From: Anaeromassilibacillus sp. An172
Lineage (GTDB): Bacteria; Bacillota; Clostridia; Oscillospirales; Acutalibacteraceae
Direction: 5' to 3'
Assembly (NCBI RefSeq): GCF_002160515.1
Contig: NZ_NFKS01000002.1
Location: forward strand, 1-64,000
Length of the DNA stretch: 64,000 nt
The notes under the pieces were generated by a model. That model worked only from the letters and a program-made list of their open reading frames with translations, had not been told where the DNA came from and did no database searches. Shown one piece after another: positions 1 through 64,000 of the stretch. Position numbers and translations under genes: made by a program. Position 1 is the first letter of the stretch, and each line of letters begins with the position of its first letter.

Positions 1-60
1 TCTGTTTTTTCTGTTTTTCTCTATCATTTTTATCACCTGCTTCTATTTTACCACTTTTAT

Positions 61-93
61 CGAAAAAAGCCCAGCGAAAGCTGAGCTTTTTCG
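61..93 (-). terminator. Intrinsic terminator of the MATE gene
   Basis: A stem of GAAAAAGCTCAGC against GCTGGGCTTTTTTC closes on a short loop. Read on the minus strand it ends in a T-run and lies just past the stop of the MATE gene. Confidence 0.7.
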
Positions 94-101
94 ACAGGCT
101 G

Positions 102-136
102 AAGCTTCGCAGTTTTATTTCTGCGAAGCTTTTTTA
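102..136 (+). terminator. Second hairpin, T-run on the plus side
   Basis: An 11-bp perfect stem (AAGCTTCGCAG / CTGCGAAGCTT) with an 8-nt loop is followed by TTTTT on the plus strand. It probably stops transcription entering from the left and protects the MATE gene from convergent readthrough. Confidence 0.6.
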
Positions 137-144
137 TCTGTAAT

Positions 145-1500
145 TTAATTGGTTTCTTTGTGTAGGTGAGAGCTTTTATGCTTGTACCAAATTCCTGAAT
201 AGTAGAAGAATGCGCTCATTGCGGTGGAGATTATCCAGCCAACAGGCCATGAAAGCCACAAGCCCTCAACTCCGATTATTGCGTTAAAGATATAGCAGAG
301 GATAACTCTTATGAGCAGGTCTGCGAAAGTTGCCGCCATAAACGGTATCATACTTTCCGTACCTCTCAGAACTGCGTCGAACATGAGTTTTGATCCCACA
401 ACCACATAGAATGGAGCTACAATGGTTAAAAAGTTACTGCCTGTGCTCAAAGCCATTGGACTTAAATCCTGAGCGAAAATCTTGAGAGCAGGTTCCTGGA
501 AGAACACATAAAGCAACGAAAAGGGAATTGCAACTGTCAATACCATGAAAATTCCGGAAGTCATACCTTTTTTGATTCTGCCAATTTCTCCTGCACCCAT
601 GTTTTGCGCCGCAAAGCTTGAAAGTGCTCCTGCAACTGTTGTCAGTGTTGTGACAACAAAGGTGTTAAGCTTGATAGCTGAAGTATATCCTGCGATTACC
701 TGAGAGCCGTAGCTGTTTACAAGACCCTGGATGAAGAGATTGCCTACAGAAACAAAGCTCTGCTGTAAAACGCTTGGGATTGCCACAACGCACATTTGAA
801 CAAGAAGAACCTTTGAAAAGAATTTAGCTGTTCCCTCAAATGTAAGCTTTTTAATTGCATGAAACAATCTAAATATGCAGAGTATAGCGGCAATGCCCTG
901 TGCTATAAATGTCGCCCAGGCAAGGCCGGCAACACCCATGTTAAAACAGATAACAAAAACAAGGTCAAGGGCGATGTTTCCCAGACTGGAAGCAATCAAA
1001 AAGTACAGCGGTGTTTTTGAGTCACCCAAAGCTGAGAAAATACCTGTGCATACATTATAGAGAAGAACAAAGAGGAAACCTCCGATGTATATATAAAGAT
1101 ATGCAAGGGCGTCATCAAAAATATTTGCAGGTGTCTGCAAAACATTCATAATTGGAACGCTGATGAGAATTCCCACTATTGTGAGGAAAATTCCGACTGC
1201 TGAAATTGCTGTGAGAATTGTAGTTACACATTCTCTAACTTCTTTGTAATGCTTGGCGCCGAAGTGTCTTGAGATTACAACAGAACAACCTAAGTTGCAT
1301 CCCAAAGCCACAGCCATGAAAATCATGGTTATAGGATAGGAAGAACCTACCGCCGAAAGGGCGTCCTCACCGATAAACTGACCGGCTATTACTGTATCCG
1401 CCATATTGTACATTTGCTGGAATATTACACTGCCCAGCAGGGGAAGAGCAAAGAGCCACAAAATTTTTCCTGTACTGCCTTTTGTCAAATCCTTGACCAT
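145..1500 (-). CDS. MATE family efflux transporter
   Basis: This is a polytopic membrane protein of about 451 residues, the usual MATE length, built of two similar halves of about six hydrophobic segments each. MATE proteins export cationic drugs or metabolites using Na+ or H+ gradients. The N-terminal part carries the family pattern of a small helix followed by a QQMYNMADT segment. I chose the ATG at 1500 because GGAGG lies 7 nt upstream; a TTG two codons earlier overlaps the spacing. The gene is divergent from a LysR regulator (start 1620), which suggests control by that protein. The substrate cannot be read from sequence. Confidence 0.92.
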   Translation of the reverse strand: MVKDLTKGSTGKILWLFALPLLGSVIFQQMYNMADTVIAGQFIGEDALSAVGSSYPITMIFMAVALGCNLGCSVVISRHFGAKHYKEVRECVTTILTAISAVGIFLTIVGILISVPIMNVLQTPANIFDDALAYLYIYIGGFLFVLLYNVCTGIFSALGDSKTPLYFLIASSLGNIALDLVFVICFNMGVAGLAWATFIAQGIAAILCIFRLFHAIKKLTFEGTAKFFSKVLLVQMCVVAIPSVLQQSFVSVGNLFIQGLVNSYGSQVIAGYTSAIKLNTFVVTTLTTVAGALSSFAAQNMGAGEIGRIKKGMTSGIFMVLTVAIPFSLLYVFFQEPALKIFAQDLSPMALSTGSNFLTIVAPFYVVVGSKLMFDAVLRGTESMIPFMAATFADLLIRVILCYIFNAIIGVEGLWLSWPVGWIISTAMSAFFYYSGIWYKHKSSHLHKETN

Positions 1501-1619
1501 TTCCAAACCTCCATTGACTTTTAATCCGTTGTCTATTATACTACAGTTATGGCTATCTGTTTTATATGTATTTTAAAAATTTGTTATATGATAATTAGAT
1601 AATAAAAGGACGATATAAA

Positions 1620-2510
1620 ATGAATATAGAGCACATGAAAAATTTTTTGATAATGGCGGACAGCGACAGTATTTCCCATGCTTCCAGAAGACTTTTTATA
1701 GCTCAGTCAGCACTGAGCAATCAGCTTAAAACCCTTGAAAAAGAGGTGGGAGCCCAGCTTATAAAAAGGGACTATCACAGCTATGAGCTTACGGAAAGCG
1801 GAAAGACGTTTTTAAAGTATGCCAGAAAAATTGTTGAAACAATGGAACAGGCAGAACTTGCAGTATCCGACTTGCAGGACGGAACAACAGGAACCCTGAG
1901 AATATCCTCTACACCGTCAGTGGCAACAGGTTTTCTCATGGAATACATAAGCGAAAATACAAAAAAATACCCCCGGGTAAAGCTCAGAATAAACGAGTGC
2001 AATACACCGGAGGTTATTGAAAAGATAAAGGACGGAATTTCGGAGGTGGGATTTATAAGAACACCTTTCGGAAATCACGGAGAATTTGTTACAAAATTTC
2101 TTGTAGCAGACCAAATGGCTGCGGTTTATAAAAAGGGCAGTTATAGTTTTGAGGACAATTTCAGTTTGGACCTTTTGCAAAACATGCCGCTTATATCAAT
2201 TTACAGATATACAGAACTGCTGGACGCAATAGCAGAACACAGAAATTACAGAATATACTATGCCGCCCAATGTACAGAGGTTTCCACAGCCCTTTCCTTG
2301 GCTCAGTTAGGTATAGGTATTGCCCTGGTTCCTTATTCCGCATATAAAAATAATATGGGACTTTTTACAGGATTGGAAGCAAAAATTATCGGCGACAGTG
2401 AATGCGGAACAAAATGTCTTATGATTTATCTTAAAAACCGTTCTCTTTCAGCCACCGCTCAAAACTTTATAAAGCTTATAGAAAATATAATTGAAAGCAA
2501 AGAAATTTAA
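1620..2510 (+). CDS. LysR family transcriptional regulator
   Basis: The protein has 296 residues. An N-terminal winged helix-turn-helix (residues about 1-60, with SISHASRRLFIAQSALSNQL as recognition region) is followed by a periplasmic-binding-like effector domain, the standard LysR layout and length. The start is ATG after AAAGGA. It is divergently arranged with the MATE gene across 119 bp, the typical position for a LysR regulator and its target. Its stop codon overlaps the 3' end of bioA, which converges on it. The effector is unknown. Confidence 0.92.
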   Translation: MNIEHMKNFLIMADSDSISHASRRLFIAQSALSNQLKTLEKEVGAQLIKRDYHSYELTESGKTFLKYARKIVETMEQAELAVSDLQDGTTGTLRISSTPSVATGFLMEYISENTKKYPRVKLRINECNTPEVIEKIKDGISEVGFIRTPFGNHGEFVTKFLVADQMAAVYKKGSYSFEDNFSLDLLQNMPLISIYRYTELLDAIAEHRNYRIYYAAQCTEVSTALSLAQLGIGIALVPYSAYKNNMGLFTGLEAKIIGDSECGTKCLMIYLKNRSLSATAQNFIKLIENIIESKEI

Positions 2511-3850
2511 TTTCCGAAATATTCCTCAATGGAGCTTACACACCTGTCAACGGCGCAGTCGATTTCCTCTTTTGTTATTATAAGGGGAGGATTGAAGTAA
2601 AGCACATTTCCCAAGGGACGCAGAAGCAGTCCCTTTTTTAATGCAATTTTGTAGATCTCATATCCCACACGCTTTTCGCTTTCAAAGCCCTCCTTGGTTT
2701 CCTTGTCTTTCACAAGCTCAATTCCGTTTATAAGTCCTATGTGTCGGATTTCACCCACGTAAGGCTTTTGCAAAAGCTTTTCCGTAAGCTTTTGGTGGAG
2801 ATATTTTCCGGTTTCTGCGGCGTTTTCCAAGATATTATCTTCTCTCAATATTTTTTGAACGGCTAAAGCAGCGGCACAGCCTAAAGGATTTCCGCTGTAG
2901 GTGTGGCTGTGCATAAATGCCTTGCCTTTGTTGTAGTCGTCGTAGAAAGCGTCGTAAATTTCCTGGGTGGTTATGGTTATAGCCATTGGCATGTAGCCGC
3001 CGGTAAGTCCTTTGGAGATGCACATAATGTCCGGTGATATGCCGGCGTGGTCGCAGGCAAACATTTTTCCAGTTCGTCCGAAACCGGTAGCGATTTCATC
3101 TGCAATAAGTAAAACATCGTACTTATCGCAAAGCTCTCTAAGCTTTTTAAGATATACAGGAGGATAAATTCTCATGCCTGCGCTGCCCTGAAGCAAAGGC
3201 TCCACAATAAGTGCACAGCATTCCTGGGCATGTTCCGCAAAGGCTTTTTCCGCATGACAGATACATTCGCCGCCGCAGCTGTCTCTGTTTTTTCCTAAAG
3301 GACAGCGGTAGCAGTCCGGAGATTCAATGTGAATTGTGTCCATAAGCATTGGACGGTAGATTTTAGCGTACAAATCCATGCTTCCCACTGATAAAGCGCC
3401 GATTGTCTCACCGTGATAACCCTCTGTAAGGCACATGAATTTTGTTTTTTCGGCTTTGCCCCTTTGGTATTGATATTGAAAAGCCATTTTCAAGGCACAT
3501 TCAACAGCGGCAGAACCGTTGTCGGAAAAATTAAATTTGCAAAGACCTTTAGGAATAATCTCCATAAGCTGCTGACAAAGCTCTATTGCCGGCTTGTGGG
3601 AGAAATTCGCAAAAATAACATGTTCCAGTTTATCAAGCTGATTTTTAATAGCTTCGTTGATTTTGGGATTGCAGTGTCCCAAAAGATTGCACCACCAGGA
3701 GCTTACAACGTCTATGTACTCGTTTCCGTGTATGTCGTAAAGATGAACGCCTTCGCCGTGGTCGATAATAATGGGGGGCAGTTCCTCATAATCCTTCATC
3801 TGTGAACAGGGGTGCCATATATATTTTAAATCAAGCTCTTCCAAAGTCAT
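2507..3850 (-). CDS. bioA: Adenosylmethionine-8-amino-7-oxononanoate aminotransferase
   Basis: This PLP-dependent class III aminotransferase converts KAPA to DAPA with S-adenosylmethionine as amino donor. The N-terminal YIWHPCSQMKDYE block, the DEIATGFGRTG segment and the PLP lysine in SKGLTGGYMPMA are visible. The protein is about 447 residues, normal for the family. I start it at the ATG at 3850, one base after the bioD stop, with GGAG inside the end of bioD, so translation is probably coupled. It is the last gene of bioY-bioB-bioD-bioA and converges on the LysR gene with overlapping ends. Confidence 0.96.
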   Translation of the reverse strand: MTLEELDLKYIWHPCSQMKDYEELPPIIIDHGEGVHLYDIHGNEYIDVVSSWWCNLLGHCNPKINEAIKNQLDKLEHVIFANFSHKPAIELCQQLMEIIPKGLCKFNFSDNGSAAVECALKMAFQYQYQRGKAEKTKFMCLTEGYHGETIGALSVGSMDLYAKIYRPMLMDTIHIESPDCYRCPLGKNRDSCGGECICHAEKAFAEHAQECCALIVEPLLQGSAGMRIYPPVYLKKLRELCDKYDVLLIADEIATGFGRTGKMFACDHAGISPDIMCISKGLTGGYMPMAITITTQEIYDAFYDDYNKGKAFMHSHTYSGNPLGCAAALAVQKILREDNILENAAETGKYLHQKLTEKLLQKPYVGEIRHIGLINGIELVKDKETKEGFESEKRVGYEIYKIALKKGLLLRPLGNVLYFNPPLIITKEEIDCAVDRCVSSIEEYFGN

Positions 3851-3851
3851 T

Positions 3852-4529
3852 TCATTCATCTCCAAAATATAATTTTATAGGGTCGCAAAGATAGTCTATA
3901 TTTTCAGCATTGCTTGAAACAGTGCCTATAACCTTTACATCTGTGAGCTTTTCAATCATAAAAAGATTGTCTTTGTGCATAAGGCTGTTTTCATTGTAAT
4001 TGTTGAGAATAATTCCTCTTACCTTTATGCCTTTTTCACGGAGATAAGAAACGGTGAGAACAACGGCGTTGATTGTTCCCAAGCCTGCGTCTGCCACTAT
4101 AAGTGTGTCAAGCTCTAAAGATTTTACTATGTCCTCAAGCATAATAAAGCATTTTTCATCAAGTCTAATGGGACAGACAATTCCTCCGCTGCCCTCAACA
4201 AAAACATATTCATGGGATTTTAAAACAGTTTCAAAATCCTTTTTGACTTCCTCAAGCTCCACAGGATTTCCCTCTATCCTTGCGGAAAGATGAGGGGAAA
4301 GGGGGTTTTTGTAGAGATAGGATAAAAGTGTTTCGGTTTCCTGATTTATTCCGGAAATCTTTTTAACATAGCCTGCGTCGCTTTCCTCAATGGACTCTGC
4401 GCCGCTTATGGCGGCCTTGTAGTAGCCTGCGTTTATTCCCTTTTGTACCAAGCTTTTTGCCAAAAGGGCGGTAACGTAGGTTTTTCCTATGTCAGTTCCG
4501 GTTCCGGTGATAAAAATTCCCTTAGCCAT
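3852..4529 (-). CDS. bioD: Dethiobiotin synthetase
   Basis: This enzyme closes the ureido ring of dethiobiotin from DAPA, CO2 and ATP. The P-loop variant FITGTGTDIGKT lies at residues 5-16, and the VEGSGGIVCPI segment follows at mid-protein; both are characteristic. The ATG at 4529 has AAAGGGGG upstream and sits inside the last codons of bioB, an 8-nt overlap. Upstream in-frame starts would give an extra 14 residues that only reread the end of bioB, so I rejected them. It is third in the biotin operon. Confidence 0.95.
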   Translation of the reverse strand: MAKGIFITGTGTDIGKTYVTALLAKSLVQKGINAGYYKAAISGAESIEESDAGYVKKISGINQETETLLSYLYKNPLSPHLSARIEGNPVELEEVKKDFETVLKSHEYVFVEGSGGIVCPIRLDEKCFIMLEDIVKSLELDTLIVADAGLGTINAVVLTVSYLREKGIKVRGIILNNYNENSLMHKDNLFMIEKLTDVKVIGTVSSNAENIDYLCDPIKLYFGDE

Positions 4530-5493
4530 TGCATAACCCCCTTTCATAGCCCAAAGCTTCAATAGTTTCAATGTCCTTTTTTATGGTAATTCCGGCAGTT
4601 GTCAGCATATCTCCGGAAATTGTGGCGTTTGCGCCTGATTTAAAGCAATCATATCCTTTATGCTCCATAAGTCCTCTGCCTCCAGCAAGTCTTATGGAAG
4701 CGTCGGGGAGAATAAATCTGTACACAGCGGCAATTCTTCTCATGTCGTCTTCCGTAAGGGGTGAAAGATTTTCATAGGGAGTGCCCTTAATCGGGTTTAA
4801 CATGTTGATTGGAATAGATTTAATTCCCAGTTCCTTTAATGAAAATGCCATGTCGATTCTGTCCTCAGGGGTTTCGCCGATTCCCATAATACCGCCGCTG
4901 CACACGGAAAGACCTGATGACTGCGCCGCTTTTATTGCATTGACCTTATCTTGAAAGCTGTGGGTTGTGCATACATTGCTGAAATTCTTTTCTGAGGTTT
5001 CAAGGTTGTTGTGCACTCTTGAAGCGCCAGCCTCTTTCAGCTTTGAGAATTGTTCTTTATTCAAAAGTCCGCAGGATATGCAGACCTTAATATCACATTC
5101 ATTTTTTATGGCTTTTATAATTTCGCAGACCTTTTCAACTTCGCTGTCGCTGAGTTTTTTTCCTGATGTGACGATAGAAAATCTCAGCACACCTCTTTCA
5201 AAATTTTCTTTAGCCTGTTTTGCTACCTCCTGGGGTGAAAGCAGTGGGTATTCCTGAACACAGGTGCTGTAAAAGGATGATTGGGCACAGTATTTGCAGT
5301 TTTCCGAGCATTTGCCGCTTTTTGCATTTATAATTGTGCAGATATCAAATTTGTTGGAGCAAAAATGATTTCTTATTTCATCGGCACATTGGCACAGTTC
5401 ATCTAAAGGTGAATTGTAAAGATTTAAAGCATCCTCTTTTGTTATAGCTTTACCGGAGAGGATTTTTTCCATATAGTCACGGGGACTTGTCAT
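4522..5493 (-). CDS. bioB: Biotin synthase
   Basis: This radical SAM enzyme inserts sulfur into dethiobiotin. The CxxxCxxC cluster motif is seen as CSENCKYC near residue 60. The segments NNLETS, GGIMGIGETPEDR and NPIKGTP are typical of BioB. At 323 residues it has full length. It follows bioY by 5 bp and overlaps bioD, so it belongs to one transcript under the BirA-type operator. Its own ribosome site is AAAGG before ATG. Confidence 0.97.
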   Translation of the reverse strand: MTSPRDYMEKILSGKAITKEDALNLYNSPLDELCQCADEIRNHFCSNKFDICTIINAKSGKCSENCKYCAQSSFYSTCVQEYPLLSPQEVAKQAKENFERGVLRFSIVTSGKKLSDSEVEKVCEIIKAIKNECDIKVCISCGLLNKEQFSKLKEAGASRVHNNLETSEKNFSNVCTTHSFQDKVNAIKAAQSSGLSVCSGGIMGIGETPEDRIDMAFSLKELGIKSIPINMLNPIKGTPYENLSPLTEDDMRRIAAVYRFILPDASIRLAGGRGLMEHKGYDCFKSGANATISGDMLTTAGITIKKDIETIEALGYERGLCNG

Positions 5494-5498
5494 TTTAA

Positions 5499-6059
5499 TC
5501 AGACCTTTCTTTTGTTAAAAACAGGAATAAGACGTTTTCCAAGCATTGCCGCAAAGAAGCACATAACAATATCGCCTGGAACAACCAAAAGGAAGCAGTA
5601 AAGAAACAGCGGCCAAAGTCCTATTCCGGTTCCCAAATAAAAGTTGCTTATTATGTAGTAGTAAATCATTCCGAAAAGATAAACCATAGCAAGTCCTGCA
5701 AAACAGGCGAATAACAGTTTACAGTAGGAGGGATTTGCTTTCTTGTGGGCTATTGTTCCGGTGAGAAGAGCTCCCACGGCAAAGCCTATTATATAACCGA
5801 AGCTTGGCTGGAAAATATATCCGGGACCGCCGCCGGAAGCAAATATAGGAAGTCCTATCAAGCCCAGTACCATGTAAACACAGACACAGAGAAAACCTTT
5901 TTTGCCGCCTAAAAACAATCCGGCAAGGGTTGTGAAAAGTGTTTGCAGAGTAAAGGGAACAAAAGGAACGGGAACTTTTATAAAAGCGCCGATTGCGATA
6001 AGAGCCACAAAAAGTCCGCATATAACAATGTCGTTGATTTTAAGGGTATTTTTTGTCAT
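5499..6059 (-). CDS. bioY: Biotin ECF transporter S component BioY
   Basis: This 186-residue integral membrane protein has about six hydrophobic segments. BioY binds biotin with high affinity and works alone or with the shared ECF ATPase/T module, which is not in this window. The family pattern PFVPFTLQTLFTTLAGL and the glycine-rich FASGGGPGYIF segment are present. It is the first gene of the biotin operon, with AGAGGTGG before ATG, and lies 53 bp downstream of the operator on the minus strand. Confidence 0.95.
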   Translation of the reverse strand: MTKNTLKINDIVICGLFVALIAIGAFIKVPVPFVPFTLQTLFTTLAGLFLGGKKGFLCVCVYMVLGLIGLPIFASGGGPGYIFQPSFGYIIGFAVGALLTGTIAHKKANPSYCKLLFACFAGLAMVYLFGMIYYYIISNFYLGTGIGLWPLFLYCFLLVVPGDIVMCFFAAMLGKRLIPVFNKRKV

Positions 6060-6112
6060 AAGCCACCTCTTAGAATTTATTTCATATGAAAGTATAACAG
6101 ACTAAAAGAAGA

Positions 6113-6144
6113 TTGTAAACCTAATTTTAAAATAAAGTTTACAA
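6113..6144 (-). promoter_or_regulatory. BirA-type biotin operator
   Basis: The inverted repeat TTGTAAAC - 16 nt - GTTTACAA is a perfect 8-bp dyad. It matches the known BirA operator layout (TTGTAAACC-N14-16-GGTTTACAA). It sits just upstream of bioY, so bifunctional BirA with biotinyl-AMP should repress the bioYBDA operon when biotin is plentiful. The birA gene is not in the window. Confidence 0.85.
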
Positions 6145-6284
6145 TAGCGTATAATTGTTGAATTAGAAAAATATCGTGGTATAATAAAAAATAAATTCTT
6201 CAAAGTGAAAGGAAACGACCTTCTAAATCGTATTGTATATGAAAGGACGTTGATAAGTCCTGAAAATACAAGGAGGTTTTTATT

Positions 6285-6599
6285 ATGAAGAAAAAGATTA
6301 TGGTTATTATAGCTGCTTTATTTGTGATTACAGCGGCAGTTGCAACAGTAGGAGCGGCAGGAAGAGGAAAGGTTGGCAATCCTTCAGCGGCTGTATCCGG
6401 TATATGCGACGGAGTACCGGCACAGGACGGAACAGGAATGCAGTACGGTAAAAATGAAAACGCAAGTCAGGGAAATGGAACAGGCGACTGTATCTATAAT
6501 GAGGAATGCCCAAACGATGGAGTGCCTGCCCAGGACGGAACAGGTATGCAGTACGGTAAAAATCAAAACGGTGGAAACGGCAAAGGTAACAGTGGATAA
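6285..6599 (+). CDS. Small secreted protein with two tandem 17-residue repeats
   Basis: The protein has 104 residues. A signal peptide (KKK, then a hydrophobic run ending VGAAG near residue 27) leads to two copies of a repeat reading GVPAQDGTGMQYGKN, separated by a segment with two Cys, and then a Gly/Asn-rich end. AAGGAGG precedes the ATG. I do not recognise a named family. The stop overlaps the next frame, whose C-terminus is of similar composition, so the two may be one secreted protein broken by a frameshift (see next entry). A possible promoter with -10 TATAAT lies near 6180. Confidence 0.75.
   Translation: MKKKIMVIIAALFVITAAVATVGAAGRGKVGNPSAAVSGICDGVPAQDGTGMQYGKNENASQGNGTGDCIYNEECPNDGVPAQDGTGMQYGKNQNGGNGKGNSG
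6408..6566 (+). repeat. Two 51-bp coding repeats
   Basis: The stretches at about 6408-6458 and 6516-6566 encode nearly the same peptide (GVPAQDGTGMQYGKN). They differ mainly at third codon positions, so the protein repeat is being kept while the DNA drifts. Confidence 0.8.
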
Positions 6600-6984
6600 T
6601 CAGGAAGAAATTATCACAGGAATAGAAAACACACAGTGTTATCAAAAGTACGGCTCAGCCTGCGTGGGCGCCGGATATGAAACAAGGGAAGAAGCCCGGG
6701 AATACGGAATGTCCTTCGGAAAATACAAAGCCTATCAGGAGCTTTTAAAATATTATCCCGACATAACACCTGAGGAATGTAACGAGCTTTCCATGAACGA
6801 GATAAAAAATCTTATTTTGGAAAACGGCGGAGAATGGATTGGAAATTCACAAAATAATTCCCGGTGTACAAACTCAACCGACGAAACAAAAGGACAAAAC
6901 AGCGGAAATTCCGGTAAAGGAGAAAATTCCGGAAACGGAAAAGGAAACGGCAATAAAGGCGGAAATCAAAAAGGCAAAAACTAA
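6592..6984 (+). CDS. Overlapping frame: helical domain plus Gly/Asn/Lys-rich tail
   Basis: From a GTG at 6592 this frame gives about 130 residues. It has a Cys pair, a helical stretch with FGKYKAYQELLKYYPDITPE and LSMNEIKNLI, and a low-complexity tail of Gly, Asn and Lys. The helical part resembles segments found at the C-terminus of secreted clostridial proteins, yet no signal peptide is present. The GTG has only a weak AAAGGT upstream. Either it is a translationally coupled second gene, or it is the C-terminal half of the preceding secreted protein after a frameshift in the Gly/Asn-rich linker. Confidence 0.55.
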   Translation: MDNQEEIITGIENTQCYQKYGSACVGAGYETREEAREYGMSFGKYKAYQELLKYYPDITPEECNELSMNEIKNLILENGGEWIGNSQNNSRCTNSTDETKGQNSGNSGKGENSGNGKGNGNKGGNQKGKN

Positions 6985-6988
6985 AAGA

Positions 6989-7028
6989 AAAAGCGTATTA
7001 CTGACTGAACTCTAGTAATACGCTTTTT
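6989..7028. terminator. Bidirectional intrinsic terminator
   Basis: A 14-bp perfect stem (AAAAGCGTATTACT / AGTAATACGCTTTT) has A- and T-runs on both sides. It separates the convergent secreted-protein and EFR1 genes. Confidence 0.9.
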
Positions 7029-7031
7029 GCT

Positions 7032-7781
7032 TTATTTATAAAAATATCTTCCGGAAGTTTTGCTCTTTTTTCCGTACTGTATTGCCTCTTTAGGACAGCG
7101 GTGCAGGCATCCAAGGCAGATGTTGCACTGCTTTTTTACCCATACAGGTTTGCCCTTTTCGATTTTTATAGCTTCCGACGGACAGATTTTTTCACATAAT
7201 CCACAGCCGATACAGCTGTCCTCAACATAGAACTTTTTTGTAAAACGTCTGTGCTTGTAAAAAGGATAGGAGAAAAAGGTTACTGTTTTCGGGAAATGAC
7301 CGGGATTTTTATTTTGATTTCCCGAAATCTTTTCATCAATAGCCTTTTTAATTTTTTCAAGCTCACGGTCAGCCTTGCTGTTTATTTTTTCCTGTTCAGC
7401 CTTATCTGCTATCTTAAATAAAGGCACATATGTGTCCACCATTTTTACAGAATAAACTGCATTTACGGAAATCCCCTTTTTTTCAAGGGCTTCTTTTACA
7501 AATTTATCTGCATTGGCGGTAGAAGCTCCGCAGGTCATCAGTATATACACATAGGTTTTTTCTTTAAGATTTATAACTGCGCTGTTGATAAAATCCATTA
7601 CAGCCTGAGGCACTCCGAAAAAATAGACCGGAAAAACAATTCCAAGCTTTCCGTCGTGAATATTAAATTCTGTGTTTTTTGTTTTTAAAGCTTCAGAAAT
7701 CGAAACAATATTTTCGTTGATATCCGCTGTTTTATGGGCGGCGTGTCTGCTGTTTCCTGTGGCGGAAAAGTAAAAAATCAT
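7032..7781 (-). CDS. EFR1-type flavodoxin/ferredoxin fusion protein
   Basis: This 249-residue fusion has an N-terminal flavodoxin-like domain with FMN loop FSATGNSRHAA (residues 5-15). A C-terminal ferredoxin domain has two 4Fe-4S motifs, CIGCGLCEKICP and CNICLGCLHRCP. The layout matches the EFR1 family of electron-transfer flavoproteins common in anaerobic clostridia. It is probably cytosolic and passes electrons between FMN and low-potential clusters; the partner is unknown. It is transcribed alone, convergent with the secreted-protein frames. Confidence 0.9.
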   Translation of the reverse strand: MIFYFSATGNSRHAAHKTADINENIVSISEALKTKNTEFNIHDGKLGIVFPVYFFGVPQAVMDFINSAVINLKEKTYVYILMTCGASTANADKFVKEALEKKGISVNAVYSVKMVDTYVPLFKIADKAEQEKINSKADRELEKIKKAIDEKISGNQNKNPGHFPKTVTFFSYPFYKHRRFTKKFYVEDSCIGCGLCEKICPSEAIKIEKGKPVWVKKQCNICLGCLHRCPKEAIQYGKKSKTSGRYFYK

Positions 7782-7940
7782 TTATATCACCTGATTTTAA
7801 ATAATTTTACACATAGAGTATAAAATATATTAGCGGTACAGTCAATAGATAAAAATGGTTAAAGATAGCTCTTTGATGTTGTTTTATGGCCGTTATTGTG
7901 GTAAAATTTATTTATATTTGAGAAAAGCGGGCGGTGATGT

Positions 7941-8828
7941 ATGAAAAATAAATTTTTATTATTTTTTATAGAAGTAAAGGAATTTATAGACATCTTTTTC
8001 GGCTATAAGGTTATGAGGGCAGCCGCCGCAATTTCATATTATCTTACCCTTTCGTTTTTCCCATTTCTTATCTGTCTTAACTGGCTGATAGCCACAATAG
8101 GAATTGACATGGGAACAATAGTGAGCCTTACGGAAGGTTTTATTCCTCAGCCGGCTATGGACTCTTTAAACCAGTATTTGGAGTATATTGTGAACCAGCA
8201 GTCGCCAATATTGCTGATAACGGGAATTACATTCCTTGTAACCAGTGCCTCGGCGGCGTTTAGAAACCTTGTAACAATTATGGGAGAAATCCACGGCAAA
8301 CAGAGATTTAACGGCATAATAAAATATATTCTAAGCTTTGCAGGTTCTACGCTTTTTCTTTTTGCAATCTACTTTTTTATGCTTATTTCGGTTATTGCAA
8401 AGTCGATTATTTCCATAATTGACCAGTGGCTAAACACAAATCTTTCTATTTTATTTCAGTTTGAGTGGATGCATTCATTTTTGATATTGATATTCCTTAC
8501 AGTTATGCTTTACGCATTGTACAGAACCTATAATATCAAAGGCAGAGCCTTTAAAGCTCTTATTTTCTCATCGGTGGGAGCTGCTTTTCTCCTTGTTGCA
8601 GTGAGTTATGTTTTTTCTGAAATAATGAAATTTTCGGCAAAATATTCACTGGTTTACGGTTCCCTTACTTCCGTAATCTGTCTTATGATGTGGATTTTTA
8701 TCTGCGCCAATATAATAATCGGCGGAAGCGTTTTGGGAAGAGTAATAGGTTATCACTGTGAGGACGAATCAGAGGAAGAAAAAAAGTATGAAAACGCAAG
8801 AAAAAAGAAAAAACTAAAAAAGAAATAA
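7941..8828 (+). CDS. YihY/BrkB family inner membrane protein
   Basis: This 295-residue membrane protein has about six hydrophobic segments. The N-terminal block RAAAAISYYLTLSFFPFLI and the segment LVYGSLTSVICLMMWIFICA are characteristic of the YihY/BrkB family. The family was once called ribonuclease BN; that role is now doubted and its members are thought to be transporters or membrane factors. The C-terminus is a strongly charged, lysine-rich cytosolic tail. It is a single gene followed by a terminator. Confidence 0.9.
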   Translation: MKNKFLLFFIEVKEFIDIFFGYKVMRAAAAISYYLTLSFFPFLICLNWLIATIGIDMGTIVSLTEGFIPQPAMDSLNQYLEYIVNQQSPILLITGITFLVTSASAAFRNLVTIMGEIHGKQRFNGIIKYILSFAGSTLFLFAIYFFMLISVIAKSIISIIDQWLNTNLSILFQFEWMHSFLILIFLTVMLYALYRTYNIKGRAFKALIFSSVGAAFLLVAVSYVFSEIMKFSAKYSLVYGSLTSVICLMMWIFICANIIIGGSVLGRVIGYHCEDESEEEKKYENARKKKKLKKK

Positions 8829-8834
8829 TTTTAC

Positions 8835-8871
8835 GGGACAGGATTGTTAACAACCTGTCCCTAATTTTTTT
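8835..8871 (+). terminator. Intrinsic terminator
   Basis: The stem GGGACAGG/CCTGTCCC, extended by TTGT/ACAA, is followed by a run of T residues directly after the YihY gene. Confidence 0.9.
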
Positions 8872-8953
8872 CACAACGGATATTGACAAATTGCAGTTTT
8901 ACATGTTTAATTAGGTTGGGAGAAATCCTAAAAGAGCAGGGAGGAATTTCAAA

Positions 8954-9739
8954 ATGATTAAAGCTGTATTTTTTGATATTGACGGAACTCTCGTACCATT
9001 CGGCGAAAAAAGAATGCCGAAAAGTACCGTTGAAGGTCTTGACAAGCTTAAAAGCAACGGTGTTAAGGTGTTTATTGCCACAGGAAGATCTCCTGGAAAT
9101 TTAAAATATCTGCAATCAATACTGGATTATGATTTTGACGGTTTTATTGCAATGAACGGACAGTATTGTTTTACAAAAGATTTGGTTATACGTGAAAAGT
9201 GTTTTGATACGGAAAGTTTTCCAATGCTGTTAGAATATCTTGAAGAAAACGATGTTTCCTGTAGTTTTGTGGAGCTAAACTATGTTTACATAAACAGAAT
9301 AAGCGAAAGGGTTATGAATATTAGAAGGTCTTTGGGCGCTTCTGTAATTTACGAACCAATAGATAAACCGGAACGTGCATTGACCCATAAAATATACCAG
9401 CTCAGCGCATATACAGACAAAGAGCAGGAAAAGGAACTTGTAAAACATTTTCCGGGTTCCAAGGCTGTGCGCTGGTCTCCGGTTTTCGCCGATATAATCC
9501 CCGAGGACGGCGGAAAAGATGTGGGAATAAGCAAGGTTATCGAGCATTTTGGAATTAAAAGAGAGGAAACAATGGCTTTCGGCGACGGCGGAAACGACAT
9601 GGATATGCTGAAATACTGCAACATAGGCGTCGCTATGGGCAATGCCGGAGATGAGGTAAAAGCCATTGCAAACCATGTTACAGACAACACAGATAAGGAC
9701 GGAATTTACAAGGCATTAAAGTATTTTGAACTTATATAA
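8954..9739 (+). CDS. Cof-type HAD-superfamily phosphatase
   Basis: This protein has 261 residues. HAD motif I FFDIDGTLVP lies at residues 6-15 with the two catalytic aspartates. Motif II is ATGRSP, and motif IV is seen as FGDGGNDMDML near residue 213. A C2-type cap lies between motifs, as in the Cof/YkrA subfamily. Such enzymes dephosphorylate sugar phosphates, FMN or related small molecules. Substrate is not predictable here. GGGAGG precedes the start. Confidence 0.93.
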   Translation: MIKAVFFDIDGTLVPFGEKRMPKSTVEGLDKLKSNGVKVFIATGRSPGNLKYLQSILDYDFDGFIAMNGQYCFTKDLVIREKCFDTESFPMLLEYLEENDVSCSFVELNYVYINRISERVMNIRRSLGASVIYEPIDKPERALTHKIYQLSAYTDKEQEKELVKHFPGSKAVRWSPVFADIIPEDGGKDVGISKVIEHFGIKREETMAFGDGGNDMDMLKYCNIGVAMGNAGDEVKAIANHVTDNTDKDGIYKALKYFELI

Positions 9740-9797
9740 AATATATGGAATGTATAAATGTGAATATTTAGTGAATAAAAAATGTAAAAAAATTCAC

Positions 9798-9826
9798 TTG
9801 ACAAAGAGAAAACTTTGTATTATTAT
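9798..9826 (+). promoter_or_regulatory. Sigma-A promoter of the ilvB operon
   Basis: TTGACA (9798-9803) and TATTAT (9821-9826) are separated by 17 bp. They lie just upstream of the T-box leader. Confidence 0.75.
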
Positions 9827-9834
9827 ATGTTGCA

Positions 9835-10113
9835 AAGAAATAAAACAAATGCTTTGACAGGGACAGCTGATACATAAAGCGATTTCAGAGAGTCGTCGGT
9901 TGGTGCGAGACGATAGGCAGTGTTGATAGAATCACCCTCGAGCAGACTGGTGAAATTTTCTTTTTGGAAAAACTAATCAGTTCCGGAAGCTCACCGTTAT
10001 CATGGGGCGCACGTTGTTAGACGTGGCAGAGTGGCCGTTTTTCGGCAATTAGAGTGGTACCACGGAGTATATTTATACCTCGTCTCTTTTTTGGAGACGA
10101 GGTTTTCTTTTTA
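9835..10113 (+). ncRNA. T-box riboswitch, probable Ile specifier
   Basis: The leader between promoter and ilvB shows the conserved T-box features in order. There is an AGAGAG stem I motif with GGTTGGTGCGAGAC, and a specifier region AGAATCACC with ATC at 9931-9933. The T-box core AGAGTGGTACCACGG lies at 10051-10065. An intrinsic terminator with stem CCTCGTCTC/GAGACGAGG ends in a T-run at 10104-10112. Uncharged tRNA pairing with the specifier and with TGGT of the core should stabilise the antiterminator. ATC means isoleucine, which fits the downstream threonine deaminase. Specifier assignment is by position and context; T-box identity is firm. Confidence 0.93.
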
Positions 10114-10145
10114 TATTTGACTTAATTGAATGGAGGCTTTTTATT

Positions 10146-11813
10146 ATGAAATTGACAGGAGCGCAGATAATAATGGAATGTTTGCTGGAACAGGGGGTTG
10201 ACACTGTTTTCGGTTATCCGGGCGGAGCGGTTTTGAATATATACGACGCTTTGTATGAATATAAGGATAAGATAAGACATATAACCACTTCCCACGAGCA
10301 GGCGGCTTCCCATGCTGCTGACGGATATGCAAGATCAAGCGGAAAGACAGGCGTATGTATTGCAACATCAGGCCCGGGAGCCACAAACCTTGTTACAGGT
10401 ATCGCTACAGCCTATATGGATTCAATCCCAATGGTTGCAATTACAGGAAACGTAAACAGAAACCTTTTGGGAAAAAGCAGTTTCCAGGAAGTTGACATTG
10501 CCGCAATCACAGCGCCGGTTACAAAGAAAAGTCTTATTGTAATGGATATTGCAGACCTGGCAGACGCAATCAGAGACGCTTTTTATGTTGCAAATAAGGG
10601 AAGAAAGGGCCCGGTTCTCATAGATATTCCAAAGGATATCACAGCTTTGACCTACGATTTCGAAAGAAAGCCATTAAAGGAGCAGAAACACAACTTTGAC
10701 CACAATGAAAAGCAGTTTAAGAAAGCAGTAGAGCTTCTGCTTAAATCCGAAAGACCATTCCTCTATGCAGGCGGCGGAGTTGTGGCTTCGGAGGCGGAAA
10801 AGGAATTTGCAGATTTTGCAGAGAAGTTTGACGCTCCTGTTTCAGCTTCACTTATGTGTCAGGGCGCATACGACCAGAAGCTTCCAAGATATCTGGGAAT
10901 GCTCGGTATGCACGGAACAAAGGTTTCCTCAATGGCATTAAAGGAATGTGATTTGTTTATCGCAGTCGGTTCAAGATTTTCCGACAGAGTTACCTGTGAT
11001 ACCGGTGTTTTTGCAAGAAACTGTCCGGTAATTCATATTGACATAGACGCAAAGGAATTCAACAAGAACATCAAAGCCGCAGCAGCATTGAGAGGAAACG
11101 CAAAGGATGTGCTTGAAGAGCTCAGCAGAAGAATTCCTCAGCAGAACCACAGCGAGTGGATGAATAAAATTTACGGCTGGAAAGAAAAAAATCCTTTCCT
11201 TAAAAAAGACGACGGAATGTATGTGACACCTCAGTATGTTATGGAAACACTGGGACGTCTTACAGACAATAAGGCTATGATTACCACAGAGGTTGGACAG
11301 CACCAGATGTGGGCGGCACAGTATTTCTATTACCGTTATCCACGCCAGCTCTGCACATCAGGCGGTTTGGGAACAATGGGATACGGTCTTGGAGCGGCAA
11401 TAGGCGCAAAGCTTGCAAATCCCGACAAAACGGTTGTAAACATTGCAGGCGACGGAAGCTTCCACATGAATTGCAGTGAGCTTTCCACACTTTCAAAATA
11501 CAACATTCCTGTTATAGAGCTTCTCTTTAACAACGAGGTTTTGGGAATGGTAAGACAGTGGCAGAAGCTTTTCTACGGCGGAAGATTTTCCGAAACAGAC
11601 CTTGATAAGGTTACAAATTATGAAAAGCTTTCAGAAGCATTCGGTGTAAAAGCCTATACAATCAGCAAGAGCAGTGATGTTGAAAAGGTTCTCAAAGAGG
11701 CAATCGAGTCCGGAAAGCCTGCATTTATCAACTGCATCATCAATAGAGATATGAATGTTCTGCCGATGGTTCCGGCAAACGGAGCAGTAACAGACCCGAT
11801 AATGGAAATGTAA
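10146..11813 (+). CDS. ilvB: Acetolactate synthase, large (catalytic) subunit
   Basis: This ThDP enzyme condenses pyruvate with pyruvate or 2-oxobutyrate, the first shared step of branched-chain amino acid synthesis. It has 555 residues. The N-terminal VFGYPGGAVLNIYDAL segment carries the ThDP glutamate region with HEQAASHAADGYARSSG. The C-terminal ThDP-Mg motif is seen as GDGSFHMNCSELSTL, and RQWQKLFY follows. No regulatory small subunit (ilvN) lies next to it, which is unusual for an anabolic enzyme. It is first in the T-box-controlled operon, with GGAGG before ATG. Confidence 0.95.
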   Translation: MKLTGAQIIMECLLEQGVDTVFGYPGGAVLNIYDALYEYKDKIRHITTSHEQAASHAADGYARSSGKTGVCIATSGPGATNLVTGIATAYMDSIPMVAITGNVNRNLLGKSSFQEVDIAAITAPVTKKSLIVMDIADLADAIRDAFYVANKGRKGPVLIDIPKDITALTYDFERKPLKEQKHNFDHNEKQFKKAVELLLKSERPFLYAGGGVVASEAEKEFADFAEKFDAPVSASLMCQGAYDQKLPRYLGMLGMHGTKVSSMALKECDLFIAVGSRFSDRVTCDTGVFARNCPVIHIDIDAKEFNKNIKAAAALRGNAKDVLEELSRRIPQQNHSEWMNKIYGWKEKNPFLKKDDGMYVTPQYVMETLGRLTDNKAMITTEVGQHQMWAAQYFYYRYPRQLCTSGGLGTMGYGLGAAIGAKLANPDKTVVNIAGDGSFHMNCSELSTLSKYNIPVIELLFNNEVLGMVRQWQKLFYGGRFSETDLDKVTNYEKLSEAFGVKAYTISKSSDVEKVLKEAIESGKPAFINCIINRDMNVLPMVPANGAVTDPIMEM

Positions 11814-11849
11814 AGAAATTTGTAATATAAACAGGAAGGATGAAAAAAG

Positions 11850-13055
11850 ATGTTGACCCTTGATAAAATCTACCACGCTTCATATGTGCTTAAAAATGTT
11901 GTGAGATGTACAGACCTTATTCATGCGCCACTTATCAATCCTGAGGCACAGGTATTTTTAAAGGCTGAAAACCTCCAGATTACAGGTTCATTTAAGGTGA
12001 GAGGTGCTTACTATAAAATATCCCAGCTTTCCGACGAAGAAAAGGAAAGAGGTGTTATCGCATGTTCAGCAGGAAACCATGCACAGGGCGTGGCTTTGGC
12101 TGCTACTAAAAACGGCATTAAATCACTTATCTGTCTGCCTGACGGAGCTCCTATTTCAAAGGTTGAAGCTGCTAAAAGATACGGCGCAGATGTGTGCCTT
12201 GTTAAGGGTGTTTACGACGATGCATATAACATGGCTGTAGAGCTTCAAAAGGAAAGCGGCGCAACATTTATTCATCCTTTCGACGATGAAGAGGTTATTG
12301 CCGGACAGGGTACAATCGGTCTTGAGCTGCTGGAGCAGCTTCCGGAAATGGACGCGGTTATCGTTCCAATCGGAGGCGGCGGACTTATCTCCGGTATCGC
12401 ATATGCGGTTAAATCCCTTAATCCAAGATGTAAGGTGTACGGTGTACAGGCACAGGGCGCACCGTCCATGTATAATTCCGTAAAGCACCACTGCAACGAA
12501 ACACTGGACAGCGTTTCAACCATTGCAGATGGTATCGCAGTTAAGAAACCGGGCGATATCACATATGATATCTGCTGTAAATATGTTGACGACATCGCAA
12601 CAGTTACAGACGACGAGATTTCCTGTGCAATTCTTTCCCTCATGGAGAAGCATAAGCTTGTTGCAGAGGGCGCAGGTGCGGTATCCGTTGCGGCGGCAAT
12701 GTTCAATAAATTCGACATCAAGGGCAAAAAGGTAGCCTGCATAGTTTCCGGCGGAAATATCGACGTTACAATTCTTTCAAGAGTTATCACAAGAGGACTT
12801 CTCAAGGGCGGAAGAAGCGCAGATATCACTGTTGCTTTACAGGATAAGCCGGGACAGCTCAAGGAAATTTCTGCAATTATTGCTGACCTGGGCGGAAACG
12901 TAACATCAGTACAGCACAACAGAGCCAACGAGGGAATGGATGTAACAGGATGCTTTTTGCATATTGTTATGGAAACCAGAGATTATAACCATATAGAAGA
13001 GATTAGAAAAGCGTTAACAAACGCAGGATTTAAGATAGTTAGGTCTATGAATTGA
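11850..13055 (+). CDS. ilvA: Threonine ammonia-lyase with C-terminal ACT domain
   Basis: This PLP enzyme deaminates threonine to 2-oxobutyrate, the entry to isoleucine. The PLP lysine is in GSFKVRGAYYK (near residue 50), and the phosphate-binding glycine loop is GGGGLISG. A C-terminal ACT-like domain begins near residue 325 (ADITVALQDKPGQLKEI) and would bind a regulatory amino acid. At 401 residues it belongs to the shorter single-ACT form. Because it sits between ilvB and ridA under an Ile-type T-box, it most likely serves biosynthesis. Confidence 0.94.
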   Translation: MLTLDKIYHASYVLKNVVRCTDLIHAPLINPEAQVFLKAENLQITGSFKVRGAYYKISQLSDEEKERGVIACSAGNHAQGVALAATKNGIKSLICLPDGAPISKVEAAKRYGADVCLVKGVYDDAYNMAVELQKESGATFIHPFDDEEVIAGQGTIGLELLEQLPEMDAVIVPIGGGGLISGIAYAVKSLNPRCKVYGVQAQGAPSMYNSVKHHCNETLDSVSTIADGIAVKKPGDITYDICCKYVDDIATVTDDEISCAILSLMEKHKLVAEGAGAVSVAAAMFNKFDIKGKKVACIVSGGNIDVTILSRVITRGLLKGGRSADITVALQDKPGQLKEISAIIADLGGNVTSVQHNRANEGMDVTGCFLHIVMETRDYNHIEEIRKALTNAGFKIVRSMN

Positions 13056-13074
13056 GATATAGGAGGAAATGAAA

Positions 13075-13452
13075 ATGAAATATGTAAAGACAGATAAAGC
13101 ACCGGCAGCTATCGGCCCGTATTCCCAGGGAGTGGTAGCAGGAGGATTTGTATATGTATCAGGTCAGATTCCACTTGACCCTGCAACAGGAGAGCTTGTT
13201 GGAGGAAGCATAGAGGAGCAGACAGAAAGAGTTATCGCAAACCTCAAGGCAATTCTTGAGGCTGCGGGAACAGATATTTCCAAGGTGGTTAAAACCACAT
13301 GTTTCTTGAAAGATATGGGAGATTTTTCAAGATTTAACAGTGTTTACGAGAAGCATTTTGTTTCAAAGCCGGCAAGAGCCTGCGTTTCTGCGGCGCTTCC
13401 TAAGGATGCGGCTGTAGAGGTTGAGGTTATCGCTTTGGCTCAGGATGCGTAA
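13075..13452 (+). CDS. ridA: RidA family enamine/imine deaminase
   Basis: This 125-residue protein hydrolyses the reactive 2-aminoacrylate/2-aminocrotonate intermediates released by threonine or serine dehydratase. The family segments APAAIGPYSQGV, YVSGQIPLDPATGEL and KPARACVSAALPKDA are present, including the conserved arginine. AGGAGG lies 8 nt before the ATG at 13075; an earlier ATG at 13069 is too close to it. It is last in the ilvB-ilvA-ridA operon and directly supports IlvA chemistry. Confidence 0.96.
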   Translation: MKYVKTDKAPAAIGPYSQGVVAGGFVYVSGQIPLDPATGELVGGSIEEQTERVIANLKAILEAAGTDISKVVKTTCFLKDMGDFSRFNSVYEKHFVSKPARACVSAALPKDAAVEVEVIALAQDA

Positions 13453-13493
13453 GATTTGATAAAAAGCCTTCAAAATTATTATTCTGCAAAACA

Positions 13494-13530
13494 AAAAACA
13501 CCACGGTATAAACTGTGGTGTTTTTTGTTT
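13494..13530. terminator. Terminator after ridA
   Basis: The stem AAAACACCACGGT/ACTGTGGTGTTTT (one wobble) encloses a 4-nt loop and is followed by a T-run. It separates ridA from the convergent CarD-like gene. Confidence 0.9.
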
Positions 13531-13575
13531 ATCTTAGTCTTTTTCAGAAAAATAAAATCATCATACTTTTTTAGA

Positions 13576-14088
13576 TTATGCGCAGAAAATACGGCTTTCA
13601 ACCTTTTTTCTGACTTCTTCCTTTGAAATGTGCAAAACAACTGCAAATTCACCGTATACAATATTTTCCGCATTTCGAAGAAAGTCCATGTCCATCTGAC
13701 TGAATTTTTTATGATTTTCTTTTGCGTCCTCAAATTTGCCGTTAAGTGATTTAATAAGCAAAAGTATATTTATGCAGTTGCATGACTTGATAATTGCTTT
13801 ATACTTTTCGGCAAGCTCTCTTTTGTTTCTGCAATTAAGTCCCTCTGTCTTTTTATGAGAAACGGTTTCTATGCAGTCTTCAACTTCACTTGGAGAAATA
13901 AGATTGCGTATAAACACATTTGTATCAACAGGGGAATAGATTTTCTCGCCCTCTTTTCCAAAGAGAGGTGAGAGTGTGTAATAAAGCTTGTCTGTAGCAA
14001 GACCGTCTGATACCGATAAATGCCCTACACTTTCAACACGGCAAACGCCTTTTGTTCCGTAAATAATGATATCTCCCGCACTGTACAT
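13576..14088 (-). CDS. CarD-like transcriptional regulator
   Basis: This 170-residue protein starts with the CarD/CdnL/TRCF RNA-polymerase-interacting domain, seen as [20 protein letters not shown] and [10 protein letters not shown]. An IYSPVDT segment follows, and then a helical C-terminal domain. Family members bind the RNA polymerase beta subunit and stabilise or modulate open complexes. The ATG at 14088 has GGAGG 8 nt upstream, so I prefer it to a TTG five codons earlier that overlaps the ribosome site. It appears to be monocistronic. Confidence 0.88.
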
Positions 14089-14204
14089 TTTTATCGCCTC
14101 CAATTACTTTGATTTAGAGAGAGCAATAAATTTTAATTTTAAAATATTGTTCTTTCATATCTCTATATTAGTATTTTAACATATTTAAAAGAAAAAAGTC
14201 AAAG

Positions 14205-14241
14205 GCAAAAGTACACAAATTGTAAATTTGTGTACTTTTGC
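14205..14241. terminator. Perfect 17-bp inverted repeat after nadE
   Basis: GCAAAAGTACACAAATT is followed by a 3-nt loop and its exact complement. On the minus strand it lies after the nadE stop and is followed by a loose T-rich stretch, so termination is the likeliest role. The length of the perfect stem is unusual for the window. Confidence 0.6.
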
Positions 14242-14304
14242 GCAGGCGATAGGGGAGATTTTTGAAATTTTTATATAGTTATAAATTTTTAGAAGTAAAA
14301 AAGA

Positions 14305-15051
14305 TTATTTTAAATCTTCTTCAAAGCAGGCGTAAACCTCAGGCATTTTTCTTTTGTGAAGATTTCTCAGATGATATCTGTTTATAGTTTCCACATCCTC
14401 GGGTTCTCCTTTGCCTTCGGTGATGTATTTGTCAATGGCTTTGTAGGTGACGCCCATTTCTTTTTCGTCTGTCTGACCCTCAAAAAGACCTGCTGAAGGT
14501 GCTTTTTCGATGATTGAAGAAGGAGCGTTCAGGTATCTTAAAAACTCAAAAACTTCTGTTGCAGTCAAATCTGCGATAGGGTTAAAGTCGTATGCGCCGT
14601 CGCCCCATTTTGTAAAATAGCCCATGTAAGCTTCGCTTCTGTTGCCGGTTCCGGCAACAATTCTGTTTTCAGAGGCGGCAATGGTGTAGAGAGTTATCAT
14701 TCTAAGGCGAGGAGCTATGTTTGCTGAAGCGGCGTCGGTAATGGTTGTTACATTTTCCAAAACCCCAAGCTCTTTGTTTTTAACATCGGTAAGGTCAACA
14801 ACCCTTGTTTCTATGTTGAACTGCTGGCTCAGCTCTTTGCCGTCGTCCATGTCTTCGCCGAAGTTTCTCTGTGAACAGCAGGGCATGATAATTCCAACTG
14901 TGTTTTCACAGGCGGCTTTGCAGAGGATGCCCACAAGTGCGCTGTCCTTGCCTCCGCTGTTTCCGAAAACAATACCTGTTGCCTTTGTTTTTTCAAGCAT
15001 ATTTTTGATAAATTCAACTCTGTTTTTAAATTCAAGTTCATAGTTACGCAT
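14305..15051 (-). CDS. nadE: NH3-dependent NAD(+) synthetase
   Basis: This enzyme makes NAD from nicotinic acid adenine dinucleotide, ATP and ammonia. The PP-loop is seen as GNSGGKDSALVG near residue 30. GTGNRSEAYMGYFTKWGDGA and DLTATEVFEFLRYL form the substrate site. It lacks a glutaminase domain, so it needs free ammonia, in keeping with its place beside nitrogen genes. The ATG at 15051 follows a GGGAGG site; the longer frame adds 18 residues without a ribosome site. It lies downstream of purF on the same strand. Confidence 0.94.
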   Translation of the reverse strand: MRNYELEFKNRVEFIKNMLEKTKATGIVFGNSGGKDSALVGILCKAACENTVGIIMPCCSQRNFGEDMDDGKELSQQFNIETRVVDLTDVKNKELGVLENVTTITDAASANIAPRLRMITLYTIAASENRIVAGTGNRSEAYMGYFTKWGDGAYDFNPIADLTATEVFEFLRYLNAPSSIIEKAPSAGLFEGQTDEKEMGVTYKAIDKYITEGKGEPEDVETINRYHLRNLHKRKMPEVYACFEEDLK

Positions 15052-15113
15052 AATAATACCTCCCGTTTGACTGTATAATTGACAGTACTTTATTTGTTTA
15101 AACATAAATGTTT

Positions 15114-16556
15114 TTATATGCGCTCACTGAGTTTTTTGGAATAGTCAGAAACCGCTTTGTATTCGTCCTTTGTCTTTGTGGGATATTTTCCGCCGAAACA
15201 GGCTGTGCAGTAGCAGTTTGTGTTTTTGCTTCCGTTAAGATAGGTGACATATTCCGGATTTAAAAAACCGAGGCTGTCTGCACCAATCATTTTGGCTATT
15301 TCCTCAACTGTGTGATGGTTGGCAATAAGGTTTTCCTTTGAGTCCACATCGGTTCCGTAATAGCATGGATTTATGAAAGGCGGTGCGGAAACTCGCATGT
15401 GAATTTCCAATGCGCCGGCTTCACGGAGAAGCTCAACAATCCTGCGTGATGTGGTTCCTCTGACGATTGAGTCGTCTATAAGAACAACCCTTTTTCCTTT
15501 TACCACAGAGGGGATAGGGTTTAATTTAATGTGAACCTTGTCCTCACGGGATTCCTGACCCGGTGAAATAAAGGTTCTTCCGATGTATTTATTTTTTACA
15601 AGTCCTATTCCGTAGGGAATACCGGACTCCCTTGCATAACCTATGGCGGCGTCAATTCCCGAATCGGGAACACCGATAACTATATCTGCGTCAACGCTGT
15701 GTTCAAGTGCAAGAAAAATTCCCGACCTAATTCTTGCCTCGTGTACTGAATATCCGTCAATAACGGAATCCGGTCTGGCAAAATAGATGTATTCAAAAAT
15801 ACATTTTGAATGTTTTTCCTTGCCGCAGTGGTCTTTAATTGAAGAAACACCGTTTTTGTCTATTACCAGAATTTCGCCCGGCTCAACATCACGGATAAGC
15901 CTTGCTCCCACTGCGTCAAGAGCGCAGCTTTCTGAAGCCACAATATATCTTCCGTCAGGGGTAATTCCGTAGCAAAGAGGTCTGAAACCCTTTGGGTCTC
16001 TGACGGCTATAAGCTTTGAGGGCGACATAATAACAAGGGAGTATGCGCCCACCAGCTTGTCCATGGCTCTGTTTATAGCTTCTTCAATGGAAGCGGCGGT
16101 AAGCCTTTCCTTTATAATAAGGTAAGAGATAACCTCCGTGTCGCTGGTCATGTGGAAAATTGCTCCGTTTAATTCCAGCTCCTCTTTAAGGGTATCTGTG
16201 TTTACAAGATTTCCGTTGTGAGCTAATGCAAGTCTTCCTTTAATATGGTTTACAACTATGGGCTGTGCGTTTATTCTGTCGCTGTCCCCTGTGGTGCTGT
16301 ATCTCACGTGACCTATAGCCATGTTTCCGTTTCCCAAGTCCTGTAAAACCTGAGGGGTGAAAACATCGTTTACAATTCCTGTGTCCTTGTAAGTTCTGAA
16401 AATGCCGTCATCGTTTACAACTATTCCGCAGCTCTCCTGTCCTCTGTGCTGTAGTGCAAAAAGACCGTAGTAGACAGTGGAGGCGACAGCTGTAGGTTTG
16501 TTTGAATAAACGGCAAAAACACCGCATTCCTCATGTATTTCTGAAGAAAAATCCAT
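15114..16556 (-). CDS. purF: Amidophosphoribosyltransferase
   Basis: This is the first committed enzyme of purine synthesis, transferring glutamine amide nitrogen to PRPP. It is of the Bacillus type: a short 10-residue propeptide precedes the catalytic Cys11 (HEECGVFAVYS). The PRPP loop is VVLIDDSIVRGTTSRRI, and C-terminal cysteines for the 4Fe-4S cluster appear in NCYCTACFGGKYP. It has 480 residues. The gene lies between the ANTAR regulator and nadE, apart from other pur genes, and may be cotranscribed with glnA. Confidence 0.96.
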   Translation of the reverse strand: MDFSSEIHEECGVFAVYSNKPTAVASTVYYGLFALQHRGQESCGIVVNDDGIFRTYKDTGIVNDVFTPQVLQDLGNGNMAIGHVRYSTTGDSDRINAQPIVVNHIKGRLALAHNGNLVNTDTLKEELELNGAIFHMTSDTEVISYLIIKERLTAASIEEAINRAMDKLVGAYSLVIMSPSKLIAVRDPKGFRPLCYGITPDGRYIVASESCALDAVGARLIRDVEPGEILVIDKNGVSSIKDHCGKEKHSKCIFEYIYFARPDSVIDGYSVHEARIRSGIFLALEHSVDADIVIGVPDSGIDAAIGYARESGIPYGIGLVKNKYIGRTFISPGQESREDKVHIKLNPIPSVVKGKRVVLIDDSIVRGTTSRRIVELLREAGALEIHMRVSAPPFINPCYYGTDVDSKENLIANHHTVEEIAKMIGADSLGFLNPEYVTYLNGSKNTNCYCTACFGGKYPTKTKDEYKAVSDYSKKLSERI

Positions 16557-16576
16557 GTATATACTCAGCTCCTTGA

Positions 16577-17167
16577 TTACTCTTTATCCAGTTCATCTAT
16601 AATTTCCAGCGCAATAACTTTTTTCCTTACACATCTGTCCATTGCGTTTTTCTCTATATATCTGTGGGCGTCAGGCTCACTCATTTTCTTTTTGTCCACC
16701 AAAAGCCATTTAGCCCTGTTCAAAATTCTTACCTCTTTCATTTTTTCCTGCAAGTCGGAGTTTTTTTCATAGAGATTTTTAAGCTTAGCCCTTGTGGCTA
16801 TTATAAGCCTTAATGACTGTGAAAAAAGCTGGGGAGAAACAGGCCTTGACATTGTTAAAACTCCCGCCGACTCAACCTTATATGAAACAGCTTCATAATT
16901 TTCGCTTTTTACAAATAAAAGAACTCCTGTGCCGCTGTTGTTTGCCACATCGAGGGCAAACTGAGTTCCGAATTCATCGGAAAGAGGGGTATTTATAAGA
17001 AGAATATCTATTGGAATATCCGAAAGAATTCTCCTTGCTTCTCCTGCGCTGCTGCCGACAAATATCTGAGAAAACTGATTTTTTTGTAAAAGACTTTTGA
17101 TTGATTCGCAGGTTTTTGGGGAAGAGGATACGACCAATGCGTTCATCGGTTCAGGTCCGGCAAACAA
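16577..17167 (-). CDS. ANTAR-domain RNA-binding antiterminator
   Basis: This protein of about 196 residues has an N-terminal receiver-like domain (MNALVVSSSPKTCESI onward) without a clear full set of phosphoacceptor acidic residues. A coiled-coil linker follows, and then a C-terminal ANTAR domain (RILNRAKWLLVDKKKMSEPD, ARG-like helix pattern, near residues 143-190). ANTAR proteins bind paired RNA hairpins and prevent termination in leaders of nitrogen genes. It sits directly downstream of glnA. Terminators in the glnA and gltB leaders are its likely targets. A TTG start is inferred from AAGGAG 8 nt upstream. Confidence 0.88.
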   Translation of the reverse strand: MFAGPEPMNALVVSSSPKTCESIKSLLQKNQFSQIFVGSSAGEARRILSDIPIDILLINTPLSDEFGTQFALDVANNSGTGVLLFVKSENYEAVSYKVESAGVLTMSRPVSPQLFSQSLRLIIATRAKLKNLYEKNSDLQEKMKEVRILNRAKWLLVDKKKMSEPDAHRYIEKNAMDRCVRKKVIALEIIDELDKE

Positions 17168-17209
17168 AACTATCACTCCTTCATTTTTGTCTTTGCAAAC
17201 TGCTTAGTT

Positions 17210-18415
17210 TCAGATATTGTCAAATTCAAAATAGCAGGCGGGAAGAATCCTTTTAAGCCAGCTGCTGCTCTTTGCGATTGATACCGCCTGGTCTAAAGAA
17301 TAGGGCAGAGCTTTAAGCTTGTCGGTAACCGCTTTTTCCGCAGTGAAAAGATTTATATTTTCCGGTATACCCGGCTTGAGATTTCTTCTTATTCCGTCAA
17401 GTCCGGCATTTATAAGTAATGTATATGCGATATATGGGTTTGTCATTGGGTCTGGAGAGCGCAGCTCAATTCTTCTGTACTCGCCGTGAGCCGCAGGAAT
17501 CCTGATAAGCTGGGAACGATTTTCCGGTGACCATGTGATGTATTTCGGAGCTTTTTTCTCACCTAAACGGAGATAGGAGTCCTTGCATGGGTTTAAAAAT
17601 GCTGACATTTCTTCCACATGCTCCAAAACTCCTGCCATAAAGCTTTCCCAGTAATCGTTGTTGTCATCGCTTCTTATAGACATATTTATATGCATACCGT
17701 TTCCGCTTTTGTCCTTTAATGGCTTTGGTGAAAAGTCGGCGTAAAGACCGTTGCCCATGGCGATAGCTTCAACCACGGATTTAAAGGTTGTTGCATTGTC
17801 GGCGGCGGTGAGAGCGTCGCTGTAACGAAAATCTATTTCATTTTGACCTGGGCCTTCCTCGTGATGAGAGCTTTCCGGTTTTATTCCCATGTCAAGGAGA
17901 GTAAAGCAGATTTCTCTTCTCACATTTTCGCCCTTGTCCAGAGGGGCAATGTCCATGTATCCGGCTTTGTCAAATGGGGTGTCGGTGGGGTTTCCTTTTT
18001 CGTCGGTATGGAAAAGATAAAACTCAAATTCTGCGCCGAAGTAGCAGTCAATGCCCATTTCCTTGGCTGCTTTTATTGATTTTTTCAAAATATATCTGCT
18101 GTCCTTTTCAAAAGGAGTTCCGTCAGGGTAGGAGATATCGCAGAACATTCTGATAACCCTGCCGCTTTGGGGACGCCATGGGAGAATTGCAAGTGTTGAC
18201 GGGTCGGGGTGAAGAAATAAATCGGATTTTACTTCATCTCCGAAACCGTTTATTGCAGAAGCGTCGAAAGAAATTCCGTGAGAAAAAGCTCTGTCAAGCT
18301 CGTCGGGCATAATGGCAATATTTTTTTGTACTCCGTTTTTGTCGCAGAAAGCCAGTCTTATAAACTTTACATCCTCTTCCTGCACAAATGTTTTTACTTC
18401 TTCTAATGAATACAT
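17210..18415 (-). CDS. glnA: Glutamine synthetase, type I family, short form
   Basis: It makes glutamine from glutamate, ammonia and ATP. Metal and substrate motifs are present: GAEFEFYLF, HHEEGPGQNEIDF, GNGMHINMS, SPENRSQLIRIP and RRIELRSPDPMTNPY. It has 401 residues, about 40 fewer than Bacillus GlnA, mostly missing at the C-terminus, which ends LPACYFEFDNI. There is no adenylylation region. The gene leads a minus-strand set with the ANTAR regulator, purF and nadE, and has an attenuator in its leader. Confidence 0.92.
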   Translation of the reverse strand: MYSLEEVKTFVQEEDVKFIRLAFCDKNGVQKNIAIMPDELDRAFSHGISFDASAINGFGDEVKSDLFLHPDPSTLAILPWRPQSGRVIRMFCDISYPDGTPFEKDSRYILKKSIKAAKEMGIDCYFGAEFEFYLFHTDEKGNPTDTPFDKAGYMDIAPLDKGENVRREICFTLLDMGIKPESSHHEEGPGQNEIDFRYSDALTAADNATTFKSVVEAIAMGNGLYADFSPKPLKDKSGNGMHINMSIRSDDNNDYWESFMAGVLEHVEEMSAFLNPCKDSYLRLGEKKAPKYITWSPENRSQLIRIPAAHGEYRRIELRSPDPMTNPYIAYTLLINAGLDGIRRNLKPGIPENINLFTAEKAVTDKLKALPYSLDQAVSIAKSSSWLKRILPACYFEFDNI

Positions 18416-18510
18416 TGCATAAACCTCCGTATTTAAGGAAAATAAGTAAATAATTTTCTTCCCGCTGTCAACAATACAATTATTATTGTTTGTATCAGCG
18501 ATAAACCTGT

Positions 18511-18612
18511 AAAAAGAAAACGCTCATAAAAAAGGGCATAAAAACCCCTTTGTATGAACGCCTTTGCTCAACTTTATTATTACTATTATACATCCGGCAA
18601 TAGAAATGTCAA
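18511..18612 (-). promoter_or_regulatory. glnA promoter and leader attenuator
   Basis: On the minus strand TTGACA (18607-18612) and TATAAT (18585-18590) are 16 bp apart. Within about 20 nt of the expected start lies an extended hairpin at 18521-18560, with outer stem CGTTCATA/TATGAGCG and inner stem AAAGGG/CCCTTT. A T-rich run follows at 18511-18520. This is a terminator placed inside the leader, so glnA expression should need antitermination. The 5' arm carries GCAAAGGCGT, matched in the gltB leader. Confidence 0.75.
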
Positions 18613-18671
18613 GAATTATTCTGTTATATGCAGGATTAAAAAGGAAATTATTCATAATTATTATTTTTATA

Positions 18672-18700
18672 TTGACAAACAGGGGATAATGGAGTAAAAT
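18672..18700 (+). promoter_or_regulatory. gltB promoter
   Basis: TTGACA (18672-18677) and TAAAAT (18695-18700) are separated by exactly 17 bp. The expected start near 18707 lies only a few bases before the attenuator hairpin. The 18416-18821 gap holds this promoter, the oppositely oriented glnA promoter and the two leader terminators. Confidence 0.8.
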
Positions 18701-18712
18701 ATGCAAAGTGAA

Positions 18713-18760
18713 ACGGCAAAGGTGTCGCAGATAGTATCTGTATACCTGTGCCGTTTTTTG
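18713..18760 (+). terminator. Leader attenuator of gltBD
   Basis: The stem ACGGCAAAGGT/ACCTGTGCCGT (one mismatch) encloses an inner CAGAT/ATCTG hairpin and is followed by TTTTTT. It lies between promoter and gltB, so it works as an attenuator. The 5' arm includes GCAAAGGTGT, shared with the glnA leader. Confidence 0.82.
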
Positions 18761-18821
18761 TTTTTTAAAAGTAAAATTACAAAGTATTTCAGAAAAATGC
18801 ACGAGAAATGAGGTTGTTATT

Positions 18822-21800
18822 ATGGCAAAAACCGGTCAGACTCTTTACGACTCACGTTTTGAACATGATGCCTGCGGTATCGGTGCGGTTGTAAATATAA
18901 AAGGAAAAGCGTCACACAAAATAGTTGACGACGCTTTAAAGATTGTTGAAAGACTGGAACACAGAGCCGGCAAGGACGCATCCGGAGAAACAGGAGACGG
19001 CGTCGGCATTATGGTCAATGTTTCCCATAGCTTCTTTCAGCCTGAATGTAAAAGCCTTGGAATAAATCTTCCGGAAAAGGGAGATTACGGAGTGGGAATG
19101 TTTTTCTTCCCACAGGAAAAGCTCGAGAGAAATCAGGCTAAAAAGATGTTCGAGGTAATCGCAGTCAAGGAAGGCTTGGAGTTTTTGGGCTGGAGAGAGG
19201 TTCCCGTATGTCCGGAGATTCTCGGAAACAGAGCGAGAGACTGTATGCCTTTTATTATGCAGTGCTTTATCAAACGCCCTGAAAACACAAAAAGAGGTAT
19301 TGAGTTTGACAGACGCCTTTATATTGTGAGAAGGGTTTTTGAACAGAGCAACGACAACACATATGTGGTTTCACTTTCCTCAAGAACTGTAGTTTATAAG
19401 GGAATGTTCCTTGTAAATCAGTTGAGACTTTTCTATCCTGATTTGCAGAGGGAGGAGTATCAGTCCGCTATAGCAATGGTTCACTCAAGATTTTCCACAA
19501 ACACAAACCCAAGCTGGGAAAGAGCACATCCAAACAGATTTATTCTCCACAACGGAGAAATCAATACAATAAGGGGCAACGTGGACAGAATGTTGGCACG
19601 TGAGGAAACAATGTTTTCACCGGTTATGCCGGAAGAGGACATGGACAAAATTTTCCCTGTTGTAAACGCCTGCGGTTCTGACTCTGCAATGCTTGACAAT
19701 ACAATAGAATTCCTTGTAATGAACGGCGTGGAGCTTCCGTTGGCTATGATGATGACAATTCCGGAGCCTTGGAGCAAAGACCAGATGATGAGCAGAAGCA
19801 AAAGGGATTTGTACTGCTACTACTCAACAATGATGGAGCCTTGGGACGGCCCTGCCTCAATTCTTTTCTCCGACGGTGAAAAGGTGGGCGCAATCCTTGA
19901 CAGAAACGGTTTAAGACCATCAAGATATTATATTACCGAGGATGACGAGCTTATTTTGGCTTCCGAGGTCGGCGTTCTTGATATCCCAGAGGAAAAAATT
20001 CTTTTGAAATCACGTTTGCAGCCGGGCAAAATGCTTTTAGTTGACACAAAAGAGGGCAGACTTATTTCCGATGACGAGTGCAAGGAGTATTACGCCCAGA
20101 GAAATCCATACGGCGAATGGATTGATATGCATCTTGTTCGTCTTGAGGATTTGCCTATTCCAAATAAAAGAGTTGAAAACTACAGCCAGCAGGTGAGAGA
20201 CAGACTTTACAAGGCTTTCGGTTACACCTATGAGGACATCAAAAACATGGTTCTTCCAATGGCTAAAGACGGAATTGAGCCAACATCCTCTATGGGTATC
20301 GACACACCGCTTGCAGTGCTTTCCGATAAGCACCAGCTTCTTTTCAATTATTTCAAACAGCTTTTCGCACAGGTTACAAACCCGCCGATAGACGCTATCA
20401 GAGAGGAAATCGTAACCGATACCACCGTTTACGTTGGTTCAGACGGAAACCTTTTGGAGGAAAAGCCTGAAAACTGCACGGTTGTAAGCATTAAAAATCC
20501 AATCCTTACAGCCGTTGACCTTATGAAAATAAGAAGCATGAACAAGCCGGGCTTTAAGGTTGCCACTTTGTCACTGCTTTACTATAAAAATACTTCCCTT
20601 GAAAAGGCTTTGGATCATCTTTTCATAGCCTGTGACAGAGCCTATAAAAACGGTGCAAATATTATGATTTTGTCCGACAGGGGAGTTGACGAAAATCATG
20701 TTGCTATACCGTCACTTTTGGCAGTATCCGCAATGGAGCAGTATCTTGTAAGAACAAAGAAGAGAACAGCAATTTCCATTATTCTCGAAAGTGCAGAGCC
20801 GAGAAATGTTCATCACTTTGCCGCTTTGCTGGGTTACGGCGCAAGAGCCATAAACCCGTACCTTGCCCATGAGAGCATTACCGAGTGCATAGAAAAGGGA
20901 ATGCTTGATAAGGATTATCATACAGCTATAAGGGATTACAACCTTGCAGTGCTTCACGGAGTTGTAAAGGTTGCCGCAAAGATGGGTATTTCTACCTTGC
21001 AGTCCTACCAGTCCTCACAGATTTTTGAAGCTGTGGGAATTGAGAAAAGTGTTATAGATAAGTACTTTACCAACACAGTAAGCCGTGTGGGCGGTATCGG
21101 TCTTAAAGATATAGAGGACGATGTGGAGTACAGACACAACCACGCTTTTGACCCATTGGGACTTGGCGTTGACACAACCTTGGATAGCCTTGGACTTCAT
21201 AAGTTCAGAGGCGGCAGTGACACAGAGGAACACCTCTACAGCGCAGAAACAATAATTGCCTTGAGAGAAGCCGCAATGACAGGAAATTACGAGAAGTTTA
21301 AAGATTATACAGATAAAATCGATAACACTGAAACACCATTTAATCTCAGAGGTCTTATGGAGTTTAACTTCCCTGAAAACGGAGAAATCTCAATAGATGA
21401 GGTTGAGCCGGTTTCTGAGATTGTAAAGAGATTTAAAACGGGAGCTATGTCCTACGGCTCTATTTCTAAGGAAGCCCACGAGTGTATGGCGATAGCCATG
21501 AACATGCTGAAAGGCAAGTCAAATTCCGGCGAGGGCGGCGAAGAGCCTGAAAGACTTGGAACAGAGCGTTCAAGCGCAATTAAGCAGGTTGCCTCAGGAC
21601 GTTTCGGCGTTACCAGCGAATATCTGGTAAGCGCAAAGGAAATTCAGATTAAAATGGCACAGGGCGCAAAGCCGGGCGAGGGAGGACATCTTCCGGGCAA
21701 AAAGGTTTATCCATGGATTGCAAAGACAAGATATTCAACACCGGGTGTGTCCCTTATCTCACCTCCTCCTCACCATGATATTTATTCCATCGAGGACTTG

Positions 21801-23345
21801 GCTCAGCTTATTTACGACCTTAAAAACGCCAACAGAAAGGCGAGAATTTCCGTAAAGCTTGTTTCTGAGACAGGTGTAGGAACAATCGCCGCAGGTGTTG
21901 CAAAGGCAGGCGCACAGGTTGTGCTTATCTCCGGCTATGACGGAGGAACAGGTGCAGCTCCTCAGACTTCAATTCACAATGCAGGACTTCCTTGGGAGCT
22001 TGGTTTGGCAGAAGCACACCAGACACTTATCCAGAACGGCTTGAGAACAAAGGTTGTCCTTGAAGCCGACGGAAAGCTTATGAGCGGAAGAGATGTTGCC
22101 ATTGCCGCAATTTTGGGCGCAGAGGAATTTGGTTTCGCTACAGCTCCTCTTATCACAATGGGATGTCTTATGATGAGAGTCTGCAACAAAGACACCTGTC
22201 CTGTGGGAATTGCCACACAGAATCCTGAGCTTAGAAAGCGTTTCTGCGGCAAGCCTGAGTATGTTGTAAACTTTATGACCTTTATCGCAGAAGAGCTGAG
22301 AGAGCTTATGGCAAAGCTTGGAGTGAGAAAGGTAGATGAGCTTGTGGGACGCACAGACCTTATAAAGGTAAAGGAGAACATGAGCAGTGAAAAATCCAGA
22401 AAGATTGATTTGTCCGCAATCCTTTACAAGGGCGAGGAAAACGCTGTGCATTTCAACCCGGAAGATGTTTACGACTTTAAGCTTGAGGAAACATTGGACG
22501 AAAGCGTTATTTGCAAGAAGTTCAAAAGATCAATTAAAAACGGAAATCCCGATAAAATAGATATAAAGGTAACAAGTATCAACAGAACCTTGGGAAGCAT
22601 CTTCGGTTCTGAGATTACAGAAAAGTATAAGAACACATTGCCTGACGACACATATGTTGTAAACTGTCACGGCGGCGGAGGTCAGTCCTTCGGAGCATTT
22701 ATTCCAAAGGGACTTACAATGGTGCTCGAGGGCGACAGCAACGACTATTTCGGAAAGGGACTTTCCGGCGGAAAGCTTGTTGTAAAGCCTCCAAAGGAGA
22801 GTAAATTTAAAGCAGAGGAAAATATTATTATAGGAAACGTAGCTCTTTACGGAGCAACAAGCGGCGAGGCATATATAAATGGTATAGCCGGTGAAAGATT
22901 CTGCGTAAGAAATTCAGGAGCTTTTGCGGTTGTAGAGGGCGTGGGCGACCACGGCTGTGAGTATATGACAGGCGGCAGAGCGGTAATTTTAGGTAAAACC
23001 GGTAAAAACTTTGCAGCAGGTATGAGCGGCGGTATCGCTTATGTGCTTGATGAGGACCATACACTTTATCTCAAGCTCAACAAAGAGATGGTTTCAATGA
23101 CAGCCGTTAAGGAAAAGCACGATATTGCAGAGCTTAAAACCCTTATTGAAAATCACGTAAGGGAAACAGGCTCAAGTATCGGTAAGAAGATTTTGGACGA
23201 TTACGAGGGATATCTTCCTAAGTTTAAAAAGATTATTCCAAATGATTACAGTAAAATGATGAAAGCAATAGGAAAAATGGAAGAAAAGGGAATGTCAAGA
23301 GAACAGGCAGAGATCGAGGCATTCTATTCCATAGCAAACAACTGA
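18822..23345 (+). CDS. gltB: Glutamate synthase, large subunit
   Basis: This 1507-residue protein is the full-length GOGAT alpha subunit. It turns glutamine and 2-oxoglutarate into two glutamates. A 17-residue propeptide precedes the amidotransferase Cys18 (EHDACGIGAVV). The central domain is followed by the FMN-binding synthase domain (KPGEGGHLPGKKVYPWIA and SGYDGGTGAAPQTS). Cys residues of the 3Fe-4S cluster are visible in MRVCNKDTCPVGIATQ. The beta-helix C-terminal domain closes the protein. The start has GAGG upstream. It is followed by gltD after 11 bp. Confidence 0.98.
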   Translation: MAKTGQTLYDSRFEHDACGIGAVVNIKGKASHKIVDDALKIVERLEHRAGKDASGETGDGVGIMVNVSHSFFQPECKSLGINLPEKGDYGVGMFFFPQEKLERNQAKKMFEVIAVKEGLEFLGWREVPVCPEILGNRARDCMPFIMQCFIKRPENTKRGIEFDRRLYIVRRVFEQSNDNTYVVSLSSRTVVYKGMFLVNQLRLFYPDLQREEYQSAIAMVHSRFSTNTNPSWERAHPNRFILHNGEINTIRGNVDRMLAREETMFSPVMPEEDMDKIFPVVNACGSDSAMLDNTIEFLVMNGVELPLAMMMTIPEPWSKDQMMSRSKRDLYCYYSTMMEPWDGPASILFSDGEKVGAILDRNGLRPSRYYITEDDELILASEVGVLDIPEEKILLKSRLQPGKMLLVDTKEGRLISDDECKEYYAQRNPYGEWIDMHLVRLEDLPIPNKRVENYSQQVRDRLYKAFGYTYEDIKNMVLPMAKDGIEPTSSMGIDTPLAVLSDKHQLLFNYFKQLFAQVTNPPIDAIREEIVTDTTVYVGSDGNLLEEKPENCTVVSIKNPILTAVDLMKIRSMNKPGFKVATLSLLYYKNTSLEKALDHLFIACDRAYKNGANIMILSDRGVDENHVAIPSLLAVSAMEQYLVRTKKRTAISIILESAEPRNVHHFAALLGYGARAINPYLAHESITECIEKGMLDKDYHTAIRDYNLAVLHGVVKVAAKMGISTLQSYQSSQIFEAVGIEKSVIDKYFTNTVSRVGGIGLKDIEDDVEYRHNHAFDPLGLGVDTTLDSLGLHKFRGGSDTEEHLYSAETIIALREAAMTGNYEKFKDYTDKIDNTETPFNLRGLMEFNFPENGEISIDEVEPVSEIVKRFKTGAMSYGSISKEAHECMAIAMNMLKGKSNSGEGGEEPERLGTERSSAIKQVASGRFGVTSEYLVSAKEIQIKMAQGAKPGEGGHLPGKKVYPWIAKTRYSTPGVSLISPPPHHDIYSIEDLAQLIYDLKNANRKARISVKLVSETGVGTIAAGVAKAGAQVVLISGYDGGTGAAPQTSIHNAGLPWELGLAEAHQTLIQNGLRTKVVLEADGKLMSGRDVAIAAILGAEEFGFATAPLITMGCLMMRVCNKDTCPVGIATQNPELRKRFCGKPEYVVNFMTFIAEELRELMAKLGVRKVDELVGRTDLIKVKENMSSEKSRKIDLSAILYKGEENAVHFNPEDVYDFKLEETLDESVICKKFKRSIKNGNPDKIDIKVTSINRTLGSIFGSEITEKYKNTLPDDTYVVNCHGGGGQSFGAFIPKGLTMVLEGDSNDYFGKGLSGGKLVVKPPKESKFKAEENIIIGNVALYGATSGEAYINGIAGERFCVRNSGAFAVVEGVGDHGCEYMTGGRAVILGKTGKNFAAGMSGGIAYVLDEDHTLYLKLNKEMVSMTAVKEKHDIAELKTLIENHVRETGSSIGKKILDDYEGYLPKFKKIIPNDYSKMMKAIGKMEEKGMSREQAEIEAFYSIANN

Positions 23346-23356
23346 GGAGGGATATT

Positions 23357-24844
23357 ATGGGAAAGCCAACAGGATTTTTAGAGTTTGAAAGAAAGAATAA
23401 TTCCACACGCAGTCCCCTTGAGAGAATAAAGGATTTCTCTGAGTTCCATCCTCAGCTTTCAAAAGAGGACAGAGAACAGCAGGGCGCAAGATGCATGAAC
23501 TGCGGCGTGCCCTTCTGTCAGTCGGGAATGATGCTGGAAAGCGGTTTTACAGGCTGTCCGCTCCACAACCTTATACCGGAGTGGAACGATGAGATATACA
23601 GCCACAACTGGGAAAACGCATTGTCAAGACTGCTCAAAACAAACAATTTTCCGGAATTTACCGGAAGAGTTTGTCCGGCTCTCTGTGAAGCCGCCTGCAC
23701 CTGCGGACTTGATTCAGACCCTGTAACAATCCGTGAAAACGAATTGGCAATTATTGAAAACGGCTACAAGCAGGGATATATCAAGCCAAGAATTCCAAAG
23801 GTTAGAACAGATAAAAGGGTAGCCGTTATCGGTTCAGGCCCTGCGGGACTTACCGTTGCAGATATGCTTAACCAAAGAGGTCACAATGTCACAGTATATG
23901 AAAAAGAGGACAGAGTGGGCGGACTTCTGATGTACGGTATCCCTAATATGAAGCTTGACAAAAAAATCGTAAACAGAAAAGCAAGGCTTATGGCTCACGA
24001 GGGAATAAGATTTATTGTAAATACCGATGTGGGCAGAGATGTTTCCGTCCAGGAGCTCATGGATAATTACGACGCAATTGTGCTGTGCTGCGGAGCAAAA
24101 CAGCCAAGAACACTGAATGTTTCCGGAATGGATGCAAACGGTGTATACTTTGCGGTGGACTTTTTGACTTCCGTTACAAAAAGCCTTTTAAACTCCAATT
24201 TGCAGGATAAAAAATGTGTAAGTGCATCAGGCAAAAATGTCGTAGTTGTAGGCGGCGGTGACACAGGCAACGACTGTGTGGGAACCTGTATCCGTCAGGG
24301 CTGTAACAGCGTTGTACAGCTTGAAATGATGGAGCCCCTTCCAAAAACAAGAAGCAAAAATAATCCATGGCCTCAGTGGCCTAAGGTTTTGAAAACCGAT
24401 TACGGCCAGGAGGAAGCTATAGCAGTTTTCGGAAAGGACCCGAGAGTTTACTGCACCACAGTTAAAAACATCATAGCCGACGAGAGCAATAATATAAAGC
24501 AGATTGTCACAGTAGAGCTTAAATGGGAAAGAAATCCGGAAACAGGCAGATTTTCACCGGTTGAGATTGAGGGCAGTGAAAAGGTTTTGGACTGTGATTT
24601 GCTTTTAATTGCCGCAGGCTTTACAGGCTGTGAGGAATATGTTTCACAGGAATTTGAAGTTGAAACAACGGAAAGAAACTGCATTAAAACAGGAAAAGGT
24701 TCCTACAAAACTGAAAATCCAAAAGTATTCGCCGCAGGTGATGCAAGAAAAGGACAGTCACTTGTAGTGTGGGCAATAGCCGAGGGCAGAGAATGCGCTA
24801 AAGAGGTTGACCGCTTTCTTATGGGTTACTCCAATATGATTTGA
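23357..24844 (+). CDS. gltD: Glutamate synthase, small subunit
   Basis: This 495-residue subunit is the NADPH-oxidising, FAD-containing part of GOGAT. N-terminal cysteine motifs for two 4Fe-4S clusters (CMNCGVPFCQ, CPLHN, CPALCEAACTCG) are followed by the FAD loop VIGSGPAGLTVADML and the NAD(P) loop VVGGGDTGNDCVG. The C-terminal FAD block is FAAGDARKGQSLVVWAI. AGGAGGG precedes the ATG. It is cotranscribed with gltB. Confidence 0.98.
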   Translation: MGKPTGFLEFERKNNSTRSPLERIKDFSEFHPQLSKEDREQQGARCMNCGVPFCQSGMMLESGFTGCPLHNLIPEWNDEIYSHNWENALSRLLKTNNFPEFTGRVCPALCEAACTCGLDSDPVTIRENELAIIENGYKQGYIKPRIPKVRTDKRVAVIGSGPAGLTVADMLNQRGHNVTVYEKEDRVGGLLMYGIPNMKLDKKIVNRKARLMAHEGIRFIVNTDVGRDVSVQELMDNYDAIVLCCGAKQPRTLNVSGMDANGVYFAVDFLTSVTKSLLNSNLQDKKCVSASGKNVVVVGGGDTGNDCVGTCIRQGCNSVVQLEMMEPLPKTRSKNNPWPQWPKVLKTDYGQEEAIAVFGKDPRVYCTTVKNIIADESNNIKQIVTVELKWERNPETGRFSPVEIEGSEKVLDCDLLLIAAGFTGCEEYVSQEFEVETTERNCIKTGKGSYKTENPKVFAAGDARKGQSLVVWAIAEGRECAKEVDRFLMGYSNMI

Positions 24845-24865
24845 TGATTGATTGTAGATAAAGAG

Positions 24866-24899
24866 AAAACAGGGGAAGAAACAATTCCTCTGTTTTTTC
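24866..24899 (+). terminator. Terminator of gltBD
   Basis: The stem AAAACAGGGGAA/TTCCTCTGTTTT (one wobble) has a 7-nt loop and a T-run, 22 bp after the gltD stop. Confidence 0.88.
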
Positions 24900-24961
24900 T
24901 TGCGTAAATTTGTTTTGTAAGCTATAATAAAAAACATTACAAATTTATTGGGGTGTTGATA

Positions 24962-25399
24962 ATGAAAAAGGCAAAGGTTTTTTGGAAGATTATGAAATAC
25001 ACAAAGGCGGACAAAATAATTTTCGGATATCTTTTGTTTTTTGTTGCGGCGGCGTTTGTTATCTGGCTGTTCGAGCCGGAGATAACCAGAATTTGGGACA
25101 GCCTTTGGTATTGCTATGTTACATCAACCACAATAGGCTTCGGAGATTTTGTGGCTGTGACAATAGTGGGAAGAATAGCTTCAATAGCTTTGAGCATTTA
25201 CAGTATAATAGTAATAGCCTTGGTTCCCGGAATTGTAGTTAGCTATTTTCTGGAGTACACAAAGGTTAGAACAGACGAGAGTATGCTTCTTATTACAGAT
25301 AAGCTTGAAAACCTGGATAAGCTGTCAAAAGAGGAGCTAAAGGAGCTTTCTACCAAAATAAAAAAATTCAGAAAGAACAGAGGAAACGAAGCTAAATAA
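24962..25399 (+). CDS. Two-TM potassium channel (Ion_trans_2 type)
   Basis: The protein has 145 residues. TM1 (about residues 18-40) is followed by a pore helix and filter seen as TSTTIGFGDF, and then TM2. A charged helical C-terminus follows. TIGFGD is a classic K+ filter variant. No RCK/TrkA domain is fused, so gating is not evident; it probably assembles as a tetramer in the cell membrane. The ATG at 24962 follows GGGGTG; a TTG three codons earlier is less likely. Confidence 0.88.
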   Translation: MKKAKVFWKIMKYTKADKIIFGYLLFFVAAAFVIWLFEPEITRIWDSLWYCYVTSTTIGFGDFVAVTIVGRIASIALSIYSIIVIALVPGIVVSYFLEYTKVRTDESMLLITDKLENLDKLSKEELKELSTKIKKFRKNRGNEAK

Positions 25400-25408
25400 A
25401 TATGTAGA

Positions 25409-25440
25409 AAAATCGGGTATTGTTTAATATCCGATTTTCT
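25409..25440 (+). terminator. Terminator after the channel gene
   Basis: The stem AAAATCGGGTATT/AATATCCGATTTT with a short loop ends in TTTTC-T. Confidence 0.85.
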
Positions 25441-25537
25441 TATACATCGGCATAAAAACGGGAAAAATAAAACAACTTGCTAAATTTATCCTTATATTGT
25501 AAAATATAAATAGAAATATAAAGAAGGAGTAACAGAC

Positions 25538-27439
25538 ATGGCTGTACTGAGTGTTCATAATCTGGAAATGAGTTTTTCTGAAAGGGTCTTGTTTTCTCAG
25601 GTTAGTTTTGATATTGAAGCTTCCGACAAGGTGGGTTTTATCGGTGTAAACGGAGTGGGAAAGACTACACTGTTTAAAATTCTTTGCGGTAAAATGGAGC
25701 AGACCGGAGGAGACTTCTTTACATCCAAAAATCTCAAAATAGGATATATGGAACAGCATGCCTGTTCAAATTCGGAAAATACGGTTTATAACGAGCTTTT
25801 AAGCGTGTTTCCTCACCTTATAAGAATGGAAGAGGAGATAGACAGACTCAATCTTGATTTGGAAATGGGCAGGTCAGATGAGAAAACTATAATGCGTCAT
25901 ACGGAGCTTTCGGAACAGTTTGCGGCTATGGACGGACTTGTTTATAAAAGCCGAACAGCCTCAGCTCTCACAGGCTTGGGATTTAAGCAGGAAGATTTTA
26001 ATATGCCTGTTAAAAAATTAAGCGGAGGACAGCGTTCAAAATTAAGCCTTGCAAAGCTTCTGCTTTCCGGTTCTGACATAATACTTCTTGACGAGCCTAC
26101 AAACCATTTGGATATAAATTCTGTAGGCTGGCTTGAAAGCTTTATAAGGGACTTTAAGGGAGCGGCGATTATAATAAGCCACGACAGATATTTCCTTGAT
26201 ACGGTTACAAATAAGACAATGGAACTTGAACACGAAAAGCTCCAGATGTACAAAGGAAACTACACCGAGTTTATAAGAAAAAAGGAAGAGGCAAAAAAGG
26301 CCGCTGAAAATAAATACAAAAAAGACATGGCGGAAATAAAGAGAATAGAGGGAATCATTGAACAGCAGAAAAGATGGAACCGTGAGAAAAACATTAAAAC
26401 CGCCGAAAGCAAACAGAAAGAAATAGACCGCATAAAGGAAAACCTTGTTGTACCTGAAAGCGAACTGGAAAACATAAAGTTCAAGTTTCAGCCAAACACT
26501 GAAAGCGGAAACGACGTTTTGATGTGCGAGGGAGTTTCAAAGACCTTTGGAGAAAAGAAGATTTTTGAAAATGTGAACATGCACATAAGAAAAGGAGAAA
26601 AGGTATTTATTGTGGGCAGCAACGGCTGCGGCAAGACCACACTTTTCAGAATAATAATGGGAACCGTGCCTGCGGACAGGGGAGAAATAGATTTCGGAGC
26701 AAAGGTTGAAACGGAATATTTCGACCAGATGCAGGAAAACCTAAATATGGAAAAGACCGCAATGGATGAAATATGGGATGAATATCCTAAAATGACCCAG
26801 ACACAGGTTAGAACCTCCTTGGGAGCTTTCCTTTTCAAAGGCGACGAGGTATTCAAGCCCATAAATCAGATGAGCGGCGGCGAGAGAGCCAGAGTTTCAC
26901 TTTTAAAGCTTATGCTGGGAGGAGGAAACTTCCTGCTTTTGGACGAACCTACCAACCATTTGGATACAACCTCAAGAGAGGCGCTGGAAGAGTCCTTGAA
27001 GTCTTATGAGGGCACAATGCTTATCATAAGCCACGACAGATATTTTATAAACAAGCTTTCAGACAGGATTTTGGAGTTAAAGCCCGAGGGTATGACAGAG
27101 TATCTTGGAAACTATGATTACTACATGGAAAAACGCCTTGAAAAATCCGGACAGGACAGCGGCAAAACTCATACAGAAACAAAAAAATCCGCAGGCGCTA
27201 TAGATTATAAAATGAAAAAGGAAATGCAGGCACAGGAAAGAAAACGCCGTTCCATGCTAAAAAAGACAGAACAGGAAATAGAGGAAACCGAGCTTGAAAT
27301 GGAAAAGGTAAATGAACAGCTTGCAGACCCTCAGGTAACAAGCGACTATCAAAAGCTTATAGAGCTTTCCGGAAAGCTTGAGGAGCTGAAAGCAAAGCAG
27401 GAACAGCTGTACGAGCAGTGGGCGGAGCTCAGCGACTGA
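25538..27439 (+). CDS. ABC-F family ATP-binding protein
   Basis: This 633-residue protein has two ABC ATPase domains and no membrane segment. Walker A sites are GVNGVGKTT and GSNGCGKTT, signatures are LSGGQRSK and MSGGERAR, and Walker B motifs end LLDEPTNHLD in both. A charged P-site linker (rich in K and E, about residues 240-305) lies between them, and a coiled-coil C-terminus follows. ABC-F proteins act on the ribosome, either easing stalls or protecting against antibiotics. Housekeeping and resistance forms cannot be told apart here. Confidence 0.93.
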   Translation: MAVLSVHNLEMSFSERVLFSQVSFDIEASDKVGFIGVNGVGKTTLFKILCGKMEQTGGDFFTSKNLKIGYMEQHACSNSENTVYNELLSVFPHLIRMEEEIDRLNLDLEMGRSDEKTIMRHTELSEQFAAMDGLVYKSRTASALTGLGFKQEDFNMPVKKLSGGQRSKLSLAKLLLSGSDIILLDEPTNHLDINSVGWLESFIRDFKGAAIIISHDRYFLDTVTNKTMELEHEKLQMYKGNYTEFIRKKEEAKKAAENKYKKDMAEIKRIEGIIEQQKRWNREKNIKTAESKQKEIDRIKENLVVPESELENIKFKFQPNTESGNDVLMCEGVSKTFGEKKIFENVNMHIRKGEKVFIVGSNGCGKTTLFRIIMGTVPADRGEIDFGAKVETEYFDQMQENLNMEKTAMDEIWDEYPKMTQTQVRTSLGAFLFKGDEVFKPINQMSGGERARVSLLKLMLGGGNFLLLDEPTNHLDTTSREALEESLKSYEGTMLIISHDRYFINKLSDRILELKPEGMTEYLGNYDYYMEKRLEKSGQDSGKTHTETKKSAGAIDYKMKKEMQAQERKRRSMLKKTEQEIEETELEMEKVNEQLADPQVTSDYQKLIELSGKLEELKAKQEQLYEQWAELSD

Positions 27440-27674
27440 TTATTTGTGTTTTGTGCATTTTATAACTTATTGGCTTTGAGTTTACTGCATGTGTGTTTCT
27501 AAGGTGAATTGAAAATACAATACAAAAGGATAATTTACCAAAATAAGTGAAATAATGGGATTTTCTATTGTAAAAAAAAAGAATTGCAAAAAAAACGTCG
27601 AAATGTTAATATGTTAGTGTAAGCAAGTATAATAATAAGGTGTAATAAAAAGGGTAGGAAATGGAGGAATGACG

Positions 27675-29963
27675 ATGTTTTGTCATAAATGCGGCAGAGA
27701 ACTCAACGACGATGTTTCCAGATGTCCTTTTTGTAATGCAGATACTTCCGCATATTTAAAAGATGATGACAGCTCACTTCGTGAAATTTTAAGACTCAGC
27801 GAAGAGTTGAACGAAGAAAGCGACACTGCCACAGACTCCTCTGGGGTTGAGATTGATACAGACGGCGAAGGTTTTACCGAACCTTTGACAGAGCCTTTGG
27901 ATACTCCAGACGATGAGGGAGAGGAATGGCATGACTGTTCTGTTACAGAGAGTTTAGAGGAAGATGCTCATCAGCTCAGAAAAGAGTTTGACACAAGCGA
28001 CGGTTTCTATATTCCTAAAGTAGCAGCCATTAAAGCGGGAATTTTGCCCAGTGAAGAGGAGCAGACAGAAGTTCTTCAGGAGGAAACTGCTGAAGTTGTT
28101 GATGACAGCCAGGAAGAAATTCAGGAAGAACCGGAACAGCAGGAAGATATTCAAGAGATTGAAACTATCGACGCTGAGGAAGAACCGGAAGAAGAGGAAT
28201 ATGTTGATGAGACAGAGGAATTTATCAGCAACTATGTTCCCATAAATGAAATACCGGAGGAAGAGCCGGAAGAAGAAAGAGAAATCGACGAAGATATAGA
28301 TTACGAAGACGGATTTGTAGCAAGCTATGATGATGGATTTACAGATAACGGCTACAGCGAAGAAAGAGTTCCTGAAGAAGAATTCTACGATGAAGAGTTT
28401 GAAGAAATCGAAGAGGAAGAACCTGAAAAGCCGAAAAAGAAAAGCGGTTCAAAAAAGAGATATGTAGTTATCCCTGTTTTGATAGTAATAGTAGCTGCGG
28501 CAGGATGGTTTGGACTTTCAGAGTTTGTTATAAATTCCTCAGCCAGCGAAGCTATATCGGCCTTTGCAGATAAGAAATACGACACAGCGGCGAGCATTTA
28601 TAATGAAAGCGTAAAAAATTCACCTATACAGATGTGGATTTTTGAGGGCAAAATGAACTCCTATATAGATGAAGTTTTAAATGAACATCGTGATAAGGTG
28701 TTAAGCTATGATGAAGCTAAAATTGCTTTGAACAGCGTTATTGCCCTTGATGACGACAGATTTATCGAAAAGGCAAAAGAAGCCCTTGAAACTATAGAGG
28801 CTTTGGAAGAGTCAAGAGCGGCTTATGCGGCAGGACAGAAGTATTTCACAAACGGTGATTATATTGCCGCCGCAAAGGAATTTGACAAGGTAATTGAAAG
28901 CGACCCTGACTACAGCAAGGCGGTTGCGTCAAGAGACCGTTCATATGAAAAGTATAAGGAAGATATTCTTTCAAGAACCAGCGGATGTGAAACAGTTGAG
29001 GAATACAGAGCAGCTATTGAACTTCTCAATGAAGCAGTTGAAAATCTTCCTAATGATACAGAGTTAAAAGCAAGACTCGACAACTGTAAAGAGGGTCTGG
29101 AAGAGGCAGTTATTTCAGAAACAGTTGAAAGCGCAAATTCTCTTATAGATTCAGGAAACTATAAGGATGCATTGAGTTTGATTGATGAAACTCTGAAAGA
29201 GTATCCGGACAACAGCACACTTTTGAATCTCAAGTCAAGCTGTACAGACAGTTATATTTCATCTTCGGTATCTCAGGCACAGCAGCTTGTAGCTTCTGAA
29301 AAATATATGGACGCTATTGACCTTATGGATTCAATGCTTGCCCAGTTCCCGGACAACGAAACACTTACAAATTGCAGAAACGAATGTGTAAACGCCTACG
29401 TTAACGCAGCAGTAAGCAGTGCCGATGAATTTATGGATGCAGGAAATTATGAAACTGCCCTTACTGTAATAAACAAGGCATTGAATGATTTGCCGGACAA
29501 TTCAACGCTTCTCAATAAGAAAGAAGAAATTGAAACCAATATGCCGGTGAGCCTTATGGAAGAGTGTCCGCCAACTGACGGCACAAACCTCAAGACCTTT
29601 ACAAACAGCTCAACCAGCAGCTTCAAAATTGACGGCAAAACCTACCGTGAAGGCTTTACCCTTTACAGTTCAAACGGTTGGTTTGCAAGCGGAAACGGTG
29701 TAGCTAATATGAAAATAGGCGGCGGCTATTCAAGACTTACTTTCAATGTGGGTAAGGTTGACGGAGGAAAAGATGTAAACGGTGTTCTCAATGTTTATGT
29801 TGATAACGAGCTTGTGGACACAATCACAATTTCCAGTGACAGCGGTTTGCAGTCCTTTGAAATACCACTTAATTACGGTTCAAACCTTAGATTTGAACTT
29901 TCCCCAGAAAGCGGAAGCTCAACACCGACTTACGGATTTACAAACCTTACTTTGTACAAGTAA
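27675..29963 (+). CDS. Zinc-ribbon, acidic linker, TM, TPR-repeat protein with C-terminal NPCBM-like domain
   Basis: This 762-residue protein has a modular layout. An N-terminal zinc ribbon (CHKCGRELNDDVSRCPFC) leads to a Glu/Asp-rich stretch of about 200 residues. A single membrane segment near residues 265-285 (VVIPVLIVIVAAAGWFGL) follows. The outside part carries TPR-like repeats (segments such as NYKDALSLIDETLKEYPDN recur three times) and an end domain resembling NPCBM sugar-binding folds. The acidic region would be cytosolic. It probably links a cytosolic zinc module to an envelope scaffold. The ATG at 27675 has GGAGG 7 nt upstream. Confidence 0.8.
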   Translation: MFCHKCGRELNDDVSRCPFCNADTSAYLKDDDSSLREILRLSEELNEESDTATDSSGVEIDTDGEGFTEPLTEPLDTPDDEGEEWHDCSVTESLEEDAHQLRKEFDTSDGFYIPKVAAIKAGILPSEEEQTEVLQEETAEVVDDSQEEIQEEPEQQEDIQEIETIDAEEEPEEEEYVDETEEFISNYVPINEIPEEEPEEEREIDEDIDYEDGFVASYDDGFTDNGYSEERVPEEEFYDEEFEEIEEEEPEKPKKKSGSKKRYVVIPVLIVIVAAAGWFGLSEFVINSSASEAISAFADKKYDTAASIYNESVKNSPIQMWIFEGKMNSYIDEVLNEHRDKVLSYDEAKIALNSVIALDDDRFIEKAKEALETIEALEESRAAYAAGQKYFTNGDYIAAAKEFDKVIESDPDYSKAVASRDRSYEKYKEDILSRTSGCETVEEYRAAIELLNEAVENLPNDTELKARLDNCKEGLEEAVISETVESANSLIDSGNYKDALSLIDETLKEYPDNSTLLNLKSSCTDSYISSSVSQAQQLVASEKYMDAIDLMDSMLAQFPDNETLTNCRNECVNAYVNAAVSSADEFMDAGNYETALTVINKALNDLPDNSTLLNKKEEIETNMPVSLMEECPPTDGTNLKTFTNSSTSSFKIDGKTYREGFTLYSSNGWFASGNGVANMKIGGGYSRLTFNVGKVDGGKDVNGVLNVYVDNELVDTITISSDSGLQSFEIPLNYGSNLRFELSPESGSSTPTYGFTNLTLYK

Positions 29964-29970
29964 TTAAAAA

Positions 29971-30009
29971 ACGGGATGCGGATTATTATCCGTGTCCCGT
30001 TAACTTTTT
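29971..30009 (+). terminator. Terminator after the TPR-repeat gene
   Basis: A 13-bp stem (ACGGGATGCGGAT/ATCCGTGTCCCGT with two wobbles) is followed by a T-rich stretch. Confidence 0.85.
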
Positions 30010-30085
30010 CAATTAAAAACTCAAAAAATATATTAAAACAGCTTGCAATTTTTTTATCTGTATGATATAATAATCAACGTCTTAT

Positions 30086-30161
<76 letters not shown>

Positions 30162-30165
30162 ATAA

Positions 30166-30193
30166 AAGGACTTCGTTTTGAAGTCCTTTTTTG
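30166..30193. terminator. Terminator between tRNA-Ala and the MATE gene
   Basis: The stem AAAGGACTTC/GAAGTCCTTT is flanked by A- and T-runs. It can serve both the tRNA and the convergent MATE gene. Confidence 0.9.
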
Positions 30194-30199
30194 TTTTGT

Positions 30200-31528
30200 C
30201 TATTTTTCAAACATGGTTTTTTGTTTTGCTTTTAAAAATATAATGCTTATCACAAATGCGCACAATTCGGCAAATGGTATAGACAGCCACAAACCGTCGA
30301 TTCCTAATATGGCCATCATAAGATAAAGGCCGGCTATGATAAATAAAAAGGTTCTTGAAAAAGAAACAATGGCAGAGGTTAAGCCGTCTGAAAGTGCGGT
30401 AAAAAACGCCGATGTGAATATATTAAAACCTGAAAAGATAAATCCCACAGAAAACAGCATCATTCCGTGCTTTATAAGCTCGTGTACATTTTGATTGTTT
30501 TCGGAAAACAAACTTGCCAGCGGATTGCTCATGGAAAACGCCAGTACAAAGGACAACACCGATGTGGCTAAAACAAACTTATAGCAAATTCTTTTCAGCT
30601 TATTGAGATATGCGCAGTTTCCTGCCCCGTAGTGATAGCTTAGAATAGGTGCAACTCCCACGGAAAATCCCAGATACAGCGCAGTCAAAAGAAACTGACT
30701 GTACAAAACAGCTGTAATAGCCGCAACACCGTCGTTTCCCAGGTGTTTCATCATTGTGATGTTAAAAAGCATTGTGGTGATGCTTGTGGAAAGGTTTGTG
30801 ACCATTTCAGAAGAGCCGTTTGTACAGCTTTTTAATAAGGCTTTAAAGTCTGCCTGCGGAAGAGAGAAGCAAAGGCCATTTCTGTTTTTAAGGAAAAATA
30901 TCACTCCGCCTATTGCAGGAATAAAATATCCTGCCGCAGTGGCAAGGGCGGCGCCTGAAATACCGCTGTTGAAATGAGCCATAAAAACATAGTCTAAAAT
31001 CATATTTGAAATACCTGCGGAAACAGTTAAAATCAGACCCAAAGCAGGTTTTCCTGCGGCAACAAAAAAGCTTTGAAAAAGTATTTGAAGAGTAAGCACG
31101 GGAGCAAACACCAAAAGAACCGACAAATAGCTTTTGCATAAGGGCATAAGTGTTTCACTGCATCCCAAAAAGGTGAGAAGTGGTTCTAAAAAAATAAAAC
31201 TGACAACTGCTAAAGCCGCAGTGACCACAAGAGCTGACAAGGTAATAAAAGCAAAGAGCCTGTTAGCTTTTTTGGAATTTCCTTCACCAAGCTGGATTGA
31301 TACAACTGCGCATCCGCCTGTAGAAAACATAATACTTATGGCATAAAAAAGACTTAACAGGGGATAGCATATGTTTATTGCCGACAGTGCGTCGGTACCT
31401 ACAAGGTTAGAAACGAACATTCCGTCCACTATTGTGTAAAGAGATGTAAATACCATCATTGCAATGGACGGAGCAGAAAATCTGAGCAGAGATTTTAAAT
31501 CAAACTCCTTTGCAAGATTGTTGTTCAT
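30200..31528 (-). CDS. MATE family efflux transporter (MepA-like)
   Basis: This 442-residue polytopic protein has two six-segment halves; its sequence includes YTIVDGMFVSNLVGTDALSAI near the N-terminus, as in MepA/DinF-type MATE pumps. It is clearly distinct from the first MATE in the window. A divergent MerR regulator starts 89 bp away. The promoter between them has the 19-bp spacer characteristic of MerR-activated genes, so this pump is probably induced by a ligand of that regulator. Confidence 0.93.
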   Translation of the reverse strand: MNNNLAKEFDLKSLLRFSAPSIAMMVFTSLYTIVDGMFVSNLVGTDALSAINICYPLLSLFYAISIMFSTGGCAVVSIQLGEGNSKKANRLFAFITLSALVVTAALAVVSFIFLEPLLTFLGCSETLMPLCKSYLSVLLVFAPVLTLQILFQSFFVAAGKPALGLILTVSAGISNMILDYVFMAHFNSGISGAALATAAGYFIPAIGGVIFFLKNRNGLCFSLPQADFKALLKSCTNGSSEMVTNLSTSITTMLFNITMMKHLGNDGVAAITAVLYSQFLLTALYLGFSVGVAPILSYHYGAGNCAYLNKLKRICYKFVLATSVLSFVLAFSMSNPLASLFSENNQNVHELIKHGMMLFSVGFIFSGFNIFTSAFFTALSDGLTSAIVSFSRTFLFIIAGLYLMMAILGIDGLWLSIPFAELCAFVISIIFLKAKQKTMFEK

Positions 31529-31574
31529 GTCAATACCTCCGACAATTTATTTGATTTTTCTCTTTGCAGATGAT

Positions 31575-31605
31575 ATTATAAAGTATAGGGTAACACAATA
31601 GTCAA
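31575..31605 (-). promoter_or_regulatory. MerR-type promoter with 19-bp spacer for the MATE gene
   Basis: On the minus strand TTGACT (31600-31605) and TATAAT (31575-31580) are separated by 19 bp, too long for unaided sigma-A use. The spacer contains GTTACCCTATAC, like MerR-family operators. It faces the MATE gene while merR lies on the other side. Confidence 0.72.
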
Positions 31606-31616
31606 TAGGTGATTTG

Positions 31617-32438
31617 ATGAAAAATAAAAAAGTATACTTTACAACAGGTGAATTTGCAGCCCTTTGCAATGTAGGAAAGGATACGCTTTATCATTACGAT
31701 AAGGTGGGAGTTTTTTCACCTCAGTACATAGGCGAAAACGGGTACAGATATTACCATGCAATGCAGTACGATACTTTTCTTGTGATAGATGCGCTCTGTG
31801 ATTTGGGAATGACCTTAAAGGATATAAAGGAATATTTAAACAACAGAAGTCCCGAAAATTTTGCAGAGCTTATGGAACGTCAGATGCCTGTTATAGACGA
31901 AAAAATTAGAAAGCTTGAGAATATAAAGAAAATCTTCATAGAAAAGAAAACCAATATAGCCTCTTTTGAAGAAAAAAGAGGAGTGGTGTTTGAAACATAT
32001 CAGGAAGAGGACGAGGAATATTTCTGTTCGGAAGAGCTGGGTTCCTTTGACGATGTGGAAATGGTTACGAAGATATCACGTCTTATAGATAAAAACCTGT
32101 TTACGGCAACATACAACACAGTGGGTTTTGTAAGCGAGCCGGTTTTTTCTGAAAATGAAATCAGATTTGAAAACAGCAGATTTTATCTTAAACCCATAAA
32201 CAGAGCCTTTCACACAGGTTCCGAAAAGCTTGTAAAGAAAAAAGGAAAATACCTTTCCGTGTATCACACAGGCGGTTATGAAAAAATAGAAAAATCATAC
32301 AGGATATTATATAATTATTCTCTTGACAATGGTTTGGTGTTTGAAAAAGAATTTTTTGAAGAGGAAACAGTGGATTTGCTGGCGGTAAAAACATATAAGG
32401 AAACAGTGGTGAGAATTTCGGTAAAAGTTTTGGAATAA
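31617..32438 (+). CDS. MerR family regulator with effector-binding C-terminus
   Basis: This protein of about 273 residues has an N-terminal MerR DNA-binding domain (FTTGEFAALCNVGKDTLYHY, then YHAMQYDTFLVIDALCDLGM). A coiled-coil helix near residues 80-110 and a C-terminal domain of about 150 residues follow. The latter looks like the GyrI/BmrR multidrug-binding fold. The ATG at 31617 has AGGTGA upstream. Its position divergent from a MATE pump supports a BmrR-like drug-responsive activator. Confidence 0.88.
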   Translation: MKNKKVYFTTGEFAALCNVGKDTLYHYDKVGVFSPQYIGENGYRYYHAMQYDTFLVIDALCDLGMTLKDIKEYLNNRSPENFAELMERQMPVIDEKIRKLENIKKIFIEKKTNIASFEEKRGVVFETYQEEDEEYFCSEELGSFDDVEMVTKISRLIDKNLFTATYNTVGFVSEPVFSENEIRFENSRFYLKPINRAFHTGSEKLVKKKGKYLSVYHTGGYEKIEKSYRILYNYSLDNGLVFEKEFFEEETVDLLAVKTYKETVVRISVKVLE

Positions 32439-32513
32439 AAATAAATATTGACTTTTTATTTCTAAACTGATAACATTTGATTATGATATTAAGATTTAAG
32501 GAGGGTTTATTGA

Positions 32514-32888
32514 ATGATAGACTTTGAAAACGGCGACGTGTTTAAGCTTAGAAAAGTCAAAGATGAAAAGGTTGACAATAATATTTTAGCTTTGCTGATT
32601 CCTAAGGAAGAAATAATAGGTGTTTACAAAAGCGTTCGTGATTATGTTGTATTTACAAACAGAAGATTTATATCTGTGAATATTCAGGGAGTAACAGGAA
32701 AGAAAAGAGATTACACCATTATGCCTTACAGTAAAATATCTGTTTTTTCAATAGAAACCTCCGGTGTTCTTGATATGGACAGCGAATTGCAGCTGTTTTT
32801 CAGCGGAGTAGGAAGAGTTACTTTTGAGTTTACAGGAAACTCTGACATAGTGGAAATTGGACAGATGATAAGCAGACATATGCTTTGA
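32514..32888 (+). CDS. Bacterial PH-domain protein
   Basis: The protein has 124 residues. It resembles the bPH_1 (YvbH/PH-like) family: an N-terminal helix, then a beta-rich core with YVVFTNRRFISVNIQG and KRDYTIMPYSKISVFSIE. AGGAGG precedes the ATG. No membrane segment is present, so it is cytosolic. The family's molecular role is unknown. Confidence 0.82.
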   Translation: MIDFENGDVFKLRKVKDEKVDNNILALLIPKEEIIGVYKSVRDYVVFTNRRFISVNIQGVTGKKRDYTIMPYSKISVFSIETSGVLDMDSELQLFFSGVGRVTFEFTGNSDIVEIGQMISRHML

Positions 32889-32894
32889 TACAAA

Positions 32895-32923
32895 AAAGAC
32901 ACGGTTTATTCCGTGTCTTTTTC
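32895..32923 (+). terminator. Terminator after the PH-domain gene
   Basis: The stem AAAGACACGG/CCGTGTCTTT with a 6-nt loop is followed by T residues. Confidence 0.88.
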
Positions 32924-32942
32924 TTTATGAGTCAAAAAGAAA

Positions 32943-32962
32943 TGCGGCTGAAAACAGCCGCA
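32943..32962 (-). terminator. Terminator after the lipoprotein gene
   Basis: The stem TGCGGCTG/CAGCCGCA with an AAAA loop is followed on the minus strand by a T-rich run. Confidence 0.75.
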
Positions 32963-32982
32963 CGAATTATCATATTATTTAA

Positions 32983-33528
32983 TTAAACTATAGACAGAAC
33001 GATTGTAATTCCTGTGTCAGGGTCTGTAGCTGTAAGTGTATTTTGAGCTTTATCATATGTGTACTGAGTTTCAACACCGTCAAAGGTTGTGGTGAGAACA
33101 GAGTCACCGTTAAACACATATGTGCCGCTGTTTTCCTGATCGCCCATTGAAGCTGTAACTGTGCCGTCATCGTTAAACACATACTTGGCCTCGCTTGAAG
33201 ATACAAAGGAGTTGTAATCCTCTGAGCCTTCTTCAAAACCCTGAGCGATTGCCGCCTGAGACACATATTCCTCGTAGGTCATTTCAGTACCTTCTGAATC
33301 GGTAACGGTCTTTGGAGAATATGTACCTGTGAAAGAAGCTTCGTCAGCGTTGCTTTCGGAAATATTCTCTGCTGTTTTGTCTTCGGTTGTATCGGTTGTA
33401 GAAGCTTCGGTTGAAGTGATTTCTGTAGTGTTTTCTGTAGTTTCTGTATCGTTGCCTGAGCAGCCGGTGAAAGCGAACATAGCGATAGCGCAAGCGCAGA
33501 GAACTGCAAAAATTTTCTTAGCCTTCAT
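32983..33528 (-). CDS. Thr/Glu-rich lipoprotein
   Basis: This 181-residue protein starts with a lipoprotein signal: a KAKK N-terminus, a hydrophobic run and the lipobox FTGC with Cys near residue 23. A Thr/Glu/Ser-rich linker follows and then a beta-rich domain containing YVFNDDGTVTASMG and GTYVFNGDSVLTT. These paired strands resemble small lipocalin-like clostridial lipoproteins. Function unknown. It would be anchored on the outer face of the cell membrane. Confidence 0.8.
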   Translation of the reverse strand: MKAKKIFAVLCACAIAMFAFTGCSGNDTETTENTTEITSTEASTTDTTEDKTAENISESNADEASFTGTYSPKTVTDSEGTEMTYEEYVSQAAIAQGFEEGSEDYNSFVSSSEAKYVFNDDGTVTASMGDQENSGTYVFNGDSVLTTTFDGVETQYTYDKAQNTLTATDPDTGITIVLSIV

Positions 33529-33827
33529 AATAATTACCTCTCTTTAAATTTAGTCTGAATTTGTTTTTGTGGTAAACACTTATACATATGTAAAAAACCA
33601 GTGTCTAATCACAGGGTGGATTATATCATCTGAAAACATGGCAGTCAATTAAGTTGTGGCTAAATGCATTTTGATGTGGCGAAACACTTGTATACGACAA
33701 ATAAACATAATTTTCTCGGAGGTTTCAAAAAAATAAAATCTGTTAATTTTGTTTTATTTTTTAATAAAATACTGTACGTTTTTAGATATTTATGATATAA
33801 TGAAAAACAAAAACGGAGGAGATAATT

Positions 33828-34289
33828 ATGCTGCAAGCGGGAATGAAAGCACCTGATTTTACTTTAAGTGATAAAGACGGAAACATGGTTTCACTGTCAG
33901 ATTTTATGGGCAAAAAGGTAGTAGTTTATTTTTATCCAAAGGACAACACACCGGGATGTACAAGACAGGCATGCGCTTTTTCTTCATCATATGATAAATA
34001 TACCGAAAACGGAATTGCCGTTATAGGAATAAGCAAGGACAGTGTAAAATCTCACGGAAACTTTGCATTGAAGCACAGTCTGCCTTTTATTCTTTTAAGC
34101 GACCCTGAGCTTTCCGCCATAAAAGCATACGATGTATGGAAGGAAAAGAAGCTCTACGGAAAAGTTTCTATGGGTGTTGTCAGAACCACTTATCTTATAG
34201 ATGAGAAAGGTGAAATCGAAAAGGTTTGGGAAAAAGTAAAACCTGACAACAACGCCACAGAAATTCTTGCATATTTGGGAATAGAATAA
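33828..34289 (+). CDS. bcp: Thioredoxin-dependent peroxiredoxin (Bcp/PrxQ)
   Basis: This 153-residue peroxidase reduces H2O2 and organic peroxides with electrons from thioredoxin. The peroxidatic Cys44 and resolving Cys49 (TPGCTRQACAF) show the atypical two-Cys PrxQ arrangement. Length and the N-terminal APDFTLSDKDG match the family. GGAGGA precedes the ATG. A 299-bp region upstream holds a likely -10 TATAAT near 33797. Confidence 0.95.
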   Translation: MLQAGMKAPDFTLSDKDGNMVSLSDFMGKKVVVYFYPKDNTPGCTRQACAFSSSYDKYTENGIAVIGISKDSVKSHGNFALKHSLPFILLSDPELSAIKAYDVWKEKKLYGKVSMGVVRTTYLIDEKGEIEKVWEKVKPDNNATEILAYLGIE

Positions 34290-34342
34290 ATTATAATAGA
34301 TTATCCTTGCGGTTTTAATGCTGCTGTTGGGAGTGACATAAT

Positions 34343-35272
34343 TTGAAAATAGAAAGACTGTATTTTACTGTTGAATCGCCCTGCGACGGACTTCCCCTTT
34401 CGGCTATAATGACAAAGCCGGAAAATCCAAAAGCACTGGTGCAGATTTCTCACGGAATGTGCGAACACAAAGAGCGTTATCTGCCGTTTATACGATTTCT
34501 CAACGAAAACGGTTTTGCCTGTATAATACATGACCACAGAGGACACGGAAAAAGTGTCCGTGGATATGACGACCTTGGTTATTTTTATGAAAACGGAGCG
34601 GACTCTTTGGTTGAAGACATCCACGCCGTGACAGAATACGGAAAAAATTCTCTGCCCGGTTTAAAGGTTTTTCTTTTGGGTCACAGTATGGGTTCTTTGG
34701 GCGCAAGATGTTACCTGAAAGAAAATGATAAGGAACTGTCGGGTCTGTTTGTATGCGGCAGTCCAAGCAATAACCCATGGGGAAGATTTGGGAATATGTT
34801 TGACGATTATCTCATAAAAGCACACGGAGATCACGGAAGAAGTGTTGTTGTGAATAATGTGTTTGTAAATGCCCTTCAAAGGAATTTCAGAAAGGATAAC
34901 ATTCCTAATTCCTGGATTTGCAGTGATTTGGATGTTGTGCATGAGTATAACGAAGACCCTCTTTGCAATTTTTCCTTTACCTTTAACGGATACAAGGCAT
35001 TGCTTGAACTGCTTTCAAAAACATATTCTAATGATGGCTGGAAAGTTCAAAATCCTCATTTGCCAATACGCTTTTTATCCGGCAGAAACGACCCATGTAT
35101 GGTAAACGAAAAGCTTTTCATCTCATCCATTGAACATCTAAAGGCTATGGGATATGAAAATATTACATACAGAATATTTGAAGATATGCGCCATGAGATA
35201 ATCAACGAAAAGGGAAAAGAAGCTGTTTACAGTGATATTCTCGATACGCTGAACCTGTGGCTGAATGAATAG
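34343..35272 (+). CDS. Alpha/beta hydrolase (monoacylglycerol lipase-like)
   Basis: This 309-residue protein contains the nucleophile elbow GHSMGS, the N-terminal oxyanion region SHGMCEHKERY and DHRGHGKSV, typical of the serine aminopeptidase/lysophospholipase family. A late Asp in SGRNDPC and a His in DMRHEII complete a plausible triad. It probably cleaves lipid esters in the cytosol. The start is a TTG preceded by GGGAGTG. It may be transcribed with the next gene, 11 bp away. Confidence 0.9.
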   Translation: MKIERLYFTVESPCDGLPLSAIMTKPENPKALVQISHGMCEHKERYLPFIRFLNENGFACIIHDHRGHGKSVRGYDDLGYFYENGADSLVEDIHAVTEYGKNSLPGLKVFLLGHSMGSLGARCYLKENDKELSGLFVCGSPSNNPWGRFGNMFDDYLIKAHGDHGRSVVVNNVFVNALQRNFRKDNIPNSWICSDLDVVHEYNEDPLCNFSFTFNGYKALLELLSKTYSNDGWKVQNPHLPIRFLSGRNDPCMVNEKLFISSIEHLKAMGYENITYRIFEDMRHEIINEKGKEAVYSDILDTLNLWLNE

Positions 35273-35283
35273 GAGAACTTTAA

Positions 35284-35868
35284 ATGACTGAAAGAGAAAA
35301 AATGCTTGCCGGTGAGTTTTACGACGGCTCAGATCAAGAACTTTTGGAAATGTGGCATAGAGGAAAGAACCTGGTAAGAAAATACAATAATACCGATTCA
35401 GAGAAAAGGGAAGAAAAACTTAGTATATTAAAAGAGTTGCTGGGTGGTTTTGGTTCTAATCTATGGATTACATCTCCTTTCTATGTGGATTACGGAAACA
35501 ATATTTTCTTTGGCAATAACTGCGAAGTCAATATGAACTGCACGTTCCTCGATGATAATAAAATAATTATTGGAGACAATGTGCTTATAGCTCCAAACGT
35601 ACAGCTTTATACAGCTTTTCATCCGTTAAGCGCAAAAGAACGCTTCGGCGAGATGAAAAACGACGGTTCTGTTGAGTTTTGCAAAACCCAGACGGCGCCT
35701 ATTATTATAGGAAATAACGTGTGGATTGGCGGAGGAGCTATTGTTCTTCCGGGAGTGACAATAGGTGATAATGTTGTAATCGGCGCAGGCAGCGTCGTTA
35801 CAAAGGATATACCGGATAATGTCATAGCATACGGAAATCCTTGCAGAGTTGTAAAGGAAAATAAGTGA
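35284..35868 (+). CDS. Sugar O-acetyltransferase (Maa/LacA family)
   Basis: This 194-residue left-handed beta-helix acetyltransferase has hexapeptide repeats (IIGDNVLIAPNVQLYTAFHP and IIGNNVWIGGGAIVLPGVTI), the N-terminal Mac domain (TEREKMLAGEFYDGSDQEL) and the catalytic His in FHP. Members acetylate maltose, galactosides or related sugars with acetyl-CoA. AGGAG precedes the ATG. It follows the hydrolase gene closely. Confidence 0.94.
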   Translation: MTEREKMLAGEFYDGSDQELLEMWHRGKNLVRKYNNTDSEKREEKLSILKELLGGFGSNLWITSPFYVDYGNNIFFGNNCEVNMNCTFLDDNKIIIGDNVLIAPNVQLYTAFHPLSAKERFGEMKNDGSVEFCKTQTAPIIIGNNVWIGGGAIVLPGVTIGDNVVIGAGSVVTKDIPDNVIAYGNPCRVVKENK

Positions 35869-35946
35869 TATCCGTGCAATAATATATTAACCGCTAATAT
35901 GAAAAACTTGGTAATGAAAAACAAATAAAAATATAAAAGATTTTAG

Positions 35947-35980
35947 AAAAGCTGATGATTATTTTCATCGGCTTTTTTCA
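35947..35980 (+). terminator. Terminator after the acetyltransferase gene
   Basis: The stem AAAAGCTGATGA/TCATCGGCTTTT (one wobble) is followed by TTTT. Confidence 0.9.
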
Positions 35981-36057
35981 TTTTAAAAGAAAATAATACT
36001 AAGAGACAATTTCCTTTTCTATTTGATTTAAAAAGGGAAAAATATAATTGAAAGAAG

Positions 36058-37146
36058 GTGATTAAAATTTTTAATAACGAAAAAATTAAAGATGCGAGAA
36101 AACTAATTGCCGCCATGTACCTTGTAATAGCTTTTTCATTTTTTCCTGTTTTTTATCCAATGGAAAATCAGGCTGACCCGGTGGGAAAAAATGTAATAGC
36201 CGAAGAAACATCCTCAAGACAAGTGATTCTTGGAGGAGATGCTTTCGGAATTAAGCTTTATTCAAAAGGGGTGATGGTGGTTGAAATATCAGAGGTTGAA
36301 ACCGACTCAGGCAAGAAATCTCCGGCAAAGGAAGCCGGAATACAGGAAAGCGACATTATAACCTATGCAAACTCCCAAAAGCTTCAGTCCAATGAACAGC
36401 TGTCGGAAATTATTTCCCGGGCAGATGAAAAGGGGATAGCTTTGCAGATACAGCGTGGAGATGAAGAATTTGAAACAACACTGTATCCTGTAAAGGACAG
36501 CCAAGGTATAACACGTGCCGGAATGTGGATAAGGGACAGCGCCGCAGGACTGGGAACTATAACCTATTATGATACGGAAAACTCATCCTTTGGTTCATTG
36601 GGTCACGGTATCTGCGACACCGACACAGAGGAGATAATACCTGTAGAAAAAGGTCAGATTATGTCAGCCACAATAACCGACGCTGAAAAATCCGTAAAAG
36701 GAGAAGCCGGAGGGCTTAAAGGCTATTTCAATTCCGACATAATAGGCGAGGCAGCAGTAAACTGTGAGCTTGGACTTTACGGAATATGCGAGATAGACCC
36801 CACATATAACAGACAGGCAATAGAGATTGCAGGTAAGGAAGAGGTACAGCAGGGACAAGCTCAGATTTACTGCACCATAGAGGGAACAACTCCCCAATAC
36901 TATGACGTATATATTGAAAAGGTCAACTCCGGTGATGAAAAGACCAAAAACATGGTAATAAAAATAACAGATACAGAGCTTTTGGAAAAGACCGGAGGAA
37001 TAGTTCAGGGAATGAGCGGCAGTCCCATTATTCAAAACGGGAAGCTTGTGGGCGCAGTAACCCATGTATTTGTAAACCAGCCGGAAAAAGGCTATGGTAT
37101 ATTTATAGAAAACATGCTTGAAATATCCGATGAAGTAAATCAGTAA
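36058..37146 (+). CDS. spoIVB: SpoIVB-type sporulation serine peptidase
   Basis: The protein has 362 residues. An N-terminal membrane segment (AAMYLVIAFSFFPVFY) is followed by a PDZ domain (residues about 65-135, SPAKEAGIQESDII) and the S55 peptidase domain with catalytic His in SLGHGICD and Ser in GMSGSPIIQNGK. In Bacillus, SpoIVB cleaves SpoIVFA to activate pro-sigma-K processing across the forespore membrane. It implies an endospore lineage. The start is uncertain: the GTG at 36058 overlaps the ribosome site AAGAAGG, whereas an in-frame ATT at 36067 is ideally spaced. Confidence 0.92.
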   Translation: MIKIFNNEKIKDARKLIAAMYLVIAFSFFPVFYPMENQADPVGKNVIAEETSSRQVILGGDAFGIKLYSKGVMVVEISEVETDSGKKSPAKEAGIQESDIITYANSQKLQSNEQLSEIISRADEKGIALQIQRGDEEFETTLYPVKDSQGITRAGMWIRDSAAGLGTITYYDTENSSFGSLGHGICDTDTEEIIPVEKGQIMSATITDAEKSVKGEAGGLKGYFNSDIIGEAAVNCELGLYGICEIDPTYNRQAIEIAGKEEVQQGQAQIYCTIEGTTPQYYDVYIEKVNSGDEKTKNMVIKITDTELLEKTGGIVQGMSGSPIIQNGKLVGAVTHVFVNQPEKGYGIFIENMLEISDEVNQ

Positions 37147-37150
37147 AAAT

Positions 37151-37186
37151 AAAAGTTTCCGTGGAGAGTCTGCGGAAACTTTTTTA
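37151..37186 (+). terminator. Terminator after spoIVB
   Basis: The stem AAAAGTTTCCG/CGGAAACTTTT with an internal bulge and loop is followed by TTTTT. Confidence 0.88.
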
Positions 37187-37316
37187 TGTTAATAAAATTT
37201 TTCAAACACTTTACAGTAATTGGATAGATGAAGAAAATTCACTTTGCTAAAATAATAAAGGATTGAATATCCTGAGAAAAATGATGTTAAGAACTGAAAG
37301 GAGAGTAAACAAAGGT

Positions 37317-40300
37317 ATGAAACTGATGTTTGCAAAGAATATTAAACATCTGAAAAGAAGATTTGTAAGCTGTGTGTTGGCTGTTCTTATGGCTTCAACT
37401 TCAGCTACAGTTGCGGTATCTGCCAATGAAACAAAAGATACCGGTATGCGCACACCTTTGATAATCACAGAGGTAACGCCGGATACAGATAATGTAAATT
37501 CATCCGACGCTTATGAGTTCTTCGAGATTTACAACACATCCGATAAAACTCTTTCAATGGACGATTTTACAGTTAGGTACAACAACACCGACATATGGAC
37601 TCCCGACCAGAGCGGTCTTAAAATCGAGCCGGGTGAAACACTGGTATTTTGGATTTTAAACGGAAAAAATTCAGAGCTTACAGCAGATGATTTTAACGCT
37701 TACTACGGCACATCCTTTGTATTGGGTGAAAATCTCGCCACAATTCACAGCGACGGTTTCCACAACAGCAAGGAAAGAGTTTTAGAGCTTCTCACAAAAA
37801 CCGGAACACAGCTTGCAAGCGTAAAATACAACGATAATGATGTAAAGCTTGTAGAGCTTAACAACGGTATAACCTTTGCCTATGATGAAAACAGCATAGA
37901 GGAAACAAGACTTGGTTACAGCACAAAGGCAACACCCGGTGAAATCTCAGAGGAACAAAAGCCTGATGTATCCTATAGCTTTTCCGAAAACTTCAGCGTG
38001 ACTGTATCTGCTTCCAATGTACAGGAATTTAACAAGGCATGGCAGGCAGAGGTTGTTTCTGAAAATAATGAAGCGGTATTTTCAGCAGAGCTTTTTGTAA
38101 AAGCGGATGACTGGGAAGAATATAAATCCTATGATGTAAAATATCAGGACAGCAAACTTGTGGGAGAAGTTCCTTACACAGATGTAAACGGATGTGCTTC
38201 TTTCAGTTGGTATGTACAGTGCAGCAACGGTATTGAAATCGTAAAAACCGATAAAAAAACAGTAAAGGTTCTTGACGGAGAGATAGACAAAAGTACAATC
38301 CCTGTACTTACAGTTACAGAGATTCTTCCGGACAGCTCCAATGTTGACGGCGCCGACGCATACGAGTTTATAGAGATTTACAATAACTCCAATGAAAATG
38401 TAAATCTCAAGGATTATATCCTCTACTACAATTACCCGGACAACGGCGACGAAAGCGATGTTCAGTGGGCAAGCTTTGATGAGGATACAATAATAAAATC
38501 CGGAGAATGTGCAGTTCTTTGGGTTAAAAACGGCAAGAATGACAGCCTCACCGCAGATGATTTCAACCAGAAATTCGGAACAGATTTAAAAGAAAATGAA
38601 AATCTCTTCTGCATTGAAAGCGGCGGTATGGCAAACAGCGGAGCACGTGCTTTGCGTCTTACCTCAGCTGTACATGATGAGCTTGACTTTGTAGCATACA
38701 ACATGAACGGCGAGGACAACACAAACGCCGACAAAACAATAACTTTTAAATATGACATTTACTCAGGTGAAAGCGTAATGACAGCAGACGACGCTGTACC
38801 GACACCGGGAACAGTTGCAGACGACCAGAAGCCGGAAATGGCAGAGGTAAAGGTTCCTGAAAATGAGCCTTCATACACAGACCTTACACCTGACACATTT
38901 ACAGACGAAGAAGCCCTTACATTCGCAGTTGAAGCAAAGTCAGAGGAAACAACAATAAAATCAGTTTCCCTTTACTATCATGACAACACAACTGAAAACT
39001 TTGAAAGATACAATCTTTTCAGAACAGAGGGCGACAAGTTCACACAGACTCTTGAGTCTATCGACCTTACAGCAAAAAGATATTTTGAATACTATTTTGT
39101 AATCAGCGACGGATTTAACACAGTTACAACACCTGTTGCAAAGACAGTTTCAACCTCAGTTTCACAGGAAAGCTTAAAGTTCAATGTTGAGGACGGGGAG
39201 TATATCTCAGGCACAAAACAGGTTATAACAACAGGTACAAAGATGACTGTTGATGGCGAGGATGTTACTTCACTTGCATATCCGTCAATAGAGAACAATG
39301 CAAAGTTTGTCTTTGAAGTAAGTCAGACAGATACATTCTTCAAAAATGCAGTTGCAATAGGCGACGATGTTCTGGGAATTTTCAACGAGGGAACATATGA
39401 GAACTGGCAGACAATAGTTTACGATGTAGACCCTCAGTATTTCACCAAAGGCGAAACAATTCAGATTGACATTCACGCAGGAAACAAAGCAAATGCCCTT
39501 GAGCACAACGAGGAAAACAACGACGACTTTGTTGTAAAGAATATAAGACTTATTCTTCCTGACGGAAAGACACTGAGAGCGGCAGGCTTTGAAGAACCGG
39601 CAAAGGTTATAAGCATGGGCGACTCCTCAGGTAAAATAGAAATACTCAATGCAGTGTTTACAGTGGATGACTCATCCTTTAACAGCCTTGCATATGATTT
39701 CGATACAAAGTCCGCTGAGGATGGCGAGCACACAGTAACCGCCGAACTTAACGGAGAGACAAAGACAGTAAAAGTAAATGTTGATAACACAGCTCCTCAG
39801 GTTGACTGCAATATTGAGGATGGCAAGACCTATAAGGGCAGCTTCACAATTTCCGCAGATATCACAGACGCAGGTTCAGGAATTGCCGCATCAACCGTAA
39901 AGCTTGACGGTGAGGCTGTAGAGCTTCCAATGGACATAAACGGAGTGGACATGGAATCAGGCGAGCACACACTCCAGTTCAATGTTACTGATAAATGCTC
40001 AAATACCACAGATAAAACAATCACATTTATAATCCCTGAGGAAAATCCGGATATCTCAGACGGTAAGCCTGAGGACGGTTCAGAAACAGACACTGACCCT
40101 GTACTTTCCGTAAAGGTTGACGACCCAACAGGGGATGACATGAATGTTGTATTTAAGCAGGGCGAGCTTTATAGTCTTGGCGACAGTAACATAACAGGTT
40201 CAGAGGGAATAAGCGATACAGCAGGAACTTCCGAAAATGTTTTTGAAGAGAATACAGGAGACGGTTTCCCTTACCAGCAGTTTGAAATTTCACTTCCAAA

Positions 40301-41918
40301 GGGAATTGAAGCTGACGAAAACATCAGAATAAGCTGGAGCGGAGAAACAAACAATAACGCAACTTACCTTTATGTATACAATACAGACACAAACAGCTGG
40401 GACAAGACAGATGCAGAGCTTATAACAGAAAACGGAACTTCAACTCTTGAAGCTACAATACCTGCCGCAGCTCACGTGTCAGATAATGTTGTAAAGGTAA
40501 TGGTACAAAACGGCGAAGGCTATACACCTACTCAGTACGCTGAGGGAGAGCCGGCAATACCTTCCGACAATGAAAATATAACAACATCAAACCCTGACGA
40601 TTTGGACAGAAGCCTTTACGACTTCACATTCGCAATAGAAAGCGATACACAGTATTACAACGAGGATACACCGGATAACCCTGGTGCAATAGGAAAATAT
40701 CAGTATCAAAACGATATACACGACTGGCTTATTGCAAACCGTTCAAGAATGAATATTCAGTATCTTTTCCATGACGGAGATATTATAGACGACGAGCCTA
40801 TCGACTCAGAGTGGATAAATGCAGACAATGCATACAAGAAGCTTGATGAAACAAACTTCCCCTACGGAATACTTGCAGGTAACCACGACGTAGGACATTT
40901 AAGCGGCGACTACTCAAAATTCTCCCAATATTTCGGTGAGGACAGATACAGCTCAAATCCTTGGTACGGCGGAAGCTACAAGGACAACAGAGGACATTAC
41001 GACCTTATTACAGTTGACGGAATAGACTTCATAATGATATTTACAGGCTGGGGAATAGGCGACGAAGAGATTAAGTGGATGAACGATGTTCTTGCACAGT
41101 ATCCTGACAGAATAGCAATACTCAACTTCCATGAATATCTCCTTGCCAGCGGCGGTCTTGGCGAAGAACCTCAGAGAGTTTATGACGAGGTTGTTTCAGT
41201 AAATCCAAATGTACGCATGGTGCTTTCCGGACACTACCACAACGCACAGACAGTAGTTTCTCAGTTTGATGACGACGGAGACGGAGTAAACGACAGAAAT
41301 GTTTACCAGATGCTCTTCGACTATCAGGGACTGACAGAAGGCGGCATGGGATATATCAGACTTATGCACTTCGACTGCGAGGGCGAAAAAATAATTATAA
41401 AGACTTATTCACCGTCACTTGACGACTACAATGCAAAGGATTATCCGGGAATAGGCGGAGAAGGCATTGTAGGTGAAGAGGATTTTGAAATCAGCTTTGC
41501 AGATTTGGGAATAACTCCTGAAACAAAGACAGTTTCCACAAGCGGATTTACCGCAGAGGTTCTCACTAACGATGTAATCGGTACAGTTGAAAATGTTAAG
41601 AGCGGTGAAACAGCTTCCGTAGTTTGGGAGAATGCACCGGAAGGCAGAAACGGCTGGTACGCAGAGGTTACAGACCAGTTCGGAGGAATTACAAGAAGCA
41701 AGGTTTCCTATGTAACTGTAGGCAATGAGAAGCTTTTGGGCGACCTGAACAATGACGGAAAAGTCACAGTTATGGACGCAACAATAATTCAGCTCCATCT
41801 TGCAGGCTCTGATAAGTACGGTGACTTGGATACAGCAATAGCTGATATAAACAAGGACGGAGTTGTCAACATAGACGATGCAAGTAAAATTCAGAGAATT
41901 GCAGCAAAAATGGAGTAA
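37317..41918 (+). CDS. Large secreted protein: two lamin-tail domains, Ig-like parts, metallophosphoesterase, dockerin
   Basis: This protein of about 1533 residues begins with a signal peptide (Lys/Arg-rich start, then CVLAVLMASTSATVAVSA). Two lamin-tail (LTD-type) domains recur with TEVTPDTDNVNSSDAYEFFE and TEILPDSSNVDGADAYEFIE. Ig/Big-like regions follow. The C-terminal part is a calcineurin-like metallophosphoesterase with IESDTQYY, HDGDIIDD, LAGNHDVGH, NFHEYLL and SGHYHNAQ. It ends in a type I dockerin (GDLNNDGKVTVMDATIIQ and ADINKDGVVNIDDASKIQ), which would bind a cohesin on a cell-surface scaffold. The substrate is unknown; extracellular nucleotides or phosphodiesters are possible. An alternative ATG lies at 37326. 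Confidence 0.9.
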   Translation: MKLMFAKNIKHLKRRFVSCVLAVLMASTSATVAVSANETKDTGMRTPLIITEVTPDTDNVNSSDAYEFFEIYNTSDKTLSMDDFTVRYNNTDIWTPDQSGLKIEPGETLVFWILNGKNSELTADDFNAYYGTSFVLGENLATIHSDGFHNSKERVLELLTKTGTQLASVKYNDNDVKLVELNNGITFAYDENSIEETRLGYSTKATPGEISEEQKPDVSYSFSENFSVTVSASNVQEFNKAWQAEVVSENNEAVFSAELFVKADDWEEYKSYDVKYQDSKLVGEVPYTDVNGCASFSWYVQCSNGIEIVKTDKKTVKVLDGEIDKSTIPVLTVTEILPDSSNVDGADAYEFIEIYNNSNENVNLKDYILYYNYPDNGDESDVQWASFDEDTIIKSGECAVLWVKNGKNDSLTADDFNQKFGTDLKENENLFCIESGGMANSGARALRLTSAVHDELDFVAYNMNGEDNTNADKTITFKYDIYSGESVMTADDAVPTPGTVADDQKPEMAEVKVPENEPSYTDLTPDTFTDEEALTFAVEAKSEETTIKSVSLYYHDNTTENFERYNLFRTEGDKFTQTLESIDLTAKRYFEYYFVISDGFNTVTTPVAKTVSTSVSQESLKFNVEDGEYISGTKQVITTGTKMTVDGEDVTSLAYPSIENNAKFVFEVSQTDTFFKNAVAIGDDVLGIFNEGTYENWQTIVYDVDPQYFTKGETIQIDIHAGNKANALEHNEENNDDFVVKNIRLILPDGKTLRAAGFEEPAKVISMGDSSGKIEILNAVFTVDDSSFNSLAYDFDTKSAEDGEHTVTAELNGETKTVKVNVDNTAPQVDCNIEDGKTYKGSFTISADITDAGSGIAASTVKLDGEAVELPMDINGVDMESGEHTLQFNVTDKCSNTTDKTITFIIPEENPDISDGKPEDGSETDTDPVLSVKVDDPTGDDMNVVFKQGELYSLGDSNITGSEGISDTAGTSENVFEENTGDGFPYQQFEISLPKGIEADENIRISWSGETNNNATYLYVYNTDTNSWDKTDAELITENGTSTLEATIPAAAHVSDNVVKVMVQNGEGYTPTQYAEGEPAIPSDNENITTSNPDDLDRSLYDFTFAIESDTQYYNEDTPDNPGAIGKYQYQNDIHDWLIANRSRMNIQYLFHDGDIIDDEPIDSEWINADNAYKKLDETNFPYGILAGNHDVGHLSGDYSKFSQYFGEDRYSSNPWYGGSYKDNRGHYDLITVDGIDFIMIFTGWGIGDEEIKWMNDVLAQYPDRIAILNFHEYLLASGGLGEEPQRVYDEVVSVNPNVRMVLSGHYHNAQTVVSQFDDDGDGVNDRNVYQMLFDYQGLTEGGMGYIRLMHFDCEGEKIIIKTYSPSLDDYNAKDYPGIGGEGIVGEEDFEISFADLGITPETKTVSTSGFTAEVLTNDVIGTVENVKSGETASVVWENAPEGRNGWYAEVTDQFGGITRSKVSYVTVGNEKLLGDLNNDGKVTVMDATIIQLHLAGSDKYGDLDTAIADINKDGVVNIDDASKIQRIAAKME

Positions 41919-41970
41919 TTGAAAATAATCAAAACCATTCCTAATTCATTATCTTTTATACTGCCATTAA

Positions 41971-42004
41971 AAAACGCTGTCGGACATCAGTCCGGCAGCG
42001 TTTT
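41971..42004. terminator. Bidirectional terminator
   Basis: The stem AAAACGCTGTCGGAC/GTCCGGCAGCGTTTT (one wobble) separates the dockerin gene from convergent yaaA. Confidence 0.92.
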
Positions 42005-42008
42005 GAGT

Positions 42009-42752
42009 TTATTCCTTGATAAAAACATAGGTGTTTTTGTCCGAATGGTTTTCTGAAAATTTATATCCCAAACGGTCAAAAGCCTTTATTTCCTCAGGAT
42101 TTTCTATGTAGTTTTCAGCCATAAATCTCACCATTTCACCTCGTGCCATTTTGCAGAAGGTTCCTTTTTCCGCAAGCCTGCCCTTAGAAAATTCCGCAAA
42201 TGAACAGGTTATAAAATCAACATCTTCCCTAATATAATCGGTAATACATTTAGAGTATTCTTTGGAGGCGAGATTTATTATGGTGCGGTCATTGCTGGTT
42301 ATTTCCTTATAAATATCGTCTTTCCAGAACTTGTAAAGATTTGAAAAATTATCTGTTTTAAGCTTTGCCTTCATTTCCAGACGATAGGGAGTTACCCCGT
42401 CAAAGGGCTTTAAGACACCGTAAAAGCCGGAGATAATTCTCAGACTCTGCTGTACATACTCAAGCTGTTTTTCTGTAAATACAGAGGGCGCCATGTATTG
42501 ATATTGTATTCCCTCGTAAGCGATAATAGCCGGAGTCAGATTCTTTCTTAAATCCATTTTATTAAGTCTTTCATAATTGAGGTTTGCAATATTATCATTG
42601 CATTTCCAGAGATTTTTAAGCTGTTCATTGGACATGGTTTTTAAAATACTTAAAAGCTCCTCAGTCCTGTTAAGAAATATCGGATAATCAATAAAGGAAA
42701 AACTGTCCGTGTCAGTGTTCATCTTTTTTGCAGGTGAAATAATTATTTTCAT
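42009..42752 (-). CDS. yaaA: YaaA family peroxide stress protein (DUF328)
   Basis: This 247-residue protein has the diagnostic N-terminus MKIIISPAKKMNTD. The conserved segments AIIAYEGIQYQYM and SGFYGVLKPFDGVTPYRLEM and the end block KGTFCKMARGEMVRFMAEN are also present. YaaA lowers free intracellular iron during peroxide stress in E. coli and has a DNA-binding helix-hairpin-helix fold. Here it probably serves oxidative stress in an anaerobe. It starts 10 bp after the def-like gene, so the two are likely one transcript. Confidence 0.95.
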   Translation of the reverse strand: MKIIISPAKKMNTDTDSFSFIDYPIFLNRTEELLSILKTMSNEQLKNLWKCNDNIANLNYERLNKMDLRKNLTPAIIAYEGIQYQYMAPSVFTEKQLEYVQQSLRIISGFYGVLKPFDGVTPYRLEMKAKLKTDNFSNLYKFWKDDIYKEITSNDRTIINLASKEYSKCITDYIREDVDFITCSFAEFSKGRLAEKGTFCKMARGEMVRFMAENYIENPEEIKAFDRLGYKFSENHSDKNTYVFIKE

Positions 42753-42761
42753 AAAATCTCC

Positions 42762-43172
42762 TTATATTAAAATCCCGTTGCAGTGGTCTATTTCGTGCTG
42801 GATAATCTGTGCTGTCCATCCGGTAAATGTTGCAGTTATGTATTTGAATTTGTTGTTTTGATATTTCACGGTGATTTTTTCATATCTTTTTGTAGGTCTT
42901 GAACCCTCAAGGGAAAGACAGCTTTCCTCGGTTTCGTACTCTCCCGACTTTTCAATAATCTCGGGATTAAACATAACGGAAATCATTTTGCCGTTGTCAA
43001 AAGCGATAATTCTCTTTTTAACGCCTATCATATTGGCAGCCATTCCAACGCATATTTGGCTGTTGTGTCTTAAAGTGTCCACAAGGTCATTGGCTGTTTG
43101 CATGTCATCTTTGGTGGCTTCTGTGGATTTTTGACCAAGAAAAAACGGGTCTTTAACTATATCTTTAACCAT
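42762..43172 (-). CDS. Peptide deformylase-like protein with altered motif I
   Basis: The protein has 136 residues. Motif II is EESCLSLEG with the metal Cys, and motif III is QHEIDH with both metal His and the catalytic Glu, so the metal site is intact. Motif I reads GMAANMIG where deformylases have GLAAPQIG: the conserved Gln that supports the transition state is replaced by Met. Therefore it may be a paralogue with weaker or different activity. The canonical def gene is not in this window. AGAGGAAC precedes the ATG. Confidence 0.85.
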   Translation of the reverse strand: MVKDIVKDPFFLGQKSTEATKDDMQTANDLVDTLRHNSQICVGMAANMIGVKKRIIAFDNGKMISVMFNPEIIEKSGEYETEESCLSLEGSRPTKRYEKITVKYQNNKFKYITATFTGWTAQIIQHEIDHCNGILI

Positions 43173-43364
43173 AACTTGTTCCTCTTTTCATGTTTTGCGA
43201 ATAGTATATTTTATCTGTTAAAGAAATAATACGATATTTATCATCAAATATCAAGTGTATTGATTTTTATTAAAGTGTTGTTTTCCTGTCGTTTTAATAA
43301 AATTTCGGCGAAAACAGTTGAAAGTTTAATTTTTATGATATAATTTATTTTAAGGAGGGATAAT

Positions 43365-43739
43365 ATGGGCTGTTTAGGTAATGTATTATGGTTTATATTC
43401 TGCGGTTTATGGCAGGGCCTTGCATGGACTGCTGCAGGAATACTCTGGTGTATAACAATAGTTGGAATACCTATAGGTATGCAGTGCTTTAAGATTGCGT
43501 CGCTGGTGTTTTTTCCTTTTGGAAAGGACGTAGTGTACGGCGGCGGAGCGGTTTCCTTTATTGAAAATGTTTTTTGGATAATTATAAGCGGAATACCTTT
43601 GGCACTGGGCGCAGTTTTAAACGGTCTTTTGCTTTGCTGTACAATAATAGGAATACCATTCGGTATGCAGTGTTTTAAATTTGCAAAGCTTGCACTTATG
43701 CCGTTCGGCGCAATGGTCGTAAATAAACCTATGTTTTGA
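43365..43739 (+). CDS. YccF domain-containing inner membrane protein
   Basis: This 124-residue protein contains two copies of the YccF repeat, seen as GIPIGMQCFKIASLVFFPFG and GIPFGMQCFKFAKLALMPFG, each with a hydrophobic helix pair before it. Such proteins lie in the cell membrane; role unknown. AAGGAGGG precedes the ATG. Confidence 0.9.
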   Translation: MGCLGNVLWFIFCGLWQGLAWTAAGILWCITIVGIPIGMQCFKIASLVFFPFGKDVVYGGGAVSFIENVFWIIISGIPLALGAVLNGLLLCCTIIGIPFGMQCFKFAKLALMPFGAMVVNKPMF

Positions 43740-43770
43740 TAAGTAAACTGAGGCTGGGTTGGTGTAATTT

Positions 43771-44859
43771 ATGAATATATGGAACCCGTGGCATGGATGC
43801 AGTAAAATATCTCCGGGATGTAAAAATTGTTATGTGTACAGGCGTGACGCTATGTACGGCAAAGACAGTTCTGTGGTTTCTAAAACAAAGAATTTTAATT
43901 TCCCTTTGGCAAAAGCCAGAAACGGCGATTATAAACTTCAAAGCTGTGACGGAAAGGTTTATACCTGTATGACCTCTGATTTCTTTTTGCCTGAGGCGGA
44001 CTGCTGGAGGCGTGAGGCCTGGAGCATGATAAGAGAAAGACCGGATTTAGAATTTGTTATAATAACAAAAAGAATAGAAAGATTTTACGAGGAGCTTCCT
44101 TTGGATTGGGGGCAGGGATACAAAAACGTCACAATAATATGCACCTGTGAAAACCAGGAAATGGCGGATAAACGTCTCAAAATATTTCTTGAGCTTCCAA
44201 TAATAAACCGTGAAATAATCGAAGAACCGATGCTCGAAAAAATCAACATTGAAAAATATCTGGCAACAGGAAAAATAAGCTGCGTCACCTGCGGAGGAGA
44301 GTCGGGAGATAATCCCAGACCCTGCGATTACGGCTGGATATTAGACACAAGGGAACAATGTGTAAGGCAAAACGTAAGCTTTCATTTTAAACAGACCGGA
44401 GGAAAATTCATAAAGGACGGAAAGGTTTATTTGATAGACAGAAAGTATCAGCAAACCCAGGCAGAACGTGCCGGAATAGATTTTACACCTGTAAAATTTT
44501 CCGAAAGCGAATTTCAAGAGCTTTTTGAAAGGCTGAAAAAATCAGAATTTCGCAGCAGTTTTAAGCTTAAACAAAGGGACAGAGAGTATATTGAGTCAAA
44601 AGGAATTGAAAAAATAGAAAGTCACTGCCGTGATTTCATAAGGGAAAGGCTTGCTCCGAAAGATATTTCAAATGACGGAAAACAGACTCCCATGAAAGGT
44701 CATCCGGTTTTTATTGCCCAGCATGCAACAGCTACCTGCTGCCGTGGATGTCTTTATAAATGGCATAGGATTGCGCCGGGCAGAGAGCTTACCGCCTGTG
44801 AACAGGATTATGTGGTTTCAGTTATTATGGAATGGATAAGAAGTCAGATTGAGCAGTGA
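43771..44859 (+). CDS. DUF5131 (phage Gp37/Gp68-like) and DUF4186 fusion protein
   Basis: This 362-residue protein has an N-terminal DUF5131 domain. It opens with NPWHGCSKISPGCKNCYVYR, a Cys arrangement like that of radical-SAM-type clusters, and has EFVIITKRIERF and CVTCGGESGDNPRPCDYGW. From about residue 265 the protein changes to DUF4186: LAPKDISNDGKQTPMKGHP, then FIAQHATATCCRGCLYKWH. These domains are usually separate genes as far as I know, so the fusion suggests one pathway. Both have conserved cysteines. Function unknown; a modification enzyme with an Fe-S site is plausible. Confidence 0.87.
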   Translation: MNIWNPWHGCSKISPGCKNCYVYRRDAMYGKDSSVVSKTKNFNFPLAKARNGDYKLQSCDGKVYTCMTSDFFLPEADCWRREAWSMIRERPDLEFVIITKRIERFYEELPLDWGQGYKNVTIICTCENQEMADKRLKIFLELPIINREIIEEPMLEKINIEKYLATGKISCVTCGGESGDNPRPCDYGWILDTREQCVRQNVSFHFKQTGGKFIKDGKVYLIDRKYQQTQAERAGIDFTPVKFSESEFQELFERLKKSEFRSSFKLKQRDREYIESKGIEKIESHCRDFIRERLAPKDISNDGKQTPMKGHPVFIAQHATATCCRGCLYKWHRIAPGRELTACEQDYVVSVIMEWIRSQIEQ

Positions 44860-44997
44860 GCCTTAAAGAATTTCTTACAAAAAGGTAAGAAGTTTTGAGA
44901 AAATGTAAGCAGGTTAGATTGGTTTTAGGGTTTCTTTTTTGCTAAAATAAATTCATAAGATGATATCTTACATTTTGGCATTAAGGGGAGAAAAAAT

Positions 44998-45741
44998 ATG
45001 AAAAAAGTGATAAAAACTCTGTTAAAGCTTATTTCATCGGTAATTTGTCTGTTGCTGTGTGTTGTTCTGATTGTAGGAGTTATCTTCGGAGTTCAGGGCT
45101 ACAATATGTACAGCGAAGCCATAAAGGAAGAGTCAATAGAAAACAGGGTAGAGGAAATCCAAAGTGCAGATAACTATGTTACCTTTGATGAACTTCCCGA
45201 TATTTATGTGGACGCCGTTATCTCTGTCGAAGACCATAGGTTCTGGAATCATGGGGGAATAGATGTAATAGCGATTTTCCGTGCGGCGGTAAACGATATA
45301 AAAGCCATGGACTATGTTGAGGGAGGAAGCACAATAACTCAGCAGATTGCAAAAAACATGCTTTTTACCCAGGAAAAAGAGCTTGAAAGAAAATTTGCGG
45401 AGGTATTCGCCGCTTTTGAAATAGAATCCCTTTACACAAAAGAAGAAATATTTGAAATATATGTAAACACAATTTATTTCGGCAGCGGTTATTATGGAAT
45501 ATACGACGCCGCAATGGGATATTTCGGAAAAGAGCCGAAAGAACTTACAAATGCCGAAGCGGTAATGCTGGCAGGACTTCCAAACGCTCCGTCAAATTAT
45601 TCGCCTGATGTAAACCCGGAGCTTGCAGTGGAGAGAATGAAACAGGTTCTTGAAAGTATGGTGGAAAATAATTTGATAGACCAGACTTTATCCGATGAAT
45701 TGGTAAGTCAGTGGTATAATGAAAACACTCTATATGTATAA
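44998..45741 (+). CDS. Monofunctional peptidoglycan glycosyltransferase (GT51)
   Basis: This 247-residue protein has an N-terminal membrane anchor (residues about 8-32). A GT51 domain follows with the catalytic Glu in SVEDHRFWNHGG, the motif GGSTITQQIAKN and the segment EIFEIYVNTIYFGSGYYGIYDAA. There is no transpeptidase domain, so it polymerises lipid II only. The start follows GGGAG. A terminator lies just after the stop. Confidence 0.94.
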   Translation: MKKVIKTLLKLISSVICLLLCVVLIVGVIFGVQGYNMYSEAIKEESIENRVEEIQSADNYVTFDELPDIYVDAVISVEDHRFWNHGGIDVIAIFRAAVNDIKAMDYVEGGSTITQQIAKNMLFTQEKELERKFAEVFAAFEIESLYTKEEIFEIYVNTIYFGSGYYGIYDAAMGYFGKEPKELTNAEAVMLAGLPNAPSNYSPDVNPELAVERMKQVLESMVENNLIDQTLSDELVSQWYNENTLYV

Positions 45742-45744
45742 AAC

Positions 45745-45779
45745 AAAAAGGATACGGCTGAATGAACCGTATCCTTTTC
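45745..45779. terminator. Bidirectional terminator
   Basis: The stem AAAAGGATACGG/CCGTATCCTTTT with an A-run upstream and T-run downstream lies between convergent genes. Confidence 0.92.
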
Positions 45780-45784
45780 TTGTA

Positions 45785-46174
45785 TCAGTATTGTTCTTTA
45801 AGGGCTTTAACCCTTGTTTCTATTTCCTTTATAATTTCAATAAAGGTATTATCATCGGAGCCGGTGGGGTCTTTGAGTCCCCAGTTTTGGTCAAATTCTC
45901 TTCCGATAAATGGACAGCCCACATCACAGCCCATGGATATTGCAATATCCGGGTTCGGTATCTTGTCAAAGGTTTTGCTGTACTGTGTTTTCTCCATGTC
46001 TATATTGTAAAGGCTTTTAATAAGTCTTACAGCGTCCTGATTTATCTGTGGTTTTGTCATTGTGCCCGCTGAATAAAAGTCAAATTTATCATTTAAAAAA
46101 TGTTTTCCGAGAGCCTCGGCTATCTGACTTCGGCAGGAGTTGTGAACGCAGACAAAGGCGATTTTCTTTTTCAT
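45785..46174 (-). CDS. arsC: Arsenate reductase, low-Mr phosphatase type
   Basis: This 129-residue enzyme reduces arsenate to arsenite. The P-loop CVHNSCRS near the N-terminus has the C-x5-R pattern. The remaining thiols of the thioredoxin-linked cascade are plausible in MGCDVGC. The Pro-Asp segment is KIPNPDIAI. It ends an operon with a small thioredoxin, a permease and ArsR. The ATG at 46174 has AGAGGTGA upstream; an in-frame GTG three codons earlier overlaps that site. Confidence 0.93.
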   Translation of the reverse strand: MKKKIAFVCVHNSCRSQIAEALGKHFLNDKFDFYSAGTMTKPQINQDAVRLIKSLYNIDMEKTQYSKTFDKIPNPDIAISMGCDVGCPFIGREFDQNWGLKDPTGSDDNTFIEIIKEIETRVKALKEQY

Positions 46175-46175
46175 A

Positions 46176-46496
46176 TTATTCACCTCTGTCGAATTTAACT
46201 ATAAGCTTTTCAATATCGCCGGACTTTAAAACCTTTCCGGTTGATACTACTTTGTCGTTGATTACAAGGGCAGGGGTGGTCATAATTCCGTACTCTGCAA
46301 GCTGTGCCATATCGGTAACGTGGACAGTATCTGCCTTTATATCCAAATTTTTTACTGCGTCCTGAAGATTACTAAAAAGTGTCTGACAGGATTTACAGCC
46401 TGAACCCAAAACCTTGATAGTGTAATCTCCCTTTACCTGAATTTCATCCTGTGATGAATTTTCGCTCTTATTTTTTCCAAAATTAAAAAATGCCAT
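46176..46496 (-). CDS. Small thioredoxin-like redox protein
   Basis: This 106-residue protein has an N-terminal leader of charged residues and a thioredoxin fold with the active site GSGCKSCQ (CxxC) near residue 35. The cis-Pro segment is MTTPALVINDKVVSTGKV. It matches the small 'redox-active disulfide protein 2' group that often lies beside permeases. It probably supplies electrons to ArsC. GGAGG precedes the ATG. It is third in the arsenic operon. Confidence 0.92.
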   Translation of the reverse strand: MAFFNFGKNKSENSSQDEIQVKGDYTIKVLGSGCKSCQTLFSNLQDAVKNLDIKADTVHVTDMAQLAEYGIMTTPALVINDKVVSTGKVLKSGDIEKLIVKFDRGE

Positions 46497-46516
46497 AATA
46501 AAACCTCCGAAATTTT

Positions 46517-47518
46517 TTATATAAATAAATATTGAAATGCGTTGAAAAAGTATCCTACAATTATTATGCCTATAGTGCAGATGGCTATAAAAATACCCAA
46601 AAGCTTTGGTTTAACCGCTTTTCTAAGCATAATAATAGACGGAAGGGACAGGGTGGTAACAGCCATCATAAAGGACAGCACAACTCCCAGCAAAGCTCCT
46701 TTTGAAAGCAAAGCTTCCGCAATAGGAATAGTTCCGAAAATATCGGCATACATGGGAACGCCTGCAACTGTTGCCAAAATTACACCGAAAGGATTGTTGT
46801 CACCTAAAATCTGAACGATTATATCCTGTGGTATCCAGTTGTGAATAACAGCTCCAATTCCCACACCTACAAGTATATAAAGAATTACTTTTTTAACTGT
46901 GTTTTTTACCTGCTGAAAACTGTAGGAAAGTCTGTCGGATATTTTAAGCTTTTCCTGCTCAATATCCACTGATTTTCCGGTTCGTATAAAGTCCTCAACG
47001 TAATTTTCAAGGTGAAGCTTTTCAATGAAAGTTCCGCCAAGTACGGCGATTACCAAACCTAAAATAACATAAACCACAGCAATTTTCCAGCCGAAAATGC
47101 TTGTGAGAAGCATTAAAGAGCCTAAATCAACCATAGGCGACGATATCAGAAAAGAAAAGGTAACGCCAAGGGGAAGACCTGCACTTGTAAATCCTATGAA
47201 TAAAGGAATTGAAGAACAGGAGCAGAAAGGTGTGACAGTACCTAAAAGTGCCGCTAAAATATTTGCAGGCAGACCTTTAAATTTTCCCAAAATTCTTTTG
47301 GTGCGCTCCGGCGGGAAATAGCTTTGAATGTAGGAAATAATAAATATCAAAACACCCAGAAGAATTAAAATTTTAATAACATCATAAATAAAGAAATGAA
47401 TACTTCCGCCCAAAGGACTGTTTATATCAAGTCCTATTGCGGTCAAAAGTGATGCCACCAGCCTGTTAAGCCAAGCCATGCCTAAAATTTCGGTTTGTAT
47501 AAAATCAAGTACACCCAA
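46517..47518 (-). CDS. Permease of the DUF318/ArsP type
   Basis: This 333-residue membrane protein has about eight to ten hydrophobic segments. The segments PFCSCSSIPLFIGFTSAGLP (Cys-rich) and SSPMVDLGSL are the family signature. Members export trivalent arsenicals, including methylated forms, and related metalloids. The start is TTG after AGGAGG. It lies between arsR and the thioredoxin gene. Confidence 0.92.
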   Translation of the reverse strand: MGVLDFIQTEILGMAWLNRLVASLLTAIGLDINSPLGGSIHFFIYDVIKILILLGVLIFIISYIQSYFPPERTKRILGKFKGLPANILAALLGTVTPFCSCSSIPLFIGFTSAGLPLGVTFSFLISSPMVDLGSLMLLTSIFGWKIAVVYVILGLVIAVLGGTFIEKLHLENYVEDFIRTGKSVDIEQEKLKISDRLSYSFQQVKNTVKKVILYILVGVGIGAVIHNWIPQDIIVQILGDNNPFGVILATVAGVPMYADIFGTIPIAEALLSKGALLGVVLSFMMAVTTLSLPSIIMLRKAVKPKLLGIFIAICTIGIIIVGYFFNAFQYLFI

Positions 47519-47578
47519 AATATACGCCTCCTATATATTGTTATATTTACATATATCTATATGTTTGCCTTAAAAGAA

Positions 47579-47597
47579 CCGTGGATTATTTCCACGG
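47579..47597 (-). terminator. Partial terminator after arsR
   Basis: The stem CCGTGGA/TCCACGG with a 5-nt loop is followed by a weak T-run on the minus strand. It could reduce transcription into the permease. Confidence 0.6.
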
Positions 47598-47606
47598 CAA
47601 TATAGC

Positions 47607-47891
47607 TTATTGATTTTTTCCGAAAACATCGGAAAGGTAATTTGATATTTCGTTAATGCCCTCCTGTGAAAGGGAATAGTGCATCCATCTGCCCTCTTTG
47701 CGGGCGTTTACAAGTTTTGCGTCGCACAGTATTTTCATGTGGTGAGATAATGTGGGCTGTGAAACCTCCAGCTCCTCTAAAAGCTTACAGGCGCATTTTT
47801 CACCTTTGGAAAGCATAATAAGTATTTCCACACGGTTTTCATCGCTTAAAGCCTTGAATATCTCTGCAATTCTTTTTGTGTCTGAGTTCAT
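47607..47891 (-). CDS. arsR: ArsR family metalloregulator
   Basis: This 94-residue winged-helix repressor contains the metal-binding pair CAC in GEKCACKLLEELEVS (ELCVCDL equivalent) and the recognition helix SQPTLSHHMKIL. Arsenite binding to the cysteines should release DNA. The ATG at 47891 has GGTGAT upstream and gives the usual length; the longer frame adds 46 residues covering the promoter and was rejected. It leads the arsenic operon. Confidence 0.94.
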   Translation of the reverse strand: MNSDTKRIAEIFKALSDENRVEILIMLSKGEKCACKLLEELEVSQPTLSHHMKILCDAKLVNARKEGRWMHYSLSQEGINEISNYLSDVFGKNQ

Positions 47892-47913
47892 AAAATCACC
47901 AGCCTTTATTTTT

Positions 47914-47942
47914 ATTATATGCAATACATAGATGATTGTCAA
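47914..47942 (-). promoter_or_regulatory. Promoter of the arsenic operon
   Basis: On the minus strand TTGACA (47937-47942) and TATAAT (47914-47919) are 17 bp apart. ArsR most likely binds within or over this element; a second AT-rich palindrome-like stretch lies in the arsR-permease gap near 47533-47563. Confidence 0.78.
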
Positions 47943-47958
47943 TATATAATTTTTAGAA

Positions 47959-47990
47959 AAGCCGGCACTTTTAAAATGCCGGCTTGTTTT
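47959..47990 (-). terminator. Terminator of the nuclease gene
   Basis: The stem AAGCCGGCA/TGCCGGCTT with a T-rich loop and T-tail on the minus strand lies just past the nuclease stop. Confidence 0.85.
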
Positions 47991-48894
47991 ACGGATTACA
48001 TCTGCTGCATGGTTTATATCCCTCATCAATCAGTTTATCTCTTGAACCATTAAATTCCTCTTTGTTTTTGTCACTCATGGAACTTACGCTTGAACAGTCC
48101 GAAAGATGAAAAACACGGGAGTTTGTGTTTAAGATATATGTCTGCTGTTGGTTTGAATCGGTTGCTTTTGTATCAGCAAGTGAACTGGTTCCGTCGCTGT
48201 AGTTTATATCAATTCCCGGCTGAACATTATAGCAGAACACATGGAAGCAAATGCCCTCGCCGTCGTCCTCAACGGATTTTGCCTCCATTCTCACGCCGTA
48301 AGCCACCAAGTCATCGTCAAAGAAAATAGGAGTTACTCTGTAAAGCACATGGTTTCCTGTTTCCTTTATGTAGTCTGCAATCATATTTTCAAAGGGAAGC
48401 ATACCGTCAACATTGAGATAGCGTGTTCCTGTGATGATGTTTTCCTCGTTGGCGTTTTCTGCGGTGAGCTGCCAGCCTATCAGATGACAGCGGTTATAAA
48501 GATAGCCGCCGTCCACATTGTCGTATTTTGTGCTTTGCCAGCCTGTAGGCTTCACCTGACTTATTGAACCTCTGTCCTCGGTGGGCATTGTGTCCGTTGA
48601 CACATTGGCATAAGCCATGGTACATCTTCCGAGACTGTCAAGGGGACTGTATGCTTCAAAGGATTCCGTTGTGTAATCGGATTCCTCAAAATACGGCTCG
48701 TTGTTGTTTACTATTGTATATGGTGAGTCGTAATAATATGGTATTTGGTCATTGCGGTCGGGAGATATAAAGTTGTCCACAACAACCACCTGAGAATTAT
48801 CAGGCTCATTTAATGATATGCTAAATGAACATCCGGTAAAAATCATTGTCGCCGAGATAAACAGGGCGGCAAATCTTAAATATAGCTTTTTCAT
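47989..48894 (-). CDS. Lipoprotein DNA/RNA non-specific endonuclease with C-terminal Cys-motif
   Basis: This 301-residue protein has a lipobox (IFTGC, Cys near residue 22) and so sits on the outer face of the membrane. The nuclease core resembles EndA/NucA-like enzymes: YNRCHLIGWQL with the catalytic His, then NIITGTRYLNVDGMLPFE. A final domain, HLSDCSSVSSM and GYKPCSRCNP, looks like the small Ada-type metal-binding module. It probably degrades extracellular DNA. Its ATG lies inside the 3' end of the next minus-strand gene. Confidence 0.9.
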   Translation of the reverse strand: MKKLYLRFAALFISATMIFTGCSFSISLNEPDNSQVVVVDNFISPDRNDQIPYYYDSPYTIVNNNEPYFEESDYTTESFEAYSPLDSLGRCTMAYANVSTDTMPTEDRGSISQVKPTGWQSTKYDNVDGGYLYNRCHLIGWQLTAENANEENIITGTRYLNVDGMLPFENMIADYIKETGNHVLYRVTPIFFDDDLVAYGVRMEAKSVEDDGEGICFHVFCYNVQPGIDINYSDGTSSLADTKATDSNQQQTYILNTNSRVFHLSDCSSVSSMSDKNKEEFNGSRDKLIDEGYKPCSRCNP

Positions 48895-49301
48895 CTTTTG
48901 TATACCTCCATTGTAATTTTTTCGTGGGATTTTCCTGCAAATTCCTTAGAAGATATGAGCTTCCATCCGCTGTTTAAATTTATATCAAAGTGAATATCCC
49001 CGGGGTAAGCTCTGTTCCAGCGAAACAAAATTATTTCGTCAGCAGATTTTTCAAAAACCGACGGGGCAGCGGTTTCGTTAAAGAAATATGAGTTGTCGGG
49101 AAAATCCAAAGAACTGTCGTCATGAATTATAAAATCATTAAATCCCGCCTCTTCAAAAAGCTTCTTTGAATATGGATTTATGAACAATTTTCCGTTTTTA
49201 GCCAGATTTATAACGACGTTGGTAACCTCTATATCACGGCTTTGACGTCTTTTGTTAAAGGTCATTCCCATGTTATCGTCAACACAGCAAATTAAAGTCA
49301 T
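48891..49301 (-). CDS. Conserved hypothetical protein (short, often misnamed)
   Basis: This 136-residue protein begins MTLICCVDDNMGMTFNKRRQ, with conserved segments FINPYSKKLF and EIILFRWNRAYPGDIHFDI. I recall similar small clostridial proteins that are labelled ribonuclease Z in databases, yet no metallo-beta-lactamase motif (HxHxDH) is present here, so that name should not be used. It overlaps the nuclease gene by 4 bp and is probably its transcript partner. Function unknown. Confidence 0.75.
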   Translation of the reverse strand: MTLICCVDDNMGMTFNKRRQSRDIEVTNVVINLAKNGKLFINPYSKKLFEEAGFNDFIIHDDSSLDFPDNSYFFNETAAPSVFEKSADEIILFRWNRAYPGDIHFDINLNSGWKLISSKEFAGKSHEKITMEVYKR

Positions 49302-49381
49302 TATTTCACCACCGATTTATTATTTTAATGATATTATATATCTTTTTGATTAAGGATACAATAACTAAACCCGGTTATTCG

Positions 49382-49927
49382 ATGAGCAAAAATAAATTGT
49401 TGAATATACAGGATTTTTATTCTATAATGTACGATGACAGACAGTTCTGTAACGGACACAGAACCGTAACCGAGGGTATGCCTATAGGATATCTTATCTG
49501 TGGAGATTACGAAAGGGAACAGAACCTGAAAACAATAATCGAAGCCAGAGCGGATGTGGGACATAATTTCCTTGCAGGTGTTGGCTGTGATTTCAGCGGT
49601 ATTGAAAACATGTCAAAGAAGATGTGTTATTCCCTGGAAAACTCCTATGTGCTTCCCAGAAGCTTTTACGGTGTTGGAGGAATGAAGATATTCCGTGACC
49701 TTATATATGTTATGAGGGGTATTATGAAAGCCGACCATAAGTTTTATAAAAAACATGGTGTATACGATTTCCCTCAGAAGCAAAGGGGCAGAATGTTGTT
49801 TATAATGCTTATAGGCGGATTGGCGTCAAATCCTAAAATGCAGAAAAAAATGGGAAATAAGATGAACGAGGGAATGTTAATGCCCTATAAAAAAGTCCTT
49901 GAAAAAGCCGATACAGACGGAATTTAA
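49382..49927 (+). pseudogene. 5'-truncated flavin reductase-like (flavodoxin fold) remnant
   Basis: The 181 codons from ATG 49382 match, by recall, the C-terminal two thirds of a large NADPH-dependent FMN reductase-like family, with GMPIGYLICGDYEREQNLKT, ARADVGHNFLAG and FYGVGGMKIFRDL. The N-terminal flavin-binding loop is missing. Upstream there is no coding space because another gene starts at 49301 on the other strand. No convincing ribosome site precedes the ATG. I regard it as a remnant, though a shortened working protein cannot be excluded. Confidence 0.6.
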
Positions 49928-49954
49928 AATATAAAGAACAGGAGGTCAAAAGCC

Positions 49955-50698
49955 ATGAAAGCTGAAAACATGGAAAAATCTAAGCAGTTAAAAGAGATAA
50001 TTAAAAACAGCAAAAAAATCTGTGTGTTTACAGGAGCAGGAATAAGCTGTCCCTCAGGTATTCCTGATTTCCGTTCCGCAGACGGACTTTACAATCAGAA
50101 AAGCGGATATAACTACAGTCCGGAGGAGATTATTTCCCACAGCTTTTTTGTGAGAAATCCCGACCTGTTTTATGACTTTTATAAATCAAAAATGCTTTAT
50201 CCAAATGCACAGCCTAACAAAGCTCACAAGTATTTTGCAGACCTTGAAAAACAGGGAAAGGATGTTTCTGTTGTAACACAGAATATAGACGGACTTCATC
50301 AAAAGGCTGGAAGCAGTAAGGTGTTTGAGCTTCACGGAAGCGTTGCACGAAATTACTGCACAAAATGCAAAAAGAGCTATAGCCTTGAATATATTGCAAA
50401 TTCTCAGGGTATACCACGCTGTACAGAGGACAAGGCAATAATAAAGCCGGATGTAGTTCTGTATGAAGAGCCGCTGGACGGAGATGTAATTGAGGGTGCA
50501 ATAAATGCAATTGCCAATGCCGATACGCTTATAGTTATAGGAACCTCACTGGTTGTATATCCTGCGGCGTCATTTATAAGATATTATAAAGGTAAAAATA
50601 TGATACTTATAAATAAATCAAAAACCTCCTATGACACCATCGCAAATATGTCAATAAACGAGGATGTTATAGAAGTGGTTGAGTATCTGGAAAAATAA
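49955..50698 (+). CDS. Sir2 family NAD-dependent deacylase
   Basis: This 247-residue sirtuin carries the NAD-binding blocks TGAGISCPSGIPDFR and TQNIDGLHQKAG, the catalytic His in ELHGS and the GTSLVVYPAA segment. The zinc ribbon has CTKC and one Cys in IPRCTEDKA, so the fourth zinc Cys is replaced. It removes acyl groups from lysine with NAD. AGGAGG precedes the first ATG; an in-frame Met five codons on is possible. Confidence 0.93.
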   Translation: MKAENMEKSKQLKEIIKNSKKICVFTGAGISCPSGIPDFRSADGLYNQKSGYNYSPEEIISHSFFVRNPDLFYDFYKSKMLYPNAQPNKAHKYFADLEKQGKDVSVVTQNIDGLHQKAGSSKVFELHGSVARNYCTKCKKSYSLEYIANSQGIPRCTEDKAIIKPDVVLYEEPLDGDVIEGAINAIANADTLIVIGTSLVVYPAASFIRYYKGKNMILINKSKTSYDTIANMSINEDVIEVVEYLEK

Positions 50699-50721
50699 GA
50701 AAAAATGAGGAAGTATGAAGA

Positions 50722-51834
50722 ATGACAAAAATTAAAAATTTCATAAAAAACGAGGCGGTTCTCTGTATTGCCGCCGCCTGTACGGTGATTTCGGCGTTTT
50801 TTTCTCCGCCGTCTTTGGACTATTTCGGTTACATAGACTGGAGAGTGCTTTCGCTGTTGTTCTGTCTTATGGCGGTGGTTGCGGGGCTTAAAAAGTGCGG
50901 CTTTTTTTCGTCGGTGGGAGCGAAAATGCTGAAAGGTCAAAAGTCATTGGGATTTGTGTCACTTTTACTTGTGTGGCTGCCATTTTTTGCCTCAATGCTT
51001 ATAACAAACGATGTTTCCCTGATAGTTTTCGTGCCATTTGCGGTTATGATTTTGGGAAATCTCAAAGAGAAAAAATATCTCATGAGGGTTGTGGTTATGC
51101 AGACAATAGCCGCAAATCTGGGAAGTATGGCAACTCCTGTGGGAAATCCTCAAAACCTGTTTATCTATTCAGCTTTCGAGCCGGATTCTTTGGAATTTAT
51201 AATGACACTTTTGCCGGTGGTTGTAGCAAGTTTTGTTCTCGTGACAGTAACCACATATTTTCTCTGTAAGGGCGACGGTCAGCAGGTAACTTTCGATGAT
51301 GAAACCCACTGCAATAAGCTGTCGGGATGGTTGTATTTTCTGCTTTTTGTTTTGTGTTTGCTGGCGGTTTTCCGTGTGGTTCATTATCTGATAATTCTTG
51401 GCGTGGTTACATTTTTCCTTATCGCCTATGACAGGAGAATACTTTTAGATATCGACTATTTTCTTTTGCTCACATTTGTGTGCTTCTTCATATTTGCAGA
51501 GAATATCGGAAACATTCATCAGGTTTCACAGTTTCTTGGAAATCTTATGAGCATTTCGCCTTTCTTTACCTCTGCCGGCGCAAGCCAGATTATAAGCAAT
51601 GTGCCTTCCGCAGTTTTGCTTGCCGGATTTACCGACAATTGGAGAGCACTGCTTTTGGGAACAGATATAGGAGGACTGGGAACGGTGGTTGCCTCCCTTG
51701 CAAGCCTTATATCCTTAAAGCTTTACATAAAGACAGAGGGCGCACAAACCGGAAAATATTTTGTACTTTTCACCATACTGAATTTCCTGTTTCTCGCTAT
51801 ACTTTGCGTGGGAGCGGTGCTGTTTTTACTTTAA
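50722..51834 (+). CDS. SLC13/ArsB-NhaD superfamily anion permease
   Basis: This 370-residue protein has about ten hydrophobic segments. The pattern FASMLITNDVSLIVFVPFA is followed by NLGSMATPVGNPQNLFIYS and the late GGLGTVVASLASLISL. This is the layout of ion transporter superfamily permeases with NP repeats. Substrates range from dicarboxylates to arsenite and Na+. An ArsB-like role is less likely as the arsenic genes lie elsewhere on the other strand. It starts 24 bp after the sirtuin stop. Confidence 0.88.
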   Translation: MTKIKNFIKNEAVLCIAAACTVISAFFSPPSLDYFGYIDWRVLSLLFCLMAVVAGLKKCGFFSSVGAKMLKGQKSLGFVSLLLVWLPFFASMLITNDVSLIVFVPFAVMILGNLKEKKYLMRVVVMQTIAANLGSMATPVGNPQNLFIYSAFEPDSLEFIMTLLPVVVASFVLVTVTTYFLCKGDGQQVTFDDETHCNKLSGWLYFLLFVLCLLAVFRVVHYLIILGVVTFFLIAYDRRILLDIDYFLLLTFVCFFIFAENIGNIHQVSQFLGNLMSISPFFTSAGASQIISNVPSAVLLAGFTDNWRALLLGTDIGGLGTVVASLASLISLKLYIKTEGAQTGKYFVLFTILNFLFLAILCVGAVLFLL

Positions 51835-51843
51835 AAAATATAA

Positions 51844-51880
51844 AAGAGAGTCTATTCAAAATGGATAGGCTCTCTTTTTG
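51844..51880. terminator. Bidirectional terminator
   Basis: The stem AAGAGAGTCTAT/ATAGGCTCTCTT (one wobble) has a 9-nt loop and a T-run. It separates the permease from the minus-strand LysR gene. Confidence 0.88.
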
Positions 51881-51882
51881 TG

Positions 51883-52778
51883 TTAAGCTTTATTTGTAAA
51901 ATCTTCCGCCGCTTTTACAAAGCGCAGTACATCCTCAGGCGGGTCAAGACTGTAAAGTAAACCGTAGGGAATACTGTAATCCCAGTTTACCGGAATGGAA
52001 ACAAGACCCGGGTGTACATCCTGCCAACATTCTATTGTGAGCAGTACGTTTCCGGTTTCTGCACAGCGGTTAAATACAGACAAGTCGTAAAAATGCGGTG
52101 TATCTTCAATTTTTATTTGAGGATGATTTTTTTCTAAATCGCTTCGTATAAAGTCGTTTGCACCGGAATCTCCGGGACTTACCATCATCAGAGTTTCTCC
52201 GTACAAGTCCTCAATGTTTATGAGCTTTTTTGAAGCCAGACGGTGTTCCCTTGATACAGCTACCATCTTTTTATATCGTCCAAGGGCATAAACTGACATA
52301 GGGAGAGCCACATTTTTGAGTCGCATACCCCTATAAGAAAATCAAATTTTTCCCCCAGTTTTTTTATCTCAGACAATATTCCCTCATGGTTGTCCTCAAA
52401 GGGAACAAGATGAAGCTTATAATCCGGAAAGCTTTGATTTATGCGGTACCATAAATCCATAAAAGGTTTCGCCGGATTAAGCAGGGAAGTCCCAACACAA
52501 AAGGTGGTGTCGTGGGCGTGAGCCATGTTTTGAGCGGCGGCAATAGATTTTTTTGAATAGTCTATAATAAATTCAGCGTCACGGTAAATCATCTCCCCGG
52601 CAGGAGTTAAGCTGACACCGGAGGGGCTTCTTTCAATAAGCTTTAAATTGAGGTGATTCTCAAGTGTATTCATCTGTTTCATAACCGCAGTCGGTGAAAT
52701 ATAAAGCTTGTCGGCGGCTTTGGTAAAGCTTTTGCAGTCTGCCACAGCGATAAAAGTATCAAGCAAAGGATTATACAT
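51883..52778 (-). pseudogene. LysR family regulator, frameshifted
   Basis: Two minus-strand frames together make one full LysR protein of about 298 residues. The first (52778 to 52260) has the helix-turn-helix SFTKAADKLYISPTAVMKQM and breaks off after LCQFMPLDD. The second (from about 52280 to 51883) continues in another frame with YKKMVAVSREHRLASKKL to the normal end. The join is near 52275 and needs one extra base. It is therefore a one-base deletion, or an assembly error. It is divergent from the flavodoxin gene, its probable target. Confidence 0.88.
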
Positions 52779-52895
52779 ACGTACCTCCTTGAATCTGTAT
52801 AAACTTTAAGTTAATACGATGATAACATATCGGAAATTCCAAGTCAATGGAGAAAGTGTTATACTGTAATCAGAAAACAAAACGGAGGGATTAAA

Positions 52896-53207
52896 ATGTC
52901 GAAAAAGTTAATAGCTTTTTATTCAAGAGCAGACGAAAACTATGTTAACGGACTTATAAAAGAACTTGAAGTTGGCAATACGGAAATTGCCGCAGGTATA
53001 ATCCAAGAGTTGACAGGAGCTGATTTGTTTAAAATTGAACAGGTTAATCCCTATTCAAAGAGCTACAACGAATGTATAGCCCAGGCTCAGGAGGATCAGA
53101 GAAAAAATGCCAGACCGGAGCTTAAAAGGTATCCGGAAAGCATAGATGATTACGACGTTATTTATCTTGGATATCCTAAAATGGAGCAGGGTTATATCTG
53201 TGTATAG
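52896..53207 (+). pseudogene. Flavodoxin gene truncated by the ICE
   Basis: The first 94 or so residues are a normal clostridial flavodoxin: KKLIAFYSRADENYVNG at the FMN loop, KIEQVNPYSKSYNECIAQAQ and DDYDVIYLGYP. In flavodoxins this is followed by an NYWGTMP-type loop and about 70 more residues. Here the sequence turns into KMEQGYICV and a stop supplied by the element DNA. The FMN site is incomplete, so the product is unlikely to function. The rest should lie past the right end of the ICE. Confidence 0.9.
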
Positions 53208-53288
53208 CGGTGTATTGCGTGGAGGAAGGAGGGCGAATAGGTACAGGAAACACAACAGAAAGAAAAAGTGTGTATAGAGTAAGGTAGG

Positions 53289-53317
53289 AACGACCATGAG
53301 AGTGGTCGCTTTTTTTA
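53289..53317 (+). terminator. Terminator near the ICE left end
   Basis: The stem CGACCA/TGGTCG is followed by GCTTTTTTT. It lies ahead of the first ICE gene and would stop transcription entering from the flavodoxin promoter, or end a short transcript from the element's end. The rest of the 53208-53367 gap holds only the AGGAGG site of the next gene. Confidence 0.78.
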
Positions 53318-53367
53318 TGGGAAAAATCCCCCTATCCTACAAGCTATAAGGAAAGGAGGTCATATCC

Positions 53368-53730
53368 ATGAACACCAAGATCTGCTATCTATATCGGGAT
53401 GCAGGTAACTATAAGGTTCATAATGAGTGCGTTATCCAGGGGGAATTATCCAAGGAGCAAATCCAAAGCATTCTTGATTGCTGTGACATGGGGGAATATT
53501 TTATCCCAAGACAGGTCGGGATGCCGGAAAGGAGATTCGATGAGTATGATACCGAGGTCGATCATTGCTGGTTTGAAATCAGCGAAGATGGGTTTGAGCG
53601 CACAAATCAGCCTGCGAATATTCCTTTAACGCCCAGACAGCTTGTGGAGAACTTTGCCCTTCGTAAAGATAATTGGGATGACACGGAGTGTATCGATTCA
53701 GAAAATAGTGATTTAGGAATGGAGATGTAG
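53368..53730 (+). CDS. ICE hypothetical protein, first gene of the left end
   Basis: The protein has 120 residues and I do not recognise a named domain. It begins NTKICYLYRDAGNYKVHN, contains CDMGEYFIPRQVGMPERRFD and WFEISEDGFERT, and is probably a small alpha/beta cytosolic protein. It ends in an acidic tail closing SDLGMEM, one of several such ends in this region. AAAGGAGG precedes the ATG. The next gene starts 3 bp after its stop. Confidence 0.82.
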   Translation: MNTKICYLYRDAGNYKVHNECVIQGELSKEQIQSILDCCDMGEYFIPRQVGMPERRFDEYDTEVDHCWFEISEDGFERTNQPANIPLTPRQLVENFALRKDNWDDTECIDSENSDLGMEM

Positions 53731-53733
53731 CTG

Positions 53734-54030
53734 ATGAATGAATGGGAACGCCTGCACCAGCAGGCCAAACGGTACCAGACAGAGTATCCTCCCGGTACCC
53801 GGATCATGTTACTGAGCACGGGCAGAGATCCGAATCCTGTCGAGGATCAGACAAGAGGTACTGTCAAAGTAGTGGATGATATCGGAACACTGCACTGCTC
53901 GTTTGACAATGGAAGGTCTCTCGGAGTTGTGCCTGGTGAGGACTCGTTCCGCAAGCTGACGGAGGAAGAATTGGCAGAGGAACAGGAATCCGGCATGACT
54001 GAGGATCAAGGCCCCGTCATGGGAATGTAG
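53734..54030 (+). CDS. DUF4314 domain protein
   Basis: This 98-residue protein matches the DUF4314 pattern: PPGTRIMLLSTG, TRGTVKVVDDIGTLHCSFDN and LGVVPGEDSFRKL. The fold is likely a small SH3-like beta barrel. The last 20 residues are acidic and end PVMGM. It is a standard member of Tn1549-like gene strings. Its role in the element is unknown. It is probably translationally coupled to the previous gene. Confidence 0.88.
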   Translation: MNEWERLHQQAKRYQTEYPPGTRIMLLSTGRDPNPVEDQTRGTVKVVDDIGTLHCSFDNGRSLGVVPGEDSFRKLTEEELAEEQESGMTEDQGPVMGM

Positions 54031-54042
54031 GAGGTAAATCAT

Positions 54043-54183
54043 TTGGAAATGGAAATTGAGATTCCAGAGGCGCTGGTGGAGCCGCTTTTGATCCAGGCTG
54101 CCATTGAGGAAGTGCCTGTGGAGGAAATTGTAACAAGGGCAATTCAGAAATTCATGGAAAGAGGTGAACACAGTGGCTGCTGA
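54043..54183 (+). CDS. Small ICE protein, TTG start
   Basis: A 46-codon frame starts at TTG 54043 with AGGAGG 8 nt upstream. It encodes EMEIEIPEALVEPLLIQAAI and then VEEIVTRAIQKFMERGEH. The strand-helix-helix look is that of a minimal ribbon-helix-helix protein, and similar short proteins precede RHH genes in related elements as far as I recall. It overlaps the start of the next gene by 11 bp, so coupling is likely. Confidence 0.7.
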   Translation: MEMEIEIPEALVEPLLIQAAIEEVPVEEIVTRAIQKFMERGEHSGC

Positions 54184-54874
54184 CGGGAAGAAAGGCATTA
54201 CGGTCAAAGTCGATGCGGCTTTGCATGCCGAGATTACACAATATCTGCAAGACCACGGGATGACGATGACGGAGTTTGTCACACTGGCATTGCAGGATGA
54301 ACTGCATCCTAAAATTGATGAAAAGGAAGGGAAAAACATGGAGAAAATGAGGACACTGGCGTTTCAGGTGCCGGAAAGCCTGTTCCAGCGGATCAAGGAT
54401 TATCTGCACCGCAATAACATGACACAGAAAGACTTTGTCATCGGCCTGATTGAGCAGGAGCTGGATCGGGATCTGGCTGAGAGTCAGGAAACCGGCGAGG
54501 CCCAGGGTGACTTCGAGGATACAGAGGAACTGGAGGATACTGAGCAGTTGGACGCTGATCAGGAGTTACTGGAAGATGCGGAAACTGCTTCTTCTGCGGA
54601 GGGAATGGATGAAGCGGAACCGTCTATCTCCGATCAGGAAGAACCGGAGACATCTGAGGAAGGCCCTGATGCCGAAGAACTGGATGATGAGATGTCTCCA
54701 TTAGAGGAAACCGGCGAGTCAGAGGATCAGGACGATGAAGATATGTCAGAGGATGCCCTGGAGGATGAGGGCGAGGAAGAAACCGAAGAAGCCCTGGAGG
54801 ACGAATACGAGGATGAATCCGAGATTGAGGATGAATCGGAAGATGAACATGTAGGTTTCGCCATGGGAATGTGA
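54173..54874 (+). CDS. Tandem ribbon-helix-helix protein with long acidic tail
   Basis: This protein of about 233 residues starts with two similar ribbon-helix-helix-type units: GITVKVDAALHAEITQYL with GMTMTEFVTLALQDEL, then LAFQVPESLFQRIKDYL with NMTQKDFVIGLIEQEL. From about residue 105 to the end it is almost wholly Glu/Asp-rich, a DNA-mimic-like composition, and it finishes GFAMGM. GTG at 54173 has AAGAGG 8 nt upstream; a GTG at 54164 is less well spaced. It may regulate the element or bind DNA during transfer. Confidence 0.8.
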   Translation: MAADGKKGITVKVDAALHAEITQYLQDHGMTMTEFVTLALQDELHPKIDEKEGKNMEKMRTLAFQVPESLFQRIKDYLHRNNMTQKDFVIGLIEQELDRDLAESQETGEAQGDFEDTEELEDTEQLDADQELLEDAETASSAEGMDEAEPSISDQEEPETSEEGPDAEELDDEMSPLEETGESEDQDDEDMSEDALEDEGEEETEEALEDEYEDESEIEDESEDEHVGFAMGM

Positions 54875-54888
54875 GGTGAATACAGCCT

Positions 54889-55545
54889 ATGACAATCTAT
54901 CAGGCAGAATTGCTCCGCCGCCTCCCTCAATTAGACTGTACTGGGTATTATGGTTATCGGGATGGTCTGCTCCACATTTTTCACGGAGACGATCCTTTCT
55001 GTCGTCAGACACCCGAAGGCTTTCTCCGGTTTTATGAGGATCAGTTTGAGGCACTAAGCCAGACGGAACTCTATGATAAAATTCATCAAGAGGTCAGAGC
55101 CATCCGTGAGTATGTGGGCCTCTATGAAGCAGCCCCGCAGATGGAGGCAGAGGGCGTCCATGATTACCGGAAACTGGCGGAGTATGGGAATATCGTCCTG
55201 GCCGGAACGTATAATGAAAACCATGGTTTCATGTTTACCACATGGGATCAGGATAAAGAGCGCAGCTATGTATCCGGCGGCGATTATTCTCCCAATTATG
55301 CATATGCAAAAGAATCTTTCGTCCGACGTTCGGGGCTGATCCAGGAACAACGCCTGTTCCAGCCGGAAGAAGCAGAAAATCTCTATCGTTGTGTGGACTA
55401 CGCCAGAAATCACTGCGGCTCCCTCACCTTTGAGCAGTCGAAAGCGCTGGATGAGCTGGCGGAAAAGCTGTCGTTTGGCTATCCGGAGATTGAGAAAAAT
55501 CCCCCCACCTTTGAACCGGAGGATGGCCCACAACTGAATCTGTAA
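54889..55545 (+). CDS. ICE hypothetical protein
   Basis: The protein has 218 residues and no domain that I can name. It begins with YQAELLRRLPQLDCTGYYGY, has GNIVLAGTYNENHGFMFTTW at mid-length and ends acidic with PEDGPQLNL. A hydrophilic, mixed alpha/beta cytosolic protein is likely. The segment with RSYVSGGDYSPNYAYAKESF resembles pieces of polyvalent ICE proteins. GAGGTGA precedes the ATG, and a terminator follows the stop. Confidence 0.8.
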   Translation: MTIYQAELLRRLPQLDCTGYYGYRDGLLHIFHGDDPFCRQTPEGFLRFYEDQFEALSQTELYDKIHQEVRAIREYVGLYEAAPQMEAEGVHDYRKLAEYGNIVLAGTYNENHGFMFTTWDQDKERSYVSGGDYSPNYAYAKESFVRRSGLIQEQRLFQPEEAENLYRCVDYARNHCGSLTFEQSKALDELAEKLSFGYPEIEKNPPTFEPEDGPQLNL

Positions 55546-55556
55546 CTGAAGTGGCA

Positions 55557-55590
55557 CCCTTGCTTTGTTGATGAAGCGAGGGCTTTTTTT
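55557..55590 (+). terminator. Internal terminator in the ICE operon
   Basis: The stem CCCTTGCTT/AAGCGAGGG (one wobble) is followed by CTTTTTTT. It splits the ICE gene string into transcription units, unless read through. Confidence 0.85.
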
Positions 55591-55606
55591 ATGAAAGGAA
55601 CCATGA

Positions 55607-56230
55607 ATGATGTATTTTACCGAAACCGAAGCCCTCCGTGAGCTGGAGATCCTCATGCAGATGATCCCCGGTTTCCAGCCCAAGGGCTATGGGAGCATGG
55701 TCATGCCGGATCAGATTTATATCTGTCTGCAGGAACCGTCCCCTCCCACTTATCAGGAGATGATCGCGGATACCATGCATGCTGTCCGATACCGCCCCTT
55801 CCTGCAAAGAGTGGAGGAACTTCTAATCGAAAGCGAGATGAGGCCCATGAACTATCTAAGCAATCACCATCAGAAACTTTTCCAGATAGCCATCCAGAAA
55901 AAAGACAGGAAAAATTATGCCCTGTTGTCGGCACTCTATCTTTTTACCGCCGATCCGAGGCTCTGGCGCATCATGAGGCATCAGGTGGATGGGAACCTCA
56001 TCCGGTTTGACCGCAGGAAACTGTGCGGTTTGAATGAATACACCTATCCCCTCTACTGTGCGGCCAAGGATTTATATATGGGAACCAGGCATCTTACCAT
56101 CCGGGATCTGGCTGACAGGGAGCTGATCTCCCCAAAGCAGTTTGCCGCCATCTGCGATGCCATGGCAATCCGCAGATTCGGCCTGAAAGCCATAGAACCG
56201 GCAGAAAAAAAGGAGGAATGTGAACCATGA
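55607..56230 (+). CDS. ICE hypothetical protein
   Basis: This 207-residue, mostly helical protein has the recurring features EALRELEILMQMIPGFQPKG, LLSALYLFTADPRLWRIM and HLTIRDLADRELISPKQF. I do not recognise its family. Unlike most neighbours it does not end in a Gly/Met tail (it ends EECEP). AAAGGA precedes two ATGs in a row. It overlaps the following gene by 4 bp. Confidence 0.78.
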   Translation: MMYFTETEALRELEILMQMIPGFQPKGYGSMVMPDQIYICLQEPSPPTYQEMIADTMHAVRYRPFLQRVEELLIESEMRPMNYLSNHHQKLFQIAIQKKDRKNYALLSALYLFTADPRLWRIMRHQVDGNLIRFDRRKLCGLNEYTYPLYCAAKDLYMGTRHLTIRDLADRELISPKQFAAICDAMAIRRFGLKAIEPAEKKEECEP

Positions 56231-56943
56231 ACATCGAAGAAAGATATCCCCTTCTCATTGGGCATTCCAGCCAGGGAAATCATGAACTGCACAGCATTCA
56301 GGAGGTGGCGGATTTTATCTGCACCCAGGGGCTGGAAAGCGACCTGCTGATTACCCAGGAGGATGGCTCCTATTTTTTGAACACCTTCGGCATCTACATT
56401 GACCGGATTGCCGACATGGAATATCGTGAGGCGCTGCTGAAGGTGCTGATCCCCATGCAGATGGAACTGGACGGTACAGCAGAGATCGATGAGGAACCCA
56501 GCCCGGAGGATGAGCGGCTGGAAGAAGTCAATAAGAGGCTGGAGCCATTTGAACTGTACCAATGCGGCAACGGGAAATATGGGCTGTCTCTTCCTTTTTC
56601 TTTTCTGCAGGAACCCTATGAGAATTACGGACAGGCGGCGTTTAACCGGTTCGCGGAGGAACATGGCGAAGAAGCAAAGAATTCCTTCGGCCTGTATACC
56701 CATGGGAGCGGCTACGAATGGGAAAAAGTTTTCCAGGCCGCCTTTCAGGATGATGCGGGCTTGCGAAGAATTTCGTTTGACAGTGAGGCCGGAGGATTTT
56801 ACTGCTACTGCCCGGATGCCGAACTGCTGGAACGCATGGGGCTTGCGTTCAAGGCTATCTGCGATGATCCGGAGCGGTTTCAGGAAATGGTAAACCGCGC
56901 GCTTTCGGATGGGCAGGACGAAATGCCGGGGATGCAGCTATAA
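56227..56943 (+). CDS. ICE hypothetical protein with LPD-like character
   Basis: This 238-residue protein contains SIQEVADFICTQGLESDLLI, an acidic central linker and a C-terminal part with GGFYCYCPDAELLERMGLAF. The N-terminal third looks like small domains found in polyvalent conjugative-element proteins. It ends EMPGMQL after an acidic stretch. GGAGGAAT precedes the ATG and overlaps the previous stop. Confidence 0.78.
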   Translation: MNIEERYPLLIGHSSQGNHELHSIQEVADFICTQGLESDLLITQEDGSYFLNTFGIYIDRIADMEYREALLKVLIPMQMELDGTAEIDEEPSPEDERLEEVNKRLEPFELYQCGNGKYGLSLPFSFLQEPYENYGQAAFNRFAEEHGEEAKNSFGLYTHGSGYEWEKVFQAAFQDDAGLRRISFDSEAGGFYCYCPDAELLERMGLAFKAICDDPERFQEMVNRALSDGQDEMPGMQL

Positions 56944-56967
56944 GAAAGAAGAAATGGAGATGGAACA

Positions 56968-58557
56968 ATGGAATCCGATAGAAAAACCTTACAGATTGAA
57001 GTAGTCACAGAAAATGCTGACCAGAGCGGCGTTTATTTTACAGCCTTAGACCTTCCTGCCATGGGCGGCCGCATTCAGGACGCTCTCCAGAGACTCCGGG
57101 CTACAGAAAATCCGGCCCCCTCTTTCAACGTGAGCATCCGGGAAAGCCCAAAACTCCCGGAGCTGGCCGATACTATCCTGATCGCTCCCACGCTTCCGGA
57201 GCTAAACTTTTTTGCCCGCCGGCTGGCGTCCATGCCGGATGAGGATATCCTGCTTCTGAAAGGCGTATTCCGCTACCGGATGGAAGATGTCCGGTATGAG
57301 AACGGAATCCCCATGAAGGATCTGATCAACCTGACCTATGGACTGGAAGCGGTCATGATCGCCTCGAATGTCGGCGATGATGAAGCCTTGGGGCGGTTTG
57401 TCATCGAGAATGAGCTGAATGAAGATGTAAACGCCATCCCTGAGTCCTCCCTCTATCTGCTGGATTTGGCTCAGATCGGGAAAATGCAGAGGGAAAATGA
57501 TGGCGGCGTGTTCGTGGAGGGCTGTTACGTGGTAGCCGGGGCATATGAGCTGGCTGAGATTTATGATGGAACCCATCTGCCGGAAATAAAGGAAGAACCG
57601 GAGGATACTGTGTTCCGGCTTTTGGTCGCTCAAACGCCCATGGACGATCCGGAAGAAACCATTGGAAGTGCCGAGTGGATCAGCCTGCCGATTTCGCAGG
57701 AACAGGCAGATCAGGCGGCAAATCGACAAAACGAGGTTTGCATGGAAGACTGTGTTTATTTCGACATGGAATCCGCCATCCCACAGATCGATGACCAGGT
57801 CTTCGACAGCATGGATCACTTTGCCCGGTTGAACCAGATTGCCATGCAGTATCAGGCCATGGACGAACCGGAGCAGATTAAATACAAGGCGGTACTGGAG
57901 GCCGAGCCGCACCTGACAATGGAAAAGGCCCTGGAGCTTGCCTCTCATCTTCCAGAGTATGAATTCACACCTCTGCCCTGTGATGAGGCGAACTTTTTCA
58001 AAGAATATCTGTCCCATCACTTGGACGCCCGCATGGATCGGAGGTGGCTGTCCACCATTGCAACACAGGCCGAAGGAGCCAGATTGCTGCAAAGTCTGAG
58101 CGCATCACAGACAGAATATGGAATCCTATCGGCCCGCGGGCATTCCCTGTACGAATTGGTTCCTTATGGGGAGTCGTCCAGAGAACTATCCACCCAGGCC
58201 CTGACGGATGAAAAGCTGGAAGTGGTGGAGGTGCTTGGGCAGACCGCCCTGTTTACCAATGGCCGGGTAACCGAACAGGAGCTTCCGGATGGGCTTTACC
58301 GCTATGACCTGCGGGAAGGAGAAAATCTGGCTTTCGCCACCATTGAAAGGAACGTGGCGGTAAATCACGCTGGTACGATCCTGACCAAAGCGCCGCTGGA
58401 CTTTGGCGGCCAGGAATATTTTGTATTCGATGACGATACCAGACCTAACTTCCTGGGCTACGACCTGACACCGGAGGAATTCCTGCAAACAGATTTTACC
58501 CAGACGGATGCCCAGGAGGAAGACACTGCCCCACAGATGGGAGGTATACAGTCATGA
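56968..58557 (+). CDS. Polyvalent ICE protein, ArdA/antirestriction-like
   Basis: This is the longest of the early ICE genes, 529 residues. The segment IPMKDLINLTYGLEAVMIAS then FVIENELNEDVNAIPESSLY is the pattern I associate with ArdA-like antirestriction modules in Tn1549-type elements. EPEQIKYKAVLEAEPHLTME and LDLAQIGKMQRENDGGVFVE support it. ArdA-type proteins mimic DNA and block type I restriction when DNA enters a new host. The C-terminal third holds a separate domain (LLQSLSASQTEYGILSARGH onward). It ends APQMGGIQS. The ArdA role is by recalled similarity only. Confidence 0.72.
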   Translation: MESDRKTLQIEVVTENADQSGVYFTALDLPAMGGRIQDALQRLRATENPAPSFNVSIRESPKLPELADTILIAPTLPELNFFARRLASMPDEDILLLKGVFRYRMEDVRYENGIPMKDLINLTYGLEAVMIASNVGDDEALGRFVIENELNEDVNAIPESSLYLLDLAQIGKMQRENDGGVFVEGCYVVAGAYELAEIYDGTHLPEIKEEPEDTVFRLLVAQTPMDDPEETIGSAEWISLPISQEQADQAANRQNEVCMEDCVYFDMESAIPQIDDQVFDSMDHFARLNQIAMQYQAMDEPEQIKYKAVLEAEPHLTMEKALELASHLPEYEFTPLPCDEANFFKEYLSHHLDARMDRRWLSTIATQAEGARLLQSLSASQTEYGILSARGHSLYELVPYGESSRELSTQALTDEKLEVVEVLGQTALFTNGRVTEQELPDGLYRYDLREGENLAFATIERNVAVNHAGTILTKAPLDFGGQEYFVFDDDTRPNFLGYDLTPEEFLQTDFTQTDAQEEDTAPQMGGIQS

Positions 58558-58757
58558 TGTTTGCTCTGGATTTTGTTCTTGGCCTGATCCTGGGAGCGGC
58601 GATTACCGCCCTGGCAGCCATGGCCTTGTTCAGTTATCGGGAATATCAGCGGGAAACCGCTGCGGAAATTGAAAAGCTGAGTAAGCGCCTGAATGAAACC
58701 CAGGCGATGATAAACCAAACAGAAATGGAGAGAAGGATTCATGGCAACAATCACTGA
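58554..58757 (+). CDS. Small membrane protein with coiled coil
   Basis: This 67-residue protein has one N-terminal membrane segment (FVLGLILGAAITALAAMALF), followed by a charged helix (AAEIEKLSKRLNETQAMINQ) that could form a coiled coil. The ATG overlaps the stop of the preceding gene, so translation is coupled. It overlaps the next gene by 17 bp. Function unknown; it could be an anchor for a complex at the cell membrane. Confidence 0.75.
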   Translation: MMFALDFVLGLILGAAITALAAMALFSYREYQRETAAEIEKLSKRLNETQAMINQTEMERRIHGNNH

Positions 58758-59322
58758 AATCAAAGCCGAGCAGCTCCGGCGTCCGGATACTCCGGAAGGG
58801 CTGATCCTTCAGGGCTGCGGCGGGGATCTGCAGGAATGGGTAACCGGCATCAATGACATGCTGACGGAGGAAAATATTCTGCTGGACGGGAGCCGGTTTG
58901 AACAGGCTTCTGTTTTTGAACATCAGGGCCTGACCAACCTGTTCCTCCCCTTTGACGATGTCAAGCTGGACATGGGAAAGCTGGCGATCTGGCGCTTGAA
59001 CACCCGTGAGCAGTTCGGGAGCATGTGGTGTTCTGACTACGTGGATAACCGGCTGGGCGGCCCTTTGGAAGAAAACGCCCCGGCACAAAAGCCGGACTGT
59101 CCTCTCATTGGGCAGAACGGAAACATCTTCAACCTGATGGGGATTGCCAGCCGGACACTCAAGGAACATGGCATGGAGGAACAAGCCAGGGAAATGCGGA
59201 GCCGCATTATGGAATCCGGCAGCTATGATAAGGCCCTGGTAATTATCGGAGACTATGTCAACATCACTTCTATCGATGAGACGGATGAGGATTTCGAGGA
59301 AGGGATGGACATGGACTTATAA
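58741..59322 (+). CDS. LPD28-like ICE protein
   Basis: This 193-residue protein contains the conserved segment KPDCPLIGQNGNIFNLMGIA and then MEEQAREMRSRIMESGSYDK and VIIGDYVNITS. I associate these with a large-polyvalent-protein-associated domain common in conjugative elements. The N-terminal half (FEQASVFEHQGLTNLFLPF) may bind nucleic acid or protein. It ends with a strongly acidic stretch and EGMDMDL. It begins inside the previous gene. Confidence 0.78.
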   Translation: MATITEIKAEQLRRPDTPEGLILQGCGGDLQEWVTGINDMLTEENILLDGSRFEQASVFEHQGLTNLFLPFDDVKLDMGKLAIWRLNTREQFGSMWCSDYVDNRLGGPLEENAPAQKPDCPLIGQNGNIFNLMGIASRTLKEHGMEEQAREMRSRIMESGSYDKALVIIGDYVNITSIDETDEDFEEGMDMDL

Positions 59323-59353
59323 ACCATTTGAAAGGAAGGAGAGGTGAAGAAAG

Positions 59354-59461
59354 ATGGCTGCATTTTTATCTGGAACTGTGGTTGGAGGGATCATGGGGAT
59401 TGTGATTTTATGCCTCTGCCAAGCGGCATCCCGTGCTGACCGGGAAATGCCAAAACTTTAA
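59354..59461 (+). CDS. DUF3789 small membrane protein
   Basis: A 35-codon frame encodes one membrane segment (LSGTVVGGIMGIVILCLCQA) followed by SRADREM. The size and the Cys/Ala-Ser-Arg-Ala-Asp-Arg ending match DUF3789, a recurrent tiny protein of Tn1549-like elements. GGAGAGGTG is upstream, about 6 nt from the ATG. Role unknown. Confidence 0.8.
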   Translation: MAAFLSGTVVGGIMGIVILCLCQAASRADREMPKL

Positions 59462-59477
59462 GTATCGCTAAAATTAC

Positions 59478-59521
59478 GCCGGTATCAATCGCCCTTTAAG
59501 ACGGTTGGTACCGGCTTTTTT
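59478..59521 (+). terminator. Terminator before the methylase gene
   Basis: The stem GCCGGTATCAATCG/CGGTTGGTACCGGC (with wobbles) is followed by TTTTTT. It precedes the adenine methylase gene by 30 bp, so the gene's expression depends on readthrough or on a promoter overlapping the hairpin. Confidence 0.8.
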
Positions 59522-59539
59522 GCTTTCCGGGCGGTTGGT

Positions 59540-59556
59540 GCCACCAAGGAGGTGGC
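59540..59556 (+). promoter_or_regulatory. Hairpin enclosing the methylase ribosome site
   Basis: GCCACC / GGTGGC form a 6-bp perfect stem with AAGGA as the loop. AAGGAGG, the ribosome site of the methylase gene, is split between loop and 3' arm, and the annotated GTG (59552) lies in the arm. This could limit translation of the methylase. Confidence 0.55.
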
Positions 59557-60532
59557 GAATATCAAAACACCTGTGAGCTGGGTGGGCAATAAAACGTCCA
59601 TCCTCCACATTCTCTATGCGCTGTTCCCGATCCGCTATGAGCGGTATATAGAACCCTTCGGCGGCTCCGGCGCAGTGCTGCTTGGCAAGGCTGAGCCGGA
59701 TAAATTCGAGGTTTACAACGACTACAATGGGAACCTGGTGAACCTGTTCCGCTGTATGCGTGACCGGCCTCTGTCCTTTATCCGGGAGCTGGGCTTTCTG
59801 CCCTTAAACGCCAGGGATGACTTCCTGGTCTTAAAGAAGTTCTTTCAGAAGGAAGAATTCACCGATGAATTCTTAAATCAGGAGCTGGATCTGACCACGA
59901 TTGTCCTGCCGGAGATCAAGGCGGAGGAAATCCGTGAGCTGTATAAAAAGGCCATGCATGATTATGACCTGCGCCGTGCGGTGATGTTCCTAAAACTCAT
60001 CCGCTACAGCTATTCCAGCTCAGGAAAGAGCTTCGCCTGCCAGCCCTTCTCCGTCCGGAGCCTGTTCGGGCTGATCCAGGATTTCAGCATCCGCATGGAG
60101 AACGCTGTCATCGAAAATCAGGACTTTGAAGTGCTGATCAGCCATTATGACCGCCCGGATGCCTTCTTTTACTGTGATCCGCCCTATTTCAGCAGCGAGT
60201 ATGTGTATGAGTGCGGATTTACCTGGGAGGATCATGTGCGTCTCCAAAGCACCTTGGCGGATGCGAAGGGCAAATGGCTGGTGTCCTATAATGACTGCCC
60301 GGAAATCCGGGATCTGTACCGGGGATCGGAATTCTTTGATTTTAAGCGTATCCACTCCATGGTGCAGAAATATGAGGCGGGCAAGGAATTCCCGGAGCTG
60401 CTCATCGGCAACTATGACCTGTATGAGAGGGAGCGCCGGAAACCGCATCAGATGACGCTGTTTTCCGATCCCAGCTTCGATTACGAAAAAACCTTAAAGG
60501 AGTGTATCATATCATGCAAGAAAAAATTGTAA
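59552..60532 (+). CDS. Dam-type DNA adenine methyltransferase
   Basis: This 326-residue enzyme has the S-adenosylmethionine motif IEPFGGSGAVLLGK near residue 30 and the catalytic DPPYF near residue 210. The N-terminal KTPVSWVGNKTSIL resembles D12-class N6-adenine methyltransferases. It would methylate element DNA and thereby protect it during transfer. The target site is unknown. The start is unclear: GTG at 59552 overlaps the ribosome site, while an in-frame ATC at 59561 has ideal spacing. It is followed closely by small genes. Confidence 0.88.
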   Translation: MANIKTPVSWVGNKTSILHILYALFPIRYERYIEPFGGSGAVLLGKAEPDKFEVYNDYNGNLVNLFRCMRDRPLSFIRELGFLPLNARDDFLVLKKFFQKEEFTDEFLNQELDLTTIVLPEIKAEEIRELYKKAMHDYDLRRAVMFLKLIRYSYSSSGKSFACQPFSVRSLFGLIQDFSIRMENAVIENQDFEVLISHYDRPDAFFYCDPPYFSSEYVYECGFTWEDHVRLQSTLADAKGKWLVSYNDCPEIRDLYRGSEFFDFKRIHSMVQKYEAGKEFPELLIGNYDLYERERRKPHQMTLFSDPSFDYEKTLKECIISCKKKL

Positions 60533-60732
60533 AGGGATTTATTTTCATGCCTGTACCCGCCGATCTGTTCATGGCCTCCGGCATCGAGCCGCTGTCGCTG
60601 CTTCGTTACTCCGCCTCGGAGGGCCGGATCGTCATTGAAGTGATGGATGGCATGGAAGACGATATCGCCTGCGATGGCGATTGTGAGAACTGCCCTCATG
60701 CGGATGCTTGCGAGGAAAGTGAGGTGTTCTGA
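60514..60732 (+). CDS. Small Cys-cluster ICE protein
   Basis: This 72-residue protein has a hydrophobic N-terminus (KGFIFMPVPADLFMASGI) and ends with a cysteine cluster CDGDCENCPHADAC, probably a small metal or redox site. It is found beside AbrB-like genes in similar elements as far as I recall. The ATG at 60514 follows AAAGGAG by 11 nt, and its stop overlaps the next start. Confidence 0.78.
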   Translation: MQEKIVKGFIFMPVPADLFMASGIEPLSLLRYSASEGRIVIEVMDGMEDDIACDGDCENCPHADACEESEVF

Positions 60733-61031
60733 TGGGGCCGATGTACCGTGTCCTCGGTAAACGGGGGCGCATTACCATCCCCTTTGAAATCCGCAAGCGT
60801 GTGGGCTTTGCCTACAATGACATTCTGTCCTTCACCGAGCAGGATGACCGCACCGTAGTGGTAAAACGGGAAAAGATCTGCGATGAGTGCAAAGCAAAAG
60901 AACGGGCCAAGGATGACGAGGTATCGCTGCTGGAATTCCTAAACAGTCTTACCCCGGAGGAACAGCATGCGGCCCTGATCCATCTGTCTGTCAAATGGGC
61001 GGAGAAAAAGGGCGGTGATTTTTATGGATAG
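60732..61031 (+). CDS. AbrB/MazE/SpoVT family DNA-binding protein
   Basis: This 99-residue protein has the swapped-hairpin motif RVLGKRGRITIPFEIRKRVG (residues about 5-25), with FAYNDILSF and VVKREKICDECKA after it. A CxxC pair follows, and a helical C-terminus completes it. It probably represses ICE genes or pairs with the preceding Cys protein. Its ATG overlaps the previous stop (ATGA arrangement), and it overlaps the DUF3849 gene by 8 bp. Confidence 0.88.
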   Translation: MGPMYRVLGKRGRITIPFEIRKRVGFAYNDILSFTEQDDRTVVVKREKICDECKAKERAKDDEVSLLEFLNSLTPEEQHAALIHLSVKWAEKKGGDFYG

Positions 61032-61758
61032 CCGAAAGCCCCTCTATCGCCATTCTCTGAAGGAGGCTGTCCGGCATGAGGAAAAAGATCTCTGGCGGGA
61101 AAGTTATAAGATCAACTGCGACTGCGCCAGGGCCATCGAGCGGATCATTGCCGAAAACTATGATGGCAAGAAGCTGGGGCCGGATCTGGCGGAGCCGATT
61201 ATCCAGCAGTATGGCTTCAACCGTGTGAACTGGGTGCTGGCCAATACCGTACAGCAGAAAAAAGAAGATGGCCGTATCTCCCCGGAAAACCGGCAATGGG
61301 CAGAAACCTTCCCGATTCCCCAGGAGGATCATAACTGGCAGTTTGAAGTAAGTTCCCATCCGGGGCTGACGGATTTGTTCATAGGCGATGTGCGGAAGGC
61401 ATGGCAGGCCCTGGGCCTGTTTACCGCCGCTCACTGTGTGGAGAACAGCCAGAATCAGGACTATACCGGGAAACTGCTGGTGCTGAACCCTCATATCCTG
61501 GGCAGCGCCTACCAGACACCGGAGCGTCAGCTCTTCCTTGCCAAGGATGGATGGGGATGCATCCCCGGCGCTCCCAGGCAGACCGTGTTCGGGAGATTCT
61601 TAAGCGAGGAAAAGGATCAGATTACCTTTTTCAACCGCTCCGATTTTATCGGAGTCCTGAGCGCAGAATATCTGCCGGATTGGGCGAAGGAAAAACTTGC
61701 GGCAATGGAGGTGCCGGAGACGGAGGAAACCCCGTCCGATGGCATGACTTTGCAATAA
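61024..61758 (+). CDS. DUF3849 domain protein
   Basis: This 244-residue protein carries the DUF3849 pattern: LYRHSLKEAVRHEEKDLWRE, YKINCDCARAIERII, then QQYGFNRVNWVLANTVQQK and DGRISPENRQWAETF. The domain is common in Tn1549-like elements and polyvalent proteins. The C-terminal half has no clear homologue. It ends acidic, then SDGMTLQ. The ATG at 61024 follows GGCGGTGAT; an ATG three codons earlier is less well placed. Confidence 0.85.
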   Translation: MDSRKPLYRHSLKEAVRHEEKDLWRESYKINCDCARAIERIIAENYDGKKLGPDLAEPIIQQYGFNRVNWVLANTVQQKKEDGRISPENRQWAETFPIPQEDHNWQFEVSSHPGLTDLFIGDVRKAWQALGLFTAAHCVENSQNQDYTGKLLVLNPHILGSAYQTPERQLFLAKDGWGCIPGAPRQTVFGRFLSEEKDQITFFNRSDFIGVLSAEYLPDWAKEKLAAMEVPETEETPSDGMTLQ

Positions 61759-61777
61759 ATCAAACAGGAGGAAAACC

Positions 61778-62152
61778 ATGGCAACGAAACAATCAGAAAA
61801 CGGGCAGAAGAAAAAAGCCCCGGCCTTCAGCGCCAAGATCGATGCCCTGTGCGACACCGGCTCCAGCACCAAGGCGTTTGCCAGTGTCTGCATTTCCGGG
61901 CGCTTTGTTGTCCGTGACATTGCGGTGATGGAGGGCAAGAACGGACTCTTTGCCCGGATGCCGTGCCGCTCCTACCAGGACAGGCATGGAAACACCCACT
62001 ATTCGGACACCTTCTTCCCGCTGAACGCAAATGACCGCACTGCCATCAATGAGGCGGTTCTGTCCGCTTATCAGCAGGAGCTGGAACAGAGCGAGGCGGA
62101 AGGGCTGGACGAAAGCGAGGACGCATCCGAAGGGATGGCTCCTCAGATGTAA
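61778..62152 (+). CDS. SpoVG family protein
   Basis: This 124-residue protein matches SpoVG: KAFASVCISGRFVVRDIAVM, FARMPCRSYQDRHGNTHY, then SDTFFPLNANDRTAINEAVL. SpoVG proteins are small RNA/DNA-binding regulators that affect sporulation and cell division in firmicutes; ICE copies may alter host expression. It ends with an acidic stretch and SEGMAPQM. AGGAGG precedes the ATG. Confidence 0.88.
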   Translation: MATKQSENGQKKKAPAFSAKIDALCDTGSSTKAFASVCISGRFVVRDIAVMEGKNGLFARMPCRSYQDRHGNTHYSDTFFPLNANDRTAINEAVLSAYQQELEQSEAEGLDESEDASEGMAPQM

Positions 62153-62262
62153 AGTGGCCGGAGTATTCCGGCAAAGTGCGTAACGAAAACTGAATCAGGC
62201 AGCATGGAGGGATATATCTGCGGATGCGTCCTTTTTTGTTTGCCAACAAGGAGGAAAAATTA

Positions 62263-64000
62263 ATGTCGAAAACAAGCGTTTTCAAGAGGGGCCTCACCGC
62301 ATTTATGGCGATGCTTCTGTGCCTCTCCAGTTTTATCGGTCTTGGAACGACCACTGCCTATGCCGCTGGCGAGCAGGCGGAGGTCTATATGATCTCGTTC
62401 CCCCGTGACGGGGATGCCAACTATGGCGGCGATTGGGGCCATCCGAACCTCCACTATATGAATGGTTGGACAAGTGGAAGTTCCGACAAGACAACGATCC
62501 GGGCCATGGGCTCCTATACGGGAATCGCCTGCTACTGCATCGAGCCTGGTGTCACACAGAACACCGGGGATGTGCTGACCAAGTGGGATGAGAACTTTTG
62601 GGATAACTATCCCTCGAATCTCAACAGCACCATCTCGCCGGATGAGATCAAGACCTTTATTGGCCGGATCTTCCAGTATGGCTATACCGGCAACATCTCT
62701 TTGGACTGGCGCAGCCAGAATGCAGGTGCGGATAACCTGGCCCACCTGATCGCTACCCAGCTCCTCGTCTGGGAAACCGTGGTCGGGGAACGGGATTCCA
62801 ACTTCCAGAAGGTGGACACCGGCGGCTATGACGCAGTGCTGGATCAGATCAGCACCGGCCATCCGCTGTATAACCAGATCATGAGCTACTACAACAGCAT
62901 GGCCACAAACGTACAGAATCACACCAAGCTGCCCAGCTTCATGAGCAAGAGCGCAGACAACGCCCAGACTTTTGAGTTTGAATGGGATGGCAGCCAGTAC
63001 AAGGCAGTTCTCACCGATGAGAACAACGTAGTGGGATCGTTCAGCTTCTCTGCCAGTGAGTCCGGCGTCAACTGTTCTGTGGAGGGCAACCAGCTCGTCA
63101 TCACAGCAGCCGAAGCGCCCAGCGAATTCATGACCATCACCGCCTATAAGGAGGCCACCCGCTATGGCGTGATCACCTGGACGGATGGAAATGTGGGCGG
63201 CGGTGTTCAGGACGTGGCTACGTTTGCCGAAACGGTCAGCGATTCCGTCCAGGGCTTTGTGAACCTGAAAGTAAGTTACGGTTCCGCCAAGATCATTAAG
63301 ACCTCTGAGGATGGCATCGTGGAGGGCCTCTCTTTCCAGATCACAGGGAATGGCGTAGACCAGACCGTCCAGACTGGCTCCAATGGGGAAATCCAGATCG
63401 ATAACCTGAAGCCTGGGGATTACACCATTACCGAGCTGTCGGAAGACCGCTATGTGCCGCAGGATTCCCAGACCGTGACGGTTTATGCCGGTCAGGTGGC
63501 CACTGTGGAATTCTCCAATATCCTGAAGAAATTCACGGTGGAGCTTACCAAGAGCGACAGTGAAAAGGGCGAGGCCCAGGGCGATGCAACCCTCGCCGGA
63601 GCCAAGTATGGCCTTTACAATGGAGAGGATCTTGTGGACACCTATACCACCGATGAAAATGGCTCCTTTACGACAGCAGAGTACATTTGCGGCCCTGACT
63701 GGACGATCCGTGAGATCGAGCCGAGTCCGGGCTACCTGCTGGATGAAACCGTCCATGAGGTGGGTGCTGATGCCGGGAACTTTACCATCGAGCATAATAC
63801 CATTCCGGTAGGCGTAGGCGAAGATGTGATCAAGGGCGATATTGCCATCATCAAGCACACGGACGATGGCAGCACTCAGATCGAGACACCGGAGGAAGGG
63901 GCTGAATTCCAGATTTACCTGAAGTCAGCAGGCAGCTACGATGCCGCCGATCCGGATGAGCGGGATATCCTGACCTGCGATGCCGATGGCTTCGCACAGA
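62263..64000 (+). CDS. Thioester-domain and Cna-B/SpaA-type surface adhesin (incomplete at window end)
   Basis: The frame stays open to the window end, giving 579 residues so far. A signal peptide (FMAMLLCLSSFIGLGTTTAYA) is followed by a thioester domain: Cys in YTGIACYCIEPG and Gln in LIATQLLVWE are the expected Cys-Gln pair for covalent binding to host. Repeated Cna-B/SpaA-like units follow with GEIQIDNLKPGDYTITEL and SFTTAEYICGPDWTIREIE. A cell-wall anchor (LPxTG) should lie beyond the window. The adhesin is ICE cargo and begins after AAGGAGG. Confidence 0.92.
   Translation, partial: MSKTSVFKRGLTAFMAMLLCLSSFIGLGTTTAYAAGEQAEVYMISFPRDGDANYGGDWGHPNLHYMNGWTSGSSDKTTIRAMGSYTGIACYCIEPGVTQNTGDVLTKWDENFWDNYPSNLNSTISPDEIKTFIGRIFQYGYTGNISLDWRSQNAGADNLAHLIATQLLVWETVVGERDSNFQKVDTGGYDAVLDQISTGHPLYNQIMSYYNSMATNVQNHTKLPSFMSKSADNAQTFEFEWDGSQYKAVLTDENNVVGSFSFSASESGVNCSVEGNQLVITAAEAPSEFMTITAYKEATRYGVITWTDGNVGGGVQDVATFAETVSDSVQGFVNLKVSYGSAKIIKTSEDGIVEGLSFQITGNGVDQTVQTGSNGEIQIDNLKPGDYTITELSEDRYVPQDSQTVTVYAGQVATVEFSNILKKFTVELTKSDSEKGEAQGDATLAGAKYGLYNGEDLVDTYTTDENGSFTTAEYICGPDWTIREIEPSPGYLLDETVHEVGADAGNFTIEHNTIPVGVGEDVIKGDIAIIKHTDDGSTQIETPEEGAEFQIYLKSAGSYDAADPDERDILTCDADGFAQ

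Follow-up and report, generated by a model that had tools for sequence, protein, structure and literature searches.

The C-terminal signal of the Agrobacterium VirB/D4 system is common to the relaxase VirD2 and to protein effectors, and is said (in work attributed to Vergunst, 2005) to be positively charged. In Legionella, acidic C-terminal signals are bound by DotM, and the DotM-binding peptide CegC3 ends with RFTM (PMC5802825). The type IV secretion system (T4SS) of the F plasmid delivers SSB, PsiB, ParA and ParB to recipients (PMC8406263); the signals of F-type cargo are C-terminal or internal, with no common motif reported in the available part of the source (PMC11288057). For ICEs of the Tn1549-like type in Firmicutes, delivery of polyvalent (early-phase) effectors, including LPD28 and ArdA, into the recipient was predicted by Iyer et al. 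2017 (PMC5512222).

Tail-bearing genes of a Clostridia ICE

The window (the whole stretch of DNA analysed, 64 kb) carries a part of a Clostridia ICE, which extends beyond the window's end and encodes a VirB4 of the Mbov_0397/CD1110 kind, a VirB6-like protein, a MobP3 relaxase and, at contig positions 89332-91239, a coupling protein of the VirD4 type. The other half of an interrupted flavodoxin, which would mark the right end of the ICE, was sought and not found. Within the block 53368-62152, comprising 15 called genes, the products of nine share a characteristic C-terminal tail. The preliminary description had quoted nine C-terminal ends and assigned them to consecutive or near-consecutive genes; all of these ends are exact, at the stop positions given for them, and nine tails are indeed present, but they do not form an unbroken run (9/15 called genes). 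The tails and three contrast genes are listed below, with the scores of the model presented in the next section.

53674..53727, + strand: tail ..DNWDDTECIDSENSDLGMEM of gene 53368-53730, no Pfam match; score 10.1
53974..54027, + strand: tail ..ESGMTEDQGPVMGM of gene 53734-54030, DUF4314 (PF14192, E=1e-25); score 19.1
54818..54871, + strand: tail ..ESEDEHVGFAMGM of gene 54173-54874, RepB-regulator-like N-terminus (weak PF10723), C-terminal half long and acidic; score 16.6
55489..55542, + strand: tail ..FEPEDGPQLNL of gene 54889-55545, no Pfam family, orthologues terminating in PQLNM/PILNM; score 6.2
56887..56940, + strand: tail ..SDGQDEMPGMQL of gene 56227-56943, C-terminal Imm51-like domain (PF15595, E=3e-11); score 10.0
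58501..58554, + strand: tail ..AQEEDTAPQMGGIQS of gene 56968-58557, LPD28 polyvalent-protein domain (E=9e-30), N-terminal half weakly ArdA-like (E=1e-4, under the cut-off), orthologues terminating in GGMQL; score 16.2
59266..59319, + strand: tail ..DETDEDFEEGMDMDL of gene 58741-59322, no Pfam family; score 14.2
61702..61755, + strand: tail ..PETEETPSDGMTLQ of gene 61024-61758, DUF3849 (PF12960, E=1e-42); score 9.9
62096..62149, + strand: tail ..DESEDASEGMAPQM of gene 61778-62152, SpoVG domain (PF04026, E=3e-18); score 16.4
55607..56230, + strand: tailless ICE gene (contrast); score -13.0, family 0/40 tailed
59552..60532, + strand: tailless ICE DNA adenine methylase-like gene (contrast); score -14.1, family 0/41 tailed
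60732..61031, + strand: tailless AbrB-like regulator (contrast); score -13.1, family 0/30 tailed

Six more tail-bearing genes lie downstream of the window (contig positions 66719-89281), and their products include a Tad4-domain anti-Thoeris protein (E=3e-31), a pentapeptide protein and a Toprim primase. The LPD28 and Tad4 domains adjoin T4SS genes in this ICE. Many members of the tailed set (SpoVG, primase, RepB-regulator-like) look DNA-related; the set of about 15 proteins considered below comprises anti-Thoeris, anti-restriction-like, SpoVG-like, primase and other proteins. A nearly identical ICE is present in the culturable commensal Blautia schinkii DSM 10518 (locus L138), where the LPD28 protein has 93% identity. 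The LPD28 protein used as a query gave no match in viral contigs and none in the plasmid collection, and a Foldseek comparison of the predicted model of protein 58741-59322 with the PDB gave no significant match.

Enrichment, composition and distribution of the tails

Tails were scored as a composition log-odds over the last 6 residues and the 12 residues before them, with homologous families from other genomes as the training set, from which the window ICE and its near copies were excluded. All nine window tails pass the model (scores 6.2 to 19.1), while none of the other six ICE genes of the block (0/6, every score below -5) and none of the chromosomal genes in the window (0/50) does so, in agreement with the earlier claim that the chromosomal genes, the ICE methylase and AbrB lack the tail. 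Only 1/416 control proteins passes. The resulting enrichment, both for the block (9/15 vs 1/416, Fisher p = 4e-14) and for the whole window ICE (15/46 genes vs 1/416, p = 1e-15), rules out chance composition. Internal 18-mers from the same tailed proteins pass in 1.5% of cases.

The last residue is M in 56% of tails, as opposed to 2.3% of controls, and otherwise mostly L (21%) or Q (9%), with no SSB-type Pro-Phe tip. G and M occupy positions -2 to -6, and D and E are enriched (log2 +1.7) at positions -18 to -7, forming a Dot/Icm-like acidic stretch. Both the core and the upstream region are poor in K and R (log2 -2.8/-1.1 and -2.3/-1.9); the core is also poor in A (log2 -1.1), there being no ssrA-like Ala-rich (LAA) C-terminus. 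In some relatives the lead-in of the tail is rich in Gln or even basic. Of the tail as first described, an acidic stretch followed by a Gly/Met/Leu/Gln end, the Met/Gly end is the stronger part; most tails, but not all, have the acidic stretch.

ArdA-type anti-restriction proteins are acidic mimics of DNA, and the strong enrichment of acidic residues upstream of the end would fit tails that similarly mimic DNA, or solubilise the protein, with no specific receptor. Such tails would, however, explain neither the final M and the G/M at positions -2 to -6 nor the Gln-rich or basic lead-ins, and we consider this reading very improbable. Another source of terminal Gly, Glu and Met could be dense gene packing, in which the ribosome-binding site and start codon of the next gene encode these residues; GGA and ATG codons are frequent in the tails and some of the genes almost touch. 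But genes that overlap the next one and genes separated from it by 200-3000 bases have the same tailed fraction (0.73-0.85), and overlapping genes of non-tailed families are tailed in 0/125 cases. Tail frequency is thus independent of the distance to the next gene, which refutes the artefact and leaves it practically no chance of being correct.

The tails of different proteins have no mutual DNA homology and use different codons, hence their similarity is at the protein level. Spread by DNA copying of one tail is not supported, since codons and flanks differ. The tail is C-terminal and separable from the folded body: orthologues of the protein encoded at 58741 that are shorter by about 70 body residues still end ..DEDMDEGFGMRQ, the tail of this protein (58741-59322) is predicted to be disordered, and the SpoVG tail falls outside the solved SpoVG fold.

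The tail is confined to particular protein families and to a single ICE class. In a survey of about 75 related loci, 47-100% of members are tailed in the families of the nine window proteins, and the tails do not vary freely among orthologues. Neither of the two outcomes that the preliminary description named as refuting it, a lack of enrichment and free variation among orthologues, is thus observed. Held-out, unrelated families also pass (fam19 9/9, Tad4 3/3, fam24 6/7, fam37 4/5 and fam17 10/16), while 35 of the 47 remaining ICE families, among them both methylases, AbrB and VirB6, have no tailed member; across these loci the methylases, the AbrB-like regulator and the conjugation-machine proteins are never tailed. 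In two other T4SS-bearing ICE regions of the same genome 0/73 proteins are tailed. SpoVG carries the tail in 33/35 copies of the window ICE class, as opposed to 0/8 copies from elsewhere (drawn from plasmid and phage records), one of which belongs to another ICE type.

Tailed relaxases and the proposed role of the tail

Tails also occur on relaxases whose elements have no T4SS genes close by. PF03432 relaxases of such elements terminate in GPVMGGM or NNGMGGM, preceded by a basic, not acidic, lead-in; their full-model scores are low and the common part is the Met/Gly core only. MobP3/MobL relaxases of such elements terminate in DDGFTMSM, DEAFGMRM or EEEQGPNLIM, and 6/12 pass the tail score, compared with 3/39 of those with T4SS genes nearby (Fisher p = 0.003, rank test p = 8e-5), a contrast that comes mostly from one clade of mobilizable elements and amounts to only 2-3 independent contrasts, too few for a phylogeny-corrected test. 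In small gut plasmids with PF03432 relaxases (L326-L328) the tail is absent, so it is not universal among mobilization relaxases. The cis-encoded relaxases of T4SS-bearing ICEs are mostly untailed, and that of the window ICE, a MobP3 relaxase, has a basic C-terminal sequence and no tail; being the one certain substrate, it must be recognised in some other way.

The preliminary description offered three functions, namely a T4SS signal, a docking tag and a degradation tag. The first two are supported by the tails on relaxases of T4SS-less elements, by their absence from the other ICE types of the same genome and by their retention despite truncation of the body, and degradation appears less likely. 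As a C-terminal degron, the tail would keep potentially harmful cargo short-lived in the host, and it is indeed short, C-terminal, modular and (by prediction) disordered, like degrons. Against this, a host protease should act on every ICE, although two ICE regions of the same genome have no tails, the tail is also found on relaxases of mobilizable elements, and its Gly/Met ends are unlike the ssrA-type tag, which is rich in Ala. We therefore regard a degron as highly unlikely.

Docking could also occur without export, on another element-encoded hub (such as a replication, relaxosome or DNA-protection complex), the tail then collecting cargo on the element DNA or at the membrane within one cell, in the way that SSB recruits repair proteins by its tail. 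Hub-binding tails generally look like this, with an acidic linker and a hydrophobic free end that is short, many of the tailed proteins appear DNA-related (SpoVG, primase, RepB-regulator-like), and relaxases could dock at such a hub too. But the window ICE's own relaxase is untailed, and tails occur on relaxases of elements with no other ICE genes nearby, so that the hub would have to serve them in trans, a role that falls most obviously to the conjugation machine. Docking without export seems to us unlikely.

We favour, with moderate confidence, the reading that the T4SS of this Clostridia ICE class recruits proteins by this C-terminal tail, that hitch-hiking relaxases have copied it, and that it probably serves as an address label sending proteins via the conjugation channel into the recipient. 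Cytosolic cargo (anti-defence, DNA-protection and establishment factors) would expose a flexible acidic linker with a Met/Gly-rich free C-terminus, the end of which would be bound by a channel receptor, for which the coupling protein or an adaptor attached to it is the likeliest candidate, and the receptor would feed the cargo into the recipient together with the DNA. Mobilizable elements, having no channel, may place the same end on their relaxases and so be accepted by the machine of the ICE, their putative helper. Because the window ICE's own relaxase is untailed, the secretion step is something we infer, as are the identity of the receptor, its binding and translocation. The broader proposal, that conjugation machines of gut Clostridia inject about 15 unrelated proteins sharing one terminal motif, which mobilizable elements forge on their relaxases, is in our judgement about equally likely to be right or wrong.

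Comparison with known systems

In the literature searched there was no published account of such a shared tail, and protein delivery was demonstrated there for Gram-negative conjugation only. If the recruitment signal is real, proteins delivered by a Gram-positive conjugation system would bear an address label that can be read, and it would be easier to explain how mobilizable elements choose their helper. The prediction of ICE-delivered anti-defence proteins that precede gene expression would become directly testable, and the last ten residues would offer a computational handle for finding new anti-defence proteins.

The Glu-rich/E-block signals of Dot/Icm effectors are, like the window tails, short, acidic, C-terminal and common to different effectors; however, they act in eukaryotic hosts through a type IVB machine, whereas the tails described here belong to a Gram-positive conjugative element and have the Met/Gly end as their most constant part. 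They may resemble the VirB/D4 signal of Agrobacterium in serving relaxases as well as cargo, the tailed relaxases here being mainly those of elements with no T4SS genes close by, but the ICE tail is for the most part acidic, ends in Met/Gly residues and lacks the net-positive Arg-rich pattern. F-type conjugation, in which establishment and anti-stress proteins travel with the plasmid, is similar in its putative cargo, although it is a Gram-negative system. The effectors of Iyer et al. 2017, as far as the available part of that source goes (PMC5512222), come from the same broad element class, with LPD28 and, weakly, an ArdA-like region also present in the window ICE, and no common C-terminal signal is met in that part. 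Unlike those polyvalent, multi-effector-domain polypeptides, most of the tailed ICE proteins are small, have no more than one recognised domain and share the tail.

Extent of the element and enrichment of the tail

The contig (C12) is 180.8 kb long, of which the window covers the first 64 kb; the ICE extends past the window to at least about 91.5 kb, encoding there sortase B (class B; contig 70715-71497), a VirB6-like protein, VirB4, a MobP3 relaxase, a Toprim/DUF3991 primase and a VirD4-like coupling protein. The nearest NCBIfam models of VirB4 are Mbov_0397 and CD1110, with scores under their cut-offs. A large SpaA-like surface protein is encoded from window position 62263 to contig position 65913. 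At the left edge of the ICE, a flavodoxin-like gene (window 52896-53207) is apparently cut off (..VIYLGYPKMEQGYICV); searching a further 117 kb along the contig did not reveal its missing half.

The nine Met/Gly-rich C-terminal ends quoted in the preliminary description proved exact. Tails were scored with a log-odds model on the last 18 residues (the last six and the twelve preceding), whose training set was the main families homologous to the nine proteins, with this ICE and its near copies left out. The model passes all nine window tails and none of the six other genes of the block (53368-62152); chromosomal genes, described earlier as lacking the tail, indeed do so (0/50 in the window). 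In the whole ICE 15 of 46 genes pass, versus 1 of 416 control proteins; the threshold was fixed after the control scores had been seen and the gene caller was a simple one, neither of which could yield differences this large. Half as many tails pass once their last 18 residues are shuffled, and 1.5% of internal stretches of tailed proteins pass. Among 240 distinct tails, M is the last residue in 56% (2.3% in controls) and occupies -3 in 43%, G or M predominates at -4 to -6, and E, D and Q precede this core. Six of the tailed genes of this ICE lie downstream of the window.

Tailed ICE genes downstream of the window
C12 66719-68155, Tad4-domain (type I Thoeris inhibitor) protein, ..EEPGPAMSQ
Contig 68176-68586, tailed gene, ..ESIGMTGPGM
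Contig 74648-75358, tailed gene, ..ESIAGFTPGM
Beyond the window, pentapeptide/DUF6329 protein, ..QDSGPALSM
Contig 78947-79630, tailed gene (weaker case), ..TTPPVQEM
Beyond the window, Toprim/DUF3991 primase, ..NESLSMAMQQ

Distribution among protein families and element types

The LPD28 protein (window 56968-58557), one of the nine, served to collect about 75 related loci, drawn from 300 genomes of the same family plus a single scan across 84,980 species genomes, and the sample thus represents ICEs of one broad class. In the families of the nine proteins 47-100% of members pass, and held-out unrelated families pass as well. In agreement with the earlier reading of the methylase and AbrB-like protein as tailless, no member passes in the Dam-like methylase (window 59552-60532; 0/41) or AbrB-like (60732-61031; 0/30) families, nor in those of window gene 55607-56230 (0/40) and the cytosine methylase-like protein (0/29), nor among SpaA-like surface proteins, VirB6 and other machine proteins. 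A YodL-like family of these ICEs (e.g. L040:13528-14211) has an aromatic end (..GFMIYPM, ..FFFQAW) instead of the usual tail, and only 30% of its members pass.

SpoVG (window 61778-62152) is tailed in 33 of 35 cases in this ICE class, versus none of eight in chromosomal-type, phage, plasmid or other-ICE settings; the eight include one from an ICE of another type (locus L233). Two other T4SS-bearing ICE regions of the same genome carry the tail in 0/73, an argument against a general host function. Several orthologues of window gene 58741-59322 (no Pfam family) have a C-terminal body shorter by about 70 residues, yet end in ..DEDMDEGFGMRQ; residues 181-193 of the window protein have pLDDT < 50 (AlphaFold2).

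An origin of the tail as a side effect of ribosome-binding sites was rejected, because the tail fraction is equal whether the next gene overlaps or is distant. Spread of a single copied DNA segment is not supported either, because codons and flanking DNA vary among tails.

Three public records titled 'Bacteriophage sp.' (MT835596, MT835654 and MT836036; loci L329, L330 and L331) are fragments of this ICE class and appear mislabelled, since they carry VirB4 genes 57-85% identical, plus tailed proteins.

Relaxases with the tail

An unbiased DNA search of 300 genomes for codons of MGGM-stop gave 34 matches, versus 9 for the reversed pattern. Matches ending long open frames are nearly all mobile-element proteins, the clear chromosomal exception resembling Ffh, and several are PF03432 relaxases (GGGPVMGGM, NTGPVMGGM or NNGMGGM). 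The fetched neighbourhoods of the latter, some on short contigs, contained MobC-like and recombinase genes and no T4SS genes. The An172 genome itself has a tailed relaxase on another contig, C13 (..KKQGPVMSGM); by eye, an open frame at C13 27054-28973, amid mobile-element genes, resembles a tetracycline ribosomal-protection gene.

MobP3/MobL relaxases adjoining T4SS genes mostly end after a conserved ..KKQAHGLKQ, whereas those without such genes nearby run on into ..DEDEDDGFTMSM, ..DMDDDEAFGMRM or ..YEEEQGPNLIM. The cargo-trained model passes 6/12 of the latter versus 3/39 of the former (Fisher 0.003; rank test 8e-5), the 12 being mostly one clade with few independent events. On an 8.1-kb Subdoligranulum plasmid the relaxase end (..ENDFEPQM) scores low and two other proteins pass. 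The MobP3 relaxase of the present ICE (C12 84883-87831, or L005:14883-17831) is a fusion with some ten Sel1 repeats, and several of its relatives are also long (900-1100 aa).

Proposed role and known secretion signals

Recruitment to the conjugation channel fits best, because the tail occurs on relaxases and unrelated cytosolic cargo, not on machine parts or donor-side enzymes such as methylases, and in one ICE class only. We infer a receptor, binding of the tail to it and transfer of the tailed proteins; the tail would serve to recognise substrates acting in trans, a cis-encoded relaxase being recognised through the conserved end of its own. The cargo fits delivery into the recipient, since Tad4 is a family of Thoeris inhibitors and LPD28 is a domain of polyvalent proteins. 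As a precedent, SSB and PsiB enter recipients during F-plasmid conjugation (PMC8406263). No published description of the tail was found in a literature search whose coverage left out most subscription journals and preprints. The T4SS signals treated in PMC11288057 are C-terminal, internal or N-terminal, the C-terminal ones described there being positively charged or hydrophobic, and those of Dot/Icm are acidic (PMC5802825).
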